A DNA stretch of 64,000 nt from Anaerolineae bacterium (GTDB lineage: Bacteria > Chloroflexota > Anaerolineae > Aggregatilineales > Phototrophicaceae), in contig JALHNT010000009.1 of the NCBI GenBank assembly GCA_022843385.1, forward strand, positions 1 through 64,000, read 5' to 3'. The position numbers and the translations under genes were made by a program. Each line of letters begins with the position of its first letter. The stretch's first letter is position 1. Below, piece by piece: positions 1 through 64,000 of the stretch. Under the pieces are notes generated by a model. That model saw only the letters and a list, made by a program, of their open reading frames with translations. It had not been told where the DNA came from and ran no database searches.

Positions 1-76
1 CTTTCGGATGAAAATGCTTGCTCAGCCAGACCACGCTTATCTCTTCGTCCAGTAGATCAATGATTGGAAAGTCCAT
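1..76 (-). CDS. Possible N-terminal fragment of an IS transposase (cut by window edge)
   Basis: Reading leftwards from an ATG at 74-76, the frame stays open to the window edge and gives 25 residues that begin MDFPIIDLLDEE and end near HFHPK. From memory, this resembles the start of zinc-ribbon transposases, which open with a (D/E)FPIxDLLDE stretch and a later 'HP' just before a CPxC motif. The zinc ribbon and catalytic domain would lie outside the window. No terminal inverted repeat could be identified in the roughly 250 bases upstream, so the element's end is not defined. A non-transposase protein with a similar start is possible. Confidence 0.4.
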   Translation of the reverse strand, partial: MDFPIIDLLDEEISVVWLSKHFHPK

Positions 77-324
77 GCCCTCAGTTTACTGCATTCCACT
101 ACTTTTACCCATGAGCCAATCTTTTTGGTACGGTTTACGGCGAGTCAGTCTTAACCGTTTTAGGAGAGCACGCGGGTTAAAGTTGTCGGCACGGGGTTAG
201 AGATCGGTTGGGAAAAATCAGGGTTGAGAGAGCCTGATTTGAGCATATATCATCGCTCCTCTGCTTCAGCGAGTGGCCTCCGTCAACGGGCGGCGGTAAA
301 ACCGGGAAAACAGGTTCTCATCGG

Positions 325-741
325 TTAAACCGGACCCTTCTGTATCCCCTTGCCAAATTGCCAGGCATACGCCAGTCCAACTATGTAAAGCACTAACATC
401 GCCAGATAGAGTATGTACTCGTAGAGCATCTTTTCCGGCAATCGAAACCAGCCAATCACAAAGAGTCCCCAAAAAACCAGGAGAAAAACAACTGAATTAA
501 ATCTTTCCCATTTGAGCCTGTTCACATTACTGACGGGATGCTTGATGGTGACTGACTCGACGAACGATGGGCGATTGTAGAACCTGCTCAAAGGAGATGG
601 GAGCTTGCTGAGATAGGCAGAAACGTCGGCTGGCGTGGCGGCATAACGAACAATGAAATATCGCAGCGACATTTCAGCAAGAATCCTGAATGGAACAAGA
701 TAGAAAATTCCACACAGGATCAGGAATTCCAACAGGTTCAT
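325..741 (-). CDS. Small membrane protein of unknown function
   Basis: A 138-residue protein I do not recognise. The start at 741 puts a hydrophobic helix (NLLEFLILCGIFYLVPF) at the N-terminus. Two more helices lie near residues 80-100 and 108-130, the second containing YLAMLVLYIVGLAYAWQF. A soluble stretch of about 50 residues with several Tyr, Arg and Pro separates the first helix from the others. An upstream in-frame start at 840 would add 33 polar residues and no recognisable domain, so the internal ATG is preferred. A purine-rich stretch precedes it but is not a clear ribosome site. It is divergent from tnaA. Its role is unknown. Confidence 0.5.
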   Translation of the reverse strand: MNLLEFLILCGIFYLVPFRILAEMSLRYFIVRYAATPADVSAYLSKLPSPLSRFYNRPSFVESVTIKHPVSNVNRLKWERFNSVVFLLVFWGLFVIGWFRLPEKMLYEYILYLAMLVLYIVGLAYAWQFGKGIQKGPV

Positions 742-929
742 GGGGGTATTTTTCCCTTTCCCCCGGATGTGTGGGAAGGCTATCGACTCAAACCCATAAT
801 GCAGATGCTCTTGAGTCCATATTACCCGATGTTTACCCAAGACACACGCTGAAAAGGGCAGCGATTGGTCAGCGGCACCGGGCGGCGGTACAATCGACCC
901 ACGTTTGTCATAGCAGAAAAGCCATCACC

Positions 930-2318
930 ATGCCGCTTGAGACACCCACCTTCAAGACCATCATCGAACCCTTCCGCATCAAATCGCTGGAGCCAATCTA
1001 TTTCACTACGCCGGAGCAGCGGGCGGCGTTGCTGGCCGAGGCCGGTTACAACCCGTTCCTGCTGCGGGCAGAGCATGTGCTGATCGATCTGCTGACCGAC
1101 AGCGGCACCGGTGCGCTCTCGGCCAAACAATGGTCAGGCATGATCGCCAGCGACGAATCGTATGCCGGGGCGCAGTCGTTCTATCGCTTTGAGGCCGCCG
1201 TCAAGGACATCACCGGCTTCAAACACGTCATCCCGACGCATCAGGGGCGCGCCGCCGAACACATCCTGTTCGCCAACACGGTGGACAAGACCAAAGCGGT
1301 GCTGAACAACACCCACTTCGATACCACCCGCGCCAACATCGAAGCTCAGGGCGGGCAGGCGCTCGATCTGGTGATCGCGGAAGGGCGCCAGCCGCGCACA
1401 ATTCATCCGTTCAAGGGCAATATGGATCTGGAGGCGCTGGAAGCCGCCATCCAGCGCATCGGACCGGCCAACATCCCGATGGTGATGATTACCGTGACCA
1501 ACAATTCTGGCGGCGGCCAGCCAGTGAGCATGGCGAATGTCCGCGCCGTCAGCCAGATCGCCCATCGTTATGGCCTGCCGCTGATCATCGATGCCTGCCG
1601 CTTTGCCGAGAATTCGTGGTTCGTCAAGCTGCGCGAAGAGGGCTATGCCGATAAGACGCCGCTGGAGATCGCCCGCGAGTTGTTCAGTTATGCCGATGGC
1701 TGCACCATGAGCGCCAAGAAGGATGGCATGTCGAATATCGGCGGCTTCCTGGCGCTGAACGATGACGGACTGGCACAGCGCTGCCGCAATCTGGAGATTC
1801 TGACCGAGGGCTTCCCCACCTATGGCGGCATGGCCGGCTATGATCTGGAGGCCATCGCCGTCGGTTTATACGAGGCGCTGCAAGCCGATTACCTGCGTTA
1901 CCGCATCCGCTCGATTGAGTACCTGGGCGATAAGCTGACCGCTTTTGGCATCCCGATTGTCCAGCCCACCGGCGGCCACGCGCTGTATATCGACGCCCGC
2001 GCCATGCTGCCTCACATCCCGGATGCCCAGTATCCGGCCTGGTCGCTCAACAACGCGCTCTATCTGCTGGGCGGTGTGCGTGGAGTCGAGATCGGCTCGA
2101 TCATGTTTGGCAAACAACCGGACGGCAGCGAGAACTCCGCCCCGCTCGATCTGGTACGGTTGGCCTTCCCGCGCCGGGTGTATACCCAGAGCCATGTCGA
2201 TTATCTGGCGGAGGTGCTGCTGGCGCTTCAGCAGCAGCGTGAACAGATACGCGGCCACCGCATCGTGTGGCAGGCTCCGGTGCTGCGCCACTTCACCATT
2301 CGGATGGAGCCGGTGTAG
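930..2318 (+). CDS. tnaA: Tryptophanase (tryptophan indole-lyase)
   Basis: A PLP-dependent beta-eliminating lyase that splits L-tryptophan into indole, pyruvate and ammonia in the cytoplasm. At 462 residues it matches the family length. EPFRIKSLEP near the N-terminus and the PTHQGR motif are family hallmarks. The PLP lysine is Lys264 in SAKKDGM. The family also includes tyrosine phenol-lyase. Asp131 (in FDTT), Ile388 (in VEIGS) and His454 (in VLRHFT) match my memory of E. coli TnaA Asp137, Ile396 and His463, rather than the Thr, Arg and Phe of tyrosine phenol-lyase. The start at 930 is chosen because the frame upstream has no family similarity. No tnaC-like leader with a Trp codon and no TnaB permease gene was seen nearby. 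Confidence 0.92.
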   Translation: MPLETPTFKTIIEPFRIKSLEPIYFTTPEQRAALLAEAGYNPFLLRAEHVLIDLLTDSGTGALSAKQWSGMIASDESYAGAQSFYRFEAAVKDITGFKHVIPTHQGRAAEHILFANTVDKTKAVLNNTHFDTTRANIEAQGGQALDLVIAEGRQPRTIHPFKGNMDLEALEAAIQRIGPANIPMVMITVTNNSGGGQPVSMANVRAVSQIAHRYGLPLIIDACRFAENSWFVKLREEGYADKTPLEIARELFSYADGCTMSAKKDGMSNIGGFLALNDDGLAQRCRNLEILTEGFPTYGGMAGYDLEAIAVGLYEALQADYLRYRIRSIEYLGDKLTAFGIPIVQPTGGHALYIDARAMLPHIPDAQYPAWSLNNALYLLGGVRGVEIGSIMFGKQPDGSENSAPLDLVRLAFPRRVYTQSHVDYLAEVLLALQQQREQIRGHRIVWQAPVLRHFTIRMEPV

Positions 2319-2360
2319 GGATCAGCGCCTCGTATTACACCGGCACCAGTATGCTGTGGA

Positions 2361-3485
2361 CTATCGGAAGCCCTCTGGCACAACGCCAGCATCGTAGTCA
2401 ATAACGATGTTCTGATCAGTCCCCTCACAGGTCCAGAAGGTCTCCGGGTTCATGCCGGAGAGGTCGCGGACATTAGAGACATCTGGCAGCGCCATGTTCA
2501 GGTCAAACTCCGGGTCCACTGTCATCTCCTCTGGCGAGATGCGTCCGAAGAAACGGGTGATGTAGGGGTACTTGGTCAACAGATCTCTTGCCAGTTCATC
2601 GCTCACCTGATTGAGCAGGGGCGCGGTGGAGCCAGCGTATTCGGTGATGAAGGCGCGCCCGTTGTAGAGATCCACGGTCTGATCGACCAGTTGCAGATAA
2701 TTGGTGCCATCGCCAGTGTTGAAACTGTAACGCAGGTTCTTGTCTTCGATGACCGGACGGGCATAATTGGTCGGCATATACTGACCATCACCGAGAATCC
2801 AGGTGACGACATTCATATTGGGGTTGGCTGCCACCGCCGTCAGACGCAACGGGATCATCGGATGCACCGACTTATAAGTCATGACCACCGGCTGAATATC
2901 CTGAACCCCCTGCTCTGGACGCAGCTTCATTGCCAGAAACAGCATGTCTTCTTCAACGTAGACGCGGATGAGCGGCTCCATTTCCTCGGTCAGGCGATAC
3001 TGATTGCGCCGCAGCCAGATGATGAGTTCATTGGGGTTCTCGCTGGTGATGACATCATAGCCATATGGGCCGGCTGTGCCAGATGCCAGCACCACAACAC
3101 CCTCCTGGGCAGCGCTGTCTACCGACGCCCCAACTGCCATCGACGGGACTGGGATCGGCGCGCAGCCGGGCATCAATGGTGGGATAAAAATCGGTGAGGT
3201 CACGTTGCTCAATTGGTCGAAGGTCGCGATCTCGGCGACATCGACTTCCGGCACCGATGGCACCGGTACCACCCAGGAGAAATCGGGGGCCGAGCCGGTA
3301 TAATTGATCTGCACGTAGGCGCTGATGGTATCCTGTCCCTCGACAGCGAAGATGATGCGCTCGGCTAGCTGATCGACAGGGGTATTCTGGCAGAAAAGAC
3401 CACCACAGGCTGATACACTGGTGACCGCCAGCAGCCCCAGCACGACACACCCCAGCAGCACTCCCGCACGTAATGGTGAACGCAT
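2361..3485 (-). CDS. DUF2330 domain protein, exported
   Basis: A 374-residue protein that opens with a hydrophobic signal sequence (AGVLLGCVVLGLLAVTSVSA) followed at once by CGGLFC. The Cys pair after the signal is typical of DUF2330 proteins. The body has FAVEGQDTISAYVQINYTG and DFSWVVPVPSVPEV, also typical of the family, whose biochemical role is unknown. The start at 3485 is supported by a strong Shine-Dalgarno (GGGGAGGGG) just upstream; longer in-frame starts add only polar residues. The protein probably acts outside the membrane, either as a lipoprotein (SVSAC resembles a loose lipobox) or secreted. No C-terminal membrane helix is visible. Confidence 0.8.
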   Translation of the reverse strand: MRSPLRAGVLLGCVVLGLLAVTSVSACGGLFCQNTPVDQLAERIIFAVEGQDTISAYVQINYTGSAPDFSWVVPVPSVPEVDVAEIATFDQLSNVTSPIFIPPLMPGCAPIPVPSMAVGASVDSAAQEGVVVLASGTAGPYGYDVITSENPNELIIWLRRNQYRLTEEMEPLIRVYVEEDMLFLAMKLRPEQGVQDIQPVVMTYKSVHPMIPLRLTAVAANPNMNVVTWILGDGQYMPTNYARPVIEDKNLRYSFNTGDGTNYLQLVDQTVDLYNGRAFITEYAGSTAPLLNQVSDELARDLLTKYPYITRFFGRISPEEMTVDPEFDLNMALPDVSNVRDLSGMNPETFWTCEGTDQNIVIDYDAGVVPEGFR

Positions 3486-3583
3486 AACCCCTCCCCTTTG
3501 GCTGATGATGCTTTCATGACGAATCATACACTGGGTTGGTTCCACGCATCAGGCCATGACCGGTGCGGCATCAACGCGACACA

Positions 3584-4174
3584 TCAAACCTCGGTGAGGG
3601 TGTACAGGCTATAGACATAGAAGGGTGCGTGTTCGTCAACACGGGGATTGGTGATGTCCCGGAAGGCCAGCGCATGGTCGATGTCGTCGAACAGGTGATG
3701 GTGGTTCAGGTGTGGCGACCAGACGGGTTTTAGCAGGGCGCGTTCGTCGTCATTGTAACCACAGTTGGATAAACCAGAGAGCAGGAAGCGATCCGAGACA
3801 TCGTAACCCAGCCGGCGAACCGCCAGTTGCGCTATCGATGTCTTCAGTTCAAAACCGTCCCAGTGCTTTTCATCCGCTTCGTTCGTCAGGAAGACAGTGA
3901 TGGCAATCGGCAGCGTGGCACCCAGGCTCGCCAGATGAGGCTGAAAGAACCGCTCCATCGCCGTTACATCTTCCCACAGGCTCTGCACCGGGCCGCGCCA
4001 CGCCGGAAGATCGGGCAGCCGTTCTGTCGCCGAGAGCCATACCATGTCGTCGGTGGAGAATATCTGCTCGCCATCATCCTTCAACAGATAAGTCTGCCGA
4101 CGACCCGGCGGCCACTCACCGGCTCCATCCGGCCACAGCGTCCGTCGGTCAAAGGCGATGGTCTTTTCCCGCAT
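3584..4174 (-). CDS. Hypothetical protein, last gene of the amine oxidase/GNAT operon
   Basis: A 196-residue soluble protein that I do not recognise. It is rich in Trp, His and Asp, with no signal peptide or membrane helix. Noticeable stretches are LSGLSNCGYNDDERALLKP and SPHLNHHHLFDDIDHA, which has three consecutive histidines next to acidic residues and could bind a metal (inference). It starts 13 bases after the second GNAT gene ends on the same strand, so it is probably cotranscribed with it. Unlike the three genes upstream it has no internal UGA; all its Trp codons are UGG. Confidence 0.7.
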   Translation of the reverse strand: MREKTIAFDRRTLWPDGAGEWPPGRRQTYLLKDDGEQIFSTDDMVWLSATERLPDLPAWRGPVQSLWEDVTAMERFFQPHLASLGATLPIAITVFLTNEADEKHWDGFELKTSIAQLAVRRLGYDVSDRFLLSGLSNCGYNDDERALLKPVWSPHLNHHHLFDDIDHALAFRDITNPRVDEHAPFYVYSLYTLTEV

Positions 4175-4187
4175 GAGTCGCTATCCT

Positions 4188-4901
4188 CTACAAACTGACC
4201 TGACGATAAGCCGCCGCATCCTGCCAGCGCGGGCGTTGCAGTGGGACGTAATCCGGGTTGTCCCAGCGAATCTCGACGCCATAACCACAGCAGTCCTCAT
4301 CCTCCGGCAGATAATTGGGGATGACGTGACCGGGCTTAAAACCCATCTTCAACTGCTTGGAGAGATTGGTATCGAAGCGTGTGCCGGCGATGACCGCGGC
4401 CACATAATCAGCCGAGCTCATGTGGTCAGCCACCTGGTGATAATCAATGATGGCGCTGCCACAGATCATGCCGCGCAGGTTGAGCTTCTTCAGTAAGGTG
4501 CGCCGCGCTTCCATCAACCGTCGTCCGATGCCCGCCCCGCGATAATCCGGGTGCACCGCCGACTCGACCCCATACATCCACATCCCGTTACGGACGTGGG
4601 TCGTCAGTCAGCCGTAGCCGACCAGTTCCCACCAGCTTGTCGGCAGGGTCGGCTGCGGGGTGTAGCGCATACTGACGGTCAGACCAACAACGGTGTCGCT
4701 GCGGGTGTCGATGGCAACAAACTGGCCTTCGGGAAAAACATGCAGGTGGTGACGATAGTGGCTGGCGTTGAAGGTCATCTCTTCTTCGTCACGCGGGTCG
4801 AGGTCGTAGATCAACGCCGTCAGCGCTTCCATCGCCTCGGCATGATGCTCCTGGGTCGCGACAATCTGAATAAAATGGGCAGGCTCGTCTTTCGTACTCA
4901 T
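4188..4901 (-). CDS. GNAT N-acetyltransferase paralogue 2, interrupted by one in-frame UGA
   Basis: A GNAT-fold acetyltransferase of 237 codons, whole except for a UGA at codon 98 (4608-4610). Before it lies the N-terminal half, with HVFPEGQFVAI and VVGLTVSMRY. After it the same frame continues LTTHVRNGMWMYGVES and then HPDYRGAGIGRRLMEARR, the acetyl-CoA binding motif A. As I recall related proteins, Trp stands between the Gly and the LTTH where the UGA is. Other Trp codons in the gene are UGG. The closest relative in the window is the next gene upstream, with an aligned UGA. The substrate is unknown. The genetic neighbourhood suggests an amine, possibly a polyamine (inference). It could also be a pseudogene, but the rest of the frame is intact. 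Confidence 0.8.
4578..4599 (-). other. Hairpin just after the in-frame UGA of GNAT paralogue 2
   Basis: On the coding strand, eight bases after the UGA, CCACGUCC pairs with GGAUGUGG (eight pairs, one of them G-U) around the six-base loop GUAACG. The loop begins 17 bases after the UGA. That distance and a G at the start of the loop agree with what is known of bacterial SECIS elements, but nothing shows that SelB binds it. It may equally be a chance fold in coding sequence. Confidence 0.35.
4608..4610 (-). other. In-frame UGA codon, candidate recoding site (GNAT paralogue 2)
   Basis: UGA followed by CUG, at codon 98. The flanking coding sequence is open on both sides in the same frame and belongs to one GNAT protein. 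It aligns with the UGA at 5499-5501 in the paralogue: both are preceded by Gly and followed by Leu-Thr-Thr-His. Confidence 0.75.
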
Positions 4902-5011
4902 CTTTCATTCCTTTGATTAAGTGTTTGCATTCCCAATATTCTGTTCCGCCACAGCGCACTTCACTCGTGTTTCACCACATCAAGGTGAGGCATGGCGGAT
5001 CGGTTTTTCCC

Positions 5012-5039
5012 GTAGGGGCGGTTCGCGAACCGCCCCTAC
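5012..5039. repeat. Perfect 28-base palindrome, REP-like element between the GNAT paralogues
   Basis: GTAGGGGCGGTTCG is followed immediately by its exact reverse complement. It lies in the 210-base gap between the end of GNAT paralogue 1 and the start of paralogue 2. Palindromes beginning 'GTAGGGGCG' are, from memory, dispersed intergenic repeats in Chloroflexota and other genomes. It could fold into a very stable hairpin in the operon transcript and separate expression of the upstream and downstream genes. Confidence 0.75.
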
Positions 5040-5111
5040 AGCCGATATTTTTATGACCGCCCTCAAGTGCTCGCACAAAGAGGAGTGGACGGTACGGTTC
5101 TTTTACGGCAG

Positions 5112-5831
5112 TCACGCCACACGGCGCGGCTGCACCCGACGGTAATCCGGGTTGAGCCAGACGATCTCAACGCCGTAGCCACACGAATTCTCGTCGATGC
5201 TGTAATTCGGAATCAGGCCGTGTACCTTAAAGCCCTTCCGAAGTTGTTTGCTCAGGTTGGAGTCGAAGCGTGTACCCGCCACCACGTCGCGTACATATTG
5301 CTCGACCGGCACCGTCGCAGCCACCTTGTGATAATCCACAATCAGGCTGCCAGCGACCAGGCCGCGCAGGTTCAGGCGGCGAATCAGATCATAGCGTGCT
5401 TCGATCAATTTCCCGCCAACGCCCAGGCTGCGATATTCCGGCACGACCACGGTGTCGACGCCGTACAGCCACTCGCCGTTGGGGTTATGCGTGGTCAGTC
5501 AACCGTCGTTGGTCAGTTCCGCCCAGCTCTTGGGCGAATGCAGGTTGAGGTCCAGGTTCAGCAGCATGTTGGTGGAGGTGCCAACGACGATGTCGGTGGT
5601 CGCATCCAGTACCATGAACTGTCCTTCGGGGAAAATTGCGAGGTGCTGGCGGAACTTCTCCGCCGTCAGATCTTCAGATGACGCGGTCGCGGCGCTATAG
5701 CCGTATGACCGCTGGTGGCAGCGCTCCATCTGCTCCGCGTAGCGCAGGCGGCTGGGACGCACAATGAGCTGTGTGTCCCCGCTCTGTCTTGCGCGGGTCT
5801 GAAGGGGGCTGGTGTACAGGTTGGCGTTCAT
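5112..5831 (-). CDS. GNAT N-acetyltransferase paralogue 1, interrupted by one in-frame UGA
   Basis: A GNAT-fold acetyltransferase of 239 codons with UGA at codon 111 (5499-5501). The N-terminal half has IFPEGQFMVLD and ends SWAELTNDG before the UGA. The frame continues LTTHNPNGEWLYGVD and then VPEYRSLGVGGKLIEAR, the acetyl-CoA binding motif. The C-terminal NLRGLVAGSLIVDYHK and SKQLRKGFK are shared with paralogue 2, with overall identity of about 55% by eye. The start at 5831 follows a good ribosome site (AGAGGA). It lies 56 bases after the amine oxidase gene on the same strand. Its own terminal stop is also UGA-CUG, with a UAA two codons beyond. The substrate is unknown; N-acetylation of an amine handled by the neighbouring oxidase is a plausible inference. 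Confidence 0.8.
5499..5501 (-). other. In-frame UGA codon, candidate recoding site (GNAT paralogue 1)
   Basis: UGA followed by CUG at codon 111, at the same aligned position as in paralogue 2. I found no comparable strong hairpin directly after this one, only a four-base CCAC/GTGG pairing across a long loop. Confidence 0.75.
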
Positions 5832-5887
5832 ATTGTCCTCTTTCACTCATTCGGATAATCGAGGTCACAACGACCTCACATTCATCA

Positions 5888-7147
5888 TCAAGCGTCTCGG
5901 CGCTTGTTCAGAATCGCTTGGGCGGCGCGTTGGCCGCTGACATAGGCCCCGTGAACGGTGGCCGTGTAAACACTGCGCATGGTCGCTTCGCCAGCCCAGA
6001 ACAGCTTGTCGCCGGTGGGCTGCGCCAGGGCATCGCGCGCGTTCAGATGCCCGGGTGTGGTGACGCTGTACGCCCCACGAATGTAAGGATCGGCCACCCA
6101 GTTCATCAGGTGACGATCCAGCGCTTTCAGATCAGGCCGGTTGACTTCCAGCCGCAGCATCGCCAGCGCCCGATCCAGCGCACCCTCTTCGCCGCGTTCC
6201 AGCAGGTGACGAGCATGGTCGCCGGTGGCGAAAGCCGTCCAGACGATGTCACTTGTCTCATGTCCATAGGAAGGCGACCACCACATCGACGGGGTCTTGT
6301 CGCTGTAAATCGCCATGATGTCGGGCGAAACCGGGTGGTCGTTCAGCTTGAACACCAGCTTGATGCCCGGCCCCATGCGCAGCGCCTCAATCGCGCTCTG
6401 CTTCGCGGCCGGCAGCGCTGGCGAGAAGGCGATCATGCCGGCTTGCAGGACGCCCAACGGCACGGTGATGACCACCTGATCGGCGCTCATCGTCCCGGCG
6501 TGGGTTTCGAGGCGCACCACCGCCCCCGACCAGTCGATATGGGTGACGGGGGTGTTCAGGCGAATATCGAGTCCCTGGCTGAGAGCGTCGAGCATCCGCC
6601 CGTAGCCCTCCAGGATATGAAACTCGCCATCGCCACAGCTCGCGTCTTGCCATTCCTCGATGCAGGCTGCCGCACTCAGATAGCGGATGGAGTCGCCGGC
6701 GGCGTTCACATACGAGCGCTGGGCATAACGCATCTGTTCATCGCTGAAGCCGTTGCGCCGCAGGAAATGTTCCAGGTCTTCATCACCCGGCAGCGTCTCC
6801 AGCGAGGGCAGCTTCCAGGTACGGGTCTGGGCAAAGGGCGCATGTCGCAGCGCCTCGCCGTACAGACGCAGCGAACCATCGGAGAGCCGTACCAGCGAGT
6901 CGTTATTCCGTTGCCAGGTCAGGGTGCGGAGTCCGAGTTGTCGGACCAGCAGTCACGTCGGAGCTTCATCTCCATGGATGAATTCCGCGCCGAACTCAAC
7001 GGGGATGCTGGCGAAGTCGTGGTTGGTATAAACACGCCCGCCGATGCGATCACGCGCTTCCAGCACGGTGACAGTTTCACCAGCCTGTTGCAAATCCTGG
7101 GCTGCTTTCAGTCCAGCGAAGCCTGCGCCGATCACGAGGGTAGCCAT
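5888..7147 (-). CDS. Flavin-containing amine oxidase, interrupted by one in-frame UGA
   Basis: A FAD-dependent amine oxidase of 419 residues that would oxidise a primary or secondary amine such as a polyamine or its acetyl form. The N-terminus has the dinucleotide-binding motif [12 protein letters not shown], then [11 protein letters not shown] and [10 protein letters not shown], which are typical of the family. A UGA follows GDEAPT at codon 65 (6953-6955). The frame then continues [10 protein letters not shown] without a further stop to the C-terminal FAD motif ([10 protein letters not shown]). From memory, relatives read APTW before the LVRxLGL helix, so the UGA sits where Trp is expected. 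It ends with three consecutive UGA codons. It is the first gene of the operon with the two GNAT genes. A pseudogene is possible but only one codon is affected. Confidence 0.83.
6931..6946 (-). other. Hairpin just after the in-frame UGA of the amine oxidase
   Basis: GUCCGA pairs perfectly with UCGGAC around a CAAC loop, starting six bases after the UGA on the coding strand. It is closer to the UGA than a typical bacterial SECIS and lacks a G at the start of the loop. If functional it would more likely pause the ribosome than recruit SelB. A chance fold is possible. Confidence 0.35.
6953..6955 (-). other. In-frame UGA codon, candidate recoding site (amine oxidase)
   Basis: UGA followed by CUG at codon 65, between GDEAPT and LLVRQLGL. 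The 64 codons before it and the 354 after it form one amine oxidase. Confidence 0.75.
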
Positions 7148-7307
7148 AAAACACCTGAACAATCACATCAATCCTACGCTTCACTATAACATGGGTTTTG
7201 TGGGCTGTCTAGTCGGTCAGAAGGCGGAAAATTGTCAAAACCGGGAGTAGAGTGCTTGCTCTGGCTGACAACGCAGCACACGTCATCTCCAGTAGTGGCT
7301 GAATCGA

Positions 7308-7772
7308 TCAGGTCTCAGCAGCGGCATCGCCCGATGTAGAACCAGTTTCTGAAGTCGAGGGATCAATCGGAGACTGCATCAGCCAGCCAGTTGCCAGGGG
7401 CCTGCCGCTGGCGGCCAGGCGGATGACATCAGCCAGTTGGTCAATATCGACATCCTTGAAGATATAACCGATTGCGCCAGCATTCAGCATACTCTGCACA
7501 TCAGCACGGCTGCTGGAGCTGGTGATGGCAACTACCTTCACTTCTGGGAACTGAGCCCGGATGAGGCGCGTCGCCATCACACCATCCATATCCGGCATGT
7601 AGATGTCCATCAGGACGACATCGGGCAGCGTTTCCTGACAAATCTGTAATGCGCTGATCCCGTCGGCGGCCTGCCCCACGACATCGAAATCCGGAAAGGC
7701 GCGCAAGCACATATCCAATCCCCGTCGGACGACATCGTAATCATCAACGATCACTATCCGTATGATGTTCAT
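7308..7772 (-). CDS. Stand-alone response regulator receiver protein
   Basis: A 154-residue CheY-fold receiver that accepts a phosphoryl group from a histidine kinase. The acidic pair is in IVIVDDYDVV, the phosphorylation site is the first Asp of VVLMDIYMPDMDG, the Thr is in VVAITS and the Lys is in YIFKDVD. The sequence is of the NarL type (VVRRGLD), yet there is no HTH output domain. The last 35 residues are a Ser/Thr/Pro-rich tail. It follows the NarL-type regulator on the same strand with an 83-base gap, so it probably responds to the large sensor kinase at 8482-12801. It may act as a phosphate sink or through a partner protein (inference). Confidence 0.85.
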   Translation of the reverse strand: MNIIRIVIVDDYDVVRRGLDMCLRAFPDFDVVGQAADGISALQICQETLPDVVLMDIYMPDMDGVMATRLIRAQFPEVKVVAITSSSSRADVQSMLNAGAIGYIFKDVDIDQLADVIRLAASGRPLATGWLMQSPIDPSTSETGSTSGDAAAET

Positions 7773-7855
7773 GGCTCCCCATAGGGTGGATGCGAAGCTA
7801 CCTGTGCATCGTAACCTTGCTTAATCTCAAAAGCAAATTACAAAGCTGTAAGAAG

Positions 7856-8485
7856 TCATTTAACAAATCCCTGCTGAATGGCGATGCTGACCGCTTCCAC
7901 CCGGCTGCTAGCGTTCAGCTTGTTCAACAAATTGCTGACATGGAACTTGATGGTCGAGCGCGAAACAACCAATTGCTGAGCAATTTCGCTGTTGCTCATC
8001 CCCCGACTCATCAACTCCAGCACTTCCCGCTCTCGCTGGGTGAAGTCCGGCGCAGGCATCGGCGGCGCGCTGACCAATGCTCGCCCAGCAGCCGGAGACA
8101 GAGTGATCTGATCTTTCAGACAGGCTCGAATGGCGCTTGCCAGATCATCGCTGCTGGTATCCTTCAGCAGATAGCCGACTGCACCCGCTTCGAGCATTTC
8201 GCGCACCTGCTGCGGCTGGACGAAGGTGCTTAAGCCTAACACTCGAATGTGAGGGAAGTGCTGCATGATAAGGCGGGTGGCCTCCGCACCGCTCATCTCC
8301 GGCATGACCATATCCATCAGAACCACATCAGGCCGGAACTGCTGGCAGGCGGCCACGGCATCTTCACCAGAAGCCGCTTCGCCTGCCCATACCAGACCGG
8401 GCTGATAATTGACAAACATCGCCAACCCGCGCCGGATGACTTCATGATCGTCAACAACCAGAACACGTATGACGCTATCGGTCAT
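7856..8485 (-). CDS. NarL/FixJ-type response regulator with LuxR HTH
   Basis: A 209-residue transcription factor with an N-terminal receiver (VLVVDDHEVIRRGLAM, phosphoacceptor Asp in VVLMDMVMPEMSG, Lys in GYLLKDT) and a C-terminal LuxR-type HTH. The HTH runs from about residue 145 and carries FTQREREVLELMSRGMSN and VVSRSTIKFHVSNLLNKL. The start at 8485 overlaps the stop of the upstream kinase gene as ATGA, so the two are translationally coupled and almost certainly form a cognate two-component pair. Phosphorylation should promote DNA binding. Target genes cannot be read from this window. Confidence 0.92.
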   Translation of the reverse strand: MTDSVIRVLVVDDHEVIRRGLAMFVNYQPGLVWAGEAASGEDAVAACQQFRPDVVLMDMVMPEMSGAEATRLIMQHFPHIRVLGLSTFVQPQQVREMLEAGAVGYLLKDTSSDDLASAIRACLKDQITLSPAAGRALVSAPPMPAPDFTQREREVLELMSRGMSNSEIAQQLVVSRSTIKFHVSNLLNKLNASSRVEAVSIAIQQGFVK

Positions 8486-11400
8486 GGCTGATTCCATTCC
8501 AGTTCAATGCGAGTCCCTTGCCCCGGCTGGCTGAGCGTGACAAGTGTCGCGCCGATGGATTGAGCGCGTTCATGCATAATTCTGAGGCCAAACTGGCTCT
8601 TGGGCAAGTTACTCATGTCGAAGCCACGCCCATCGTCGGTAATGACCAGGCGGGCCTGCTGGTTTTGCCAGGTGAACGAGACCTCAATCTGACTGGCGCG
8701 AGCATGTTTGATGATGTTGCTCAACGCTTCCTGGGCTATGCGGTAAAACACCACCTGTGGATCAGGCGGCAGGATGACAGACGCTTTATCCACCAGCAGT
8801 GCCACCGGGATCTGGGTATGGCCGGTGGTGGCATCAGCCAGGTGTTTGAGCAGCTTGTGCAGATCAGTCTCCAGCAGAGCGCGCGGACGGAGTTCCGCCA
8901 ACAGGTTGCGCATCTCGGCCAATGCGCCACGCGTCAGGCGGCGCAGTTCAGCCAGCGCATTGCGCACTTCATCCGGTGACTGCTTCTCCCAGATGCGCGG
9001 CAGCGTTTCAGCAACCACGCTGGCCGAAAAGAGTGTCTGACTGACTGCGTCATGCAAATCGCGCGCCAGGCGCTGGCGTTCTTCCATGGTCGCCAGCTCA
9101 GAGGCTTGCTTGAACAGGCGAGCATTCTGAATAGCAACGGCTGCCTGATTGACAAAAACCTGTAGCCGTTCGGCATGCGAAGTATCGAAAAAGCTGGGGA
9201 AGCGGCTGCGCAGATGAACGAAACCGACAACTTCGTCCTCCAGTTTGATCGGCACGCCTAGAAAAGCCGGTAGCAGTCGTACATCAGGAAACATCTTGAT
9301 CCAGTTAGGGATCGATTCAGTATCCGGAATAATGACGATTTCAGGGTTACTCATGACAGCAGTCAGCACGGGACTCTCGTCAATATCAAAGAGATGCGTC
9401 GGCGGCACCTGGTCGAGCAAAGCAGATCCATGACCATGATGGCGGACGATGCGCATCTGCTCGCCTTCGACCAGCAAGATCATGGCCGCATCATGCGGCA
9501 CTACCATGCCAATTTTCGACAAGACACTGTCCAGCACTTCATCGAGGTCGAGCGTTCGGCTTAAAGTCTGCGCAATATCGCGAAAGGCTTCGGCCAGTGC
9601 GCGCTGTTCACGTTCAGCCGTTTCGATGCGCTTGCGCTCAGTGATGTCGAACATGGTGGCGCGGCTCATGAGGAAACGACCTTCATCATCGTAAGCCGCG
9701 GTAGCATTAAGCAACACAATCAGGGTAGAGCCGTCTTTGCGCCGCAGTTCATACTCCAGATCACTGACCGAGCCGCGTATCTTGAACAGAGGGAATTCAT
9801 GCCGGTGAATGGCCGCACTTTCTTCGGTCAGAATATAGGAAAATGGATGCTGCCCGACCAATTCTTCACGGGTATATCCCAGCCACGACAATTCGGTGTC
9901 ATTGATTTGCAGGAAGAAGCCATCTGGCCCCAGCGAATGATAGCCGCACGGGGCATGGTTGTAGAGGTCGCCGACCATCCGGCTGTACTCTTCCAGTTGG
10001 TGCTCGATGAATTTGCGTGCGGTAATGTCCAGGCTGGTGCCTACCAGGCCAATGATTTGTCCTTTGGGGTCTCGCAGGGGAATCTTGTTGGTCAACTGCC
10101 ACATGATTTCGCCAGCATAGTTGATGGTTTTCTCTTCACGATTCAGAACACCCTGGCCCGTCTCGAGGACCTCGCGATCAATTTCGCTGAACTCGCGGGC
10201 AATCGCTTCCGGAAACAAATCAAACACCGTCTTGCCAATCATCTCCTCAGCCGGAATGCCCAGCGCCATTGCATTTGAGTTGTTGGTCGTCATGTAGACA
10301 CCCGTCCGGTCCTTGACATAGACCATCTCTGGCAGACTATCGATCAGGGTGCGCAGCAGGTTACGTTCGCGAATCAATTGTTCTTCTGCAACTTTGCGCT
10401 CGGTAATGTCCTGGGCAACGCCGTAGAAAGTGACGACCCGGTTTTCTCTGGCGTCCCATACTGGCTGCCGCCGCACATTGAGCCATACAATCCGACCATC
10501 TTTGGTTATGACACGAAACTCACTGGCTGCCGCCTGACCACTCAGCACCAGTTCAAGATCACGATCCTGCACATACGCATCATCCGGATGGAGGATCGAC
10601 AGGTCAGATCGGCTCTGACGAAACTCGTTCACTTCGTAGCCGCTGATCCTGACAAACGAGTCCGTCATCCACTTGATGTGCAGCGTTCTGTCCGAAGCCA
10701 CGATGACCGAATAGGCAAAATCAGAGATGATGGATGAGATGATGCGGTAGCGTTCTTCACTGGCCTGCAATTCGGTGTAGATGCGAGCGCGGCTGATGGC
10801 AATGCTGACCTGCTGACTGAGCACTTCAATTAATGCCAGGTCGTCATCGGTCAAGGCATTTTCATCGGTTGACTCGATGTTCAGCACACCAATGACATGC
10901 TGCTGGTCAAACAGGGGAACACATAACTCAGACCGCACATCCGGGACAGCATGGATGAACTCTGGCTCCTGACTGACATCTTTTATCAGCGTTGACTTGC
11001 CGGTACGAAACACCCGCGCCATCACACCGGACTTAATAGGAATCCGATCATGCACCTGGTCATAACCATGTTGATGCTGAAGCAGCAGAAATCCATTGTC
11101 GTGCAGATATAAACTGACGAGGGTATAGCCAAAAGTCTCGGCGATAATCTCGACGACGCGTTCAATCAGCGGTCTTAATTCCATTTGACCGGCTACCAGA
11201 CTGCGAACATCATCCAGCAGGCGGAGTTCCTGTGCCTGGCGCTGAGAGGCGGCCCACAACGCGCGATAACGATCTTCGTTCTGTCGAAGTTCACTGTACA
11301 AACGTGTGCGTTCCAGCCCCACCCCGATGTCATGCGCCAATGTCTCCATAAGGCGCTGATCCTGTTCCGTCAGCGCGACACCTGCCGCCGATTGAATGTT

Positions 11401-12801
11401 CATGACACCGACCACCCGTCCGCGATCTCGCAGCGGCACCACAAGCTGAGAAGTGTTACTATCAGATGAGTCCGCTGCAATCGGTTGCACAGTGCCATCT
11501 GCGACCCACTCCAGCTGACCGACCCGAACCCCCCGTCCGGCAAGCTCATGACTGATTGGTATCTCCGAGACCAGATTCGGATCCCCTACCTGGTGTTGCA
11601 AGCGAAAGAGATTCCCTTCAGCCAGATACAGTCCCACGATGGGATAACCAAAAATGCTGGCAATCTGCTCCACAATTCCGCGGACCATTTGGTTGCGATC
11701 AATGGCCGCAGCGATCACTGTGCGCGCCTGTTCCAGCAATTTGAGTTCCTGGGCGTAACGCTGGCTGGCACTAAGCAGCGATCGATACTGTTCTTCGCGC
11801 TGAAAGGCGTCGTCCTGTACCTGCCTACGATCCGTAACATCTGTCATAATCCCCAGAATCTGAACTGGCATCCCTGCCGCATTGCGACTGAAGACCATTT
11901 CACGGGTGAACAACCAGCGCCACCTCCCATCGCGGTGCCTGGCGCGAAACTCATAAGTCACCGTCTCTCCATCCGGCAGTGACCAGAAGCGACCATATTG
12001 CTCGACTACACAGGGCAAGTCATCGGGGTGAACGACCTCGATCAGCGAGAACAAGGTACTTGACTTAACCTGAGAAGCAGGGACTCCCAGGATGCGTTCG
12101 ATACTATCGTTCTGATAAATCGTGCGCGATTGTTCAATATCAACAATATAAATGCTATCTGGAACCAATTCGGCAATACGTTCAGCAAAGCGCTGGCTGT
12201 AGCGCGCTGCTTCCTCGGCTTGTTTGCGTTCCGTGATGTCAGTAGCGATACCACAAATGCCATACAGATTTTTCACGGAGTCAACTACGGGGAATTTGTT
12301 GAGGATGTAGGTCTTGCCATTTGCCTGAACGTCGATCAGAAGTCCATCGGGTGCGATATGCGCTTTCCGGTCGCTGGTGATGAAGTTATCCGCCAGCTCG
12401 GGGCTGAACAATTCGTAATCGGTTTTGCCAATCATGTCCTGCCGAGTCAGGTGATGAGTTTGTGCCAGCGCAGCACTCACCAGCACATAGCGACCATCGG
12501 CATCTTTGGCGAAGATAATGTTTGCATGATGGTCAAGAATGGCCTGAAGGTACCCCTCGGTTCGTTCACGGGAACGGTGTTCATATGCCGCCTGACGAGA
12601 AATCATATGAAAGAGGTAGAAACTCAAGATGCTGCTCGCCACCGCGCTACAGGCCAACAGGAGCAGAGCCAGCTCAATTGGCTGCTCCATGTGACGATGC
12701 TCAATGAATTGCAGGAGCAAAAGCAGACTGTTCAGCGCGATGGTCGCCAGCAAAATGAGGCTGACTCGCCTCGGATGATCGATGACATTCAGGTTATACA
12801 T
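8482..12801 (-). CDS. Large multi-PAS/GAF sensor histidine kinase, NarL-partner type
   Basis: A 1439-residue membrane-linked kinase. Two helices near residues 13-33 and 41-66 anchor it, with almost nothing outside. The order is then about: PAS (85-195), PAS (205-330), GAF (350-500), GAF (515-670), three PAS (685-1060), GAF (1070-1220), a HisKA_3 dimerisation helix with RLARDLHDAVSQTLFSA holding the phosphorylated His, and a C-terminal HATPase with ITDDGRGFD. Three GAF and five PAS modules suggest that several small ligands or redox/light signals are read inside the cell. The stop overlaps the start of the NarL-type regulator downstream (ATGA). Divergent from the receiver gene at 13036. Domain boundaries are estimates by eye. 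Confidence 0.93.
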   Translation of the reverse strand: MYNLNVIDHPRRVSLILLATIALNSLLLLLQFIEHRHMEQPIELALLLLACSAVASSILSFYLFHMISRQAAYEHRSRERTEGYLQAILDHHANIIFAKDADGRYVLVSAALAQTHHLTRQDMIGKTDYELFSPELADNFITSDRKAHIAPDGLLIDVQANGKTYILNKFPVVDSVKNLYGICGIATDITERKQAEEAARYSQRFAERIAELVPDSIYIVDIEQSRTIYQNDSIERILGVPASQVKSSTLFSLIEVVHPDDLPCVVEQYGRFWSLPDGETVTYEFRARHRDGRWRWLFTREMVFSRNAAGMPVQILGIMTDVTDRRQVQDDAFQREEQYRSLLSASQRYAQELKLLEQARTVIAAAIDRNQMVRGIVEQIASIFGYPIVGLYLAEGNLFRLQHQVGDPNLVSEIPISHELAGRGVRVGQLEWVADGTVQPIAADSSDSNTSQLVVPLRDRGRVVGVMNIQSAAGVALTEQDQRLMETLAHDIGVGLERTRLYSELRQNEDRYRALWAASQRQAQELRLLDDVRSLVAGQMELRPLIERVVEIIAETFGYTLVSLYLHDNGFLLLQHQHGYDQVHDRIPIKSGVMARVFRTGKSTLIKDVSQEPEFIHAVPDVRSELCVPLFDQQHVIGVLNIESTDENALTDDDLALIEVLSQQVSIAISRARIYTELQASEERYRIISSIISDFAYSVIVASDRTLHIKWMTDSFVRISGYEVNEFRQSRSDLSILHPDDAYVQDRDLELVLSGQAAASEFRVITKDGRIVWLNVRRQPVWDARENRVVTFYGVAQDITERKVAEEQLIRERNLLRTLIDSLPEMVYVKDRTGVYMTTNNSNAMALGIPAEEMIGKTVFDLFPEAIAREFSEIDREVLETGQGVLNREEKTINYAGEIMWQLTNKIPLRDPKGQIIGLVGTSLDITARKFIEHQLEEYSRMVGDLYNHAPCGYHSLGPDGFFLQINDTELSWLGYTREELVGQHPFSYILTEESAAIHRHEFPLFKIRGSVSDLEYELRRKDGSTLIVLLNATAAYDDEGRFLMSRATMFDITERKRIETAEREQRALAEAFRDIAQTLSRTLDLDEVLDSVLSKIGMVVPHDAAMILLVEGEQMRIVRHHGHGSALLDQVPPTHLFDIDESPVLTAVMSNPEIVIIPDTESIPNWIKMFPDVRLLPAFLGVPIKLEDEVVGFVHLRSRFPSFFDTSHAERLQVFVNQAAVAIQNARLFKQASELATMEERQRLARDLHDAVSQTLFSASVVAETLPRIWEKQSPDEVRNALAELRRLTRGALAEMRNLLAELRPRALLETDLHKLLKHLADATTGHTQIPVALLVDKASVILPPDPQVVFYRIAQEALSNIIKHARASQIEVSFTWQNQQARLVITDDGRGFDMSNLPKSQFGLRIMHERAQSIGATLVTLSQPGQGTRIELEWNQP

Positions 12802-12909
12802 ATCATTAATGCTCTAGGGATGCCCTTATCATCTATTATAGTAGAGAGGAATAGGTATCGTGCGAGTTATCCGTGTGATTTAGATGATATAGTGAAATGG
12901 TACGATTAT

Positions 12910-12927
12910 CCTAGCCCGGTGGCTAGG
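12910..12927. promoter_or_regulatory. Short hairpin in the divergent intergenic region
   Basis: CCTAGCC-CGGT-GGCTAGG, a perfect seven-base inverted repeat between the divergent sensor kinase and receiver genes. It could be an operator or an RNA hairpin in the leader of the plus-strand operon. No T-tract follows, so it is not a classical terminator. The rest of the 234-base gap is AT-richer, with a TATAAT-like hexamer on the minus strand near 12835-12840. Confidence 0.3.
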
Positions 12928-13035
12928 CCATTGGTACAGTCATAAACGCTAATCAAAAACCCACCATCACCCTGACGATTAGATCAGGTATGATGACCGT
13001 ATGACAGCAAACTAAAGGCTAGAGGAGCAAGTCTC

Positions 13036-13428
13036 ATGACACAACCCATCCGCGTGATGATTGTCGACGATCACGATGTTGTCCGCCGGGGATTGACTAT
13101 TTTCTTTCAGGCCTTTGATGACCTGGAACTGGTGGGGGAAGCCACCAATGGTCTGGAAGCAGTTCAACTGGCAGACCAGTTCAAGCCAGATGTGGTGCTG
13201 ATGGATCTCATTATGCCAGAGATGGATGGCGTCACCGCGACGCGCCATATTCGCAGCAAGCACCCTGAAATTCAGGTTATCGCCCTGACCAGTTTCCAGG
13301 ATGATGAGTCGGTTGAAGCCATGATGAAGGCTGGTGCAGTCGGTTATCTGCTGAAAAACGCTTCGATTGACGAGCTTGCCAGTACCATTCTTTCGGCCAG
13401 CAAAGCTGCTCATCCGCAGTCGAATTGA
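13036..13428 (+). CDS. Stand-alone response regulator receiver protein
   Basis: A 130-residue receiver with MIVDDHDVVRRGLTIFF, phosphoacceptor Asp in VVLMDLIMPEMDG, Thr in VIALTSF and Lys in GYLLKNAS. It is a NarL-type receiver without the DNA-binding half, closely similar to the protein at 7308-7772 on the other side of the sensor kinase. A good ribosome site (AGAGGAG) precedes the ATG. It is the first gene of a plus-strand set with the cyclase-like/receiver fusion and the receiver-kinase hybrid. It probably relays or competes for phosphate from the large kinase (inference). Confidence 0.88.
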   Translation: MTQPIRVMIVDDHDVVRRGLTIFFQAFDDLELVGEATNGLEAVQLADQFKPDVVLMDLIMPEMDGVTATRHIRSKHPEIQVIALTSFQDDESVEAMMKAGAVGYLLKNASIDELASTILSASKAAHPQSN

Positions 13429-13439
13429 GCAGCAGGCAG

Positions 13440-14396
13440 ATGGTTGTGGATAAGCCTTCCAATGCACGCTGGGTTAGCAAACCGAATGCCGTGGTACTGG
13501 CAGCCAGCATTCAAACCTTCAAAGACGAAGCAACGCGTTCGACGGTCATCGGAACGCTGGAATACATCATTGAGAAATATGGCGCGATCTCGCTGGGAAG
13601 CGATGCTGATTTTCTGTTAGCCGCCTTCAATGTGCCGATGGATGTGCCAGTGCCAGCCTATCTGGCCGTAATGTGCGCCCTGGAAATGGAGCAGGTCTTT
13701 CTGGGTCTGCATCCAGCCCCTGATTCTGATTACGGTTGCCTGTCCATTGGCATTGATAAGGGATCTGTCACGATCACCAGTGCCGCACCGCCCAGCTATG
13801 AAGCTGAAGGTGAGCCGATACACATCAGCCGGGAACTTACACAACTGGGCATCTGTGGCGAGGTCGTCCTGTCTCCCATTGTCTACAACGATGTCAGCAT
13901 GTTGGCCGACACGCTGGGAATCGTCGCCCACAGCGAAGAACCCTCGGAAAGGAACGGGGAGCCAGTCTATCGGCTCTCGGCATCCCAGGCACAACCACTT
14001 CATGTGCGACACCTCAGCTCTGTTATCCCAGCCCGGCATGGCTCACAGGTATTGATCGGTGAGGATGATCCAGCTTTGCGCGCCCTGTTCGCTAAAGTAT
14101 TGAAGAATGCGGGTTTCAGCGTCACGGTGGCCCATAATGGCTACGAAACGCTGCATCACCTGCGGCAGAACCTGCCGGATGTCCTAGTGGTGGACTGGGG
14201 TTTGCCGGTTATTTCTGGTGGTGAACTCATCCGTCAGGTGCGCGCGCTGCCCACCTCCAAACCAGTCTATATTGTTCTGGTCACTGGCAATCACCTGGCT
14301 CTGCAAAGTGCCGAGGCCGAGATGGTAGATTTAACATTCATTAAACCCATAAGTCCGCGCGATCTGGTAAACTTTGTCAAGCGCTTCATCAGTTGA
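13440..14396 (+). CDS. Cyclase-homology domain fused to a response regulator receiver
   Basis: A 318-residue protein. Residues about 15-180 resemble a class III nucleotide cyclase fold: an opening NAVVLAASIQTF, then EYIIEKYGA, GCLSIGIDKGSVTIT, and a C-terminal QLGICGEVVLSPIVYNDV. The two metal-binding aspartates and the purine-specifying Lys/Asp are not apparent, so it is probably catalytically inactive and may bind a nucleotide or partner. A receiver follows (about 200-318) with IGEDDPALRALF, phosphoacceptor Asp in VLVVDWGLPV and Lys in FIKPIS. A TTG at 13425 overlapping the previous stop is an alternative start. ATG at 13440 is preferred because AGCAGG lies just before it. Confidence 0.75.
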   Translation: MVVDKPSNARWVSKPNAVVLAASIQTFKDEATRSTVIGTLEYIIEKYGAISLGSDADFLLAAFNVPMDVPVPAYLAVMCALEMEQVFLGLHPAPDSDYGCLSIGIDKGSVTITSAAPPSYEAEGEPIHISRELTQLGICGEVVLSPIVYNDVSMLADTLGIVAHSEEPSERNGEPVYRLSASQAQPLHVRHLSSVIPARHGSQVLIGEDDPALRALFAKVLKNAGFSVTVAHNGYETLHHLRQNLPDVLVVDWGLPVISGGELIRQVRALPTSKPVYIVLVTGNHLALQSAEAEMVDLTFIKPISPRDLVNFVKRFIS

Positions 14397-14421
14397 TGAT
14401 GCTGTACGACCTCAGGAAGTC

Positions 14422-15555
14422 ATGAGCAAGATACTGATTATTGAGGATGATCCTCGCTACAAAGCGATGTTGGCGCGCCTGCTACGGGGGCAACAGCATG
14501 ATGTAATCGAAGCCTCTAATGGCTATTTTGCCCTTGATGTCGCCCAAAGCTATCTGCCCGATGTCATCCTATGCGACATTGAGCTGCCCGAGATGGATGG
14601 TTTCGCCGTGCTGGAAGCGCTCAGCCAGCAACCGGCAACTGCGGACATCCCCTTCATCTTCATGACCGGGCATCATGACCCAGAGTACTTCCGGCGGGGT
14701 ATGAACCTGGGGGCCGATGACTTTCTGACTAAGCCATTCGACATGACGACACTGTTGGCGGCCATCAACCGGCGGTTAGACAAACATAAGCAGCGCCAAC
14801 AGCAATCGCATGAGGCGCTGGACGAACTGCGACGCAATATCGCCTATGCTCTGCCCCATGAATTTCGCACGCCGCTGACGCTCATCATGGGTTATGCCGA
14901 ATTGCTGACTGATGAGCATGGGAAGAATGATCCGGAACTGGCGACAATCGGTCAATCCATCATGGAAGCGGCAGAACGCCTGCATCGCATGAGCGAGAAA
15001 TTCTGGGCATATATTGAGACCGACATCCTCGCCAGCCAACCTGCCGGCAAGCGGCGCCAGTTTCGCCATGCTGATACCCAGGCAGTCCGCAAGATTGGAC
15101 TGTCGCTGGCCGTCCAGCAACAACGCCAGGGTGATATTCATTTCGACATCCAGGAAGATTACGCCCCTATCGCGGATGAAGATCTGGCGCGCATCAGCCG
15201 TGAACTGATCGATAACGCTCTCAAGTTCTCCCAACCCGGTACCCCGATCAAAGTATCAGCACGATCCGACATCGGTATGTTCCGCCTGACGGTCAGCGAT
15301 CAGGGCTTCGGAATGAGCAGTGACGAGGTAAAGCGCATCGGGGCCTATAACCAGTTTGAACGTCCGCTGCGCCAACAACCGGGCATCGGACTTGGGCTGG
15401 CAATTGTGCAGCGACTGGCCCAACTCTACGATGGTCGTCTGGTGATCGATAGCGTACCCGATCATCATACCCATGCCAGTATCCTCATTCCTATCCCACT
15501 CCAGTTGAACTGGGGGGGATTGGACACGCATAATGTAGAAGTCGACACTCGCTGA
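14422..15555 (+). CDS. Receiver-histidine kinase hybrid (REC-HisKA-HATPase)
   Basis: A 377-residue soluble protein. It starts with a receiver (ILIIEDDPRYKAML, Asp in VILCDIELPEMDG, Lys in FLTKPFD), then a short coiled linker rich in Gln, then a HisKA helix with the phosphorylated His in ALPHEFRTPLTLIMGYAE. The HATPase domain follows, with the N-box ELIDNALKFS and G boxes SDQGFGMSSDEV and GIGLGLAIVQRLA. A receiver at the N-terminus of a kinase typically lets an upstream phosphorelay control the kinase. The start at 14422 is chosen because the receiver begins there. It lies 25 bases after the cyclase-like/receiver gene. Confidence 0.9.
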   Translation: MSKILIIEDDPRYKAMLARLLRGQQHDVIEASNGYFALDVAQSYLPDVILCDIELPEMDGFAVLEALSQQPATADIPFIFMTGHHDPEYFRRGMNLGADDFLTKPFDMTTLLAAINRRLDKHKQRQQQSHEALDELRRNIAYALPHEFRTPLTLIMGYAELLTDEHGKNDPELATIGQSIMEAAERLHRMSEKFWAYIETDILASQPAGKRRQFRHADTQAVRKIGLSLAVQQQRQGDIHFDIQEDYAPIADEDLARISRELIDNALKFSQPGTPIKVSARSDIGMFRLTVSDQGFGMSSDEVKRIGAYNQFERPLRQQPGIGLGLAIVQRLAQLYDGRLVIDSVPDHHTHASILIPIPLQLNWGGLDTHNVEVDTR

Positions 15556-15695
15556 GGAAATGATTGAGCGGGTCTGGCGATCATCTGCACTTTGTGCTAA
15601 ACTGCTGGCGATAGTAGTTCGTCCCCTCTGATGCATTTCTTATGCAACATTCATCTTCTCTTTAGCACTCCAACCTCAATTCTGCCAGAATCTGC

Positions 15696-15725
15696 TTGAC
15701 ACAACCCCTAATATTCTGCTAGATT
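15696..15725 (+). promoter_or_regulatory. Probable sigma-A-type promoter of groES-groEL
   Basis: TTGACA at 15696-15701 and TAGATT at 15720-15725, with an 18-base spacer. The CIRCE-like repeat begins 11 bases downstream, where a repressor would block transcription start. Confidence 0.6.
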
Positions 15726-15736
15726 AGTGACGTAAT

Positions 15737-15763
15737 TTAGCACTCTACCGCTGTTAATGCTAA
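15737..15763 (+). promoter_or_regulatory. CIRCE-like element (HrcA operator) before groES
   Basis: TTAGCACTC, nine bases, then TAATGCTAA. The left arm matches the CIRCE consensus exactly and the right arm matches GAGTGCTAA at seven of nine positions. Its place between the promoter and groES is where HrcA operators are found in other bacteria, so heat-shock control by HrcA is likely. No hrcA gene is in the window. Confidence 0.75.
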
Positions 15764-15824
15764 ACAGTGCTGATAACATACGGTAGAGAGCACGCCAATG
15801 GATTATTGAAGGAGGAATTTGGAT

Positions 15825-16130
15825 ATGGCTACAAAAACCGCCCTGAATATGCGGCCGCTGGCTGACCGCGTCATCGTCGAACCGATTGAGCAGGAAGAAG
15901 TGACTTCCACCGGTTTGTACATCCCTGAGACGGCTAAAGAGAAGCCCCAGCAGGGCAACGTTCTGGCCGCCGGCCCCGGACGTACCGATGACAACGGCAA
16001 GATCATCAAGATGGATGTGAAGGCCGGGGACAAGGTGCTGTTCGCCAAGTATGCTGGCACCGAAATCAAGGTGGATGGCAAGAAGCTCCTCATTATGAAG
16101 GAAGCCGACATCCTGGCTATTGTTGAATAA
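15825..16130 (+). CDS. groES: Co-chaperonin GroES
   Basis: The 10-kDa lid of the GroEL chaperonin, 101 residues. [15 protein letters not shown] and the mobile loop ([20 protein letters not shown]) are typical, as are the central AAGPGR and [15 protein letters not shown]. The start at 15825 has GGAGG nine bases upstream. groEL follows 37 bases later with its own ribosome site. The pair is probably controlled by the CIRCE-like operator upstream. Confidence 0.97.
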
Positions 16131-16161
16131 TCTCATCCCATCATCAAGCATCTGGAGGTAA

Positions 16162-17799
<1,638 letters not shown>

Positions 17800-17834
17800 G
17801 TCGGTTTGAGACAACAGTCTCAGTTGAACTAAAC

Positions 17835-17866
17835 AAAAAGGCGCACCCGGATGAGTGCGCCTTTTT
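17835..17866 (+). terminator. Intrinsic terminator of groES-groEL
   Basis: AAAAAGGCGCAC and GTGCGCCTTTTT form a perfect 12-base stem around an eight-base loop, with the T-run at the 3' side. The A-run on the other side could let it work in both directions. Confidence 0.92.
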
Positions 17867-17999
17867 GATTCATTCGGCACAAGATGAGAGTCTGATAAGA
17901 AGCCGACATCCTGACCAATCGGATCATGGGCTTCCCCCCGTATACGTAGGAGGATCAAGAAAACCATTGATCGGTCATTACACAAGGGGATCTGATTTT

Positions 18000-19403
18000 A
18001 TGAAGCGTTTGGTTCTTGTTGCCTTTTTGGGGTTGTTGGCGATTCTGGCGTTCAGTGTGAGCGCTCAGGATATGGCACAGCCGCAGGTGAATGTTGGCGA
18101 CCAGCTCGTGCTGGGCGGATTTGTAACGATTGACTCGATCTACAGCGAAACCCCGGCTTTCGTGGTCATCCACCGCGCCTCTGATGGCGGCGTGGCTGGC
18201 GTTTCCCAGCCTTTGAATGCCGGTTGGACCTACAACCTGCGTATCACCCTAGATACGACCCTGGCCGAAGCCCAGATGAGCGGTATGCTGCATGTGGATG
18301 ATGGCGCGGTCGGCACCTATGAATTCGGCACCGTTGAAGGCGCCGATGCCCCGGTCAGCGTGGACGGCCAGATCGTCAACACCCTGTTCAACGCCCAGGT
18401 GTTGGATGCAACCGATCAGAAGGTCGCGAACAACAGCATCACCATCAAGGCTGTCGCCGTCCCGGTCGATAGCTGGGTGGTCGTGCATTCGGGCGATGCC
18501 ACCAGCTTCGGCGGCGTACTGGGGCAGACCCTCGTCCCGGCGGGCAGCAGCACCGATGTGACCGTCGAATTGAGTGGTGACCTGACCAGTGTGCTGTGGC
18601 CGATGCTGCACATCGACAACGGCGCGATGGGCACCTATGAATTCAACGGCGGCGAGATCGATGCTCCGGTTGTGCTGAATGGCGCAGTCGCGTCGTTCCC
18701 CATCTGGACCGTCAATCACCTGCGCGTCAACGACCAGATCGTGCTGCATGGCGATAACATGCCGGCCATGGAAGGCATGGAGATGATGCAACCGGTGGTC
18801 AAGGTCAAGTCCGTCCTTTCAGATGGCCCTGGCATCGTCGTCATCCACGCCAATGATAACGGCAATGCTGGCGCGATCCTGGGCGCGACCTTTGTTGAAG
18901 ATGGCCTGACCACCAACATTGAAGTGCCGCTGGATGCCTCTGCCACTATCACGCCGGTGGTGTGGCCGATGCTGCATGTCGATGCCGGCACGATTGGCAA
19001 GTATGATGGGCTGGAAGTGGATGGCGTGGCGATGGCCGATGGCGCAGCCGTGACCTTCACCAGCAACATCGCCCCCTCGCTCACAGTCAAGGATGAGACG
19101 CTGGAAAACGGGATGCTGGAAATCCACCTGGCCGTCATCGACGCCCCCGGTTGGATCGCCATCCACAGCGATAACGACGGCGCCCCCGGCCCGGTCATCG
19201 CCACTGCTCAGCTCCATGCTGGCGCGAACTGGCACGTCATGATCCCGGTGGATGGAGCCGCTGCGGGCAGCAAGGTGTTCCCGATGCTGCACTACGATAC
19301 CGGCACAATGGGCACCTATGAATTCGGCACCGTCGAAGGCGCCGATGCTCCGGTGTTCGTGCAGGAGCAGGTGATCGTCGTCCCGCAGAACATCACCCCA
19401 TAA
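18000..19403 (+). CDS. Secreted protein with four DUF7282-like repeats
   Basis: A 467-residue protein with a signal peptide (LVLVAFLGLLAILAFSVSAQ) and then four repeats of about 105-115 residues. Each repeat has a strand like WVVVHSGD, then xGxVLGxTxVxAG, and closes with WPMLHxDxGxxGTYEF. I recognise this as the DUF7282 type found in exported proteins of archaea and Chloroflexota; its function is unknown. The DNA of the ends of repeat 1 (18312-18355) and repeat 4 (19311-19354) is identical at 42 of 44 bases, which suggests recent duplication or conversion. The last repeat lacks a membrane anchor. It is probably released or bound to the cell surface. It has its own terminator. Confidence 0.85.
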   Translation: MKRLVLVAFLGLLAILAFSVSAQDMAQPQVNVGDQLVLGGFVTIDSIYSETPAFVVIHRASDGGVAGVSQPLNAGWTYNLRITLDTTLAEAQMSGMLHVDDGAVGTYEFGTVEGADAPVSVDGQIVNTLFNAQVLDATDQKVANNSITIKAVAVPVDSWVVVHSGDATSFGGVLGQTLVPAGSSTDVTVELSGDLTSVLWPMLHIDNGAMGTYEFNGGEIDAPVVLNGAVASFPIWTVNHLRVNDQIVLHGDNMPAMEGMEMMQPVVKVKSVLSDGPGIVVIHANDNGNAGAILGATFVEDGLTTNIEVPLDASATITPVVWPMLHVDAGTIGKYDGLEVDGVAMADGAAVTFTSNIAPSLTVKDETLENGMLEIHLAVIDAPGWIAIHSDNDGAPGPVIATAQLHAGANWHVMIPVDGAAAGSKVFPMLHYDTGTMGTYEFGTVEGADAPVFVQEQVIVVPQNITP

Positions 19404-19426
19404 TCCCGCTTTAGCGCCCTTTGAAG

Positions 19427-19456
19427 ACAGGCCATCCTCACCCGATGGCCTGTTTT
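19427..19456 (+). terminator. Intrinsic terminator after the DUF7282 gene
   Basis: ACAGGCCATC and GATGGCCTGT form a perfect 10-base stem around a seven-base loop, followed by TTT. Confidence 0.88.
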
Positions 19457-19534
19457 ATGTCCAAAGAGCTATGCACGTTAAACCGATTTTTGGATACAAT
19501 AAATAAACCTTAACGCTCACAATCTGATGACAGC

Positions 19535-20392
19535 ATGACCACTTTGCCCAGTACAGTAGCGAAACGCCCCGAAGATCGCGCCAATTTCATCCTGCGATTG
19601 GTTACAGCATTAGTCGCGCTGCCACTGGTCGTCATTATCACCTATCTGGGAGAATTGCCGTTCACGCTGGTGGCGCTGATTTTTGCTGTGCTGGGCGCGC
19701 TGGAATTCTTCGCGTTGGGTACCGCCCGCCAAATCACCGGCAACTACGCCGTCGGGTTACCAGCCACGCTGGGCATCGCCCTGGCTATCGGTTACCAGGA
19801 GGAATGGATTGCCCTGCTCATCTTCGCGGGTGCCGCTGTGCTGATCGGATTGCTGGCCTTCATTCAGCATCGCTCGACCGCCCGTGAACGCACCCTGTTG
19901 ACGCTGCTCGGCATCCTCTATACCGTTCTGCCCGCTGGACTGATGATCGTTCTGCGCGCCCAGGCTGAAGGGATCTTGTGGATTACTCTGATCTTTGGTC
20001 TGACCTGGGGGACCGATACGCTGGCTTACTTTGGCGGAAGGATGCTGGGTCGCACGCCGCTTGCTCCCCAGATTTCCCCCAAGAAGACCCGTGAAGGCGC
20101 GATCATTGGCATCGCTGGTGGTTTCCTTGTGGGGCTGATCACATTGCTGCTGGCGGGCAAGCTGCCCACACTGGCGATTTACATTCCGCTGCTGCTGATC
20201 GCGCCGCCCCTCGCTGTGCTGGGCGATCTGTTGGAATCGGCGATCAAGCGTTATTTTAACGTCGGCGACTCACATGTGGCCGGTCTGAATATTCTGCCAG
20301 GGCACGGTGGCATTCTGGATCGCACCGACGCGCTATCGTGGGTGATCGTCGCCACCTATGTCTATTTGCTGGTGATCGGGATGATTCGGTGA
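19535..20392 (+). CDS. cdsA: Phosphatidate cytidylyltransferase
   Basis: An integral membrane enzyme of 285 residues that makes CDP-diacylglycerol from phosphatidate and CTP for phospholipid synthesis. There are about eight hydrophobic helices, a central GTDTLAYFGGRMLG and the C-terminal signature ending LPGHGGILDRTD. The signature is unusual: after SAIKRYFNV the family normally has Lys-Asp, while here it reads Gly-Asp, and the stretch before LPGHGG (SHVAGLNI) is longer than usual. The catalytic Asp and the GHGGxxDR core are kept, so activity is likely. Confidence 0.93.
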   Translation: MTTLPSTVAKRPEDRANFILRLVTALVALPLVVIITYLGELPFTLVALIFAVLGALEFFALGTARQITGNYAVGLPATLGIALAIGYQEEWIALLIFAGAAVLIGLLAFIQHRSTARERTLLTLLGILYTVLPAGLMIVLRAQAEGILWITLIFGLTWGTDTLAYFGGRMLGRTPLAPQISPKKTREGAIIGIAGGFLVGLITLLLAGKLPTLAIYIPLLLIAPPLAVLGDLLESAIKRYFNVGDSHVAGLNILPGHGGILDRTDALSWVIVATYVYLLVIGMIR

Positions 20393-20467
20393 GGCCAGGT
20401 TCGCACAGACCGTAAAAATGGTTACAATCAAATCAGATAACGCATCAGCGATTGCAAGGAATAGACC

Positions 20468-20860
20468 ATGCCAACACGCACAAAGCAATCGGATTCCGGC
20501 GTTCAGCCGAATCGCGAGGAATTATTGCAACTAGGCATCCGCGCTGCCAAAGAAGGCAACAAAGACAGCGCTCGCACGATCTTCCAGCAGGTTTTGCAGC
20601 AGGATCGACGGAATGAGCGCGCCATGATGTGGATGGCGAAGCTGGCCGGGAACAACAAGGCGGAGCGCCGCCAGTGGCTGGAAAAAGTCCTGGATGTGAA
20701 CCCGGATAATGAGCAGGCACGAACTGCCCTCAAGAGCATGACCTATCAGCGCGAAGCCAAAGAGAACCGAACACTCCTGCTATTCGGGGTTGTACTGGGC
20801 GTGCTGGTTGTGCTGGCTGTCGTGGTCTTTCTGTTCTTACAGACGCGCGGGGGTGCATGA
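20468..20860 (+). CDS. Small TPR-like protein with a C-terminal membrane helix
   Basis: A 130-residue tail-anchored protein. Residues about 15-90 form the same helical module that opens three neighbouring proteins and the protein at 55935: LLQLGIRAAKEGNKDSAR, then QQDRRNERAMMWMAKLAGN and VLDVNPDNEQARTAL. This is TPR-like, used for protein contacts. One hydrophobic helix (LFGVVLGVLVVLAVVVFLFL) ends the chain, with the module in the cytoplasm. No catalytic domain is present. Its role is unknown. It heads a set of four related genes on the same strand. Confidence 0.75.
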   Translation: MPTRTKQSDSGVQPNREELLQLGIRAAKEGNKDSARTIFQQVLQQDRRNERAMMWMAKLAGNNKAERRQWLEKVLDVNPDNEQARTALKSMTYQREAKENRTLLLFGVVLGVLVVLAVVVFLFLQTRGGA

Positions 20861-20989
20861 GGGCGTCGGACGGGCAGCCTATATCCTCAACAGACAAATC
20901 TGTTATACAATCGAAACAGGGTCAGCCGCGATGCGTGGCATCGATCACGGCGCGATTCAGGCATTGGCGCATAAACGTGGAGGCGGGTT

Positions 20990-22498
20990 TTGGCTGGAGA
21001 AAAACTACGAGCCGGCATCGAAGCCGTTCGACGAGGCGATAAAGTTGAAGCGCAGCGCTTGCTGCGACAGGTCGTGGATCAGCAGCCGCAAAACGAAGTA
21101 GCCTGGATGTGGCTGGCTTCCGTTACCGACAATCTGGATGAACGCCGACAAATACTCGAAACCGTCCTGCGGATCAACCCGAATAATACGCGGGCCCAGG
21201 AGGCACTTCAGCAGATCGAAACGGCATTAGGCGTCAAGCCTCGGCGTGGTTCTCCCCGCCCGAGCCAGACAGATTTGCCGCGTGTGCCGGCGGGCACCAG
21301 CCGCTTTAGTCTGCCGGTCATTGCTGCCATCGGCGTGGGCATCATCCTGATAATCGGCGTCATCCTCATCAATGTGAATGGACAACAGGTCAGTCAACAG
21401 GCGACTCAGGCCGCGGCACAGTTCTTAACTGCGATCTTCACACCCGACACACCTGTTCCTACCGCCACCATTGATCCGGATACCTATACTGCGACACCCT
21501 TCCTGGGTGTCCGCGTCACGCCGGCAGTGTTCCCCACCTTCCCGCCCACTTTCACGCCTAGCTTCACCCCAACCGTGCTGACCGCTACCCCAACGCCAAC
21601 GCCCTATCCGCTAAGTACCTTCACCCTGATCTATGCCAGCCGCGCTACAGGTGAACAACAGGGAGCGCTCTACCGCATGAGTGCTGACGGTAGCAATAAT
21701 CAGCAGGCTGGCACATCGAGTGATGGGTATGCCGATATTGCGTTCTCACCCGACCAGAGCAAAGTGGCCTTCGTCCGCACAATCACCTATGATCTGAATG
21801 GACAATCGGTCACATCGCCAGAATTGTTCGTCGCCCCCAGCAGTGATCTGGCTCAAGCGCGGCAGGTGACTCAGATTGGCTCATCCATTCTGTCCGCGCC
21901 AAGTTGGGGACCCAACAGCATCCAACTGGTCTTCATCAGCAACTTCGATGGCGATGAAGAATTGTGGAGCATTACAGAAGATGGCAACAATATCTTCCAG
22001 ATTACCAGCAATGACTGGGTGGATCGCCAACCGGCCTGGTCGCCTGACGGCCAGACCATTCTGTTCGCTTCCGAACAGGCCAACGGTGCCGAAAGCAGCC
22101 TGTTTGAAATCTTCCGCGTCAACCCCGATGGCACCAATACACAGCAGTTGACTGATGCAGCCGGCAGCAGCTTTGCCCCTTCGTGGTCACCGACTGGCGA
22201 CCGCATCACATTTCTCAGTGATCGTAATGGAGACAGCGATGTTTTCCTGATGGACCCGAATGGGCAGAACTTCATCCTGGTAACAGTCGATGACGCCAAT
22301 GCAGAAGACCGTGAACCGCATTTCCTCCCTGATGGCAGCCAGGTCGTCTTCCAATCCAACCGTGACGGCAGCACCGCTTTCCGCCTGTTCATCTCGCCGC
22401 TCGATCCGCGCCGTTCAGCGCCAGCGCTGATGGCCGATCCAGGACGACCCATCGACTCGTATTCATTCCGCCCTGAACCGCTTTTAGCACTGCGTTGA
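20990..22498 (+). CDS. TPR module, membrane helix and TolB-like beta-propeller protein
   Basis: A 502-residue protein. The N-terminal TPR-like module (about 1-85) is followed by a single helix (VIAAIGVGIILIIGVILINV, about 108-128) and a Thr/Pro-rich linker with TATPTPTPYP. A C-terminal propeller of PD40/TolB type follows, with repeated blades such as PAWSPDGQTILFASEQ and PSWSPTGDRITFLSDRNGD. The propeller would face outward and the TPR inward. The start is TTG at 20990, with GGAGG seven bases before it; no ATG fits. Similar in plan to the next gene. The ligand is unknown. Confidence 0.85.
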   Translation: MAGEKLRAGIEAVRRGDKVEAQRLLRQVVDQQPQNEVAWMWLASVTDNLDERRQILETVLRINPNNTRAQEALQQIETALGVKPRRGSPRPSQTDLPRVPAGTSRFSLPVIAAIGVGIILIIGVILINVNGQQVSQQATQAAAQFLTAIFTPDTPVPTATIDPDTYTATPFLGVRVTPAVFPTFPPTFTPSFTPTVLTATPTPTPYPLSTFTLIYASRATGEQQGALYRMSADGSNNQQAGTSSDGYADIAFSPDQSKVAFVRTITYDLNGQSVTSPELFVAPSSDLAQARQVTQIGSSILSAPSWGPNSIQLVFISNFDGDEELWSITEDGNNIFQITSNDWVDRQPAWSPDGQTILFASEQANGAESSLFEIFRVNPDGTNTQQLTDAAGSSFAPSWSPTGDRITFLSDRNGDSDVFLMDPNGQNFILVTVDDANAEDREPHFLPDGSQVVFQSNRDGSTAFRLFISPLDPRRSAPALMADPGRPIDSYSFRPEPLLALR

Positions 22499-22523
22499 AG
22501 GCTCGCAACGAGGATGTATTGCC

Positions 22524-24020
22524 GTGACTGACATGCAAGAATTACTGAAACAAGGCATCGAAGCTGCGCGTGAAGGTCGCAAAGATGATGCGCGCCAGAT
22601 TTTCGAGCAGATCATCGAAGAAGACGATAAGAATGAGCGAGCCTGGATGTGGTTGGTGTCGGTGATGGACAATGATGACGAACGCCGTGTCGCTCTCAGC
22701 AATGTCCTGATGATCAACCCGAATAATGCCCGCGCGCAGGAATTAATGAGCAAGCTTGATGCCCGACGGAAACAGGCCAAGGACGATCAGGAAGTCATCC
22801 CCGGCATCACGCGGCGACAACTGCTGATGATTGCCGGTGGCGGCGCAGCCGTCATCGTGGTCGTCATCCTGCTCTTCTCGTTCATCAGCGGCCAACAGGC
22901 AGCCCAGAATGCAGCCGCCACCCAGGTTGCCGTAGATGCCACTGCCCTGAGTGTTAATGCTACGGCTTCGATGGAAGCAGCCAATGCTCAGGGGACAGCT
23001 ACTCAGATGGCGCTCGCCACCAGCACGCCGACCACCGAACCAACCGTTGAGAGGCCGACGCTGCCGCCAGAAGTATCATTAATCGAGCCAACCGCAACCC
23101 CTGCCCCCAGCCCCACCCCTTTGCCCTTCCCCAGCAATGTGGGCGGGCGACTGGCAACCTGGAGCGGGCGCGATGTAACCGCGATTGATTTTCTGCCTAT
23201 CGTGTTGTGGTCACTGGAGGGCAGCGGAACATCCGTTGAATTGCCGGATTCAGTGGGGCGTGAACCGGCCTTTAGCCAGGATGCATCCCGCCTGGTTTAT
23301 ACGCGCTATTTCCCCCAGACCTTCGACTATAGTCTGGCGCTGGTCAATGCTGACGGAAACAATATGCAAACGATCCGCCCCAGCCAGCCCATTGTCCGCC
23401 CACAGATGCCTTACTTCTGTCCCACCCGAAACGTTATCACATTTGTCGGTCTCCCTGCTGAAAACAGTCAATTGGATCTGACCGCTGATGTCATACCTTA
23501 TCAGTTGTTCACCCTTGATCTCGATTCACAACTGCTCACCCGCCTGACCAATGATGCCTTAAGTTACACCTATCCAGCATTTTCGCCAGATTGCAACCAG
23601 ATCGCCGTCATTCAGAACACCTTAACTGGGCTGGAAACCGGCGCAGATCTCGTCATCATCGATGTCGCTTCCTTGACTTCTACCCCTCTCACAAACGACA
23701 AGAATGCGTTTGTGGAAACCTCACCGCGTTGGTCACCGGATGGGCGACAGATCGCTTACAGCGCCTACCCGGAAAATGATCCGATGAACGGCGATATCGC
23801 TCTGCGCCTTGTATCCGACCCGAACAGTGCACCGCTGCTGGTCGCGCGTGAAATCGCCAACGAAATCTTCCCGGTTTTCAGCCCAACCGGTCAGTATCTG
23901 GCGTTTTCCAGCAATCGGTCGGGATTCTATGACATCTACATTCTCGATCTGCAAAGCAACAGCCTGTTGCAGTTAACCAACACCGAGGACGAGGATTATC
24001 CGTATTCCTGGGTACCGTGA
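22524..24020 (+). CDS. TPR module, membrane helix and TolB-like beta-propeller protein (paralogue)
   Basis: A 498-residue paralogue of the preceding protein with a GTG start at 22524. The TPR-like module (LLKQGIEAAREGRKDDARQ, NERAWMWLVSVMDN) is followed by a membrane helix near 92-114, an Ala/Thr-rich stretch and a Pro/Thr linker (TATPAPSPTPLPFP). Propeller blades follow, such as PAFSPDCNQIAVIQ, PRWSPDGRQIAYSA and PVFSPTGQYLAFSSNRSG. It starts 25 bases after the previous stop, so the two are probably cotranscribed. It may work with its neighbour as a surface sensor or scaffold (inference). Confidence 0.85.
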   Translation: MTDMQELLKQGIEAAREGRKDDARQIFEQIIEEDDKNERAWMWLVSVMDNDDERRVALSNVLMINPNNARAQELMSKLDARRKQAKDDQEVIPGITRRQLLMIAGGGAAVIVVVILLFSFISGQQAAQNAAATQVAVDATALSVNATASMEAANAQGTATQMALATSTPTTEPTVERPTLPPEVSLIEPTATPAPSPTPLPFPSNVGGRLATWSGRDVTAIDFLPIVLWSLEGSGTSVELPDSVGREPAFSQDASRLVYTRYFPQTFDYSLALVNADGNNMQTIRPSQPIVRPQMPYFCPTRNVITFVGLPAENSQLDLTADVIPYQLFTLDLDSQLLTRLTNDALSYTYPAFSPDCNQIAVIQNTLTGLETGADLVIIDVASLTSTPLTNDKNAFVETSPRWSPDGRQIAYSAYPENDPMNGDIALRLVSDPNSAPLLVAREIANEIFPVFSPTGQYLAFSSNRSGFYDIYILDLQSNSLLQLTNTEDEDYPYSWVP

Positions 24021-24092
24021 GCGTAAAGAACTATAGGCATCACTGCGACAATCGGTATATCCTTGACGAGTGATCATGGTGAGGTGAGACCG

Positions 24093-24512
24093 ATGGTTAT
24101 TGAAAACAATCGCTTCGACGATCTGATGCAGGCTGGGCGCAGTGCCTATGCGCTGGGAAACTATGACCAGGCGCATGATTTCTGGAAAGAAGCCGCCCGC
24201 CTGAATCCCTATCAGGAAGTCGTCTGGTTATCGCTGTTGGATGTGGTCGAAATTGAGGCGGATCGCCAGGTCTGCCTGGAAAACATCGTTAAAATCAATC
24301 CGGGCAATGCCCAGGCGCAACGGTTGCTGAACCGGATGCGCGCCCGTCATGACCGCATCGAGGAATACGTTTCGGAAAAACGCGCCGTTGCCCGTGAAAC
24401 TCACAATTGGCGGCGCAGCCTTTTCGCTCGAGCGCTGATGCTGGGGCTGGTGATCGGCCTTTCAGGCGTAATTTTTGGCGTTGTAATCAGCATTGTGATT
24501 TACGGACGATGA
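24093..24512 (+). CDS. TPR-like protein with a C-terminal membrane helix
   Basis: A 139-residue protein. The helical module reads [20 protein letters not shown] and EEVVWLS-like stretches ([29 protein letters not shown]). A basic stretch is followed by a single C-terminal helix ([20 protein letters not shown]). It has the same plan as the protein at 20468 but is more diverged. The ATG at 24093 has GAGGTGAG upstream. Its last 51 bases overlap the end of the convergent chemoreceptor-like gene. Function unknown. Confidence 0.72.
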
Positions 24513-25556
24513 TGTGCTGGTCATCGTCCAGTCATTGTTCAGCCGATTGAGGTCAGATGTCAACGCTTCGATAGAGCGCGCCCATTCTCGTTGCGATTGG
24601 GACACGCGATCCATCCGTTCCACATCAATGACAAGGGTTTCCATATTGGCGGCCTGCTGGCGTGAGATGCTATAGATACCGTTAACCGTCTGATTGCAGC
24701 GCTGCACCAATTCCAGTAGTTGGCGAATCGATTGATCCACCGCAGTTGTGACCTGAAGCCCCGAATCAACTTCCTGCAATCCTTCCTGTGTGGCACGAAT
24801 TGCCTGTTTCATGGCCGCCTGGATTTCTTCAAGGATGGCCTGAACCTCTTTGGCTGATCGTGTGGATTGGTGCGATAGGGAACGGACTTCCTCGGCTACC
24901 ACGGCAAAACCACGTCCATGAATGCCAGCGCGTGCAGCTTCGATAGATGCGTTAAGAGCCAGAAGATTGCTTTGCGTCGCAACTTCACTGACCGAGCCGA
25001 TGATGTCGTCGATACGCTGCGCCAGATGGGCCAGATTACGGATCGTCCCGGCAATTGTTTCAACCTTGCTGCGAACCCCGTTCATCCCCTCAATTGCCTG
25101 ATGCATGGTCTGGTCGCCATCCATGCTGTTGTCCGATACCTGCCGGGTATTGACACTCAAGGCACGGGCCTGTTCCTGTACCTGATCGGACATCGCCATG
25201 AATTGCCCTACTCCCTGATGGATGCGGCTGATGAGTTCTGTCTGCTCCTGAGCAACACCACCATGTTTAGCAGACAGGGCATTCATCGTCTCTGCCACTC
25301 GTGCCAACGGTTGAACAGCCGCTCGACTCTCGGAGACAGACGTGACGGCCTGTGCACGTTCCATAGGCTCAGACGCGATCAGAGGACGGCTCGCCGGTAC
25401 AATCAGGGCGGCAACGCAAAGACCGGCCACCAGCAGCAGCGATAACCAGGCCGGTATCATGTCCGGTCGTGCCAGATCAAGCAATCCCAGGAGCGCCGCA
25501 CCGGCCGCAGCAATGACCACCAGGCGGCTAGGTAAGTTATCCAGGCGTTCAATCAT
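24462..25556 (-). CDS. Methyl-accepting chemotaxis-type signalling protein without sensor or HAMP domain
   Basis: A 364-residue protein. Two hydrophobic helices near the N-terminus are joined by a few residues, so nothing sizeable lies outside the membrane. The rest is a long coiled-coil signalling domain with the conserved hairpin tip ([16 protein letters not shown] then [15 protein letters not shown]), which contacts CheA and CheW in known receptors. There is no HAMP domain and no obvious methylation pentapeptide. The C-terminal tail is Ser/Asn-rich. No che genes are in the window, so whether it serves chemotaxis or another output is open. The gene overlaps the convergent TPR gene by 51 bases. 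Confidence 0.85.
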
Positions 25557-25626
25557 GAGGCATCCACCCATCCGGGCTATAAAGTCACTCTACTTATCTT
25601 AACCTGATTTCTGTGGATTCCGGTGC

Positions 25627-27708
25627 TTAAGAGTCGCGGCTTTTCTTGGAGCGAGATTTTTTGGCGAGGGGCAGTTCAAAGCCAAACTGACTTCCCTTCC
25701 CATACACACTGCTGAAACGGATCACACCCTGATGACGCTCGATGATACTCCGGACGAGATGCAGACCCAGCCCGGTGCCCTTGATTGAGCGGGTTTCCTG
25801 AGACTTGACGCGAAAGAAAGGCTGAAAAAGCTGCGCCTGCTGATCTTCCGGGATACCATACCCGCTGTCTTCGATGGTGAGAACGGCCCTCTTGTTCACA
25901 ATCTCCAGACGGATCTCTACCCGGCCGTCATTGGGAGTGTATTTTATTGCATTACTGATCAGGTTGTTGACCGCTTCGGGCAGCATGTAACGATCTGCCT
26001 CGACAAACAAGCTGTCACGGTGATTGACGATGGTATAGTTCAGTTGCTTCTGATGGGCCTGGGGTAAATGTTCATGAAACGATGTCGCCACAATCTGTTT
26101 CAAGTCGATCAATTCCGGCGCGAAACCCCGCCCTGATGACACCCGTTCCAGCGTCAGAATATCACGAGTGATTTTGTCGATGCGCTGGATCGACTCGCGG
26201 ATGATGCTGATGTGTTCGCGTACCCGGTCATTGAGCAGCGGTTCCATCTCCATCGTCATCATCTGCAGGTAGCCAGACATGACGCCGAGAGGGTTGCGCA
26301 GGTCATGAGCCGCAATTCGGATCATTTGTGTTTTCATTTGTTCCAGATCGCTCACCTGTTGGTACAGCGCTTGCAGCTCGGTCAACTGCTTTTCTGTCAT
26401 CGCGTGCAGGCGGGCATTATCGAGTGCCGAAGCGATGCGCGCCGTCAGCAGCTTAAGGAAATCAAACATCTGGGTGGTGAAGCGATTAGGCTCTGTGGTC
26501 TGAACATTCAGCACACCAAGTAACCGATCCTGCGAGATGAGTGGTAGCGTCATCTGCGCCCGCGTTTCGATCACACTTTTCACATAATCCGGGTCAAGAT
26601 TTACATCCGAAATCAGCTCAGGTGTCTGCAACCGCGCTACCCGTCCGACCACGCCAACCGACAGCGGCCAGCGCATCCCAATCATTGTCTCCGGAAAATT
26701 GCCAATCACCTGCACAACCCGGAGATGATCATCTTCCAACAGATGAAGAGCACCAGCATCGGCGTTACTGATGCGAACAGCGGCATTGAGCGCAATACGA
26801 ATGACATAATCCACATTCAACTGCTCAGTCAGTTCGGCATCAACACTCTGAATGATCTCCAACCGGTGGATGTAATCGTTACGCTCGTCTTCCATTAACT
26901 TACGGGCGGTGACATCGCGTCCGACCGATTGAAATTCGATCACCTCACCGCGGCTATCCAGAATCGCCCGATCAGTCCATTCCTGCCAGCGGATCTGACC
27001 ATTCACCAGCACCCCATGGACGCTGCTGTTGTAATGCTTGCGCTCCGCCTCACGGATCTGGTGACGGATAAACTCGTGTTCTGCTTCAGGAATCAAGTCG
27101 ATATAGCGCCGGCCAATCAATTGGTCGCGAGGGAGGCCGAAGTATTCACAGTAGGTTTCGTTGACGAATGTCAGTGTGGTATCTGGCAAATAACGGCAGA
27201 CCAGCTCAGTCTGTTCCTCGACCACTGCACGATAGCGCTCTTCCGATTGCCGCAGCGCGTCTTCGGCCTGTCGTAGTTGCAAAGCATCCGGTTCGCCCGC
27301 ATCCGACGATCTGACACGAGAGAAGCTGTTGCTTTCAGGCGAAATCAAGCGATGGATTAGTCCTCGGCACCCGGAAAAAGCCGCCCCATCCGCTAGAGGT
27401 TGGAGCATCAGTTCAACCCAGATGAGCTGACCATCAATTCTGATCAGCGGGACGTGGAAGTTGCCTTCCGGGGTGGACTCGGTTTCAAAGGGTTGTCGCC
27501 AGCCTGGCGCAATAATGGTCGAAAGCCGCTGCCCTACCAGGTCATCTGGGAGGTAACCCAAGAGGGAACGAATGCCAAGGCTGATGGATGTCAGTTGGCC
27601 TTCTGGATCTATCCAGCACAAGACATCCCCGCGCGCTTCCAGAAAACTCTGTAAGGATTGCAGCGCGGCAGGGTCTGAGTGTCCGTTATGCGACTTCAAC
27701 GGGTTCAT
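25627..27708 (-). CDS. PAS-PAS-GAF sensor histidine kinase
   Basis: A 693-residue soluble kinase. Two PAS domains (about 20-125 and 150-275) and a GAF domain (about 290-440) precede HisKA, where the phosphorylated His is in RIAAHDLRNPLGVMSGYLQ. The HATPase carries the N-box NNLISNAIKYTPND, the G1 box IEDSGYGIPEDQ and the G2 box GTGLGLHLVRSI. No membrane helix is visible. The C-terminus ends in a Lys/Arg/Ser-rich tail (KKSRSKKSRDS). No response regulator is adjacent, so it is an orphan kinase. It lies 70 bases upstream of the chemoreceptor-like gene on the same strand. Confidence 0.92.
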   Translation of the reverse strand: MNPLKSHNGHSDPAALQSLQSFLEARGDVLCWIDPEGQLTSISLGIRSLLGYLPDDLVGQRLSTIIAPGWRQPFETESTPEGNFHVPLIRIDGQLIWVELMLQPLADGAAFSGCRGLIHRLISPESNSFSRVRSSDAGEPDALQLRQAEDALRQSEERYRAVVEEQTELVCRYLPDTTLTFVNETYCEYFGLPRDQLIGRRYIDLIPEAEHEFIRHQIREAERKHYNSSVHGVLVNGQIRWQEWTDRAILDSRGEVIEFQSVGRDVTARKLMEDERNDYIHRLEIIQSVDAELTEQLNVDYVIRIALNAAVRISNADAGALHLLEDDHLRVVQVIGNFPETMIGMRWPLSVGVVGRVARLQTPELISDVNLDPDYVKSVIETRAQMTLPLISQDRLLGVLNVQTTEPNRFTTQMFDFLKLLTARIASALDNARLHAMTEKQLTELQALYQQVSDLEQMKTQMIRIAAHDLRNPLGVMSGYLQMMTMEMEPLLNDRVREHISIIRESIQRIDKITRDILTLERVSSGRGFAPELIDLKQIVATSFHEHLPQAHQKQLNYTIVNHRDSLFVEADRYMLPEAVNNLISNAIKYTPNDGRVEIRLEIVNKRAVLTIEDSGYGIPEDQQAQLFQPFFRVKSQETRSIKGTGLGLHLVRSIIERHQGVIRFSSVYGKGSQFGFELPLAKKSRSKKSRDS

Positions 27709-27780
27709 GCAAGTCCACTTGATAGATACATTGTAATGCTGACATTGTATCAGAGTCGAACTCGAAATAACGTAAAAACT

Positions 27781-28974
27781 CTAATCGGATTCGACTGTAT
27801 AAGCCCAGGCCAGCGCTTCCGGCAGAACGCTGCGAAAACCCAGCAGACCATGTCCACTGCCGATCAGTTGGAATTGATACGAAACCTCGGCGCGTTTTTC
27901 CAGCACCTCACGCAAGGCTTCGGCTGGCTTGAGGAATCGCTGCCTGGCTTCATAGCGACCGACCGAATGAAAGATGCGTTGAGGCAGCGATGCAACCCGC
28001 TCAAAGCGTGTCACATACTGGCTCAGCACACCTTCATCCTGTCCTTTGCCGAGCGGTGGTGACAGGAGAATGAGACTGCTGAACAGCGTCGGATTGGTCA
28101 GGACGGCATGAGCTGCCGCCACTGCGCCATTGGATACACCACCCAAGCCGAGCTGCCTGGCATCGACGCGATAGGTTGACTGGAGCAACGGCAGCAATTC
28201 CTGAAGCAGGAACGCCACGTGCCGGTCATTGTTGGTGTACTCCTGAATCCGCTCCTGATGCGAGCCGCTTTGCACCATGGCGATCAGCGCCGGTTTCATC
28301 CGACCATGCTTGATGAGAACATCAGCGATAGCGGGGACTTGCAGCGGCCCGTTCGTCCACTGACCATCCTGCAATATCAGCAGCGGATAATGATCCGACG
28401 TGCTGTCATAGTCCGGTGGCGTATACACCCAGTGCTGCCGCCCCTTGAATCCTAGTTGGGCGCTGTCGATTGTGTGAGGATGAACCGCGCCGCGCGGCAC
28501 GCCTTTGAGTGCTGTCCAATCCAAATAAGGTCGGGCTTTGGGCATCCGCAGCACCGAGACATCCTGCTGACCGGTACTCATCTTCAGCGGATTAAGCAGG
28601 TCAACTTTCCAATGACGGGCGATACGGTTGGCTATGTCGGTCTCCTGCGCCAGCGGCGTCAGCGGATCATCAATTGCCAGCAGATAATCGAGCAGATCAT
28701 CCTCTGCAAAGGGGCGGGTGATATACCACAGCGTCGTCCCCCGGATATTGGTCATGCCGGCCAGCGGCGGATCACTGCGGATGTTATCCATGTTGAGCGC
28801 AACACTGGTTCGCTCACCCAGGCTGTTGAAAACAAAGGTCGCCTGATTGCCGTCTATCCAGGGCCAATTGGCTCGATCATCCAGCAGTTCATCCACCAGT
28901 GTCTGGCGCGCACCATCTTTGTTCTGCTTCTCCATATCGGCCAGGAATGCGTCAAATGAATTCCAGCGGGGCAT
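27781..28974 (-). CDS. Esterase of the enterochelin esterase-like family
   Basis: A 397-residue alpha/beta-hydrolase of the Fes/IroE type, probably cytoplasmic. The N-terminal half resembles the N-terminal domain of enterochelin esterases (ANWPWIDGNQATFVF). The C-terminal half is the catalytic domain: YTPPDYDSTSDHYPLLILQDG, the nucleophile Ser in GGVSNGAVAA and a likely catalytic His in GSGHGLLGF. The order and spacing fit the family; the substrate may be a siderophore ester or another ester. No siderophore genes lie nearby, so a general esterase role is equally likely. Confidence 0.82.
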   Translation of the reverse strand: MPRWNSFDAFLADMEKQNKDGARQTLVDELLDDRANWPWIDGNQATFVFNSLGERTSVALNMDNIRSDPPLAGMTNIRGTTLWYITRPFAEDDLLDYLLAIDDPLTPLAQETDIANRIARHWKVDLLNPLKMSTGQQDVSVLRMPKARPYLDWTALKGVPRGAVHPHTIDSAQLGFKGRQHWVYTPPDYDSTSDHYPLLILQDGQWTNGPLQVPAIADVLIKHGRMKPALIAMVQSGSHQERIQEYTNNDRHVAFLLQELLPLLQSTYRVDARQLGLGGVSNGAVAAAHAVLTNPTLFSSLILLSPPLGKGQDEGVLSQYVTRFERVASLPQRIFHSVGRYEARQRFLKPAEALREVLEKRAEVSYQFQLIGSGHGLLGFRSVLPEALAWAYTVESD

Positions 28975-29189
28975 TGAACAGGCTCCATTGACTTCAACAA
29001 GGTGAATATGCGTTTATATTTTAGCACCAGCAGGTGTAAAGTGGCGAATACCTGTTAGTACGGGGTTTGGTTCAATCTGAACCCTTCCGCACCGCACTGA
29101 CCGGCTTTCATTCAAAATGTCCAAAAACGGCCAGCCGAACTGTACAACTCGTACAAAGAATAGGCAGAAAAGTCCCTGCGAGTGGCACA

Positions 29190-29217
29190 ATGACGGATCA
29201 TCCACAATCGCTATAAT
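29190..29217 (+). promoter_or_regulatory. Promoter giving a nearly leaderless transcript
   Basis: ATGACG at 29190-29195 and a perfect TATAAT at 29212-29217, with a 16-base spacer. Transcription should begin about seven bases later, only two to four bases before the ATG at 29227. Confidence 0.55.
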
Positions 29218-29226
29218 GGAACCATT

Positions 29227-30237
29227 ATGGATATCTTGATCATTGGTGGCACTCGAAATATCGGTCACTTCCTCACCCATGCCCTGCTCAACGCCGGACA
29301 TCGGGTGACTGTTTTGAATCGGGGCATGACGCAGGACGATCTGCCGGAAGAAATAGAACGGCTGCGGGCAGATCGCACCGATCCCTTCCAACTCGAACGG
29401 GAACTGATCGGACGGGAATTCGATGTCGTCGTCGACAATGCCATTTACAAGGGTGCTGAAGCCGATACCATCATCCGGTTGCTGGAAGGGCGCACCGGGC
29501 ATTACATCTTCCTCAGCACTGGTCAGGTCTATCTGGTACGCGAAGGGCTGGAACGCCCCTTTCACGAGACCGACTACGAAGGGCGTGTCATGCCAGCCCC
29601 CAAGCCCGCCACCTATGCCTACGAAGAATGGCTGTATGGCGTCGATAAACGCGCTGTCGAAGATGCAATGGCAAAAGCCTGGCACGAGCGCCAGTTCCCC
29701 TTTACCAGCCTGCGCCTGCCGATGGTCAACAGCCAGCGCGACCACTTCCTGCGTTTCTGGTCATATGTGCTGCGCTTGAAAGATGGCGGCCCGATCCTGG
29801 TGCCAGAGACACCCGATTACCCGCTGCGACACATCTACAGCGGCGATGTGGTGAAGGCCATCCAGCTTTGCATTCAGCGCGGCGCGGGACAGGGCGAGGC
29901 CTACAACATCTCGCAGGATGAAACCACCTCGCTCGATGAATTCCTGGCGATTGCTGGTGAATATGTCGGTGCCACACCACATCTGATGCGCTTTCGCCGG
30001 CAACTGCTGGACGCCAACGGCTTCCTGCCAGACTGCTCCCCTTTCAGCGAACGCTGGATGTCTGAACTGACGAATGAGCGTAGCAAAGCTGAGCTGGGCA
30101 TGGTCTACACCCCCCTGCGCGAGTATCTGGGGGCGATCATCGCCGCTTATGAAGAAAATCCTCCGCGTGAGCCAGTAGGTTATCGCCGACGTCATGCCGA
30201 AGTCCAGTTTGCGGCTCAGAACGAACCAGCGATCTGA
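29227..30237 (+). CDS. NAD-dependent epimerase/dehydratase-like protein (atypical SDR)
   Basis: A 336-residue extended short-chain dehydrogenase. The N-terminal Rossmann motif is ILIIGGTRNIGHFLTHAL, with the TRNIG form seen in atypical SDRs. FLSTGQVY carries a Thr in place of the usual catalytic Ser-Ser, and YGVDKR supplies Tyr and Lys. The C-terminal half (HIYSGDVVKAIQLCIQRG, YNISQDETTSLDEFL) is typical of nucleotide-sugar epimerase relatives. The substrate is unknown. There is no ribosome site; a TATAAT lies 10 bases before the ATG, so the mRNA is probably leaderless. Confidence 0.85.
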   Translation: MDILIIGGTRNIGHFLTHALLNAGHRVTVLNRGMTQDDLPEEIERLRADRTDPFQLERELIGREFDVVVDNAIYKGAEADTIIRLLEGRTGHYIFLSTGQVYLVREGLERPFHETDYEGRVMPAPKPATYAYEEWLYGVDKRAVEDAMAKAWHERQFPFTSLRLPMVNSQRDHFLRFWSYVLRLKDGGPILVPETPDYPLRHIYSGDVVKAIQLCIQRGAGQGEAYNISQDETTSLDEFLAIAGEYVGATPHLMRFRRQLLDANGFLPDCSPFSERWMSELTNERSKAELGMVYTPLREYLGAIIAAYEENPPREPVGYRRRHAEVQFAAQNEPAI

Positions 30238-30276
30238 ATCCAGCAACAGCAGAGGAATCGTTGAGTGCGCACTTAC

Positions 30277-31587
30277 CTACCCAGCAGTAGGTACTCCCCA
30301 CTGTGAGAGACGCTTACGAAACTCGCGCAGCGGGCCACGCACCAGCGCACCCGCCAATATCGCCGGCGTCGCGATGGTCGCCATCTCCGCCGGTATCTGT
30401 CGTGTCAGCAATTTGCCCATCATCTCGTGCATGGCCGGGTCTTCCAGCAGCCAGCGCAGCCCGATAACAGCCCACCCCGGCACTTCGCGATTATTGTTGT
30501 ACAGATTATCGCGGACACTCTCCAGTGTGCGCCGGAACATGCCATAGGTCTTGATGCGGACCGTTTCGTCATACCACGCCAGCGCTTCTTCCCAGGTCAT
30601 CTGATCGCGGCGGGCGTAGCGAACAGCCCATGCCAGCGATTTAGCGCTGAACAGAGCGTTGAAAATCCCCTGCCCATCCAATGGGTCGTGCTGATGATAA
30701 GCATCGCCCACCAGCGCCCAACCCGGCCCACCCGGCTGCCGGTAGAGGTTGCCGATGCGCCGCATCCCATGCACTTTGGTCACCATCTCCGCGCCCTGCA
30801 AACGCGCCCAAACCTTCGGATTGGCCTGCAATTTCTCCAGGTAGAAAGCCTGGGTTGCTCCAGCACGTGGCTCCATTACATCGGCCTGACCTTCCATAGT
30901 TACTGCCGTTGTGCCGTCGGCGCTGTCCATGACCAGCAAGCCATAGCCATAACCACCTTCATAGGCGACGGCTAACGCACCCTGATTATCGTAGGGCCGG
31001 ACGTTTTTCCAGTAGGCATATAGCAGCGACGTTGGATTTTCGTTGTGGACATCGGTTTCTTTCGCGCCAGCTTTGCGCGCCACCAGGCTGAAGCGTCCGT
31101 CCGCACCCACCACCAGATCGGCATACAGATGTTCTTCCTGGCCGCCATGCGCCTTGCCAACCACGCCAGTCACACGATCGCCATCCCACAGCAGATCGAT
31201 CACCGAATAATTCTGTCGCCCTTCGACACCAGATACAGTGCAGGCATGATCAAAGAGCGCGGCATCAAACCGGGCGCGGTCAATGGCATAGCCATAATCA
31301 CGGCCATGCGCTTCCGGGATGGTGATGGTCATGCTGCCGAGGCGGTTATCCGCGACCATGCGGCGGATCGGCGGAGTATTGCGAGCGTACGCGCTTTCTG
31401 GCGCGCCAATCTCGTCCAGCAGTTTCAGCGCGGGTGAATAGATGATGGGTGATGAAGCGGCGGGCAGGCTGGGTAAATCCGCCCGTTCCAGCAGCAGCAC
31501 CCGACAGCCCTGCTTACCCAGACGCGCCGCCAGCGTCGAGCCAGCCGGGCGCCCGCCTACAATGATGACATCATAATGCTGTTCCAT
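30277..31587 (-). CDS. FAD-dependent oxidoreductase, geranylgeranyl reductase/monooxygenase-like
   Basis: A 436-residue flavoprotein of the PHBH fold. It has the N-terminal FAD motif VIIVGGRPAGSTLAARL (in the GxRPAG form), the central DG motif LVVGADGRFSLVARKAG and a second FAD contact in GWALVGDAYHQHDPLDGQG. Such proteins hydroxylate aromatic substrates or reduce isoprenoid double bonds. The C-terminal part shows no thioredoxin-like extension. It lies 121 bases downstream of the thioredoxin reductase-like gene on the same strand and may share its transcript. The substrate cannot be told from sequence. Confidence 0.85.
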   Translation of the reverse strand: MEQHYDVIIVGGRPAGSTLAARLGKQGCRVLLLERADLPSLPAASSPIIYSPALKLLDEIGAPESAYARNTPPIRRMVADNRLGSMTITIPEAHGRDYGYAIDRARFDAALFDHACTVSGVEGRQNYSVIDLLWDGDRVTGVVGKAHGGQEEHLYADLVVGADGRFSLVARKAGAKETDVHNENPTSLLYAYWKNVRPYDNQGALAVAYEGGYGYGLLVMDSADGTTAVTMEGQADVMEPRAGATQAFYLEKLQANPKVWARLQGAEMVTKVHGMRRIGNLYRQPGGPGWALVGDAYHQHDPLDGQGIFNALFSAKSLAWAVRYARRDQMTWEEALAWYDETVRIKTYGMFRRTLESVRDNLYNNNREVPGWAVIGLRWLLEDPAMHEMMGKLLTRQIPAEMATIATPAILAGALVRGPLREFRKRLSQWGVPTAG

Positions 31588-31708
31588 ATCATATGCCTCT
31601 TGGACGCTAACGAACGGGATGGGAACGGGGCGGGCAAGATTACGCTTTCACCATAACACGACTCGTTCGGCGCGTCTATCAGCATTAAGGGGCTTCTCAA
31701 GATTCGCC

Positions 31709-33376
31709 TCAGCGCACTTCGGTCAGGTATTGGTGAACAAACTGTACCGCAATCGATCCCTCGCCCACCGCCGAAGCCACCCGTTTGACCGAGTTGGCGC
31801 GCACATCGCCGACCACGAACACCCCCGGTATGCTGGCTTCCAGCAGCATCGGCTCGCGCTTCAGCGGCCAGCCGGGCGGCGGCTTGCCATTTTCGATCAG
31901 CGCCGGCCCAGTGGGAATGAAGCCGTAGCGATCCTGCTTCACCCCATTCGCCAGCCAGTGTGTGCTGGGAACCGCGCCGATGAACACAAACAATCCGATG
32001 GCCGGCAGCGTCTCCTGCTGCCCGGTCGGGACATGACAGATGGTGATGCGTTCCAGATGATCTGTGCCGAACACCTCTATCGGCACGCTGTTCAGCCGTA
32101 CCTCGATATTGGGCGTATGCTCGATGCGATCCACCAGATACTGCGACATCTTCGCCCCCAGCGAATCGCCGCGCACCAGGATGATGACCTTTGAGGCGGA
32201 TTGTGACAGATAAACTGCCGCCTGCCCGGCTGAATTGCCCGCGCCAACGATGAACACGGGCTGATCCTTGCACGACGTGGCTTCGGTTAGCGACGCCCCG
32301 TAATACACCCCCTTACCGTAGAGGTGATCGATCCCCGGCACATCCAGCTTGCTGTACGACAAGCCAACCGCCACAATCAGCGCATGACAGGAGACTTCGC
32401 TGCCATCCGCCAGTTGGATCACCCGGTACGGCCCATCCACCTTAAGGGAAACTGCCTCTTGCGGCGCGATGATTTCCACGCCAAACCGTTTGGCCTGATC
32501 GCTGGCCCGACGTGCCAATTCACTGCCGCTGATGCCGCTGGGGAAGCCGAGGTAATTCTCGATGCGCGAACTGGTTCCGGCCTGTCCACCGGGCGCTTCC
32601 CGTTCGATCATGACTGTCCGCAGTCCCTCGGATGCGCCATAGACCGCCGCCGCCAGTCCGGCTGGCCCGCCGCCGACAATCGCCAGATCATAGAAACGCT
32701 CCTGCGGCTGCGTCTTGAGTCCGACCTTGTTCGCCACCAGTCGTGTCTCCGGCGCTTCCATCATCTCGCCATCCGGGAAGATCACCAGCGGCAGTCGGGC
32801 GCTCTGGGCGTTGAGCGTTTCCATCAAAGCCTTAGCTTCGGCGTTCACCTCAACATCCAGATAGCGATAGGGGATGTGGTTGCGCGCCATGAAATCTTTG
32901 AGCGTGTGAGCTTCAGCCGACCAGCGATGCCCGATCAGGCGCACACCGGTGAAAGGTGGGCGATATTCCGAGAGCCAGTCTTCCAGCAGATCATCCAGCA
33001 CCGGATAGAGCTTCTCTTCCGGCGGGTCCCAGGGCTTGAGCAGATAATGATGAATGGCAACGCTGTTGATAGCCTGAATAGCGGCATCGGTATCGGCATA
33101 AGCGGTCAACAGCGCGCGTCTGGCCTCTGGGAACAGGTGGATGGCCTGCATCAGAAATTCAACGCCATTCAAATCCGGCATCCGTTGATCGACCAGGAAC
33201 AGGGCCACCGCGTCGTTGCGCTGCTTCAGTTCGCGCAGGGTTTCCAGCGCCGCCTCAGCCGCCTCGGAACGGACAATGCGGTACTGTTCGCCGTAGCGTT
33301 TGCGCAAATCACGCGAAATCGCGCTCAGAACAGCAGGGTCATCATCGACACACAAAATCACGGGTTTAGTGGTCAT
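31709..33376 (-). CDS. Response regulator receiver fused to a thioredoxin reductase-like flavoprotein
   Basis: A 555-residue fusion. Residues about 1-125 are a receiver (ILCVDDDPAVLSAI, Asp in LFLVDQRMPDLNG, Lys in HYLLKPWD). A thioredoxin/glutaredoxin-like stretch (about 145-215, IPYRYLDVEVNAEAK) follows, then a FAD/NAD reductase (AIVGGGPAGLAAAVYGAS, a second GAGNSAGQAAVYLS). In classical thioredoxin reductase a CxxC lies before the NADPH domain. Here that region reads LTEATSCKDQPVF, with one Cys, so ordinary disulfide reduction is doubtful. From memory, this architecture is known in databases. The receiver may couple a histidine kinase to redox chemistry. Confidence 0.9.
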   Translation of the reverse strand: MTTKPVILCVDDDPAVLSAISRDLRKRYGEQYRIVRSEAAEAALETLRELKQRNDAVALFLVDQRMPDLNGVEFLMQAIHLFPEARRALLTAYADTDAAIQAINSVAIHHYLLKPWDPPEEKLYPVLDDLLEDWLSEYRPPFTGVRLIGHRWSAEAHTLKDFMARNHIPYRYLDVEVNAEAKALMETLNAQSARLPLVIFPDGEMMEAPETRLVANKVGLKTQPQERFYDLAIVGGGPAGLAAAVYGASEGLRTVMIEREAPGGQAGTSSRIENYLGFPSGISGSELARRASDQAKRFGVEIIAPQEAVSLKVDGPYRVIQLADGSEVSCHALIVAVGLSYSKLDVPGIDHLYGKGVYYGASLTEATSCKDQPVFIVGAGNSAGQAAVYLSQSASKVIILVRGDSLGAKMSQYLVDRIEHTPNIEVRLNSVPIEVFGTDHLERITICHVPTGQQETLPAIGLFVFIGAVPSTHWLANGVKQDRYGFIPTGPALIENGKPPPGWPLKREPMLLEASIPGVFVVGDVRANSVKRVASAVGEGSIAVQFVHQYLTEVR

Positions 33377-33583
33377 ACAGGCGCTTTCGTCTCACTTTAC
33401 ACGTTTGAGTGTAGCGCGTTTTTGTGCCCTTTCTACTCCCCATTGGTGGGGTTGGCGGGATGCTGGAGCAAGACTCAGGCAATGCTTATGCAGGGCTGCA
33501 ACAAGTAGTACCGTTTGAGGCTGTAAAGTCACAGGTTTGTTGCTAGAATAGAACAAAAGATCTTTACAATGAGGTCTATTCAC

Positions 33584-34264
33584 ATGACGATTGTCTTTCA
33601 GGAACGACTTTCCGATTCACCCTATATCGAAACCGTCACGCGCGGCTACACCACTACCGATGGTTGTGCTGTACGACCTGCCGAGAATAACTGGCATCTG
33701 GTTATCACACGGTTTAGAGATGCCTTTCAAACACATATTGTGGGCCCCTGGGAGGCATCTGGCAGAGTTACCTATCCCAGAGGGGCCGAGGTCTTGTGGA
33801 TACGTTTTAAACTGGGAACCTTCATGCCCGCTCTGCCAACGCGGCAGATACTGAATACTGAAATAGAGGTGCCGGGTGGCGCTGGGGACTCATTCTGGTT
33901 GGGTTGTTCCATCTGGCAACTACCGAATTTCGAGAGCGCAGATACTTTTGTCCATCAGCTTGTGCGGAATGATGTCCTGGCCTGGGATCCTTTGGTACAG
34001 GCTATGCAGCGAGATGAGCCGCTTGACCTCTCCCCGCGTACCCTCCGCCATCGCTTTCTTCGCGCGACCGGGCTGACCCGAAATCATGTTCGTCAGGTGG
34101 AACGGGCGCGGCGTGCAGCGGCGCTCCTCCAGGAAGGCCTTTCAATCCTCGACACGGTTGATGAACTGGGCTACTTTGATCAGCCGCACCTCACACGCGC
34201 ACTCAAGCGCTTCGTTGGGCGCACCCCTGCACAGGAATTCATCCGGTCATGTCAGCGCGCCTGA
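33584..34264 (+). CDS. AraC-family transcriptional regulator
   Basis: A 226-residue regulator. The C-terminal DNA-binding domain has two HTH motifs: LDLSPRTLRHRFLRATGL, then LDTVDELGYFDQPHLTRALKR and FVGRTPAQEF, which is the standard AraC signature. The N-terminal 130 residues probably bind a ligand or partner and have a weak cupin-like feel (NWHLVITRF, GPWEASG). The start at 33584 is chosen because GAGG lies nine bases upstream. The VOC-family gene lies 193 bases downstream and is a natural candidate target (inference). Confidence 0.88.
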   Translation: MTIVFQERLSDSPYIETVTRGYTTTDGCAVRPAENNWHLVITRFRDAFQTHIVGPWEASGRVTYPRGAEVLWIRFKLGTFMPALPTRQILNTEIEVPGGAGDSFWLGCSIWQLPNFESADTFVHQLVRNDVLAWDPLVQAMQRDEPLDLSPRTLRHRFLRATGLTRNHVRQVERARRAAALLQEGLSILDTVDELGYFDQPHLTRALKRFVGRTPAQEFIRSCQRA

Positions 34265-34457
34265 TTGCCGTTTTGTACAAGACAACTTAGTTTGTCCCAT
34301 GCTAGCCTATAATTACCGATGAACATCTGGAGTGCCGATTGAGCCACCGCGCATGCTGTTATTCAGTCATGCAGTTGATCTTTTGGCAAAAAAGCTGTCC
34401 GTTGGGGCCATGTCTGAAAGTATCCGACAGTTCCACACCAGTAATGGAGATCTTGAG

Positions 34458-34874
34458 ATGAATTGGACCCTCGAAGTGGTGGTCGTACCGGTTTCAGATA
34501 TAGACACAGCCAAGACATTCTATGGCGAAATGCTTGGCTTCAATGTCGATCATGATACTCGAATCAACGACGACTTTCGCATTATTCAGTTGACGCCGAC
34601 GGGATCGGGTTGCTCAATCGTCATCAGTAAAGGAATGACCGATATGCAACCTGGCACAATCAAGGGATTGCAGTTGGTCGTGAACGACGTTCGAGCTGCA
34701 CATGCTTACCTGGAAAAACAAGGGGTGAAAACTTCACCTGTGCAGGTATATGGCAACGACGGCAAACTGCGTTTAGCAGATGAGACCGACGACCTGAACA
34801 ACCGTGGGTTTGTATTCTTCAATGATCCAGACGGTAACAGTTGGGCAGTGCAACAAATCACTGCACGTCCTTGA
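34458..34874 (+). CDS. VOC-family (glyoxalase/bleomycin-resistance-like) protein
   Basis: A 138-residue vicinal-oxygen-chelate protein. MNWTLEVVVVPVSDIDTAKT starts the first half, FYGEMLGFNVDHDTRIN follows, and the second half ends NRGFVFFNDPDGNSWAVQQI. The usual metal ligands are only partly apparent, so it may bind a small molecule rather than catalyse. ATG at 34458 has GGAG upstream. A longer version from 34332 has no similarity in its extra part. A TATAAT at 34308-34313 may belong to its promoter. It lies just downstream of an AraC regulator. Confidence 0.82.
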   Translation: MNWTLEVVVVPVSDIDTAKTFYGEMLGFNVDHDTRINDDFRIIQLTPTGSGCSIVISKGMTDMQPGTIKGLQLVVNDVRAAHAYLEKQGVKTSPVQVYGNDGKLRLADETDDLNNRGFVFFNDPDGNSWAVQQITARP

Positions 34875-34881
34875 TCATCCC

Positions 34882-34919
34882 ATACCGTTCATGCCCCTTC
34901 CCTCAGTCATGAACGGTAT
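34882..34919 (+). terminator. Inverted repeat after the VOC gene, possible terminator
   Basis: ATACCGTTCATG and CATGAACGGTAT form a perfect 12-base stem around a 14-base loop, eight bases after the VOC gene stop. There is no T-run behind it, so it may be a factor-assisted terminator or an mRNA 3' end. Confidence 0.55.
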
Positions 34920-34950
34920 ACAGGGTTTGTCTCTTAGTCTCTCAACTCAC

Positions 34951-34979
34951 TTGACAGAATATATATTCTACTATATCCT
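34951..34979 (+). promoter_or_regulatory. Promoter-like site with an embedded palindrome, no gene behind it
   Basis: TTGACA at 34951-34956 and TATCCT at 34974-34979 are 17 bases apart. AGAATATATATTCT (34955-34968), a perfect 14-base palindrome, overlaps the -35 and spacer like an operator. No recognisable gene follows within 600 bases. Confidence 0.4.
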
Positions 34980-35570
34980 GACAGTATGGTTATGATCGTT
35001 TTTTGCTCCCACATTTTACCCCAATTCTACCGCCAACCTACACAACCTATGACTCGGCGACAAGCTCTTCTGTTCCTGCCTATCAGCAGCAAAGGGGAGT
35101 GCAGCGGTGACTCGCTCCTGTCTGGATGCTGCATGGGGCGACAACAAGTGAGCTTGAGCGTGGAACTATCTTGCAATCCCGCGCCAGACTCGCGTCTACT
35201 CGCCTGCACATTTGGCGGGAAAACTTCACAAACTACAGAATACTGAATCACCCATCTGCATCATCTTTCAAACAACTGAGCGAACCGGACTACTAGAATC
35301 CGACGTTTTGCCTCGCGCTGGTCGACCGCGCCGGGTGAAACGCGTATGCAGATAGTCATCCAGGGCATAACTATACGGGCAGTCAACTGCCATAGAGCCC
35401 TCGGTGCCGCTGGACGGGCCAAAAAGCGGTAATCGATCAGTCCTATCTTGCCCACGCTTTCTGTTTTGCGGTACACTTTTTCCGTTATAGTCGATTGCCC
35501 GTTCATCAGTTACAATGAAACGATTACGCTTATCGCGGGGCGCTGTCCCTGATGAGATAGAGGATTCTGC

Positions 35571-36545
35571 ATGGCGACACTGAAGAAAGAAACCCTGCTG
35601 GAGTGGTATCGGCAGATGGTGCTGATCCGTCTGTTCGAGACTCGCTGCGATGAACTATACCGTGAGAAGAAGATTACCGGCGTGTATCTGCACCTGTACA
35701 GCGGCCACGAGGCGGTGGGTGTCGGTGCTCTGGCAACGCTGGGGCCGGAAGATCATGTCATTACCGCCTACCGCGATCATGGCATCGCCCTGGCGCGTGG
35801 CGTTCACCCCAACCCGGTCATGGCCGAAATGATGGGCAAGAAGACCGGCACCAGCGGTGGTAAGGGCGGCTCGATGCATCTGGCCTCGCGTGAGCATAAT
35901 TTCTGGGGCGGCTACGCCATCGTCGGCGGGCATCTGCCGCTGGCAACCGGCATCGGACTGGCCTGCCGTTATCAGAAGACCGAGAATGTGGTCATCAGCT
36001 TCATCGGCGATGGCGCGACCAACAACGGTTATTTCCACGAGTCACTCAACATGAGTCAGATCTGGGATCTGCCGGTGGTGTGGATCATCGAGAACAACCT
36101 GGTCGGCATGGGGACGCGCATCGAAGACTCCAGCGGTCAGGTCGAGCTGCACAAACGCGCCATCGGTTATGGCATGAAGGACGCTGGACGAGTCGATGGG
36201 CAGGATGTGCTGGCGGTTTACGACACGGTCAGCGAGGCGGTGGCTTATGCCCGCAAGACTGGCCCGGTGCTGATCGAAGCCATGACCTACCGCTACAAAG
36301 GACACGGCGTTTCCGACAAGAGCTATGACAAGCGGCTGGCCGATGAACTGAAACAGTGGACAGAGAACCGCGACCCGATCAACCTGCTCAAGAAACATCT
36401 GACGAGCAAATACAAGAATCTGGATGCAGAGCTGCTGGCAATCGAGGCGCGCTGCGCGACCGAAGTCGAAGAGTCGGTGCAGTTTGCTCTAAGCAGCCCG
36501 GCACCCACCTATGAAGACCTGATTAACAACGTGTACGTCAAGTAA
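35571..36545 (+). CDS. pdhA: 2-oxoacid dehydrogenase E1 component, alpha subunit (pyruvate type)
   Basis: The alpha chain of a thiamine-diphosphate-dependent 2-oxoacid dehydrogenase, 324 residues. It decarboxylates pyruvate or a related 2-oxoacid and passes the acyl group to E2. The ThDP motif is GDGATNNGYFHESLNMSQIW ending in ENN. The GKGGSMHLAS loop and EAMTYRYKGHGVSD are typical of the PDH/acetoin type rather than the branched-chain type. First gene of a three-gene operon with E1-beta and E2. A Gly replaces Ser in the usual RxxGHS motif. The true substrate (pyruvate, acetoin or a branched 2-oxoacid) is not fixed by sequence alone. Confidence 0.9.
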   Translation: MATLKKETLLEWYRQMVLIRLFETRCDELYREKKITGVYLHLYSGHEAVGVGALATLGPEDHVITAYRDHGIALARGVHPNPVMAEMMGKKTGTSGGKGGSMHLASREHNFWGGYAIVGGHLPLATGIGLACRYQKTENVVISFIGDGATNNGYFHESLNMSQIWDLPVVWIIENNLVGMGTRIEDSSGQVELHKRAIGYGMKDAGRVDGQDVLAVYDTVSEAVAYARKTGPVLIEAMTYRYKGHGVSDKSYDKRLADELKQWTENRDPINLLKKHLTSKYKNLDAELLAIEARCATEVEESVQFALSSPAPTYEDLINNVYVK

Positions 36546-36600
36546 AGTCCAGGGTTTCACATGACGGTAACCCACAACTAACCACCAGGAACGAGTGACG

Positions 36601-37590
36601 ATGTCGGCAAAAAACTTACCCATGCGTGAGGCGCTGCGGCTGGCGCTGCGCGAAGAGATGCTCCGGGATGAGCGCGTGTTTGTGATGGGCGAAGAAGTGG
36701 GCGTGTGGCAGGGAACCCACCGCGTCACGCGCGGGCTGCTGGAAGAGTTCGGCGCGATGCGGGTGAAGGATACCCCCATCAGCGAGATGGCGATTGCTGG
36801 CGCGGCGGTCGGCGCGGCGATGGCCGGGCTGCGGCCGGTGGCCGAGATGATGACCATCAACTTCGCCTTTCTGGCGCTGGATGCGATTGTCAACCACGCC
36901 GCCAAGATTCATTACATGTTCGACGGGCAGTTCCGTGTGCCGCTGGTCATCCGCGCCGCGACCGGCTGGGGCGACCAGGCCACCGCTACCCACTCACACA
37001 CCGCTGAACCCATTTTCGCCCACTTTCCCGGCATCTACGTCGGCTCACCTTCCACCCCGGCGGATGCCAAAGGGATGCTGAAAGCCGCCATCCGCGATGA
37101 TAACCCGGTGCTGTTCACCGAGTTCATCGCCCTCTACTCCAAGCCCGGTCTGGTGCCGGATGACGAGGATTATCTGGTGCCGATTGGCAAAGCCGATATT
37201 AAGCGCGATGGCAAACACGTCACGCTTGTATCCTTCGGGCGGGCGGTGGATTGGTGCCTGCACGCGGCGGATGACCTCGCCAAGCAGGGCATCGAATGCG
37301 AAGTGGTCGATATGCGCTGGCTGCGTCCGCTGGATATGGACACGGTTTATGAGAGCTTCAAGAAGACCAACCATTGTGTCGTGGTCGAGGAGTCGCTGCC
37401 GATGTACAGCTTTGGCAGCGAAATCGCAGCCCAACTTCAGGAGAACATGTTCGACTATATGGACGCGCCGATCAAACGGGTGAGCGCGATGGATGTGCCG
37501 TTGCCCTACGCCCGCGACATCGAGTTGATGGCGCTGCCCGATACCCAGAAAGTCATTAGCGCTGTGAAAGAGGTGCTGCATGTCCGGTAG
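36601..37590 (+). CDS. pdhB: 2-oxoacid dehydrogenase E1 component, beta subunit
   Basis: The beta chain of the same E1, 329 residues. It has the ThDP-contacting Glu in VFVMGEEVG and IRAATGWGDQATATHSHTAE. VVDMRWLRPLDMDTV begins the C-terminal transketolase domain, with VVVEESLPMYSFGSEIAA after it. The alpha2-beta2 tetramer holds two ThDP sites at the interfaces. The ATG at 36601 is preferred over the in-frame GTG at 36595. It follows the alpha gene by 55 bases and overlaps the E2 gene by 11 bases, so expression is coupled. Confidence 0.93.
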   Translation: MSAKNLPMREALRLALREEMLRDERVFVMGEEVGVWQGTHRVTRGLLEEFGAMRVKDTPISEMAIAGAAVGAAMAGLRPVAEMMTINFAFLALDAIVNHAAKIHYMFDGQFRVPLVIRAATGWGDQATATHSHTAEPIFAHFPGIYVGSPSTPADAKGMLKAAIRDDNPVLFTEFIALYSKPGLVPDDEDYLVPIGKADIKRDGKHVTLVSFGRAVDWCLHAADDLAKQGIECEVVDMRWLRPLDMDTVYESFKKTNHCVVVEESLPMYSFGSEIAAQLQENMFDYMDAPIKRVSAMDVPLPYARDIELMALPDTQKVISAVKEVLHVR

Positions 37591-38851
37591 CCCGATCACT
37601 GTCACGATGGATGGGACGCTGCTGAACTGGCTGAAACAGGCTGGCGATGCCGTCAAAAAGGGCGATGTCGTCGCCGAGATCGAAGCTGACAAAGCGACGG
37701 TCGAGGTCGAAGCCACAGCGGATGGCGTCATCAGCTCATTGACGGCCAACCCCGGTGACAGTCTGAAAGAAGGACAGGTCATTGGCACCATTGGCGCGGG
37801 TGCGGCGGCATCAGCCCCGGCTCCGGTGGCACAACCCGTAGTGCTGGCTGCCGAAGCGGGCGCACCCGCTGGCGCAGCGGCTCGTACCAATGGCGCGCCT
37901 CCCGCTCCGGTGACGGCGGACGATGGTCGGGTGAAGGTGTCACCCCTGGCGCGCAAGATCGCTGAAGAGCGCGGCATTGATCTGAACCAGGTGACGGGCA
38001 GCGGCCCTGGCGGGCGTATCGTCAGGGAAGATGTCGAGAACTTCCAACCAGGCGCGGCGGCCAGACCGGTTGCCCCGGCGGCTGCTTCATCGGCTCCGGC
38101 TGTCGCCCCGGCTGCCAGCGGCATCACTCCGCCGCCGTCCCGCAAACTGCCGGAAGGGGCCGATGTCGAGATCATCGAGATCGGCAACATGCGCAAGCGG
38201 ATCGCGGCTGTGACCGTCGAGAGCAAGCAGCAGACGCCGCACTTCTACGTCACCAGCGAGATTGATGTCGAAGCGCTGCTCAACCTGCGCAAACAGTTGA
38301 ACGAAGGGCTGGCGGAAGAGCAGAAGATCACCGTCAATGATCTGATCGTCAAGGCGACGGCGCTGACGCTGCGGCAGTACCCCAACCTGAACAGCCACTT
38401 CTACGGTGACCGGATCGTTCGTCACAAGCGCATCAACATCGGCATCGCGGTGGCTCTGCCCAACAACGGCCTGCTCTACGTCGTGGCGCAGGACGCTGAC
38501 AAGATGGCGCTGGGAGCGATGGCCGCCCGCAACAAAGAGATGATCGCCCGCGCCCGCGAAGGCAAGGTCAAGGCCGAGGACATCAGCGGCGCGACCTTCA
38601 GCACCAGCAATCTGGGGCCGTATGATGTCGATCACTTCAGCGCCATCATCAGCCCACCGGAGTCTGGCATCATCGCCATTGGCACGGCGAAAAAGGTGCC
38701 GGTGGTCAAGGCCGACGGGACGCTGGGGGTAGGCAACCGCATGAAGGCTACCATCAGCGTCGATCACCGCGTCAGCGATGGGGCCGAGGGAGCGCAGTTC
38801 CTCCAGCACTTTAAGCAGTTGCTCGAAGCGCCGATGCGCCTGCTGATCTGA
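37580..38851 (+). CDS. pdhC: Dihydrolipoamide acyltransferase E2 component
   Basis: The E2 core of the complex, 423 residues. A lipoyl domain (about 1-78) holds the lipoylated Lys38 in EADKATVEVE. An Ala/Pro-rich flexible linker is followed by a peripheral-subunit binding domain (KVSPLARKIAEERGIDLNQV) and a second linker. The catalytic domain ends with the active-site DHRVSDG. There is one lipoyl domain only. No E3 (dihydrolipoamide dehydrogenase) gene follows; one must be supplied from elsewhere. The gene overlaps pdhB by 11 bases and ends before a strong terminator. Confidence 0.95.
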   Translation: MSGSPITVTMDGTLLNWLKQAGDAVKKGDVVAEIEADKATVEVEATADGVISSLTANPGDSLKEGQVIGTIGAGAAASAPAPVAQPVVLAAEAGAPAGAAARTNGAPPAPVTADDGRVKVSPLARKIAEERGIDLNQVTGSGPGGRIVREDVENFQPGAAARPVAPAAASSAPAVAPAASGITPPPSRKLPEGADVEIIEIGNMRKRIAAVTVESKQQTPHFYVTSEIDVEALLNLRKQLNEGLAEEQKITVNDLIVKATALTLRQYPNLNSHFYGDRIVRHKRINIGIAVALPNNGLLYVVAQDADKMALGAMAARNKEMIARAREGKVKAEDISGATFSTSNLGPYDVDHFSAIISPPESGIIAIGTAKKVPVVKADGTLGVGNRMKATISVDHRVSDGAEGAQFLQHFKQLLEAPMRLLI

Positions 38852-38880
38852 TCGTCATGATATTCGATAGTCTCGATGAA

Positions 38881-38908
38881 GGGCGTGTCCGGTGTGACGC
38901 GCCCTTTT
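38881..38908 (+). terminator. Intrinsic terminator of the dehydrogenase operon
   Basis: GGGCGTGTC and GACGCGCCC pair over nine bases (one G-U) around a six-base loop, followed by TTTT. Confidence 0.85.
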
Positions 38909-38968
38909 CGATTCCGGTGAAGCGTGAGTTTTGCTATACTGAAGTTATCTGAGAAATGAGGGACGAGT

Positions 38969-39196
38969 ACGATAAGCGAACTGGAAACCGTCGTCCTAAC
39001 CCGTGACATCCCTGAGTATGGACTCAGGGCAGGTGATACTGGCGCTGTTGTTCTCGTTCATGATCGCAACAATAGCTACGAAGTCGAGTTTGTCACATTG
39101 ACAGGCGATACAATTGCCGTTGTTACCGTCAATTCCAGTCAGCTTCGTCGTATTCAGAAAGGCGAAATCGCTCACGTTCGGATGGTTGAAGTTTAG
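38969..39196 (+). CDS. DUF4926 protein with a probable non-standard (ACG) start
   Basis: A 75-residue protein with SELETVVLTRDIPEYGLRAG and GAVVLVHDRNNSYEVEFV, which match my memory of DUF4926. The frame has a stop 10 bases upstream of the chosen start and no ATG, GTG or TTG before the conserved part. Family members start M-I-S-E-L-like; here the codons read ACG-ATA-AGC-GAA-CTG, as though the ATG had become ACG. GAGG lies eight bases before the ACG. The gene may be silent, or start at ACG or ATA. It sits directly before a probable antitoxin and a frameshifted PIN toxin. Confidence 0.65.
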   Translation, partial: TISELETVVLTRDIPEYGLRAGDTGAVVLVHDRNNSYEVEFVTLTGDTIAVVTVNSSQLRRIQKGEIAHVRMVEV

Positions 39197-39210
39197 CTGA
39201 GGAGGGTGAT

Positions 39211-39459
39211 ATGGACACCGTAATCTTATCCATCGATTTTGACACCCTGCTCCGGGCGATTGACCGCCTGACGCCTGAACAAAAGCAGGTCATCCAGTTG
39301 CATCTGGAAAAGCCTCTGCCACTGGAAACGCTGCATGAACCAGCTATGGTTGAGCAGAAACCCACTCGAATACCAAACCTTCATGCCGGAATGATCTGGG
39401 TGAGCGACGATTTTGACGATCCTCTGCCAGATGAATTCTGGTTAGGGGGTGACCCGTGA
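39211..39459 (+). CDS. Probable antitoxin of a VapBC-like pair
   Basis: An 82-residue protein. LSIDFDTLLRAIDRLTPEQKQVI forms a helical N-terminal half. The C-terminal GMIWVSDDFDDPLPDEFWLG is, from memory, the acidic tail seen on antitoxins next to PIN toxins in cyanobacteria and Chloroflexota, and it would wrap the toxin's active site. GAGGAGG lies shortly before the ATG. Its stop overlaps the PIN gene's GTG start (GTGA), the usual arrangement for such pairs. No clear DNA-binding fold was identified. Confidence 0.72.
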   Translation: MDTVILSIDFDTLLRAIDRLTPEQKQVIQLHLEKPLPLETLHEPAMVEQKPTRIPNLHAGMIWVSDDFDDPLPDEFWLGGDP

Positions 39460-39835
39460 GATATTTGCTTGATACGCATATCTTTTGTGGTGGGCTTACG
39501 ATGCTGATCGTCTCTCGCCACAAGTGATGACGATAATTCGTTCACGAGAGACTGTTCTCGTGAGCCTTGTCAGTGTGTGGGAGATCCAGATCAAACAACA
39601 ATCTGGCAAACTGGGTCTGAAAACCTCTCTCGCCAATCTGTTGATAGAACAGGAGCGAAATGGTCTTCAGCTGCTTGATATCACAACTGCTCACATTCTG
39701 GCGTTGAGCGAATTGCCCGATCATCGTCGTGATCCATTTGATCGTCTGCTCATTGCTCGGGCTCGAACTGAAGGACTGACGCTCATCACGCAGGATAGCA
39801 CTGTGTCGCGATATCCTGTGTCGATCATTTGGTAA
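39456..39835 (+). pseudogene. vapC: PIN-domain (VapC-like) toxin with a one-base frameshift
   Basis: A PIN-domain RNase in two frames. From GTG at 39456, MRYLLDTHIF opens with the first catalytic Asp, but the frame then goes off. From about 39485 the next frame gives LWWAYDADRLSP, VSVWEIQIKQQSG (catalytic Glu), RDPFDRLLIARA (catalytic Asp) and TQDSTVSRY. PIN toxins read HIFLWW continuously, which needs five Ts where this sequence has four (39483-39486). The result is a dead toxin or a slip-prone switch, unless the missing T is an assembly error. All the acidic active-site residues are otherwise present. Confidence 0.85.
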
Positions 39836-39841
39836 GCCATT

Positions 39842-39997
39842 TCACTTCACGTTCTTCAACCACTCGCTGAAGCGTTCGCAGACATCAGCACCGCCCTTAC
39901 AGTAAGCGCCACAGGCCCGGGCCGGAGTTGTTGACAGATCAGGTCGCTGATCAATGCGGACGTCGGACTTCCTGATTAAGCTGGGTTTGGCAGTCAC
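39842..39997 (-). CDS. Possible small Cys-containing protein coupled to the upstream membrane protein
   Basis: A 51-residue frame beginning at GTG 39995-39997, which overlaps the stop of the membrane protein gene as GTGA, a pattern typical of translational coupling. The sequence is not recognised. Its C-terminus has three Cys in ACGAYCKGGADVCERF and ends SEWLKNVK. No other evidence supports it and it could be a chance frame. Confidence 0.35.
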   Translation of the reverse strand: MTAKPSLIRKSDVRIDQRPDLSTTPARACGAYCKGGADVCERFSEWLKNVK

Positions 39998-41052
39998 AAC
40001 TGCTTCGTGCCGACCTGGCGCAGGTAGCCGCGCACACCCAGCACCAGCGCCACTGTCGGCAGCCAGGCCAGTCCATAACCGGTGAAGCCCAGCCCGATCA
40101 GCACCACCGGCGTGATGCTCCCCACCTGTAGCGGTGGCAGACTGAAAGCGATCACCCCTACCAGCAGAAACACCCCCAGCGTCCGCAGCATCACCGACAA
40201 TGGAGGCGGTTGCGGCGGAATGCGTCCATCGAGCAGAGTTTCGCCCTTGCGACGTCCCCGATACCAGGTGATGCTCCAGCACAGCACCAACAGCAGTCCC
40301 ACGATCAGCAGGATGCCGCCATCGATGCGTGTCCGCAGCAGGTGATAAGCGAATAACGACAGCAGGACGATCAGCACCAGCATCCAGCCCCGCCGCGAGA
40401 GCCGCAGCGACTCCGGTGTCATATCAGCCGCGTATGGCAGCCGATAGACCATCAACAAGGCGAGGCCGATGAGCGGCAGCGAGTAGAGCAGAAATGTGGA
40501 CAGCGAGACTTCAGCGAATCCTTCGCTCGGCGGCCAGCCACGTCCCCAGAAGCCCCAGGCCAGGCCGACAATGACCGCACCGATCAGCAGATAGCGCCGG
40601 CTGCGGGGCGTATTGTTTCCGGTCAGAGCCAGGAATAACCCCAGCATTTCCGCCCCCAGCAGCGCATGTGAACCCATGACGCGGGTGATGAGGGTTCGAG
40701 AGAAATCGATCAGCATCGAGTCCGGGTTCAGCGTCAGTGCCGCCAGCAGACTGTATAATCCAGCCAGCATCAAGACACCGAACAGATCACGCACCCGGTA
40801 GCGCACAATGAAATCGAGCAGCAGGGCGCTGATGCCCCAGTAACCGGGGAGAAGCAGCAGCCAGCCGAGCAGATCCCGCGCCGGCGGATTGGTCCAGATG
40901 AGCATCTCGGAGCCGAGCAGCAACAGCGTCGCCAGCAGCAGCGATGGATACAGGGCAGAACGCGGCATCACGAGTTCATTTCTCGCCAAATGATCATCGG
41001 GCAACAATTCCTCAGGAGCCATCTCAAGTTGGTCTTCACACCCGACCATCAT
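39994..41052 (-). CDS. Polytopic membrane protein of unknown function
   Basis: A 352-residue protein with about 10 hydrophobic helices and short Arg-rich loops (FIVRYRVRDLFG, TWYRGRRKGETLL). The N-terminal 30 residues are acidic and the rest alternates helices, such as YPSLLLATLLLLGSEMLIW and LIGLALLMVYRLPYA. I recognise no family. It ends UGA-CUG, the same context as the in-frame UGAs in the 4-7 kb operon; reading through would add six residues before UAA. The start could also be at 41049, 41022 or 40968. It is divergent from the partner-switching cluster. Confidence 0.7.
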   Translation of the reverse strand: MMVGCEDQLEMAPEELLPDDHLARNELVMPRSALYPSLLLATLLLLGSEMLIWTNPPARDLLGWLLLLPGYWGISALLLDFIVRYRVRDLFGVLMLAGLYSLLAALTLNPDSMLIDFSRTLITRVMGSHALLGAEMLGLFLALTGNNTPRSRRYLLIGAVIVGLAWGFWGRGWPPSEGFAEVSLSTFLLYSLPLIGLALLMVYRLPYAADMTPESLRLSRRGWMLVLIVLLSLFAYHLLRTRIDGGILLIVGLLLVLCWSITWYRGRRKGETLLDGRIPPQPPPLSVMLRTLGVFLLVGVIAFSLPPLQVGSITPVVLIGLGFTGYGLAWLPTVALVLGVRGYLRQVGTKQL

Positions 41053-41198
41053 ACCTGCTGCGTGCTACTCGCAGCAAATCACAGCGAATTCACAAAGGCT
41101 TAAGACAATTAAGGAAAGCTGCATAAAATAACAGTTCTACCCTGACATATAATCAGGATAGGAAATAAGTAGGGGTGCTTATCGACTGTGGTGTGACG

Positions 41199-41534
41199 AT
41201 GGATATCAAGCAGCGTACAGTAGACGGAGTTGTGATTGTCGATCTGGATGGGCGGCTCGATTCGCTCAGTGTACCGACGATGAGCCAGATTTTCGATGAA
41301 TTGAGCAGCAAAGCACCAGCGAAGATCCTGGCACAGATGCAGAACGTCAGCTTCATCGACTCGACTGCGTTGGCGGTGCTGGTAAAAACCATGAAACGCT
41401 GTCGTCAGCATCAGGGCGATCTTGTCATCTCCAATCTGGCACGGCCGGTGAAGGTCATTTTTGAGCTGACTCGTTTGGATAAGGCATTCAACCTCTACGA
41501 CACCGAAGAACAGGCGCTTAAGGCATTCAAATGA
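41199..41534 (+). CDS. STAS-domain anti-sigma factor antagonist
   Basis: A 111-residue SpoIIAA/RsbV-type protein. VVIVDLDGRLDSLSVPTM and NVSFIDSTALAVLVKTM are typical; the Ser in IDSTAL is the residue phosphorylated by the partner kinase in this family. Unphosphorylated, such proteins bind the HATPase-type kinase/anti-sigma factor. A longer start (GTG at 41175) adds eight residues. The stop overlaps the next gene's ATG (ATGA). It is the first of four consecutive genes that form a partner-switching module. Confidence 0.9.
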   Translation: MDIKQRTVDGVVIVDLDGRLDSLSVPTMSQIFDELSSKAPAKILAQMQNVSFIDSTALAVLVKTMKRCRQHQGDLVISNLARPVKVIFELTRLDKAFNLYDTEEQALKAFK

Positions 41535-43063
41535 TCGCCGCTGTGTCATCATCCGCCTTTGCTGCCGATGTAATCGCCAGTCAGCGTGAAGTTTTTGATG
41601 CGCTGGCTGAGGCCTGGTTAGCGCAGGGTGCGACTGCTTTTGGGTTGATATTGGATGGCAAATGGGCTTATCTGAAACCGACGACTGTTTGCGACAGCGA
41701 AATGCTACTGCGGCAGGCCGTCACATTCAGAGGACACGTGGCAGAACTCCAATTGGGTGGATTGGACGAAAGTGCGAATCAGGCTCGCTTGAAAGCCGAT
41801 GCGGCCACGCTTTCACGGCTGCTCCTGCTGGAAGCTGATCTGACCAGCATGACACAGGATCTGATCGATAATCAGGAACAATTGCTGGCGCTGTTTGAGC
41901 TGAACCGGTCATCACGGCTCCGGCGCAATCTGAATGAAGCTTTGTGTGAGATCATGCGCGAGGCCCACCGGCTGACACAGGTCAGCGCCATCAGTGCCTA
42001 TTTTGATCTCGACCCAGCCATTGTCATTCAGCATCCACGCCCATCATATGCTGTGGAAACGCTGCAACTCTTCCTGAATCACCTGCGCGAAGTCAATCAA
42101 CAGGTGGTGCTGACGGCTGATGAACACCCCGGCATCCTGCCCCAGCCAGTCAGAGCGGCGCTGCTGGAGCCGATTGCAATGAACGGACAAGTCATCGGCG
42201 TAGTTTGTTTGTTCAAGGATCGCATTTTTCAATCGCCGGAATTGAAACTGGCGCGCGCCATCTGCGATCAGGTCGAGGGTTACATCGAAAATCTGGTGCT
42301 GTACCGAGATAGCCTGCGCCAGGAACGCTTGAAGACGGAGATGCTGCTGGCAAGAGATGTGCAAGTGCACTTGCTGCCGCAGACCAGCCCGACCCACCCC
42401 GGGCTGGAGATCGCAGCCCGTTCGAATTCTGCTCATCAGGTTGGCGGTGACTTTTATGACTTTCTGATGCAGCCCGGCGAGACCTTCAGTTTCATGATCG
42501 GCGACGTCGCCGGCAAAGGTGTTCCGGCGTCGATGTTGATGGCAATGACGCGCACCCTGATGCGGAGCAAAGCCCGTACCCTGTACAAGCCTCAACCGAT
42601 TGATATTATTGAATCGGTCAATAATGAGTTATATGATGATTTCACCGAGGTCGGGATGTTTGCCACTGCCTTTCTCGGCAGTTACGACAATAGGGAAAAG
42701 ATGTTGTCATTTGCCAATGCCGGGCAATCGCCTGTGATCTACCGACCGGCAGATGGATGCGCCCGACTGCTGGTGGCGGATGGCACAGCACTTGGGGTGC
42801 TGCCCAGTTGTCTGTGTGCCAATCAGTCGCTGCGGCTGGCTGATGGCGACCTGTTGGTTGCATCAACCGATGGCTTCAGTGAAGCCATGAATTCTGACGG
42901 GGAGATGTTCGGCTGTGAGCGGTTGTTAGGTTTGGTTGACTCGCTGGCAGAGTGTTCAGCGAGTGAAATTGTCTCGCGCTTATACACAGCGGTCGCAGCT
43001 TTCAGCGACACACAGCATGATGACCAGACCGTTGTTGTATTAAAGGGGATAGGAGATGACTGA
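41531..43063 (+). CDS. PP2C-type serine phosphatase of the RsbU/SpoIIE kind
   Basis: A 510-residue protein. About 270 N-terminal residues hold a helical region and a GAF-like domain (LREVNQQVVL and VRAALLEPIAMNGQVIGVV). The C-terminal SpoIIE phosphatase has ARDVQVHLLPQ, the metal-binding Asp residues in HQVGGDFYDF and MIGDVAGKGVPASMLMAMT, and DDQTVVVLK at the end. It would dephosphorylate the STAS protein encoded just before it. It overlaps both neighbours (4 bases upstream, 8 downstream), which indicates tight coupling. What the sensory half detects is unknown. Confidence 0.93.
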   Translation: MIAAVSSSAFAADVIASQREVFDALAEAWLAQGATAFGLILDGKWAYLKPTTVCDSEMLLRQAVTFRGHVAELQLGGLDESANQARLKADAATLSRLLLLEADLTSMTQDLIDNQEQLLALFELNRSSRLRRNLNEALCEIMREAHRLTQVSAISAYFDLDPAIVIQHPRPSYAVETLQLFLNHLREVNQQVVLTADEHPGILPQPVRAALLEPIAMNGQVIGVVCLFKDRIFQSPELKLARAICDQVEGYIENLVLYRDSLRQERLKTEMLLARDVQVHLLPQTSPTHPGLEIAARSNSAHQVGGDFYDFLMQPGETFSFMIGDVAGKGVPASMLMAMTRTLMRSKARTLYKPQPIDIIESVNNELYDDFTEVGMFATAFLGSYDNREKMLSFANAGQSPVIYRPADGCARLLVADGTALGVLPSCLCANQSLRLADGDLLVASTDGFSEAMNSDGEMFGCERLLGLVDSLAECSASEIVSRLYTAVAAFSDTQHDDQTVVVLKGIGDD

Positions 43064-43472
43064 CATCATCCGCTTGCAGCTTCCCGGTAGCATGCAATAT
43101 CTGAGCGTGTTAGCGGCCTGCGTGACCGAGATGCTGCGTCAGATCGATCAGGTGGCGGATGCAGAGCGAACGATCTATAACATCCAGTTGGCGATCCATG
43201 AAGGCTGCACCAACATTGTGCGCCATGCCTATCAACACGATGATGATGGAGTCATCGATATCAACCTGACCCTGGCCTGTTCACCCCGACGCCTGGTGGT
43301 CGAGTTGACGGACAGTGGCACTGCTTTTAACCTGGAGGAGGTCAGCGCCCCGAATCTGGATGATGCCCAGGTGGGTGGGTATGGCCTGTTCCTGATGCGC
43401 CAACTGATGGATGAGGTGAGCTACGAAACCCGTCCTCATCAGAATTACTGGCGTCTGACCAAATATCTGTAA
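43056..43472 (+). CDS. HATPase-type serine kinase/anti-sigma factor (RsbW-like)
   Basis: A 138-residue GHKL ATPase. The N-box is AIHEGCTNIVRHAYQ, the G1 box VELTDSGTAFNL and the G2 box GGYGLFLMRQLMDEV. Such proteins phosphorylate a STAS partner and bind a sigma factor or another target. With the STAS and PP2C genes just upstream it completes a partner switch. No sigma factor gene is in the set, so the regulated target may be elsewhere or may not be a sigma factor. Confidence 0.92.
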   Translation: MTDIIRLQLPGSMQYLSVLAACVTEMLRQIDQVADAERTIYNIQLAIHEGCTNIVRHAYQHDDDGVIDINLTLACSPRRLVVELTDSGTAFNLEEVSAPNLDDAQVGGYGLFLMRQLMDEVSYETRPHQNYWRLTKYL

Positions 43473-43525
43473 TGACACCGGCTCGGCCATCGCCAGAGCC
43501 TGATTATGAGGAGACTCGCTACAAC

Positions 43526-43891
43526 ATGGCAAAAATTCTGGTCGTTGAAGATTATCCTGTCACACAGCGCGTCCTGAGCCTGACGCTGCGCAATAGTGGG
43601 CACGATGTGGTACTGGCGGCACATGGACACGAAGCGTTGGAAAAACTGGATCAAGCCATGATCGATCTGGCGCTGGTCGACATTGCCATGCCGGAGATGG
43701 ATGGCCTCACATTGCTGCGGCATCTGCGCAGCGACGAACGTTATCAATCGCTGCCGATCATCATGCTCACCGCCAGCGGTCAGGATGAAGATCGACAGAT
43801 GGCACTCTCCATTGGGGCGGATGGCTTTCTGACGAAACCGACGAGCTCACGCGACCTGATCGAAACCATCAGCCGCTTCGTCGCATCGTAG
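43526..43891 (+). CDS. Stand-alone response regulator receiver protein
   Basis: A 121-residue receiver with ILVVEDYPVTQRVLSLTLR, phosphoacceptor Asp in LALVDIAMPEMDG, Thr in IIMLTASG and Lys in FLTKPTSS. ATG at 43526 is preferred; GAGGAG lies 12 bases upstream. ATG at 43472 overlapping the previous stop would add 18 polar residues. It lies between the partner-switching genes and a large hybrid kinase and may carry phosphate from that kinase to another protein. Confidence 0.88.
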   Translation: MAKILVVEDYPVTQRVLSLTLRNSGHDVVLAAHGHEALEKLDQAMIDLALVDIAMPEMDGLTLLRHLRSDERYQSLPIIMLTASGQDEDRQMALSIGADGFLTKPTSSRDLIETISRFVAS

Positions 43892-43903
43892 TGACCAGCA
43901 GCT

Positions 43904-46900
43904 ATGTTCAGGCCCATCACCCTTTTGTGGGATCGGTTAACCCAACCAAACACTGATGTCGCCGAAACACACCGGCGACAGGCGCAGCTTGTATCAGGAC
44001 TGGTACTGGCTTACCTCCTGGGGCTGGTAGTTATCGTGGTGCTGGCGATCAGCGGTTGGCTGACATTTGTTACAACAGCATCGCTATCACGGCTGGTCGT
44101 TGCCTGGATCGCGCTGTTGGCGATCTATTTTATGAGCCGAACCCGTTACTTTCAGATGACTTCCTGGTTGCTGGTGATATTCACTGTGATCGGGTTGATT
44201 GGGAGTACGGTCGCCTTCCCATACAATTTCAACAACAGCAATTTGCTGGTCTTCCTCATAGTGCCCATTTTGATCGCGGCGATGTTGTTCTCCGTGCGGG
44301 AGATACTCGCAGTCATCACAATGGCGCTGATCGGCGTCGCGCTTGTCCCCATCTTCAGACAGGATATTCCACCATACTGGATTCAGAATGCGTTGATTTT
44401 CCTGGTTATCACCTCAGTCCTGCTTACCGCTTTTGTCCATCACCGCAACCAGAGTGAGCAGCAGCGCCAGGCACAAATCAGCAAACGGGAAAAGCTCTAT
44501 CGTCTGCTGGCAGAAAACTCCAGCGATATGATCGCCTTGAGCAATCCGGCTTATGTGGTGTCATATATTTCCCCAGCTTGTGTCAACCTGCTGGGTTATG
44601 AGCCAGATGAGATCATCGGGCGTTCGATGAAGGAGTTCATCGTCGCTCAGAACAATGACGACGATACCATTTCCTTTCGTGAATCGCTCCTGGCAGCCGA
44701 TGCTCATTACTCCCTCACCCATCAGATGCGTCACAAGGATGGTCATCTGGTTTGGGTTGAAACGTCCGCTCATGTGATCCGCGATCCGGTCACCCAGCAC
44801 GTGGTGGAACTGCATACCAGCTCGCGTGACATCAGCGAACGCAAACAGATGGAAAAAACGCTGCGCGAAAGCGAAAAGTGGTATCGGCAGTTGATCGAAC
44901 AATCCAACGACGTGGTTTTCACGCTGGATCTGAAGGGACATTTCACCTTTGCTAGCTCATCTATTCAGGCGCTGACCGATTACGCGCCTCAGGAATTGAT
45001 CGGCCAGCCCTTTGAGATCCTGCTGCGTGATCACTGGCCGCCGCTGCTGAAACGCTTTTACCGCAAACAGTTGGAGGATGCCCGTGCCGAGTCCAACATG
45101 GATTTCCCATTCTACAGCCGTGATGGTGTGGAGAAATGGATTGAACTGACGGTCAAACTGGCCCATGACGATACCGGCGCAGTCAGCCATTTCTTTTGTA
45201 TGGGACGAGACATCAGCGCCCGACGAAAAGCAGAGGAAAGCCTCCTGCTCACCCAGTTTTCACTCGACAGCGCCACCGATGCCGCCTTATGGGTTCGCCC
45301 CGATAGCAGTGTGGCCTATGCCAATCGTTCAGCCTGTTCCCTCCTGGGATATGCTTATGACGAGTTGTTACAGAAGAGCATGAGCGATCTCTATCCGACC
45401 CTTGCCCAGGGCGGATGGACACAGTGGTGGGAAAACCTGAAGCTCAGTACTAGTCTGCAAGGCGAACATGGTAACCAGCGCCAAGATGGCACGCTGGTCA
45501 TGGTGGATGTGGTAGCAACGTATCTGGATTACAATGGCCGGGAATATGCCTTCTTCTTCATCCGTGATCTGACAGCGCGCAAACAGATCGAAAAAGAACT
45601 GCAACAACAGCGCGATTTCGCCTTGCAGGTTATGGAAACTATGGGGCAGGGCTTAACCGTCACCAATCGTGAAGGACAGTTTGAGTATGTTAATCCAGCC
45701 TATGCGCGCATGTTGGGCTATGAACCGAAGGAATTAATCCACCGATCGCCTCGTTCACTCACAGTCGACGATGACCGCGCCATACTGCTGGAAGCCTACC
45801 AGCAGCGGCTGCAAGGTCAGGCCACCACCTATGAGACACGCCTGTATCACGCTGATGGTCATGATGTTTACGCCCTGATAACGGGCGCGCCACGCTGGAA
45901 AGATGGCGAAGTAATTGGTTCCATCGCAGTCATCACCGACATGACTGAACGCAACCAGATCGAAGAAGCGCTTAAGACTGCTCGCGATCAGGCCTTAGAG
46001 GCAGCGCGTCTGAAATCCGAGTTTCTGGCGACCATGAGCCATGAGATCCGCACCCCGATGAACGGCATTATCGGCATGTCCGAGCTGATGATGGATACGG
46101 TACTCAGTGATGAACAGCGTGAGTATGCCGGCATCGTCCTGAGCGAAGCCAATTCACTGCTGACCATCATTAACGACATCCTGGATTTTTCCAAGATTGA
46201 AGCCGGCAAGATGATTCTGGAGTCGGCCGAGTTCGTGGTGGTCGATGTCGTCGAGCGGATTGTCGAATTCCTCAATCCAGCGCTCAAGGGCAAGAATATC
46301 GCCATCATGAGTTTCGTCAGTCCGGAGGTGCCATTCACCCTCAAGGGCGATCCGACTCGACTGCGACAGATCCTGATGAACCTGGTCGGGAATGCCGTTA
46401 AATTCACCCATCAGGGCGAAATAGTCGTGCGGGTATCGCTGGAAGAAACGGTGAATAACAGTGCCCGTTTGCATTTCAGCGTCCGCGATACAGGCATTGG
46501 TCTCTCCGAGACGGCGCGTCAGCGCCTTTTCCGCCCCTTCATGCAAGCCGATAGTGGCACAACGCGCAGGTATGGTGGCACCGGGCTGGGGTTGGCGATC
46601 TCAAAACGACTGGTCGAATTGATGGGCGGCGAAATCGGCGTCGAGAGCGTAGAAGGCAAAGGATCTACCTTTTGGTTCACGGCCTGTTTTGAAACAACAG
46701 GCGTCCGATCTGATGTTGCCACACCCAATCCGATCCGCACAATGCGGCTGATGCTGGTAGAAGACAGCCCCGAGCAACAAACCATTCTCAAAGGTTATCT
46801 GGCGGCATTGCCATTGACCATCACCACTGCCGAACGAGGGGATGTCGCGGCAGAAGTGCTACTCCAGGCGGCGCTGGCTGGCAATCCGATTGATGTGGTC

Positions 46901-47629
46901 ATTTCCGATATTGCCTTGCCGGGTCTGAGTGGTCTGGAGTTAACCTCTCACATCAGAAGTGATGACCGTTTTGCGGGGACAAAGGTGATATTGCTGACGG
47001 CCTTTGATAATCCACGTCAGCGTGAAGCAGCCCAGCAATTGCAGGTTGCCGCTTATTTGACCAAGCCCCTGCGCCAGGGTACGCTGCGCGATATTCTGGC
47101 TCAAATGGCGCTGGAGCAGCAACAACAGACTGCTGCTGACATCGTGACCGAAACGCAGGTGATGCACTCACCAGTCAACTTAGGGCGCATTCTGGTGGTT
47201 GAGGATAATGCAATCAATGCCGACCTTGCCCTGCATCAGCTTGAGCGATTAGGCTATAAGGGAGAGGTCGCCAGGCATGGCAAAGAAGCGATTGATCGTC
47301 TGAAGACCGCTACCAAACCCTATTCGGCCATCCTGATGGATTGCCAGATGCCGGTGATGGATGGTTTCGAAGCAACGCGACTCATTCGCCAGAAAGAATC
47401 GAGTGATGTGGGTTGGCGCACTCCCATCATCGCCATGACAGCCAACACCATGCCAGGTGATGAGGAAAAATGTATCGCCGCCGGGATGGACGACTTTATT
47501 GCCAAGCCAGTTCGTCTGGAGCGCTTATCCGAGGCTTTAGCCCGCTGGACAGGCAGGTCTGAATTGTTCAATCGGGTGGAACCTGACGTTGTCTTGCCAC
47601 CCGATGTTGACTTTACATATGGCGAATGA
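43904..47629 (+). CDS. Membrane hybrid histidine kinase with four PAS and two receiver domains
   Basis: A 1241-residue protein. About six hydrophobic helices (residues 25-190) anchor it. Four PAS domains follow (about 195-690), with ITDMTERNQIEEAL joining the last to the kinase. HisKA has the phosphorylated His in ATMSHEIRTPMNGIIGMSEL. The HATPase has LVGNAVKFTHQG and GTGLGLAISKRLVELMGG. Two receivers end the protein (about 945-1065, Asp in VVISDIALPGLSG; about 1090-1220, Asp in AILMDCQMPVMDG). There is no HPt domain. The C-terminus overlaps the convergent lexA gene by 17 bases. Confidence 0.95.
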   Translation: MFRPITLLWDRLTQPNTDVAETHRRQAQLVSGLVLAYLLGLVVIVVLAISGWLTFVTTASLSRLVVAWIALLAIYFMSRTRYFQMTSWLLVIFTVIGLIGSTVAFPYNFNNSNLLVFLIVPILIAAMLFSVREILAVITMALIGVALVPIFRQDIPPYWIQNALIFLVITSVLLTAFVHHRNQSEQQRQAQISKREKLYRLLAENSSDMIALSNPAYVVSYISPACVNLLGYEPDEIIGRSMKEFIVAQNNDDDTISFRESLLAADAHYSLTHQMRHKDGHLVWVETSAHVIRDPVTQHVVELHTSSRDISERKQMEKTLRESEKWYRQLIEQSNDVVFTLDLKGHFTFASSSIQALTDYAPQELIGQPFEILLRDHWPPLLKRFYRKQLEDARAESNMDFPFYSRDGVEKWIELTVKLAHDDTGAVSHFFCMGRDISARRKAEESLLLTQFSLDSATDAALWVRPDSSVAYANRSACSLLGYAYDELLQKSMSDLYPTLAQGGWTQWWENLKLSTSLQGEHGNQRQDGTLVMVDVVATYLDYNGREYAFFFIRDLTARKQIEKELQQQRDFALQVMETMGQGLTVTNREGQFEYVNPAYARMLGYEPKELIHRSPRSLTVDDDRAILLEAYQQRLQGQATTYETRLYHADGHDVYALITGAPRWKDGEVIGSIAVITDMTERNQIEEALKTARDQALEAARLKSEFLATMSHEIRTPMNGIIGMSELMMDTVLSDEQREYAGIVLSEANSLLTIINDILDFSKIEAGKMILESAEFVVVDVVERIVEFLNPALKGKNIAIMSFVSPEVPFTLKGDPTRLRQILMNLVGNAVKFTHQGEIVVRVSLEETVNNSARLHFSVRDTGIGLSETARQRLFRPFMQADSGTTRRYGGTGLGLAISKRLVELMGGEIGVESVEGKGSTFWFTACFETTGVRSDVATPNPIRTMRLMLVEDSPEQQTILKGYLAALPLTITTAERGDVAAEVLLQAALAGNPIDVVISDIALPGLSGLELTSHIRSDDRFAGTKVILLTAFDNPRQREAAQQLQVAAYLTKPLRQGTLRDILAQMALEQQQQTAADIVTETQVMHSPVNLGRILVVEDNAINADLALHQLERLGYKGEVARHGKEAIDRLKTATKPYSAILMDCQMPVMDGFEATRLIRQKESSDVGWRTPIIAMTANTMPGDEEKCIAAGMDDFIAKPVRLERLSEALARWTGRSELFNRVEPDVVLPPDVDFTYGE

Positions 47630-48290
47630 CCGAAAGCACGCGGCCTTCAATCCGGCACTGGCGCGGTTCGACATAGATCGGGTCCATGTGCGGATGCGCC
47701 GGTTGCAGGCGAATGCGCTGGCCTTCGTTATAGAAATACTTAAGCGTCGTCTCGCTGCGATCGGTCAGCCAGACCGCTACCATATCGCCGTTCTTGGCCG
47801 TTTCCTGCTTGCGGAAGATCACAATATCGCCTTCGCGGATCATGGCATCCATCATCGAGTCGCCCTTGACGCGCAGCGCGAAGGTCTGGGCCGGGTCACT
47901 TCCGCCCAGCATAGCCGCTGTCACTTCGACCATGCTGTCTTCATCATAGGAATAGTCATCCGGCACCGGCACGGGAGCGCTGGCGAAGATGTGACCGACG
48001 ATTGGCACCCTGAGCGACGACACAGCCGCCTGTACGGCCACCTTGCTCGACTTCTTGCCCCCCGGCACCGGCCCAGTCAACCGCAGCCCGCGTGAGACAT
48101 GTTGTGACCGCATCAGATAACCAGCCTGCACCAGCTTGTTCAGGTTGTAGTTGACAACCGAAGTCGAGTTGATGCCGGTGTTTTCACCGATCTGACGAAT
48201 GGTGGGCGGGAAGCCATTGTCTTCGGTATATTTTTCAATATACCGCAGCATATTGCGCTGCCGCTCCGAGAGTTTATTAAATTCCTTCAT
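47613..48290 (-). CDS. lexA: LexA repressor of the SOS response
   Basis: The SOS repressor, 225 residues. The N-terminal winged HTH has FPPTIRQIGENTGINSTSVV. The C-terminal S24 peptidase domain has the nucleophile Ser in VKGDSMMDAMI and the Lys in ETTLKYF. The self-cleavage site is normally Ala-Gly in an AAGxP context. Here VPIVGHIFASAP suggests Ala-Ser instead. A GAACnnnnGTTC box sits in its own promoter, so it represses itself. The start at 48290 is chosen for the conserved opening MKEFNKLSERQ and a nearby AAAGGA. The 3' end overlaps the hybrid kinase gene by 17 bases. Confidence 0.95.
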   Translation of the reverse strand: MKEFNKLSERQRNMLRYIEKYTEDNGFPPTIRQIGENTGINSTSVVNYNLNKLVQAGYLMRSQHVSRGLRLTGPVPGGKKSSKVAVQAAVSSLRVPIVGHIFASAPVPVPDDYSYDEDSMVEVTAAMLGGSDPAQTFALRVKGDSMMDAMIREGDIVIFRKQETAKNGDMVAVWLTDRSETTLKYFYNEGQRIRLQPAHPHMDPIYVEPRQCRIEGRVLSVIRHM

Positions 48291-48338
48291 GTCCTTTATC
48301 CTCACTCTATACAACCGCGAATGATTGTTCTACTTGAC

Positions 48339-48368
48339 AGTATAAACGAACCCCTGTTCGGTTGTCAA
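48339..48368 (-). promoter_or_regulatory. lexA promoter
   Basis: On the minus strand, a perfect TTGACA (48363-48368) and TATACT (48339-48344) are 18 bases apart. The LexA box fills most of the spacer. Confidence 0.8.
48347..48360. promoter_or_regulatory. LexA operator (SOS box)
   Basis: CGAAC-CCCT-GTTCG, a perfect palindrome in its arms that matches the Bacillus/actinobacterial type of SOS box. It lies between the -35 and -10 of lexA, so bound LexA should exclude RNA polymerase. Confidence 0.88.
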
Positions 48369-48461
48369 ATTTTTGTTCCGATCATTTGTACACGGCATAG
48401 AAATTTATGCCGCTTCGGCGCACAATAGAGCCAATTAAGGCACTTTTCAGGAGGATTCATC

Positions 48462-49478
48462 ATGGTAAAGCTGGGTATTGGCGTCATCGGGCTGGGGCGG
48501 ATGGGACAGGTCTATGGCAACTTCATCGCGGCTCAGGTGGATGACGCCCGTCTGGTGGCAGTGGCCGACAGCCGTCCGGAGGCGTTGCAACCCTTCGTTG
48601 ACCGGCTCTCTGGCGTTCAGGCTTATACCGATTATCATGATCTGCTGGCGGATAAAGCGGTCGATGCGGTGGTCGTCGTCACGCCGACCAGCACCCATCG
48701 CGAAGTCGTCATCGCAGCGGCTGAGGCGGGGAAGGCTATCTTCTGTGAAAAGCCAACGGCGCTGACCCTGCGGGCGACGGATGAGATGATCGCGGCTGTT
48801 GAAAAAGCCGGGGTGATGTTTTACGTCGGCTTCATGCGCCGCTTCGATAAAGCCTGCGCCCTCGCCAAGAAGCAGTTGGACGCCGGTCTGATCGGCGATC
48901 CGGTGACGATCCGTTCCATCGGGCGCGACCCCTTCCGCACCAGCCTGGAATATGCCAACCCGGCCGTCAGCGGCGGCCTGATCGTCGATATGGGGATTCA
49001 CGATTTCGATCTGATCCGCTGGTTCATGCAGGACGAGATTGACCGGGTGTATACCGAAGTGGCTTCGCTGGTCTACCCCGAACTCCAGAGCGTTGGCGAT
49101 GTCGATAACGCCATGATTAATGTGCGCTTCGGGCGTGGTGGGCTGGGCAATGTCGAAGTCAGCCGCACCGCCCATTACGGCTATGACATTCAGTGCAATA
49201 TCATCGGCACCAAAGGCGCGCTCCAGATTGGCTACCTGCAAGAGACGGCGGTGGTGCTGCTCAACCGCGAAGGGGCGCATCACGACATTGTGCCGTACTT
49301 CTCGGAGCGCTTCGGCCCGGCCTATACCGCTCAGATCGCCTACTTCGTCGAATGTCTGCGTGATCAGAAGCTGCCTAGCGTGACGCCCCAGGATGCCCGT
49401 GCTGCATTGCAGGCCGCCATCGCCGCCACGATCTCGCAGCACGAGGGGCGCGTCGTCAAGGTGAGCGAGGTGCAGTGA
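48462..49478 (+). CDS. Gfo/Idh/MocA-family dehydrogenase, inositol dehydrogenase-like
   Basis: A 338-residue NAD(P)-dependent oxidoreductase. The Rossmann motif is IGVIGLGRMGQVYGNFIA. The CEKPTAL motif has the catalytic Lys, and GGLIVDMGIHDFDLIRWFM holds the conserved Asp and His. This pattern is typical of inositol 2-dehydrogenases and related sugar dehydrogenases. No other inositol genes are nearby, so the substrate stays open. AGGAGG lies eight bases upstream of the ATG. Divergent from lexA; the end overlaps the convergent deacetylase-like gene by 23 bases. Confidence 0.9.
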   Translation: MVKLGIGVIGLGRMGQVYGNFIAAQVDDARLVAVADSRPEALQPFVDRLSGVQAYTDYHDLLADKAVDAVVVVTPTSTHREVVIAAAEAGKAIFCEKPTALTLRATDEMIAAVEKAGVMFYVGFMRRFDKACALAKKQLDAGLIGDPVTIRSIGRDPFRTSLEYANPAVSGGLIVDMGIHDFDLIRWFMQDEIDRVYTEVASLVYPELQSVGDVDNAMINVRFGRGGLGNVEVSRTAHYGYDIQCNIIGTKGALQIGYLQETAVVLLNREGAHHDIVPYFSERFGPAYTAQIAYFVECLRDQKLPSVTPQDARAALQAAIAATISQHEGRVVKVSEVQ

Positions 49479-50376
49479 CCCCACACAGGCTGGCGGCAAT
49501 GCTCACCGTTTGGGTATGGATATCGACAATATCCTGAACCGCGCGGGCATATCCGCCAGCCATCGTGATCGCCACCGGGATGCCCTTCGCCTGGCACAGC
49601 TCCAGCACCAGGGCATCTCGTTCGGCTAATCCGGCTTTGGTCAGCTTCAGCCGCCCGAAGCGATCCTGTTCGTAGGGGTCGGCTCCAGCCAGGTAGATCG
49701 CCAGATCGGCATGTGCTAGCGCCAGCGCCCGCTGCACCCCTTCTTCCAGCATCGCCAGATACACCGCGTCGCCCGTGCCATCCTCCAGTTCGACATCCAG
49801 ATGGCTCTGCTGCTTGTCATAGGGGAAGTTCTTCGCGCCATGTATCGAGAAGGTGAAGATACTGCTGTCGCCGGCCAGAATAGCCGCCGTCCCATCACCC
49901 TGATGCACATCACAATCCAGGATGACCACTCGTTTTGCCCGTCCCTCGGCCTGCATGGCGCGGGCGGCAACGGCGCTGTCATTGAACACACAATAACCGG
50001 AGCCATAATCACGAAAGGCGTGGTGGGTTCCACCTGCCAGATTGACGGCGTAGCCCTCCAACAAGGCTGACCGACAGGCGGCAATCGTCGCCCCAGATGA
50101 CCGCCGCGAACGCTCGACCATCTCCAGCGTCCAAGGGAAGCCGATGCGCCGCATCTCTTTGGCCGTCAACAGCCCTTGCTGCACCCGTTCCACATACTCA
50201 GCGTCGTGCGCCCGCAGCAGTTCTTCATCGCTGGCCGCCTCTGGCACCAGCAGATTCTGCGGCTGAATGATCTGCTCGGTGATGACCCGTTCGCGCAGCA
50301 GGCTGTACTTGGTCATCGGGAAGCGGTGTTCGGGCGGCAATGGCAGGACAAAATGATCGGTGTAATAGGCTTTCAT
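49456..50376 (-). CDS. Histone deacetylase-family amidohydrolase
   Basis: A 306-residue zinc enzyme of the HDAC/AcuC/AphA class that removes acyl groups from lysine or from small amines such as acetylpolyamines. GGTHHAFRDYGSGYCVFND contains the paired catalytic His. The zinc ligands are in VVILDCDVHQGDG and LAGADPYEQD. It follows the amidohydrolase gene with an ATGA overlap on the same strand. Whether the substrate is a protein (such as acetyl-CoA synthetase) or a small molecule cannot be told. Confidence 0.92.
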   Translation of the reverse strand: MKAYYTDHFVLPLPPEHRFPMTKYSLLRERVITEQIIQPQNLLVPEAASDEELLRAHDAEYVERVQQGLLTAKEMRRIGFPWTLEMVERSRRSSGATIAACRSALLEGYAVNLAGGTHHAFRDYGSGYCVFNDSAVAARAMQAEGRAKRVVILDCDVHQGDGTAAILAGDSSIFTFSIHGAKNFPYDKQQSHLDVELEDGTGDAVYLAMLEEGVQRALALAHADLAIYLAGADPYEQDRFGRLKLTKAGLAERDALVLELCQAKGIPVAITMAGGYARAVQDIVDIHTQTVSIAASLCGVTAPRSP

Positions 50377-51959
50377 GTCGCATACACCAGCCGCCCGCCG
50401 ACATAGGTCTGTTCGACGCGCAGGCGCAACAACTCAGCGGCTGGCGTATTCAGGGGGTCGCCACTCAGCACAGCCAGATCGGCCCACTTTCCCGGCGTCA
50501 GGCTACCGCGATTCGCGTCGTCGCCGCTGGCGATAGCGCCACCCATCGTGTAAGCAAACAGCGCTTCTTCAGCCGTGATAGCCTGATCGGCGGCGATGGG
50601 CTGCCCGACCGGATCGAGGCGGTCGATGGCGGCTTTCATGCCCAGCAGTGGATTGTCATCGGGAACCACCGGCGCATCCGAACTGAGCGCCACCAGCAGC
50701 CCGGCGTCGAGCATGGCGCGCACCGGGTAGCAGCGCGAGATGTAGGCATCGGGCAGATAACGGCGGAAAGCCGATCCGAGCGCCGGCAGGAAAACGGTCT
50801 GTGGAATCGCCATGATGTTCAGCGCACGACAGCGGCGCAGATGCTCGGCGTCCGGCAGACCCAGATGCTCGATGCGGTGGCGCAGCTCCGGTCGCAGCAG
50901 ACGGCGCTGAAGGGTTTCGTAGACATGGATAATCTGATCCAGCGCCACATCGCCGATGGCGTGGGTGCCGATGCGGAAACCAGCAGCATGGGCTTCGTAG
51001 GCCAACTCGATCAGTTCGGCGGTCTCGAAGCGCAGCACGCCGTGATCGTTGGTGACTTTGTAGGGCTGGCTGATGGCCGCTGTCGCCCCGCTCAGGCCGC
51101 CATCGGCGAAGAACTTCACGCTGTCGATGCGGAGGAAATCGCTGACGTAGCGTTCCGGCAAGGGCAGAGTCTCGCTGCCCCCATCCGGGCGGCGGATGGG
51201 CATCCCGTTGGTGCGTACCGCCAGTTCGCCCCGTTCATCCAACCGGCGATACACCCGTGTGTGCAACGGCAGCAGCAGCGGGTCGGTGGCGCTGGTGATC
51301 CCCAGACTCAGTTGATGCTGGTGACAGGCGCGGATAGCCACCCCCATCTCCTCATCGCTCGGCTCCGGGATGACGCGCGTCAGCAGCCCCATCGCCGTCT
51401 CCTGTAACAGCCCGGTTGGCTGCCCGGCCTCGTCGCGGACGATGACGCCACCGGGTGGGTTGGGTGTAGCAGCCGTGATGCCCGCCAGCCGGAGCGCAGC
51501 GGTGTTCGCCACAATCATGTGTCCACAGGTGCGGGTCAGGGCAATCGGATGATCGCTGCTGGCAAAGTCAAGATCGGCAGCGCTGGGATGGCGGCGCTCC
51601 GGCAGGTCGGCTTCATTGTATCCCCGCCCGGTGATCCACGTCCCAGCCGGCAACGTGCTGGCTTTGTCGCGGAAGCGCTGGATGATGCTTTCGATATCCG
51701 GCGCAGTTGCTTTGTTCGCCACCACCTGCCGCGTCAGCAGCAGCCCCAGCTTCCAGATATGGACATGAGCATCGTTGAAACCAGGGATGAGGGTTCGCCC
51801 GCCCAGATCGAGTCGTTTGCTGCCGAGGGCCGAAGACGCTTCACAGTCCGCCAGCGATCCTACCGCCGCAATCCGGCCGTCGTCGCCGACGAGTACCGCT
51901 TCTGCACGTGGGAAACGCGAGTCAATCGTGTGGATGTTGCCGTTGTGAAAAAGGAGCAT
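50373..51959 (-). CDS. Metal-dependent amidohydrolase (YtcJ-like)
   Basis: A 528-residue member of the amidohydrolase 3 group. The metal motif HxH is in PGFNDAHVHIWKLG; later metal-site residues are probably in RIEHLGLPDAEH and in the Asp of LSSDAPVVPDDNP. The C-terminal NRGSLTPGKWADLAVLSGDP is the usual beta-sandwich signature. These enzymes hydrolyse amide or ester bonds; the substrate is unknown. It is cotranscribed with the deacetylase-like gene (overlap ATGA), so the two may act on one acylated compound (inference). Confidence 0.9.
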   Translation of the reverse strand: MLLFHNGNIHTIDSRFPRAEAVLVGDDGRIAAVGSLADCEASSALGSKRLDLGGRTLIPGFNDAHVHIWKLGLLLTRQVVANKATAPDIESIIQRFRDKASTLPAGTWITGRGYNEADLPERRHPSAADLDFASSDHPIALTRTCGHMIVANTAALRLAGITAATPNPPGGVIVRDEAGQPTGLLQETAMGLLTRVIPEPSDEEMGVAIRACHQHQLSLGITSATDPLLLPLHTRVYRRLDERGELAVRTNGMPIRRPDGGSETLPLPERYVSDFLRIDSVKFFADGGLSGATAAISQPYKVTNDHGVLRFETAELIELAYEAHAAGFRIGTHAIGDVALDQIIHVYETLQRRLLRPELRHRIEHLGLPDAEHLRRCRALNIMAIPQTVFLPALGSAFRRYLPDAYISRCYPVRAMLDAGLLVALSSDAPVVPDDNPLLGMKAAIDRLDPVGQPIAADQAITAEEALFAYTMGGAIASGDDANRGSLTPGKWADLAVLSGDPLNTPAAELLRLRVEQTYVGGRLVYAT

Positions 51960-52031
51960 GATGATCTCAATGGTTGTCTGGTCAGGCGTTGATGGCTATG
52001 ATGATACCCGGATTATCACGAGAACGGCAAA

Positions 52032-52631
52032 ATGCTTCTGCGAATATCAGATTTATTTTCTAGACGAAACGTAATCATCATCAGCCTGGTGTTGTTGGTG
52101 ATGGCTTTGTTGTTTGCCTTGCTGGGGTGGTGGAATGCATCCAGTCCAGACACTATTCCTTGGGCAATCAGGATGACTTATTGGGGAATCTGGAATCGAC
52201 TCGTTGGCGTTCTTACAAATGAGGACGTGCGAGATCTATTGCCGCTGGCATGTTTTGTGAGCCTCATCCTGTTAATAGCTCCCTTGCGCCGTTATTGGCT
52301 TTCTGCGCTGATACTCTTGCTGACTCTAGGGATTATATTCTTCGGAGTTGCGCTTTACGCGTTGGAACCCTTCAAACCGGTGCAATCAGTAAGAATACAG
52401 GAGCAAGAATATCATTTGGCATATTTATCGGATGGTTCAGGTTATCAGCAGTTTGATCTGTATGAGTGTGATAGCCTGGGGTGGAGTTGTCAACGTCAAT
52501 TTGTCCATGTGATTGCTCCGCCGGTTTTTCCAGTTCCTCAAGGTAGATTGCGTTGGGATGATACTGATCGGGTGCTTTTGTTGGAAGTTGACGGTGAAGC
52601 CGTGTTTACGCTTGAAATTGCCCCTGGGTGA
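52032..52631 (+). CDS. Membrane protein of unknown function
   Basis: A 199-residue protein with three hydrophobic helices (VIIISLVLLVMALLFALLGW near the N-terminus; two near 75-115, with LPLACFVSLILLIAPLRRYW). A C-terminal soluble part of about 80 residues follows, probably outside the cell. The soluble part has several Tyr and Cys residues (YQQFDLYECDSLGWSCQRQF) and many beta-strand-like stretches. The base composition is lower in GC than the neighbours, which may hint at transfer. I do not recognise a family. Confidence 0.7.
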   Translation: MLLRISDLFSRRNVIIISLVLLVMALLFALLGWWNASSPDTIPWAIRMTYWGIWNRLVGVLTNEDVRDLLPLACFVSLILLIAPLRRYWLSALILLLTLGIIFFGVALYALEPFKPVQSVRIQEQEYHLAYLSDGSGYQQFDLYECDSLGWSCQRQFVHVIAPPVFPVPQGRLRWDDTDRVLLLEVDGEAVFTLEIAPG

Positions 52632-52716
52632 TAATGCGCCACTGACACCGCGTAGCACACCACTCGAATCAGCACGGAGAGATGTCCTCTAGTTTGAACT
52701 TTTGGAGTGGCAGTAT

Positions 52717-53517
52717 ATGGACAAAGTGATCCTCATCACCGGCGCATCCAGCGGCATCGGGCGGAAGATCGCTGGGCGCTTGGCTCAGGCTGGCTACCGT
52801 GTCTTTGGCACCAGCCGCCATCCCGGTCAGCCGACGCTCGATGGCTTTGAACTGCTGCCGCTGGATGTCACCTCCGAGTCGTCGGTTCGTGAATGTGTTG
52901 GGGAAGTCATCGCCCGCGCCGGGCGGATTGATGGGCTGGTGAACAATGCCGGGATCGAGCTGCTGGGTGCGCTGGAAGAAACAACTGTTGAAGAAGCCAA
53001 AGCCATCTTTGAGACCAACTTCTTCGGCGTGATGCGCATGACCAACGCCGTGCTGCCGCTGCTGCGCCAACAACGACAGGGACTCATCATCAACATCAGT
53101 TCGCTGGCTGGCTACATGGCCGCGCCCTTTCATGGCATCTACACCGCCAGCAAGCACGCCCTCGAAGGCTACAGCGAGACCCTGTGGTTGGAAGTTGAAC
53201 CGCTTGGCATCCGCGTCGCCCTGATCGAACCCGGCTTTTTCAAGAGCGAGATCGGTCAGCGCAAAACCTTCCCGGCTCAATCCATCCCGGATTATGCCGT
53301 TGAGAAAGCGACGGTCATCCGCGCCTGGGATCGCTTCATTGAAGACGGTGATGATCCAGCGCCAGTGGCGGAAACGGTGCTGGCAGTCATCGAGGGGCGG
53401 TCAAAGGGACTACGGCATCCGGTGGGGAAAGATACATTCATCGCTCGGCTGAAATGGCTGGCACCGGACGGGCTGGTGCGCCGCCGGGTACGCCAGACCT
53501 TCAACCTGAAGGGGTGA
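52717..53517 (+). CDS. Short-chain dehydrogenase/reductase
   Basis: A 266-residue classical SDR that binds NAD(P) and oxidises or reduces an alcohol/carbonyl substrate. The cofactor motif is ILITGASSGIGRKIAG. GLVNNAGIELLG is the NNAG motif. The catalytic Ser is in INISSLAGYM and the Tyr/Lys pair in YTASKHALEGYSE. LIEPGFFKSEIGQRK follows. The start at 52717 has GGAG upstream. The end overlaps a convergent STAS-like gene by 17 bases. Substrate unknown. Confidence 0.92.
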   Translation: MDKVILITGASSGIGRKIAGRLAQAGYRVFGTSRHPGQPTLDGFELLPLDVTSESSVRECVGEVIARAGRIDGLVNNAGIELLGALEETTVEEAKAIFETNFFGVMRMTNAVLPLLRQQRQGLIINISSLAGYMAAPFHGIYTASKHALEGYSETLWLEVEPLGIRVALIEPGFFKSEIGQRKTFPAQSIPDYAVEKATVIRAWDRFIEDGDDPAPVAETVLAVIEGRSKGLRHPVGKDTFIARLKWLAPDGLVRRRVRQTFNLKG

Positions 53518-53860
53518 TGGCGCGTTGAAGGAAGGCCAGCGCGTCATCAAGCTGCTCGAAACTCTTGGAGTTACCCCGATGTCGCACCTGCATCAGCGAA
53601 CGGAACAACCGCGTCGGTTTCACATACACGAACCAGCGCGCATTCGGGTGATACAGCAGTTCGCTCAGTGAACTCAGCTCCAGCACATGCGGATCAACCT
53701 CCGGGCAGTGGCTCATATCCAGCAGCAGCGAATGCGGTGCCCCCGACAACGCTGGCAAACAGGCGACAATGACCTGCCGCATATCATCAACACTCAGGAC
53801 GCCGTCGAAATGCACCTGGATGACCGGCTGATCGGGCGCAAAGGTGATCTGAACACTCAT
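53501..53860 (-). CDS. STAS-like small protein
   Basis: A 119-residue protein with the alternating strand-helix pattern of SpoIIAA-like proteins: VIQVHFDGVLSVDDMRQVIV, SLLLDMSHCPEVDPHVLEL, ARWFVYVKPTRLFRSLM. It has no conserved phospho-Ser in the usual place, so it may be a STAS-fold relative without the partner-switch role. It lies immediately downstream of the cNMP/bPH2 membrane protein gene on the same strand (23-base gap). Confidence 0.65.
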   Translation of the reverse strand: MSVQITFAPDQPVIQVHFDGVLSVDDMRQVIVACLPALSGAPHSLLLDMSHCPEVDPHVLELSSLSELLYHPNARWFVYVKPTRLFRSLMQVRHRGNSKSFEQLDDALAFLQRAITPSG

Positions 53861-53883
53861 TAAAACTGCTTTACCTCGGCTGC

Positions 53884-55659
53884 CTACGAGCCATGTGGCC
53901 CATCGCGGCGGACGGCGCGGGGGATGCCGGGCGGGCGCGAACGGTCGCGCACACGGGGCGGCGGATCGGCTGGCACTGTCGATTGCACCGGATAGGTGGG
54001 AGCTGCTGCCGGGGGAGCAGAGGGCTGGGCAGTGGCCGCTGTCCCTGGAGCGATGGTCTCATGATACACCGAGAGATATTCGACAATGGCCTGGCGCTGG
54101 CGCTGGGCTTCTTCCTGTTTCTTGTCTTCTTCGGCTTTGTCGCGCCGGCTGGCGATCTCCTGCTGGATAGCGCGTGGATGATGGACGCTGGTGATGCGCT
54201 TGGCATTCTGCTCTTCTGTGCCGCTCAACATAATCCGCACTTCGCCAATTTGCAGCAGGCTGTTGATGAGACCTTTGGTATCTGCCACCACATTATCAAC
54301 CTGGGAGATCAACACCTGATCTTTTTGATCCTGGAGGAACAGCGGACGGCGGCGAATGATGGTGATGGTCTGGTCGCCGATGATGTACAGATCATTGCGC
54401 CAATCCCAATCCATCAGGTACATCCAGGCGACGCACAACCCCATGATCGCCAGCGGCAGCAAGGGCGAAACCAGTCCGGTGAACAGCACCGCTGCCCCAC
54501 CCAGAAAGAAGACTGCTGGCAGAATGATCTTCGACCACCAGACGAACCAGTGTTTGCGATAGACGGTCTCGCCTTTGTCGTTGGTGAATTTGATGCTGAA
54601 CAGTCCAGGGCGGCTGGATTGCCCACCGCTGTCATTGGCCGCGCCTGCCGCGCCTCCACCACCCCGCCCACCGAGGAACTTTTCGATCTCGCCCCGGATC
54701 GCCCGGCGCTGGGCTTCGCGGCTGGCATTGGCCTTACTCTTCTTGAATTCCTCACGATGGGTGAAGATGAGCTGCTGAATGCTCTTGGGATTGGTGACGT
54801 GATTCAACACCAGGTTATGGCTGTCGCCGGAGGTCTTGACGATCAGCGTGCCATAATTGAGCAGCCGACCCACGACATCGGTGATCGGCGGCAGCGAGGT
54901 CGCCACTTCGCTGACCGCATCCAGCGGGATTTCGTTGACCCGCTCGTTGAAGTTGCGGATGCTACGCTGGATGTTGATCACCCGCTGGTCAGTGACAATC
55001 AGCAGATCATTGAACCATTCCAGATAATGATAGCCGATCAACAGCAGCAGCAGCGCTGTCGCCGGGACGACGAATAATCCCCAGGGCAGCCCCGGCGCAT
55101 TGGCACCGATGAGAAAGCCGCCGACCCACAGCGCACCCATCAGCAGGATAGTGGTCAGCGCCCGCCCCCAGAAGAACCAGATGTGATGCCGGGTCTTGAG
55201 CAGCACCGTCTCGTCCTCATTCTGGGTATCGAATTGTTTGGGCTGGTCGGACTTGGGCTTGCCCTCGGCGTTGTACATCGCCTGAGCGATATCCGGGTAG
55301 CGCGACAGGATGGCGCGAATCTGCTGGCGCGAGAGGAAGATGATGATGGTGGTTTCGGCGGCTCGCAGCGATACCGGTGAGGCAGCTTCGGTGAACAGCG
55401 CCGATTCCCCGGTCATGCCGCCGGCTGCCATCCGGCTGATCCCCTGCTCGATGCCATTGGCTCCGCGTTGAACATAGACGGCGCTGCCGGAGACCAGCAC
55501 AAATAAGCCGGGTGGCGCTTCCCCCTGGCGCATGATCTCCTGCCCTGATTCGTAACGCAGCACCTGTGTCGCTTCCGCCACAATGTCCACCTGTTCCGGC
55601 GTCATGCGGGCGAACAGTGGCAACCGGCGGATATTCGACACGACAAACGGATCAGCCAT
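53884..55659 (-). CDS. Cyclic-nucleotide-binding and bacterial PH-domain membrane protein
   Basis: A 591-residue protein. A cNMP-binding domain (about 10-130; QEIMRQGEAPPGLFVLVSG, GGMTGESALFTEA) is followed by two helices (about 160-215) and a PH-like segment with VTDQRVINIQRSIR. A Gly-rich linker then precedes a second pair of helices and a second PH-like segment with IIGDQTITIIRRRPLFLQDQ. The repeated bPH2 layout is known for membrane-associated scaffolds. The C-terminal 100 residues are a Lys/Glu/Gln coiled coil and a Pro-rich tail. A cyclic nucleotide may control its membrane position (inference). Several Arg residues of the phosphate-binding cassette are not evident. Confidence 0.82.
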   Translation of the reverse strand: MADPFVVSNIRRLPLFARMTPEQVDIVAEATQVLRYESGQEIMRQGEAPPGLFVLVSGSAVYVQRGANGIEQGISRMAAGGMTGESALFTEAASPVSLRAAETTIIIFLSRQQIRAILSRYPDIAQAMYNAEGKPKSDQPKQFDTQNEDETVLLKTRHHIWFFWGRALTTILLMGALWVGGFLIGANAPGLPWGLFVVPATALLLLLIGYHYLEWFNDLLIVTDQRVINIQRSIRNFNERVNEIPLDAVSEVATSLPPITDVVGRLLNYGTLIVKTSGDSHNLVLNHVTNPKSIQQLIFTHREEFKKSKANASREAQRRAIRGEIEKFLGGRGGGGAAGAANDSGGQSSRPGLFSIKFTNDKGETVYRKHWFVWWSKIILPAVFFLGGAAVLFTGLVSPLLPLAIMGLCVAWMYLMDWDWRNDLYIIGDQTITIIRRRPLFLQDQKDQVLISQVDNVVADTKGLINSLLQIGEVRIMLSGTEEQNAKRITSVHHPRAIQQEIASRRDKAEEDKKQEEAQRQRQAIVEYLSVYHETIAPGTAATAQPSAPPAAAPTYPVQSTVPADPPPRVRDRSRPPGIPRAVRRDGPHGS

Positions 55660-55934
55660 AAGGGCGCTTCCTGCAAGGTTTCTGAACCGGAATTATACCG
55701 AATTTCAATAAAACGAAAAAACGCCGGTGATCGCTGTCCCAGTGGGTTTCCATTTTGCAGCGGCATTCGCTACAATCGATTCAGGTGCGTTCACTGGATG
55801 CAGAAGCACCAAGCGGATTGAATGGTTATCCAGAAAAGTCGTTCACAACCGGTCTAAACAATTGTGATCGGATGTAGCCTGAACGAACAACTGCGAACGA
55901 GTAACTAACAACGAGCAACGAAGGATAAGCCGGC

Positions 55935-58067
55935 ATGTCGAGCGATCAGGCCAGGGACTTGCGGAAACAGGGCATAGCAGCCGCCAAAGCCGGGCATAAG
56001 GACGAAGCGCGCCAGCTCCTTCAGCGCTCGCTGCGCCTGGACGCGAAGAACGAAGCCGCCTGGTCGTGGATGCTGACGCTGGCGCGTGACAACCGCGAAC
56101 GGCTGTTGTTCCTCAGCCGTCTGCTCGACCTGAACCCACAGAACGAACTGGGGCAAAAAACACTGCAATCGCTGAACCTGACGCCGGATCAACTGGCGGC
56201 GCAGATCGCGGAACTGGCGGCGCCCGCCCCAGCCAGCGCAGAAACCAGCGGTGTCCCGTTCCCCGATGGACGCCAGCTCGCTCGCTTGCAGGCCGAAGCC
56301 GAAGACATCGTCAGCGCCTATCGCAAACCGCTGCCAGAATATCCCGGTGTGAAGTGGGTACAGAAGACCAAAGGGCGTGCCGGTGAACGGGATCAGTTGG
56401 TGCTGCGGACGGTGGTGTTCGCTGCCGGGGCCGTCGTAACCCTGCTGGTTCTGTTCGGCGTCTACAGCGCCATCATCAATACGCCAGCCGTGCGCGATGT
56501 CCTGTTTGTGCCGACAGCCACCTTCGCCCCAACCCGTCCCCCGCCCACCGCCACCCCATCACCCACGCCGGGGCCATCGCTGACGCCGTCGCCAACTCCC
56601 GCCGAGACCTACACACCCAGCCCAACCGTACCGCCCGGCATCGCTGATGGGCGCGTCGTCCTGCCCAGAGCCACCGCCGTCTACCCCGATGTCAGCAGCC
56701 GGGCGTTGCAGCAGGCGATTGAACTGGTGCGGCAGGAACGTTATCGCGAAGCGCTGCCTACGCTTCAGGTCGAAGTCACCCTGGTCGCGAACAGCTTTGA
56801 TGCGCTTCCTTATTACTACCAGGCACTCACGCTGGCTGGATTGGGCGATCTGGAGGGTGCGCTGGGCATCTTGCAGGAAGCCGAACGACGCCTGGGCGAA
56901 CGTCCTACCGAGAATTACGGCGGGGTTGTGAACGCAGGACTGGCGTACATCAATCTGTTGAAGGCCGAACGTGCGCTGGAAGACAATGACAGCGCTGCCG
57001 CAGCGCCGCTGCTCTCCAATGTCGAGGCCCAGGCCCAGGCCGCCATCGTTGGCGATCCCCGTCTGGAACTGCCTTACCTGACGCTCGCCCAACGCTATCA
57101 ACTGGATCGGCAGTATGAGCCGGCGCTGGCGGTGCTGGATCAGGGATTGGCGATCCCCGACCTTGCCAGCAATGTCAACCTGATCGTGGCTAAAGGCGAG
57201 ATTTTGTTTGAGATGGGGCGCTTCGCCGAAGCCGGTTATCAGGCCTTCTTCGCCCTCTACATCGACCCCACTACCGAGACCGCCTATCCGTTACAGGTGC
57301 GGTCTGCCCTGATTCAACAGAAGCCGGGCGACGCGGTGCTATCCGCCCTGAATTACGTCTTTTACTACCCCGGCAGCGTCCGCGCCTATCTACTGCTGGG
57401 TGATGCGCGGGCGGCGGAAGGCAATACCGATCTGGCGCTGCTGGCTTACGATCAGGCGTTGGTGGCCGGGCCGGATGTCCCGTCGCTGGTGGCGCGCGGC
57501 GAACTCTACCTGCGCTTGCAGCAGTATCCCCAGGCGAATGCCGATTTCAGCGCGGCATTGGCCGTCAATGACGATCCCCGCATCCGCACCCGCCGGATGC
57601 AGGCCGCTTTTCTGGCGGAGGATTTTGCCACTGCCAGTGCAGACAGTGAAGCGCTGCGCGGACAAAACGCGGTTTCCGACGCTGAGTTGAACCTGCTGCA
57701 AACGCGCATCCTGCTGCACGACACGGCCACCACTGACGAAGCTGCTGCGCGTCGGGCATTGGAGCTGCTGACCGGCATCGACGACGGCCTTCCAGCGGAT
57801 TTGCGCCCGGTGGCGGCTGAATATCGGGCGCAGGCACAGTTCATTCTCGGTGAATTCGAAGCGGCTTTACAATCCATCACCGCAGCGCTCACCAGTGCCG
57901 ACACCGCCCGCCGTCATTACTGGCGCGGCCGCATTCACGAAGCGCTCGGCGATACCGAGGCGGCGCTGCTGGATTATGATTGGGTGCTGACCTGGAGCGC
58001 CTACTTTGAGTATCCGTTCGCTGCGGATGCCCGCTTCCGCTCCGGCGAACTGCGCGGCGGAGCGTAA
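55935..58067 (+). CDS. Large TPR protein with one membrane helix
   Basis: A 710-residue protein. The N-terminal 80 residues are the module seen at 20468-24512 (DLRKQGIAAAKAGHKDEAR, NEAAWSWMLTLARDN). A helix near 158-180 (VVFAAGAVVTLLVLFGVYSAI) and a Thr/Pro-rich linker (TPSPTPGPSLTPSPTPAET) lead to about 12 TPR units (250-700) such as GDARAAEGNTDLALLAYDQAL. The C-terminal TPR array would be outside the membrane, the first module inside. It is probably a scaffold. It ends one base before the convergent HhH gene. Confidence 0.85.
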   Translation: MSSDQARDLRKQGIAAAKAGHKDEARQLLQRSLRLDAKNEAAWSWMLTLARDNRERLLFLSRLLDLNPQNELGQKTLQSLNLTPDQLAAQIAELAAPAPASAETSGVPFPDGRQLARLQAEAEDIVSAYRKPLPEYPGVKWVQKTKGRAGERDQLVLRTVVFAAGAVVTLLVLFGVYSAIINTPAVRDVLFVPTATFAPTRPPPTATPSPTPGPSLTPSPTPAETYTPSPTVPPGIADGRVVLPRATAVYPDVSSRALQQAIELVRQERYREALPTLQVEVTLVANSFDALPYYYQALTLAGLGDLEGALGILQEAERRLGERPTENYGGVVNAGLAYINLLKAERALEDNDSAAAAPLLSNVEAQAQAAIVGDPRLELPYLTLAQRYQLDRQYEPALAVLDQGLAIPDLASNVNLIVAKGEILFEMGRFAEAGYQAFFALYIDPTTETAYPLQVRSALIQQKPGDAVLSALNYVFYYPGSVRAYLLLGDARAAEGNTDLALLAYDQALVAGPDVPSLVARGELYLRLQQYPQANADFSAALAVNDDPRIRTRRMQAAFLAEDFATASADSEALRGQNAVSDAELNLLQTRILLHDTATTDEAAARRALELLTGIDDGLPADLRPVAAEYRAQAQFILGEFEAALQSITAALTSADTARRHYWRGRIHEALGDTEAALLDYDWVLTWSAYFEYPFAADARFRSGELRGGA

Positions 58068-58068
58068 C

Positions 58069-58650
58069 TCAGGCTTTGTCGCGCCGCCCGGCGGTCAACG
58101 TCAGTTGAAGCTGTTTCAGCCCTTCCCAGTCGCCGTGCGCCGCCAGCGCCGCCTGTTCGGCCCAGGTGGTCAGGCTGGGAGCGAAGCGCATCCCGGCGGC
58201 TTCGATGGCGGCATGGAGTTGTTCGGGCGTCGATTGTGCCACCTGAGCGAAGGTATGGATGCCTGCCGCCTGCAATGCCGCATTCATCTTGGGGCCAATA
58301 CCTTCGATGATCTCCAGGTCGTCGGGCAGTTCCGGGGCGGGCGGCGTGGTCAGTTTCAGCGCCGGATTTTCAACCACCTCTTCCGAGGCGGGCGGCGGCG
58401 TCAGGCGCAGCGCTGGGCTCTTGACCACCGCTTCGGCAGGGACAGGGTCGAATGATGGAGAGTGTGCGGCCTCAGCCGGCGCCGCCGGGCGCAGCCAATC
58501 CCACACCGCCAGCAGCACCGCCAGCGCGATCAGCAGCAGCGCCAGCCAGCTCTCGGTCAGGTCGGCACGGCGGGCAACCAGGTTCAGGATCAACAAAACG
58601 GCGGCGACAATCGAAGCGACGATCAGGAAGGAACGTGCGGAGCGATCCAT
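58069..58650 (-). CDS. Membrane-anchored helix-hairpin-helix protein
   Basis: A 193-residue protein. Two short hydrophobic helices near the N-terminus (FLIVASIVAAVLLILNLVA; LALLLIALAVLLAVWDWL) are followed by an Ala/Pro-rich linker. The C-terminal HhH domain has LEIIEGIGPKMNAALQAAGI and TFAQVAQSTPEQLHAAIEAAG, a pattern used to bind DNA or proteins. Such small HhH domains occur fused to various membrane or ribosomal proteins. It is convergent with the TPR gene one base away. Role unknown. Confidence 0.8.
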   Translation of the reverse strand: MDRSARSFLIVASIVAAVLLILNLVARRADLTESWLALLLIALAVLLAVWDWLRPAAPAEAAHSPSFDPVPAEAVVKSPALRLTPPPASEEVVENPALKLTTPPAPELPDDLEIIEGIGPKMNAALQAAGIHTFAQVAQSTPEQLHAAIEAAGMRFAPSLTTWAEQAALAAHGDWEGLKQLQLTLTAGRRDKA

Positions 58651-58712
58651 GTTTCACCGTCCTCATCATTATCCAAATTTGCAGCAGGGCATAGTTTAGC
58701 GTGAGATAATGC

Positions 58713-61088
58713 TTAGGGGTAGTTAAAAGCGCTGATCTGCGCCAGCCCATCAGCCGCACCCGGAACATCGGATAAGACGGGGAAGCGCACCAGATCAGGA
58801 TAGCTGTACCAGCCGACCACCACCCGATAATCGCCGGGTGGCAGCGGCGCATCCGTCCGCAGGATCAACGTTTCGATCCACTGACGGCCGGCCGGATGAG
58901 TACCAACCGGCGCATCGAGTCCGGCCACTTGCTGGTCCTCGGCATCCAGCAGCTTGATGAAACGCACATCTTGATCGCCGATGCGCTGGTCGAACTGCCA
59001 CCGCAGCGCCACCTCGACACCATCCGCCATCCGTTTCACGCGGGAACCGTGCAGCGTCAGCCCCCGATCAAACGAGATCGGCGTGAACGAGCCGCCGCCC
59101 AGCCATTCGACCTGCATCCCGGTCAGCGTCAGATGGTCACAGATGAGCGCTGCATCCGAGCTAAGGGGACAGGGCGGCAGCAGCTCCAACGTCAGCCGGT
59201 GATAACCGGGCGATGACAGCGGGACGGTCAGCGTGAGCGCATCAGCCACCATTGTTTCGAGCAGCGGCACATCATCGAGCCACAGGCGCACCCGGCGCTC
59301 CCCCTGGTACGAGGTCGCCTGCGCCGTCAGACTCCACCACACGGCGTCGGCAGCGTAGAGATCGAAGCTGGTGCGATCGGTGATCGTTCGCGTTTCGCCT
59401 GCCATCACATCGCTGAGGAAGCTGGGCGCGGTCTCGCTGACCGGGACGGTGAACAATGCCAGCAGCTCGTCCTGATAATCGGGCTGTCCCCATGCCGCAA
59501 CCAGCCGATCATAGAGCTGCTGGTCGGGATCATAGAAGCGGTACAGGATGACCATATCGGCTCCGGCCTGTCGCAGCAGCGCCGGGTCGAGCGTCTGTTG
59601 CAGCAGCGTCAACCGGGCCGGATTGACCGGCGTCTGGCGCGTCACCTGACCGGCGATCAACGGCTTCTGATGGGCGGTTTGCAACCAGAGCGCATCTTTG
59701 GCCGCCAGCAGATTATCCCAGGGCAGGTCGAACACGGCGCGCACATCAGCGCGCTGACGCAGCTCATGAATGGCCTGGGGGATGCGAGCATCGGTGGTGG
59801 GCAACGGCCAGAACGATTGATAATCCAGCAGCACCAACCCACTCAGCAGCAGGAGGGTGGCGAGCCTGGCGCGCGGCATCCGTCCGAACAGCAAGGCAGC
59901 GCCATAACCAGCCATGATCGCCAGCGCCAGCGCCAGCAGGAAGTTGAAGCGCCCCGGCGTGCGCGCCAGATCGAACCCCGGCAGATCATGCAGCAGCGCC
60001 CAGGGCAGCGTGATGTAGGTCGAGTAACCAGCGATGTTGAGTGAAAGCGGCTGATCGAAGAGTTTGAGCAGCGGCCCCCACGATAGCAAGCAGGCCAGCC
60101 CGGCTGCACCCAGCCACAGGCGTGACGCGGGTTGGCGGAGCAGTGCCACAAGTGCCAGCAGCAGCGGGATCAGGCCGAGATAGCTGTGGCCTTCGACGAT
60201 ATTCACGCCCAGCACGCGATGGGTGTAGTCCAACTGACCATACAGTGGGTGATTGAATGAGGGGGTGACCACTGCCAGCAGATCGGCGCTGAAAGCCACG
60301 CTGCCGCCGACATCCTGATAAGCCGCCGTGCCGAGCGTCGCCCGCGCCACTGGCAGCAGAAAGAGCAGCAGCAGCCCGATACCCAGGGCGCTCGCCAGCG
60401 CCAACCGCTCTAACCCACGCCAGTTCCGCGACCACAGACACCAAGCGCCGATGACGGCCAGCAGCGGCAGCACCGCGTAGATCAATTGCAGTGTGTGTCC
60501 CAGCGGCGTCAGGAACAGCGTGATGGCCGCGACGATCAGGTTGCGCCACCCATCTGACTCGCGCCGGGTCAGCCGGAGCAGGGCATAGGCCAACAAGGGC
60601 AGCGGCCACTGCACCAGCAGCCCGCCATGTCCACCCGCCAGGTGCCCCTGAATCGTTGGCGCGGCCATGAAGATCAGCCCGCCCAACAGCGCCGCCCAGC
60701 GATCCCCTGTCCAACGCCACAGCGTCCAGTTCATCGCCCAGCCGTTGAGCGCCAGCGTCAGCAGGACGAACAGGTTGTAAGCAGCGGGTAAAGGGAGGAC
60801 GAAAGCGAACACCCAGCCGGGGAAAAATTGCAGCGGGTTCGACCACAGGATGATGCCATTGATGCCATCGGGATACCCCAGCAGGGGTTGGAAGAACAAG
60901 GGCTGCCCGGTTTTCAGGGCATGGCTCATCCACCAGAACTGGCGTGTCATCTCATGGGCGTCGCCGAAGGGATAGCCAGCCAGATGGGTGGTGAACACCG
61001 TCACAAGCGGCCAGGTGATGAGGATGGCGACAGCGAGGTAAAGCCCATACAGGCTGAGGTGAACGCGGAGCTTCATCATCCGACTCAT
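58713..61088 (-). CDS. Large membrane protein, possibly a GT-C-type glycosyltransferase
   Basis: A 791-residue protein. About 11 hydrophobic helices fill residues 1-450. An early extracellular loop has AGYPFGDAHEMTRQFWWMSH, whose acidic and aromatic residues recall the catalytic loop of GT-C transferases. Then follows a soluble region of about 330 residues with beta-rich stretches, such as LLPPCPLSSDAALICDHL and QWIETLILRTDAPLPPGDYRV near the end. I do not recognise a precise family. Three Met codons (61088, 61079, 61076) are possible starts and none has a strong ribosome site. Lipid-linked sugar transfer is an inference. Confidence 0.7.
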   Translation of the reverse strand: MSRMMKLRVHLSLYGLYLAVAILITWPLVTVFTTHLAGYPFGDAHEMTRQFWWMSHALKTGQPLFFQPLLGYPDGINGIILWSNPLQFFPGWVFAFVLPLPAAYNLFVLLTLALNGWAMNWTLWRWTGDRWAALLGGLIFMAAPTIQGHLAGGHGGLLVQWPLPLLAYALLRLTRRESDGWRNLIVAAITLFLTPLGHTLQLIYAVLPLLAVIGAWCLWSRNWRGLERLALASALGIGLLLLFLLPVARATLGTAAYQDVGGSVAFSADLLAVVTPSFNHPLYGQLDYTHRVLGVNIVEGHSYLGLIPLLLALVALLRQPASRLWLGAAGLACLLSWGPLLKLFDQPLSLNIAGYSTYITLPWALLHDLPGFDLARTPGRFNFLLALALAIMAGYGAALLFGRMPRARLATLLLLSGLVLLDYQSFWPLPTTDARIPQAIHELRQRADVRAVFDLPWDNLLAAKDALWLQTAHQKPLIAGQVTRQTPVNPARLTLLQQTLDPALLRQAGADMVILYRFYDPDQQLYDRLVAAWGQPDYQDELLALFTVPVSETAPSFLSDVMAGETRTITDRTSFDLYAADAVWWSLTAQATSYQGERRVRLWLDDVPLLETMVADALTLTVPLSSPGYHRLTLELLPPCPLSSDAALICDHLTLTGMQVEWLGGGSFTPISFDRGLTLHGSRVKRMADGVEVALRWQFDQRIGDQDVRFIKLLDAEDQQVAGLDAPVGTHPAGRQWIETLILRTDAPLPPGDYRVVVGWYSYPDLVRFPVLSDVPGAADGLAQISAFNYP

Positions 61089-61283
61089 TTTATCGGATGA
61101 TGAGTCTGCTTGCCAGCATTGTATTGATACGTCACATGAAGCGTATTGATTGGACGGACGATCTGATACGGGCGTACTGGTCAATTCATTGATCGGTGTG
61201 CGCTCAAGTTTCTCCAGGTGAGATTGAAGTGGCAAGACACACCCGCTATATGCTGCTGGCTGATGCGAGGTTGCCTGGATTAA

Positions 61284-61312
61284 AAAGGACACAGCCATCT
61301 GCCGTGTCCTTT
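61284..61312 (-). terminator. Intrinsic terminator of the FAD oxidase operon
   Basis: AAAGGACAC and GTGTCCTTT form a perfect nine-base stem around an 11-base loop. On the minus strand it ends in a T-run (TTTTT with the stem), 20 bases after the oxidase gene stop. Confidence 0.85.
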
Positions 61313-61332
61313 CTCGCGGATGTTTGCGTCAT

Positions 61333-62754
61333 TCAGAGTCCCAGTTTTCCTGGGCAGAGGATGTTATTCGGGTCGAGCGCCTGTTTGATGCGTCGCAGCG
61401 TGTCCATGCCCTGACCATACTGCGCGGGCATGTAAGGAGCCAGCCGCATCCCGACGCCATGATGATCGTTCAGCACCGCCCCGGCCTTCATCGCCGCTTC
61501 CACGCCAGCCCGGAAAATCATGTCATGCAGCTCTTTGGCCTCGGTCAGGTCATCCGGCCCTTTGGGGATTTTCATCCGGGCGTAGATCATCGACCCCCAC
61601 TCGTACCAGTGCGAGAGATGCGTCGTCAGCGACAGATTGAAGGAGTCGGGCACCACGCTGCGGATGGCCCTGGTAGTCTCGTTGTACACCGCTTCGATAT
61701 GCTCAAAGTCTGCCACCACATCCACCGTCCCCCAGATGCTCGGCAGTTCCGGCGCATACGGCGGGTAGTAAAAGACATAGCGCTTCTCCCACCAGATTTC
61801 GCCCAGCCGCGCCGGCAGCAGTTCGCCATTGCACTCGCGGCAGATATTCAGGCCATAATGCGCTTCCATATCCACCAGATCGGGATACTCGCCGTCGAAC
61901 ATCATCACCAGCGTCGGCTTATCCAGCGGTGTCTCCACCGCCCGCGCCAGACTGTGCGAGGCGGCTTCGACATCGTAGAGGCGCATCACCGGCGGCCGCA
62001 ACCCCGTCACCATGATACGCCGCCCGGCCTCGATGCCATCGCTCAGGCGGGCGAAACTCATTACGCCGAAGACTCGTTTGCGTGGCAGCCGGCGCAGCTT
62101 GACGACCGCTGCTGTGATGACCCCCAGCGTCCCTTCCGCGCCGATCTGAAGCTGGGTCAGTTCCGGCCCGGCGGCATGACGCGGCACTGACGGTGTGGTG
62201 ATCAGTTCGCCGGTAGGCGTGACGAATTCCAGGCTGAGGACGTGATCCTCGATTTTGCCATACTTGGTCGAAAGCACGCCCGACCCGCGCGCCCCGATGC
62301 TACCGCCGATAGTCGCCCATTCAGTCGAGGCCGGGTAGTGGGTGAAAGACAGGCCGATGGCGTTCAGTTCGGCTTCGAATTCCTTGCAGATTTTCCCGGC
62401 TTCGACCACACACGTCAGCGATTGGTGATCGATGTGGCGGACTTTGTTCAGCTTGCGCAGATCCATCACGATGCCGCCGCGATCAGCGTTGGCCGCGCCC
62501 TGCACGCCGCTGCCACCACCCCAGGGAGTGATCGGCACCCGCTGTTCATTCGCCAGCTTCACAATCGCGGCCACCTGCTCTGGCGTAGTCGGCGTCACCG
62601 CGATGTCCGGGCGGCTGATGGCCTGCCCGGCGGCCTGGGCGGCGATGGCGTACCACCACTGGTCACCGCCATAACGGGTGCGGGCGTCGGCCTGCTCGAT
62701 CAGATTCTCCGCGCCGACGATGCGGCTGAGTTGGGCGCTTAATCCGGAGTCCAT
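61333..62754 (-). CDS. FAD-linked oxidase of the GlcD/alkyl-DHAP synthase group
   Basis: A 473-residue flavoprotein. The FAD_binding_4 domain has VPITPWGGGSGVQGAANADRG and the ASTEWATIGGSIGARGSG loop. The C-terminal domain has DHHGVGMRLAPYM and ends LDPNNILCPGKLGL. Members oxidise 2-hydroxy acids such as D-lactate or glycolate, or make ether-lipid precursors; the DHHG motif is common to both. The substrate is open. It is the last gene of a minus-strand operon: it overlaps the creatininase-like gene by 16 bases and is followed by a strong terminator. Confidence 0.9.
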   Translation of the reverse strand: MDSGLSAQLSRIVGAENLIEQADARTRYGGDQWWYAIAAQAAGQAISRPDIAVTPTTPEQVAAIVKLANEQRVPITPWGGGSGVQGAANADRGGIVMDLRKLNKVRHIDHQSLTCVVEAGKICKEFEAELNAIGLSFTHYPASTEWATIGGSIGARGSGVLSTKYGKIEDHVLSLEFVTPTGELITTPSVPRHAAGPELTQLQIGAEGTLGVITAAVVKLRRLPRKRVFGVMSFARLSDGIEAGRRIMVTGLRPPVMRLYDVEAASHSLARAVETPLDKPTLVMMFDGEYPDLVDMEAHYGLNICRECNGELLPARLGEIWWEKRYVFYYPPYAPELPSIWGTVDVVADFEHIEAVYNETTRAIRSVVPDSFNLSLTTHLSHWYEWGSMIYARMKIPKGPDDLTEAKELHDMIFRAGVEAAMKAGAVLNDHHGVGMRLAPYMPAQYGQGMDTLRRIKQALDPNNILCPGKLGL

Positions 62755-63629
62755 GCTTTATCCTCGGTGAAATCGCGATGATGGACGTTGACCTCGACCT
62801 TTTCCAGTTCATCTACAGCATCGACCAGGTGTTGGGTGAAGCGGCGGAAGGCTTCCTCGCCCTTGGCGGCTGTGCCGCGCTGTGGCACACCCATCGTGCC
62901 GCTGTCGGTGAATTCCTCGTGGTCGAAGGGGAAGTTGAAATACTGGTAGCCCTGGAACTCGGCATCCGGCATCCCGTCCTTCTTGCCCCAGGCTTCGCCC
63001 AGCCACTTCGGCGCATGAGCCTTATCGGTCTTGGCGCGATCCAGCCGCACCAGCCCCGGATTGTGCGCCAGCACCTGCGAGGTTTCCAGTTCGCCGGCGT
63101 GCCAGCCCGGCGTCTCTTCCGGCGGGCCTTCCAGAATATCCTTCAACATGCCGATGTAACGCTCGGCATACGGCTTGTAATAGGCGATCAGCGCCCCGGT
63201 CTCGTAACGAAGCCGGCGCAGCACCGGGTCGATGATCTTGACGTTCGAGCCATGCCCGTTGACGAACACCAGCCGGTTGAAGCCGTGATGAATCAGGCTG
63301 CGACCAATGTCGTAGATCATGTTCAGATAGGTGTTGGCGCGCACCGTGATCGTCCCGGCGCCGAAGCCGGGGGCGCGCATGTGCTGCGGCGAGTATCCCA
63401 GCCATAACGTTGGCGTGTAGAGGATGCCGGCCTGTTCCCCCGCCCGCCGCGCCACTTCCAGCGCCGTGATCGTGTCACAGTACAGCGGCAGGTGCGGGCC
63501 GTGTTGTTCCAGGCTGGCCTTGGGGATCAGAATGGTATCCGAGTGTTTCAGATACTCCTGTATATCGACGTAACTGAGATCGCCCATGCAGAACGACGGA
63601 AATCCCAGCGATTTGGTCTTGCGTTCCAT
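62739..63629 (-). CDS. Creatininase-family amidohydrolase
   Basis: A 296-residue metal enzyme. The signature SLEQHGPHLPLYCDT supplies Glu, His and Asp ligands. FVNGHGSN and HAGELETSQVLA complete the metal site. The family cleaves cyclic amides such as creatinine or formamides in cofactor pathways; most genome members have unknown substrates. It has Met-Glu-Arg-Lys at the start with a good upstream GAGAGGAA. It lies between a Tm-1-like gene and an FAD-linked oxidase. Confidence 0.9.
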   Translation of the reverse strand: MERKTKSLGFPSFCMGDLSYVDIQEYLKHSDTILIPKASLEQHGPHLPLYCDTITALEVARRAGEQAGILYTPTLWLGYSPQHMRAPGFGAGTITVRANTYLNMIYDIGRSLIHHGFNRLVFVNGHGSNVKIIDPVLRRLRYETGALIAYYKPYAERYIGMLKDILEGPPEETPGWHAGELETSQVLAHNPGLVRLDRAKTDKAHAPKWLGEAWGKKDGMPDAEFQGYQYFNFPFDHEEFTDSGTMGVPQRGTAAKGEEAFRRFTQHLVDAVDELEKVEVNVHHRDFTEDKAWTPD

Positions 63630-63715
63630 GATGTTCCTCTCTGGCTAACTTCGCTCCACAACGCAGTATTCGTATCTATTCACGTTACCAAAATTCTCGG
63701 ACGCACCCTTGCACG

Positions 63716-63743
63716 TCCCTACGAAGATTCCGCCGTGTAGGGA
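63716..63743. repeat. Decayed REP-like inverted repeat
   Basis: TCCCTAC (63716-63722) and GTAGGGA (63737-63743) are inverted around a 14-base centre, in the 155-base gap before the creatininase gene. The 'GTAGGG' arm resembles that of the perfect palindrome at 5012-5039. Confidence 0.45.
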
Positions 63744-63784
63744 TACCCAACGGGGTGTCCGTCAATACCAACACAGACACCATC

Positions 63785-64000
63785 TCACGGCGCTGGCAAC
63801 ACCTTCATCAACTCATCCAGCACCGCGTCGGCAAAGGCATCGCTGTTGATGTGGGCGTCGATCTCGTGATAGGCGATGCCCGGCTTCAGCCCGTGCTTCA
63901 GCATATCCCAGCACTCACGGTTCAGTTCCGGCTGCCAGAACGCACCGCCTTCAATATCCATCACCGAACCCCCGCCCAGCGGCACCACCACCCGCACCGG
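63785..64000 (-). CDS. Tm-1-like (UPF0261) protein, C-terminal part only
   Basis: The last 71 residues of a protein that continues beyond the right edge. VVVPLGGGSVMDIEGGAFWQ, then IAYHEIDAHINSDAFADAVL, matches the C-terminal end of Tm-1-like ATP-binding proteins (UPF0261), in which a PLRGVSAID-like stretch and an HINDPxFA motif are typical. The 5' end and the ATP-binding domain are outside the window. It is upstream of the creatininase-like and oxidase genes on the same strand and probably shares their operon. Confidence 0.7.
   Translation of the reverse strand, partial: PVRVVVPLGGGSVMDIEGGAFWQPELNRECWDMLKHGLKPGIAYHEIDAHINSDAFADAVLDELMKVLPAP

Follow-up and report, generated by a model that had tools for sequence, protein, structure and literature searches.

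Comparative evidence for probable local readthrough at recurrent in-frame UGA-CUG codons in an amine oxidase and acetyltransferase gene cluster of Phototrophicaceae (Chloroflexota)

Two neighbouring GNAT-type acetyltransferase genes of an Anaerolineae bacterium (Aggregatilineales, Phototrophicaceae) are each interrupted by a single UGA at the same aligned codon, which raises the question of whether such genes are decaying, are misassembled, or are translated through a stop codon. They lie in a stretch of 64,000 nucleotides (contig JALHNT010000009.1 of assembly GCA_022843385.1, positions 1 to 64,000), referred to here as the window, and both are encoded on its minus strand. The gene p2 (5831 to 5112) has its in-frame UGA at 5499-5501, followed by CUG at 5496-5498, and ends at a normal TGA at 5112-5114; its GNAT fold was assigned with an AlphaFold model and Foldseek. 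The gene p1 (4901 to 4188; Pfam PF13508, E 1.8e-7, and PF00583, E 1.5e-6) has its UGA at 4608-4610, followed by CUG at 4605-4607. As the preliminary description of this DNA had stated, both minus-strand frames are whole except for this one codon and read Gly-UGA-Leu-Thr-Thr-His around it; the identity of the two proteins, put there at about 55% by eye, was 45-48% when measured. Absent from that description were the shared UGA-CUG context and a third in-frame UGA, in the gene just upstream of the GNATs, which was revealed by a coding-potential scan for in-frame stops. This gene (7147 to 5888, minus strand), the first of the three, encodes a flavin amine oxidase (AO; Pfam Amino_oxidase PF01593, E 1.4e-69, residues 10-413) and is open but for one UGA at 6953-6955, in the context Ala-Pro-Thr-UGA-Leu-Leu with CUG at 6950-6952. 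The Pfam alignment spans the UGA, at residue 65, and the scan indicated a coding frame on both sides of it.

The genes AO, p2 and p1, in this order, probably form an operon that would be transcribed as a single unit, and AO and the GNATs are close neighbours in many relatives too. A promoter-like site with an extended -10 element (TAGACA-N17-TATAGT, 7183 to 7211, minus strand) precedes AO. An alignment of seven species, including two in which AO is no more than a remnant, shows similar sites. The upstream region of AO contained one promoter-like match and shuffled sequences gave a mean of 1.0, so it is the conservation across species that constitutes the evidence for this site.

A search with the p2 protein detected UGA at the GNAT site in at least 34 of the 98 genomes of the family (denoted below by G numbers), in at least 37 genes and in six genera, a recurrence far beyond chance. 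Fetching and aligning the loci gave 181 places of at least 330 nt, shorter pieces having been dropped beforehand, and 113 distinct homologous genes after removal of duplicates. The codon at the site was TGG in 53 of these, TGA in 37 and another codon in 23; these counts are not family-wide proportions, as the set includes the TGA-flagged best matches and only part of the more distant ones. The earlier expectation of Trp at this position in relatives was mostly borne out, since Trp is the commonest facing residue (53 of 76 genes without UGA). At other positions within the GNAT family, three further in-frame UGAs (G026, G080 and G079) are likewise followed by CUG. Across the class, 65 of 396 genomes matched the GNAT query, and the TGA-flagged rows from outside the family look like ordinary gene ends by their match length.

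Within the matched stretch, the UGA is the only stop in each of the 37 UGA-containing GNAT genes. Among these genes, mean pN/pS was 0.39 past the UGA (131 unsaturated pairs of 666, taking only pairs with pS below 0.6) and 0.60 before it, and it was 0.30 past the UGA in genomes lacking SelB (16 pairs). Judged by these ratios, purifying selection acts on the GNATs beyond the UGA, and with frames also intact there, the claim that these genes have not decayed stands; a pseudogene reading fits poorly with the constraint and with the lack of second stops. Consensus error fits poorly with the recurrence in many assemblies, with 11 records under several accession series. Gene conversion between the paralogues looks unlikely by eye, because p1 and p2 differ within a few bases on either side of the UGA. 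The suggestion that the UGA predates the split of p1 and p2 was only partly right, and probably fails for p1. In a tree of 82 of the 113 genes, chosen for having UGA or for being more than 40% identical to a UGA gene, the p1 of the window was nested, with support of 100/96, in a clade otherwise carrying TGG, so its UGA was probably a later gain. The distribution of UGA on this tree requires at least five changes, only two of which are forced by well supported branches.

At the AO site, 45 distinct sequences covering the position (duplicates by local context removed) comprised 25 with TGA, 18 with TGG and two with other codons. Four of the 25 are not intact: G003, G004 and G075 have shrunken remnants and G063 has a frame-broken gene. 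AOs with UGA occur in genomes that also have a UGA GNAT, except for G036, which has Ser at the GNAT site, and in G017 a UGG AO lies beside a UGA GNAT. No AO match at E 1e-8 was obtained in six of the 34 genomes with a UGA GNAT (G005, G006, G013, G065, G073 and G075, the last of which has a remnant), indicating that the UGA in the GNATs can persist without AO. The pairing of the two across genomes is not strict. The AO paralogues elsewhere in the genome of the window contain no in-frame stop. The remnants, reduced by deletion to frames of 102 (G003), 98 (G004) and 141 (G075) codons, keep the ATG and the UGA-CUG with its flanking bases, and those of G003 and G004 also keep the promoter and ribosome site; they could be leaders or could simply be dying.

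The codon following the UGA proved nearly invariant. In the GNATs, CTG follows TGA in 37/37 genes and TGG in 22/53 (Fisher 4e-10), and when only Leu codons are considered the proportions are 37/37 and 22/38 (Fisher 4e-6), both tests ignoring shared ancestry; CTG makes up 52% of the other Leu codons in the same genes. In the AOs, TGA is followed by CTG in 24 cases and by CTT in one (G020), and CTG follows TGG in none of 18 (Fisher 3e-11, shared ancestry again ignored). Since 12 of the 18 UGG-type AOs continue with Glu, Arg or Asp, Leu itself goes with the UGA in this gene and may reflect one inherited change; the codon after that Leu varies widely among the 22 UGA AOs tabulated. That a UGA is conserved where relatives mostly have Trp, and precedes CUG almost without exception, suggests readthrough by the ribosome. 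Ordinary stops give no sign that UGA-CUG is avoided, CTG following 4 of 344 TGA-ended long ORFs, and the hexamer alone may therefore not suffice. A stimulatory hairpin with its stem 9 nt after the AO UGA was considered as an additional element and rejected, because it folds no better than synonymous recodings or TGG-type AOs. RNA structure around the GNAT UGAs showed nothing clear beyond expectation, and no Rfam match over the cut-off was obtained at the sites.

Outside this operon, UGA behaves as a normal stop, as had been noted for other genes of the window: in the 1.29 of 7.85 Mb (16%) of the genome that was scanned, TGA ends 344 of 691 long ORFs and is the commonest stop. RF2 was present in all 11 genomes searched, over the cut-off in ten and as a contig-end fragment below it in one. 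The genome of the window (G000; assembly 96% complete) yielded 46 tRNAs, among which tRNA-Trp has the anticodon CCA and no UCA tRNA was found besides tRNA-Sec. Across the family, a pattern search for tRNA-Trp matched 62 of the 98 genomes and gave no match in the other 36; by eye, every tRNA-like match is CCA. A search for a suppressor tRNA-UCA pattern in four genomes gave 80 matches, with no tRNA in the 30 of these loci that were scanned; the reversed control and the real sequence gave 24 vs. 25 matches in G004, 22 vs. 20 in G015, 7 vs. 28 in G000 and 3 vs. 7 in G016. A genome-wide change of UGA to Trp was rejected, given that UGA is the commonest stop, RF2 is kept and no UCA tRNA-Trp was found. 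At the middle threshold of the scan for in-frame stops, which is noisy (265 stops of all kinds passed, 126 of them TGA), the only TGA-CTG to pass in the 1.29 Mb were the three of this operon, identified by their scores. Four more passed at the loosest threshold and a single one, p2 by its scores, at the strictest. The same 1.29 Mb holds 336 in-frame TGG-CTG pairs in 692 long ORFs.

On this comparison of sequences, the most probable explanation is local programmed readthrough of UGA in the operon, with UGA-CUG as cis signal and probably Trp inserted by tRNA-Trp(CCA), to which we assign a probability of roughly 0.7. Local recoding or readthrough had been among the options of the preliminary description, and it gains support from an in-frame stop that is conserved, has coding sequence on both sides and lies in a distinct context. 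All three genes in the window, and usually one or two in relatives, carry one UGA that would have to be read through for the full protein. We infer that translation passes this codon with insertion of Trp, on one transcript and at a regulated level. The UGA-CUG context would act as the cis signal, and the ordinary tRNA-Trp(CCA), as a near-cognate, would most likely decode the UGA to give Trp-Leu. Termination would leave fragments of 64 (AO), 110 (p2) and 97 (p1) residues that lack the catalytic core, and readthrough would give the complete enzyme, such that the stops would function as translational valves, and having such a valve in one cistron after another fits control of the operon as a whole. 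An AlphaFold model was made for p2 (mean pLDDT 77, below 50 in loop 97-110, which immediately precedes the site). In it residue 111, encoded by the UGA, comes before strand 121-129 and helix 138-152, which we take to be the acetyl-CoA-binding elements by analogy with the GNAT fold, and on this model the terminated p2 fragment should be inactive.

UGAC is a slow stop in bacteria. In the consulted part of PMC5289835, bacterial RF2 frameshift sites are given as CUU UGA C, and misreading of UGA by tRNA-Trp in E. coli is described as favoured by +4A and not by +4C, which counts against readthrough by tRNA-Trp here. Misreading of UGA by tRNA-Trp is documented in E. coli, and in the consulted part of PMC9481147 one reporter gave 12% in E. 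coli and less than 0.1% in two Pseudomonas, indicating that species differ widely. If programmed readthrough is correct, the operon would offer a bacterial system for how UGA context and tRNA-Trp set readthrough, and it would suggest that an operon can be controlled through leaky stops; automatic gene calling would break these enzymes in two or label them as pseudogenes.

Selenocysteine, which the preliminary description had also listed, would be inserted at the UGA only in genomes having the machinery. The genome of the window has both SelB (C4:15860-17698) and tRNA-Sec (C67:6443-6535), and SelB is present in 21 of the 34 GNAT-UGA carriers; however, it is absent (TIGR00475 over cut-off) in the other 13, several of which are 93-97% complete, and genomes without SelB show no weaker constraint past the UGA. 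In six SelB-less carriers, the best match of the tRNA-Sec model, searched with Infernal's stricter filters, was tRNA-Ser(UGA), just over the Rfam cut-off in three and under it in three. Cys occupies the GNAT site in none of the 113 homologues, the facing residue being mostly Trp, and this option is thus very improbable and was dropped. For a SECIS element there was no Rfam match and no excess folding relative to synonymous recoding, in UGA and TGG genes alike, neither of which is a strict test, and many AOs can form some hairpin after the UGA. A different outcome would follow if the UGA ended an N-terminal half and the adjacent CUG started a second polypeptide, giving a split enzyme. NCBI table 11 counts CUG among its start codons, and CUG follows the UGA in all UGA GNATs and all but one of the UGA AOs; stop-start reinitiation would explain such a constraint on the next codon. 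We nevertheless regard it as distinctly unlikely: AUG, GUG and UUG are stronger starts than CUG and follow the UGA in 0/62 genes, yet ATG and TTG follow TGG in 6 and 7 of 53 GNATs. Moreover, the AO of G020 has CUU at this position, and no obvious Shine-Dalgarno sequence was seen by eye before the UGA.

It is quite improbable that the UGAs represent a neutral or decaying state, with a mildly leaky stop tolerated in genes of little importance. The deleted or frame-broken AOs of G003, G004, G075 and G063, and the lack of a match at E 1e-8 in other genomes, would be in line with such a state, and the consulted part of PMC7918605 reports that stops within the frame of prokaryotic genes are widespread. 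However, only the three TGA-CTG of the operon pass the middle threshold in sequence with 336 TGG-CTG pairs, the UGA persists across six genera though TGA to TGG is one step, and the GNAT sequence is more constrained past the UGA than before it. Unlikely, too, is a dedicated decoder, be it a suppressor tRNA, a modified tRNA-Trp, an A-to-I edit by which the UGA of the mRNA becomes a Trp codon, or a protein specific to the operon. The confinement to one operon within the scanned part suggests more than a leaky hexamer, but among the 46 tRNAs there is no UCA candidate for a suppressor, and inspection of seven neighbourhoods by eye showed no additional gene common to them. The TadA editing motif, UACG, is absent at the UGA site. 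In all 17 genomes of the genus, the tRNA-Trp(CCA) carries a C31-U39 mismatch at the base of its anticodon stem, and in E. coli UGA readthrough is increased by an anticodon stem of 4 bp, opened there at the opposite end (PMC13092985, part consulted). In contrast, U31-A39 occurs in G017 and G076, which belong to other genera and carry UGA GNATs, and in G079; the mismatch was therefore rejected as sole cause.

Under programmed readthrough, the gene content may hint at a signal. A flavin amine oxidase encoded together with acetyltransferases of the GNAT fold, as in polyamine catabolism, is only suggestive of such a role for the operon. The PDB relatives of AO include spermine and polyamine oxidases, LSD2 being the nearest; by fold comparison the p2 model is nearest to GNAT-like decarboxylases, and a search by sequence gave no PDB relatives of the GNATs at E 1. 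G071 has a gene of the Orn/DAP/Arg-decarboxylase family upstream and one for a class III aminotransferase downstream, and G070 has a look-alike decarboxylase by eye. Decarboxylase or aminotransferase genes were not seen by eye in six other neighbourhoods, where family searches were run on some genes. Tryptophan is another possible signal, since the window contains a tryptophanase-family gene on the opposite strand, about 1.9 kb past p1; no such gene was seen by eye in the seven neighbourhoods. We tentatively raise the possibility, on balance doubtful, that the UGA-CUG valve senses the substrate of the operon, with amines or polyamines raising near-cognate decoding so that the enzymes would be made only when these are plentiful, and with the oxidase remnants being leader-like. 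Polyamine-sensing recoding, as in antizyme and OPRL1, would then have a bacterial counterpart.

Among the literature matches listed, in which subscription journals were mostly outside the search, no conserved internal UGA-CUG readthrough in neighbouring cistrons of a bacterial operon was found, and in the consulted part of an alternative-code screen Chloroflexi are mentioned once, as contamination (PMC8629427). Several known systems share features with the operon. Reassignment of UGA to Trp, as in Mycoplasmatales and others, likewise places UGA opposite a conserved Trp, but here UGA is the commonest stop, RF2 is kept and only this operon was seen to be affected. The autoregulatory frameshift of RF2 (prfB; CUU UGA C) also uses a UGA-C stop as a translational control point, but involves a +1 frameshift, whereas the frame here is unchanged across the UGA. 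The Q-beta coat protein is another case of a leaky UGA in bacteria. Leaky UGAs of E. coli nudL and pheL are thought to involve competition of a near-cognate tRNA with RF2, as proposed here, their leakiness being ascribed to a weak RF2 variant (PMC5373646, part consulted). Such bacterial UGAs extend a short or finished product, whereas those described here lie inside enzymes, are conserved across genera and are tied to CUG. The in-gene stops of prokaryotes treated in PMC7918605 resemble ours in that frames and selection are kept on both sides, but in the part consulted they are discussed as possible short-term regulation, with no mention of an operon and no fixed 3' hexamer. In mammals, UGA_CUAG is a readthrough-prone signal, and the UGA_CUA(G) genes, OPRL1 among them, combine UGA and CU-purine with near-cognate decoding as we propose here; spermidine raised UGA_CUA readthrough of OPRL1 more than 20-fold in polyamine-depleted mammalian cells (PMC9841425, part consulted). 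Mammalian readthrough differs in that it involves the eukaryotic eRF1 and extends finished proteins, whereas in the present operon RF2 is the release factor and the UGA lies inside the enzyme, in neighbouring cistrons.

The tRNA-Trp(CCA) gene of the window genome was located at positions 637-710 of locus L173 (contig C31 of that genome). In all genomes of the genus (17/17), nucleotides C31 and U39 of this tRNA form a mismatch at the pair closing the anticodon loop, and the same mismatch was present in the tRNA-Trp(CCA) of G021. Three g19 genomes had U-U at 31/39, while U31-A39 was the state of most other tRNA-Trp(CCA) found outside these three groups.

In-frame UGA-CUG also occurred in GNAT-family genes away from the usual site (L060, at 504; L163; L149). 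In the GNATs of G026 and G080 it fell at the Trp of Trp-Leu-Tyr-Gly, and in that of G079 it lay within an N-terminal stretch, the usual site there being TGG. Shrunken amine oxidase remnants (L116, 2670-2978; L122, 2683-2979; L170, 3628-4053) retained the start codon and UGA-CUG, with the frame open on either side; the promoter and ribosome site were additionally retained in L116 and L122.

By eye, a short inverted repeat, gtaggggcggttcgcgaaccgcccctac, was seen at about 5012-5039 of the window, in the gap separating the GNAT genes p2 and p1. Close to the operon, on the opposite (plus) strand, lies a tryptophanase/tyrosine phenol-lyase family gene (690-2318; NCBIfam NF009709). A decarboxylase neighbour of the amine oxidase and a look-alike were recorded at L168 and L327: in G071, an Orn/DAP/Arg-family decarboxylase gene is immediately upstream of the UGA-containing amine oxidase gene, and in G070 a gene similar-looking by eye occupies the corresponding position.
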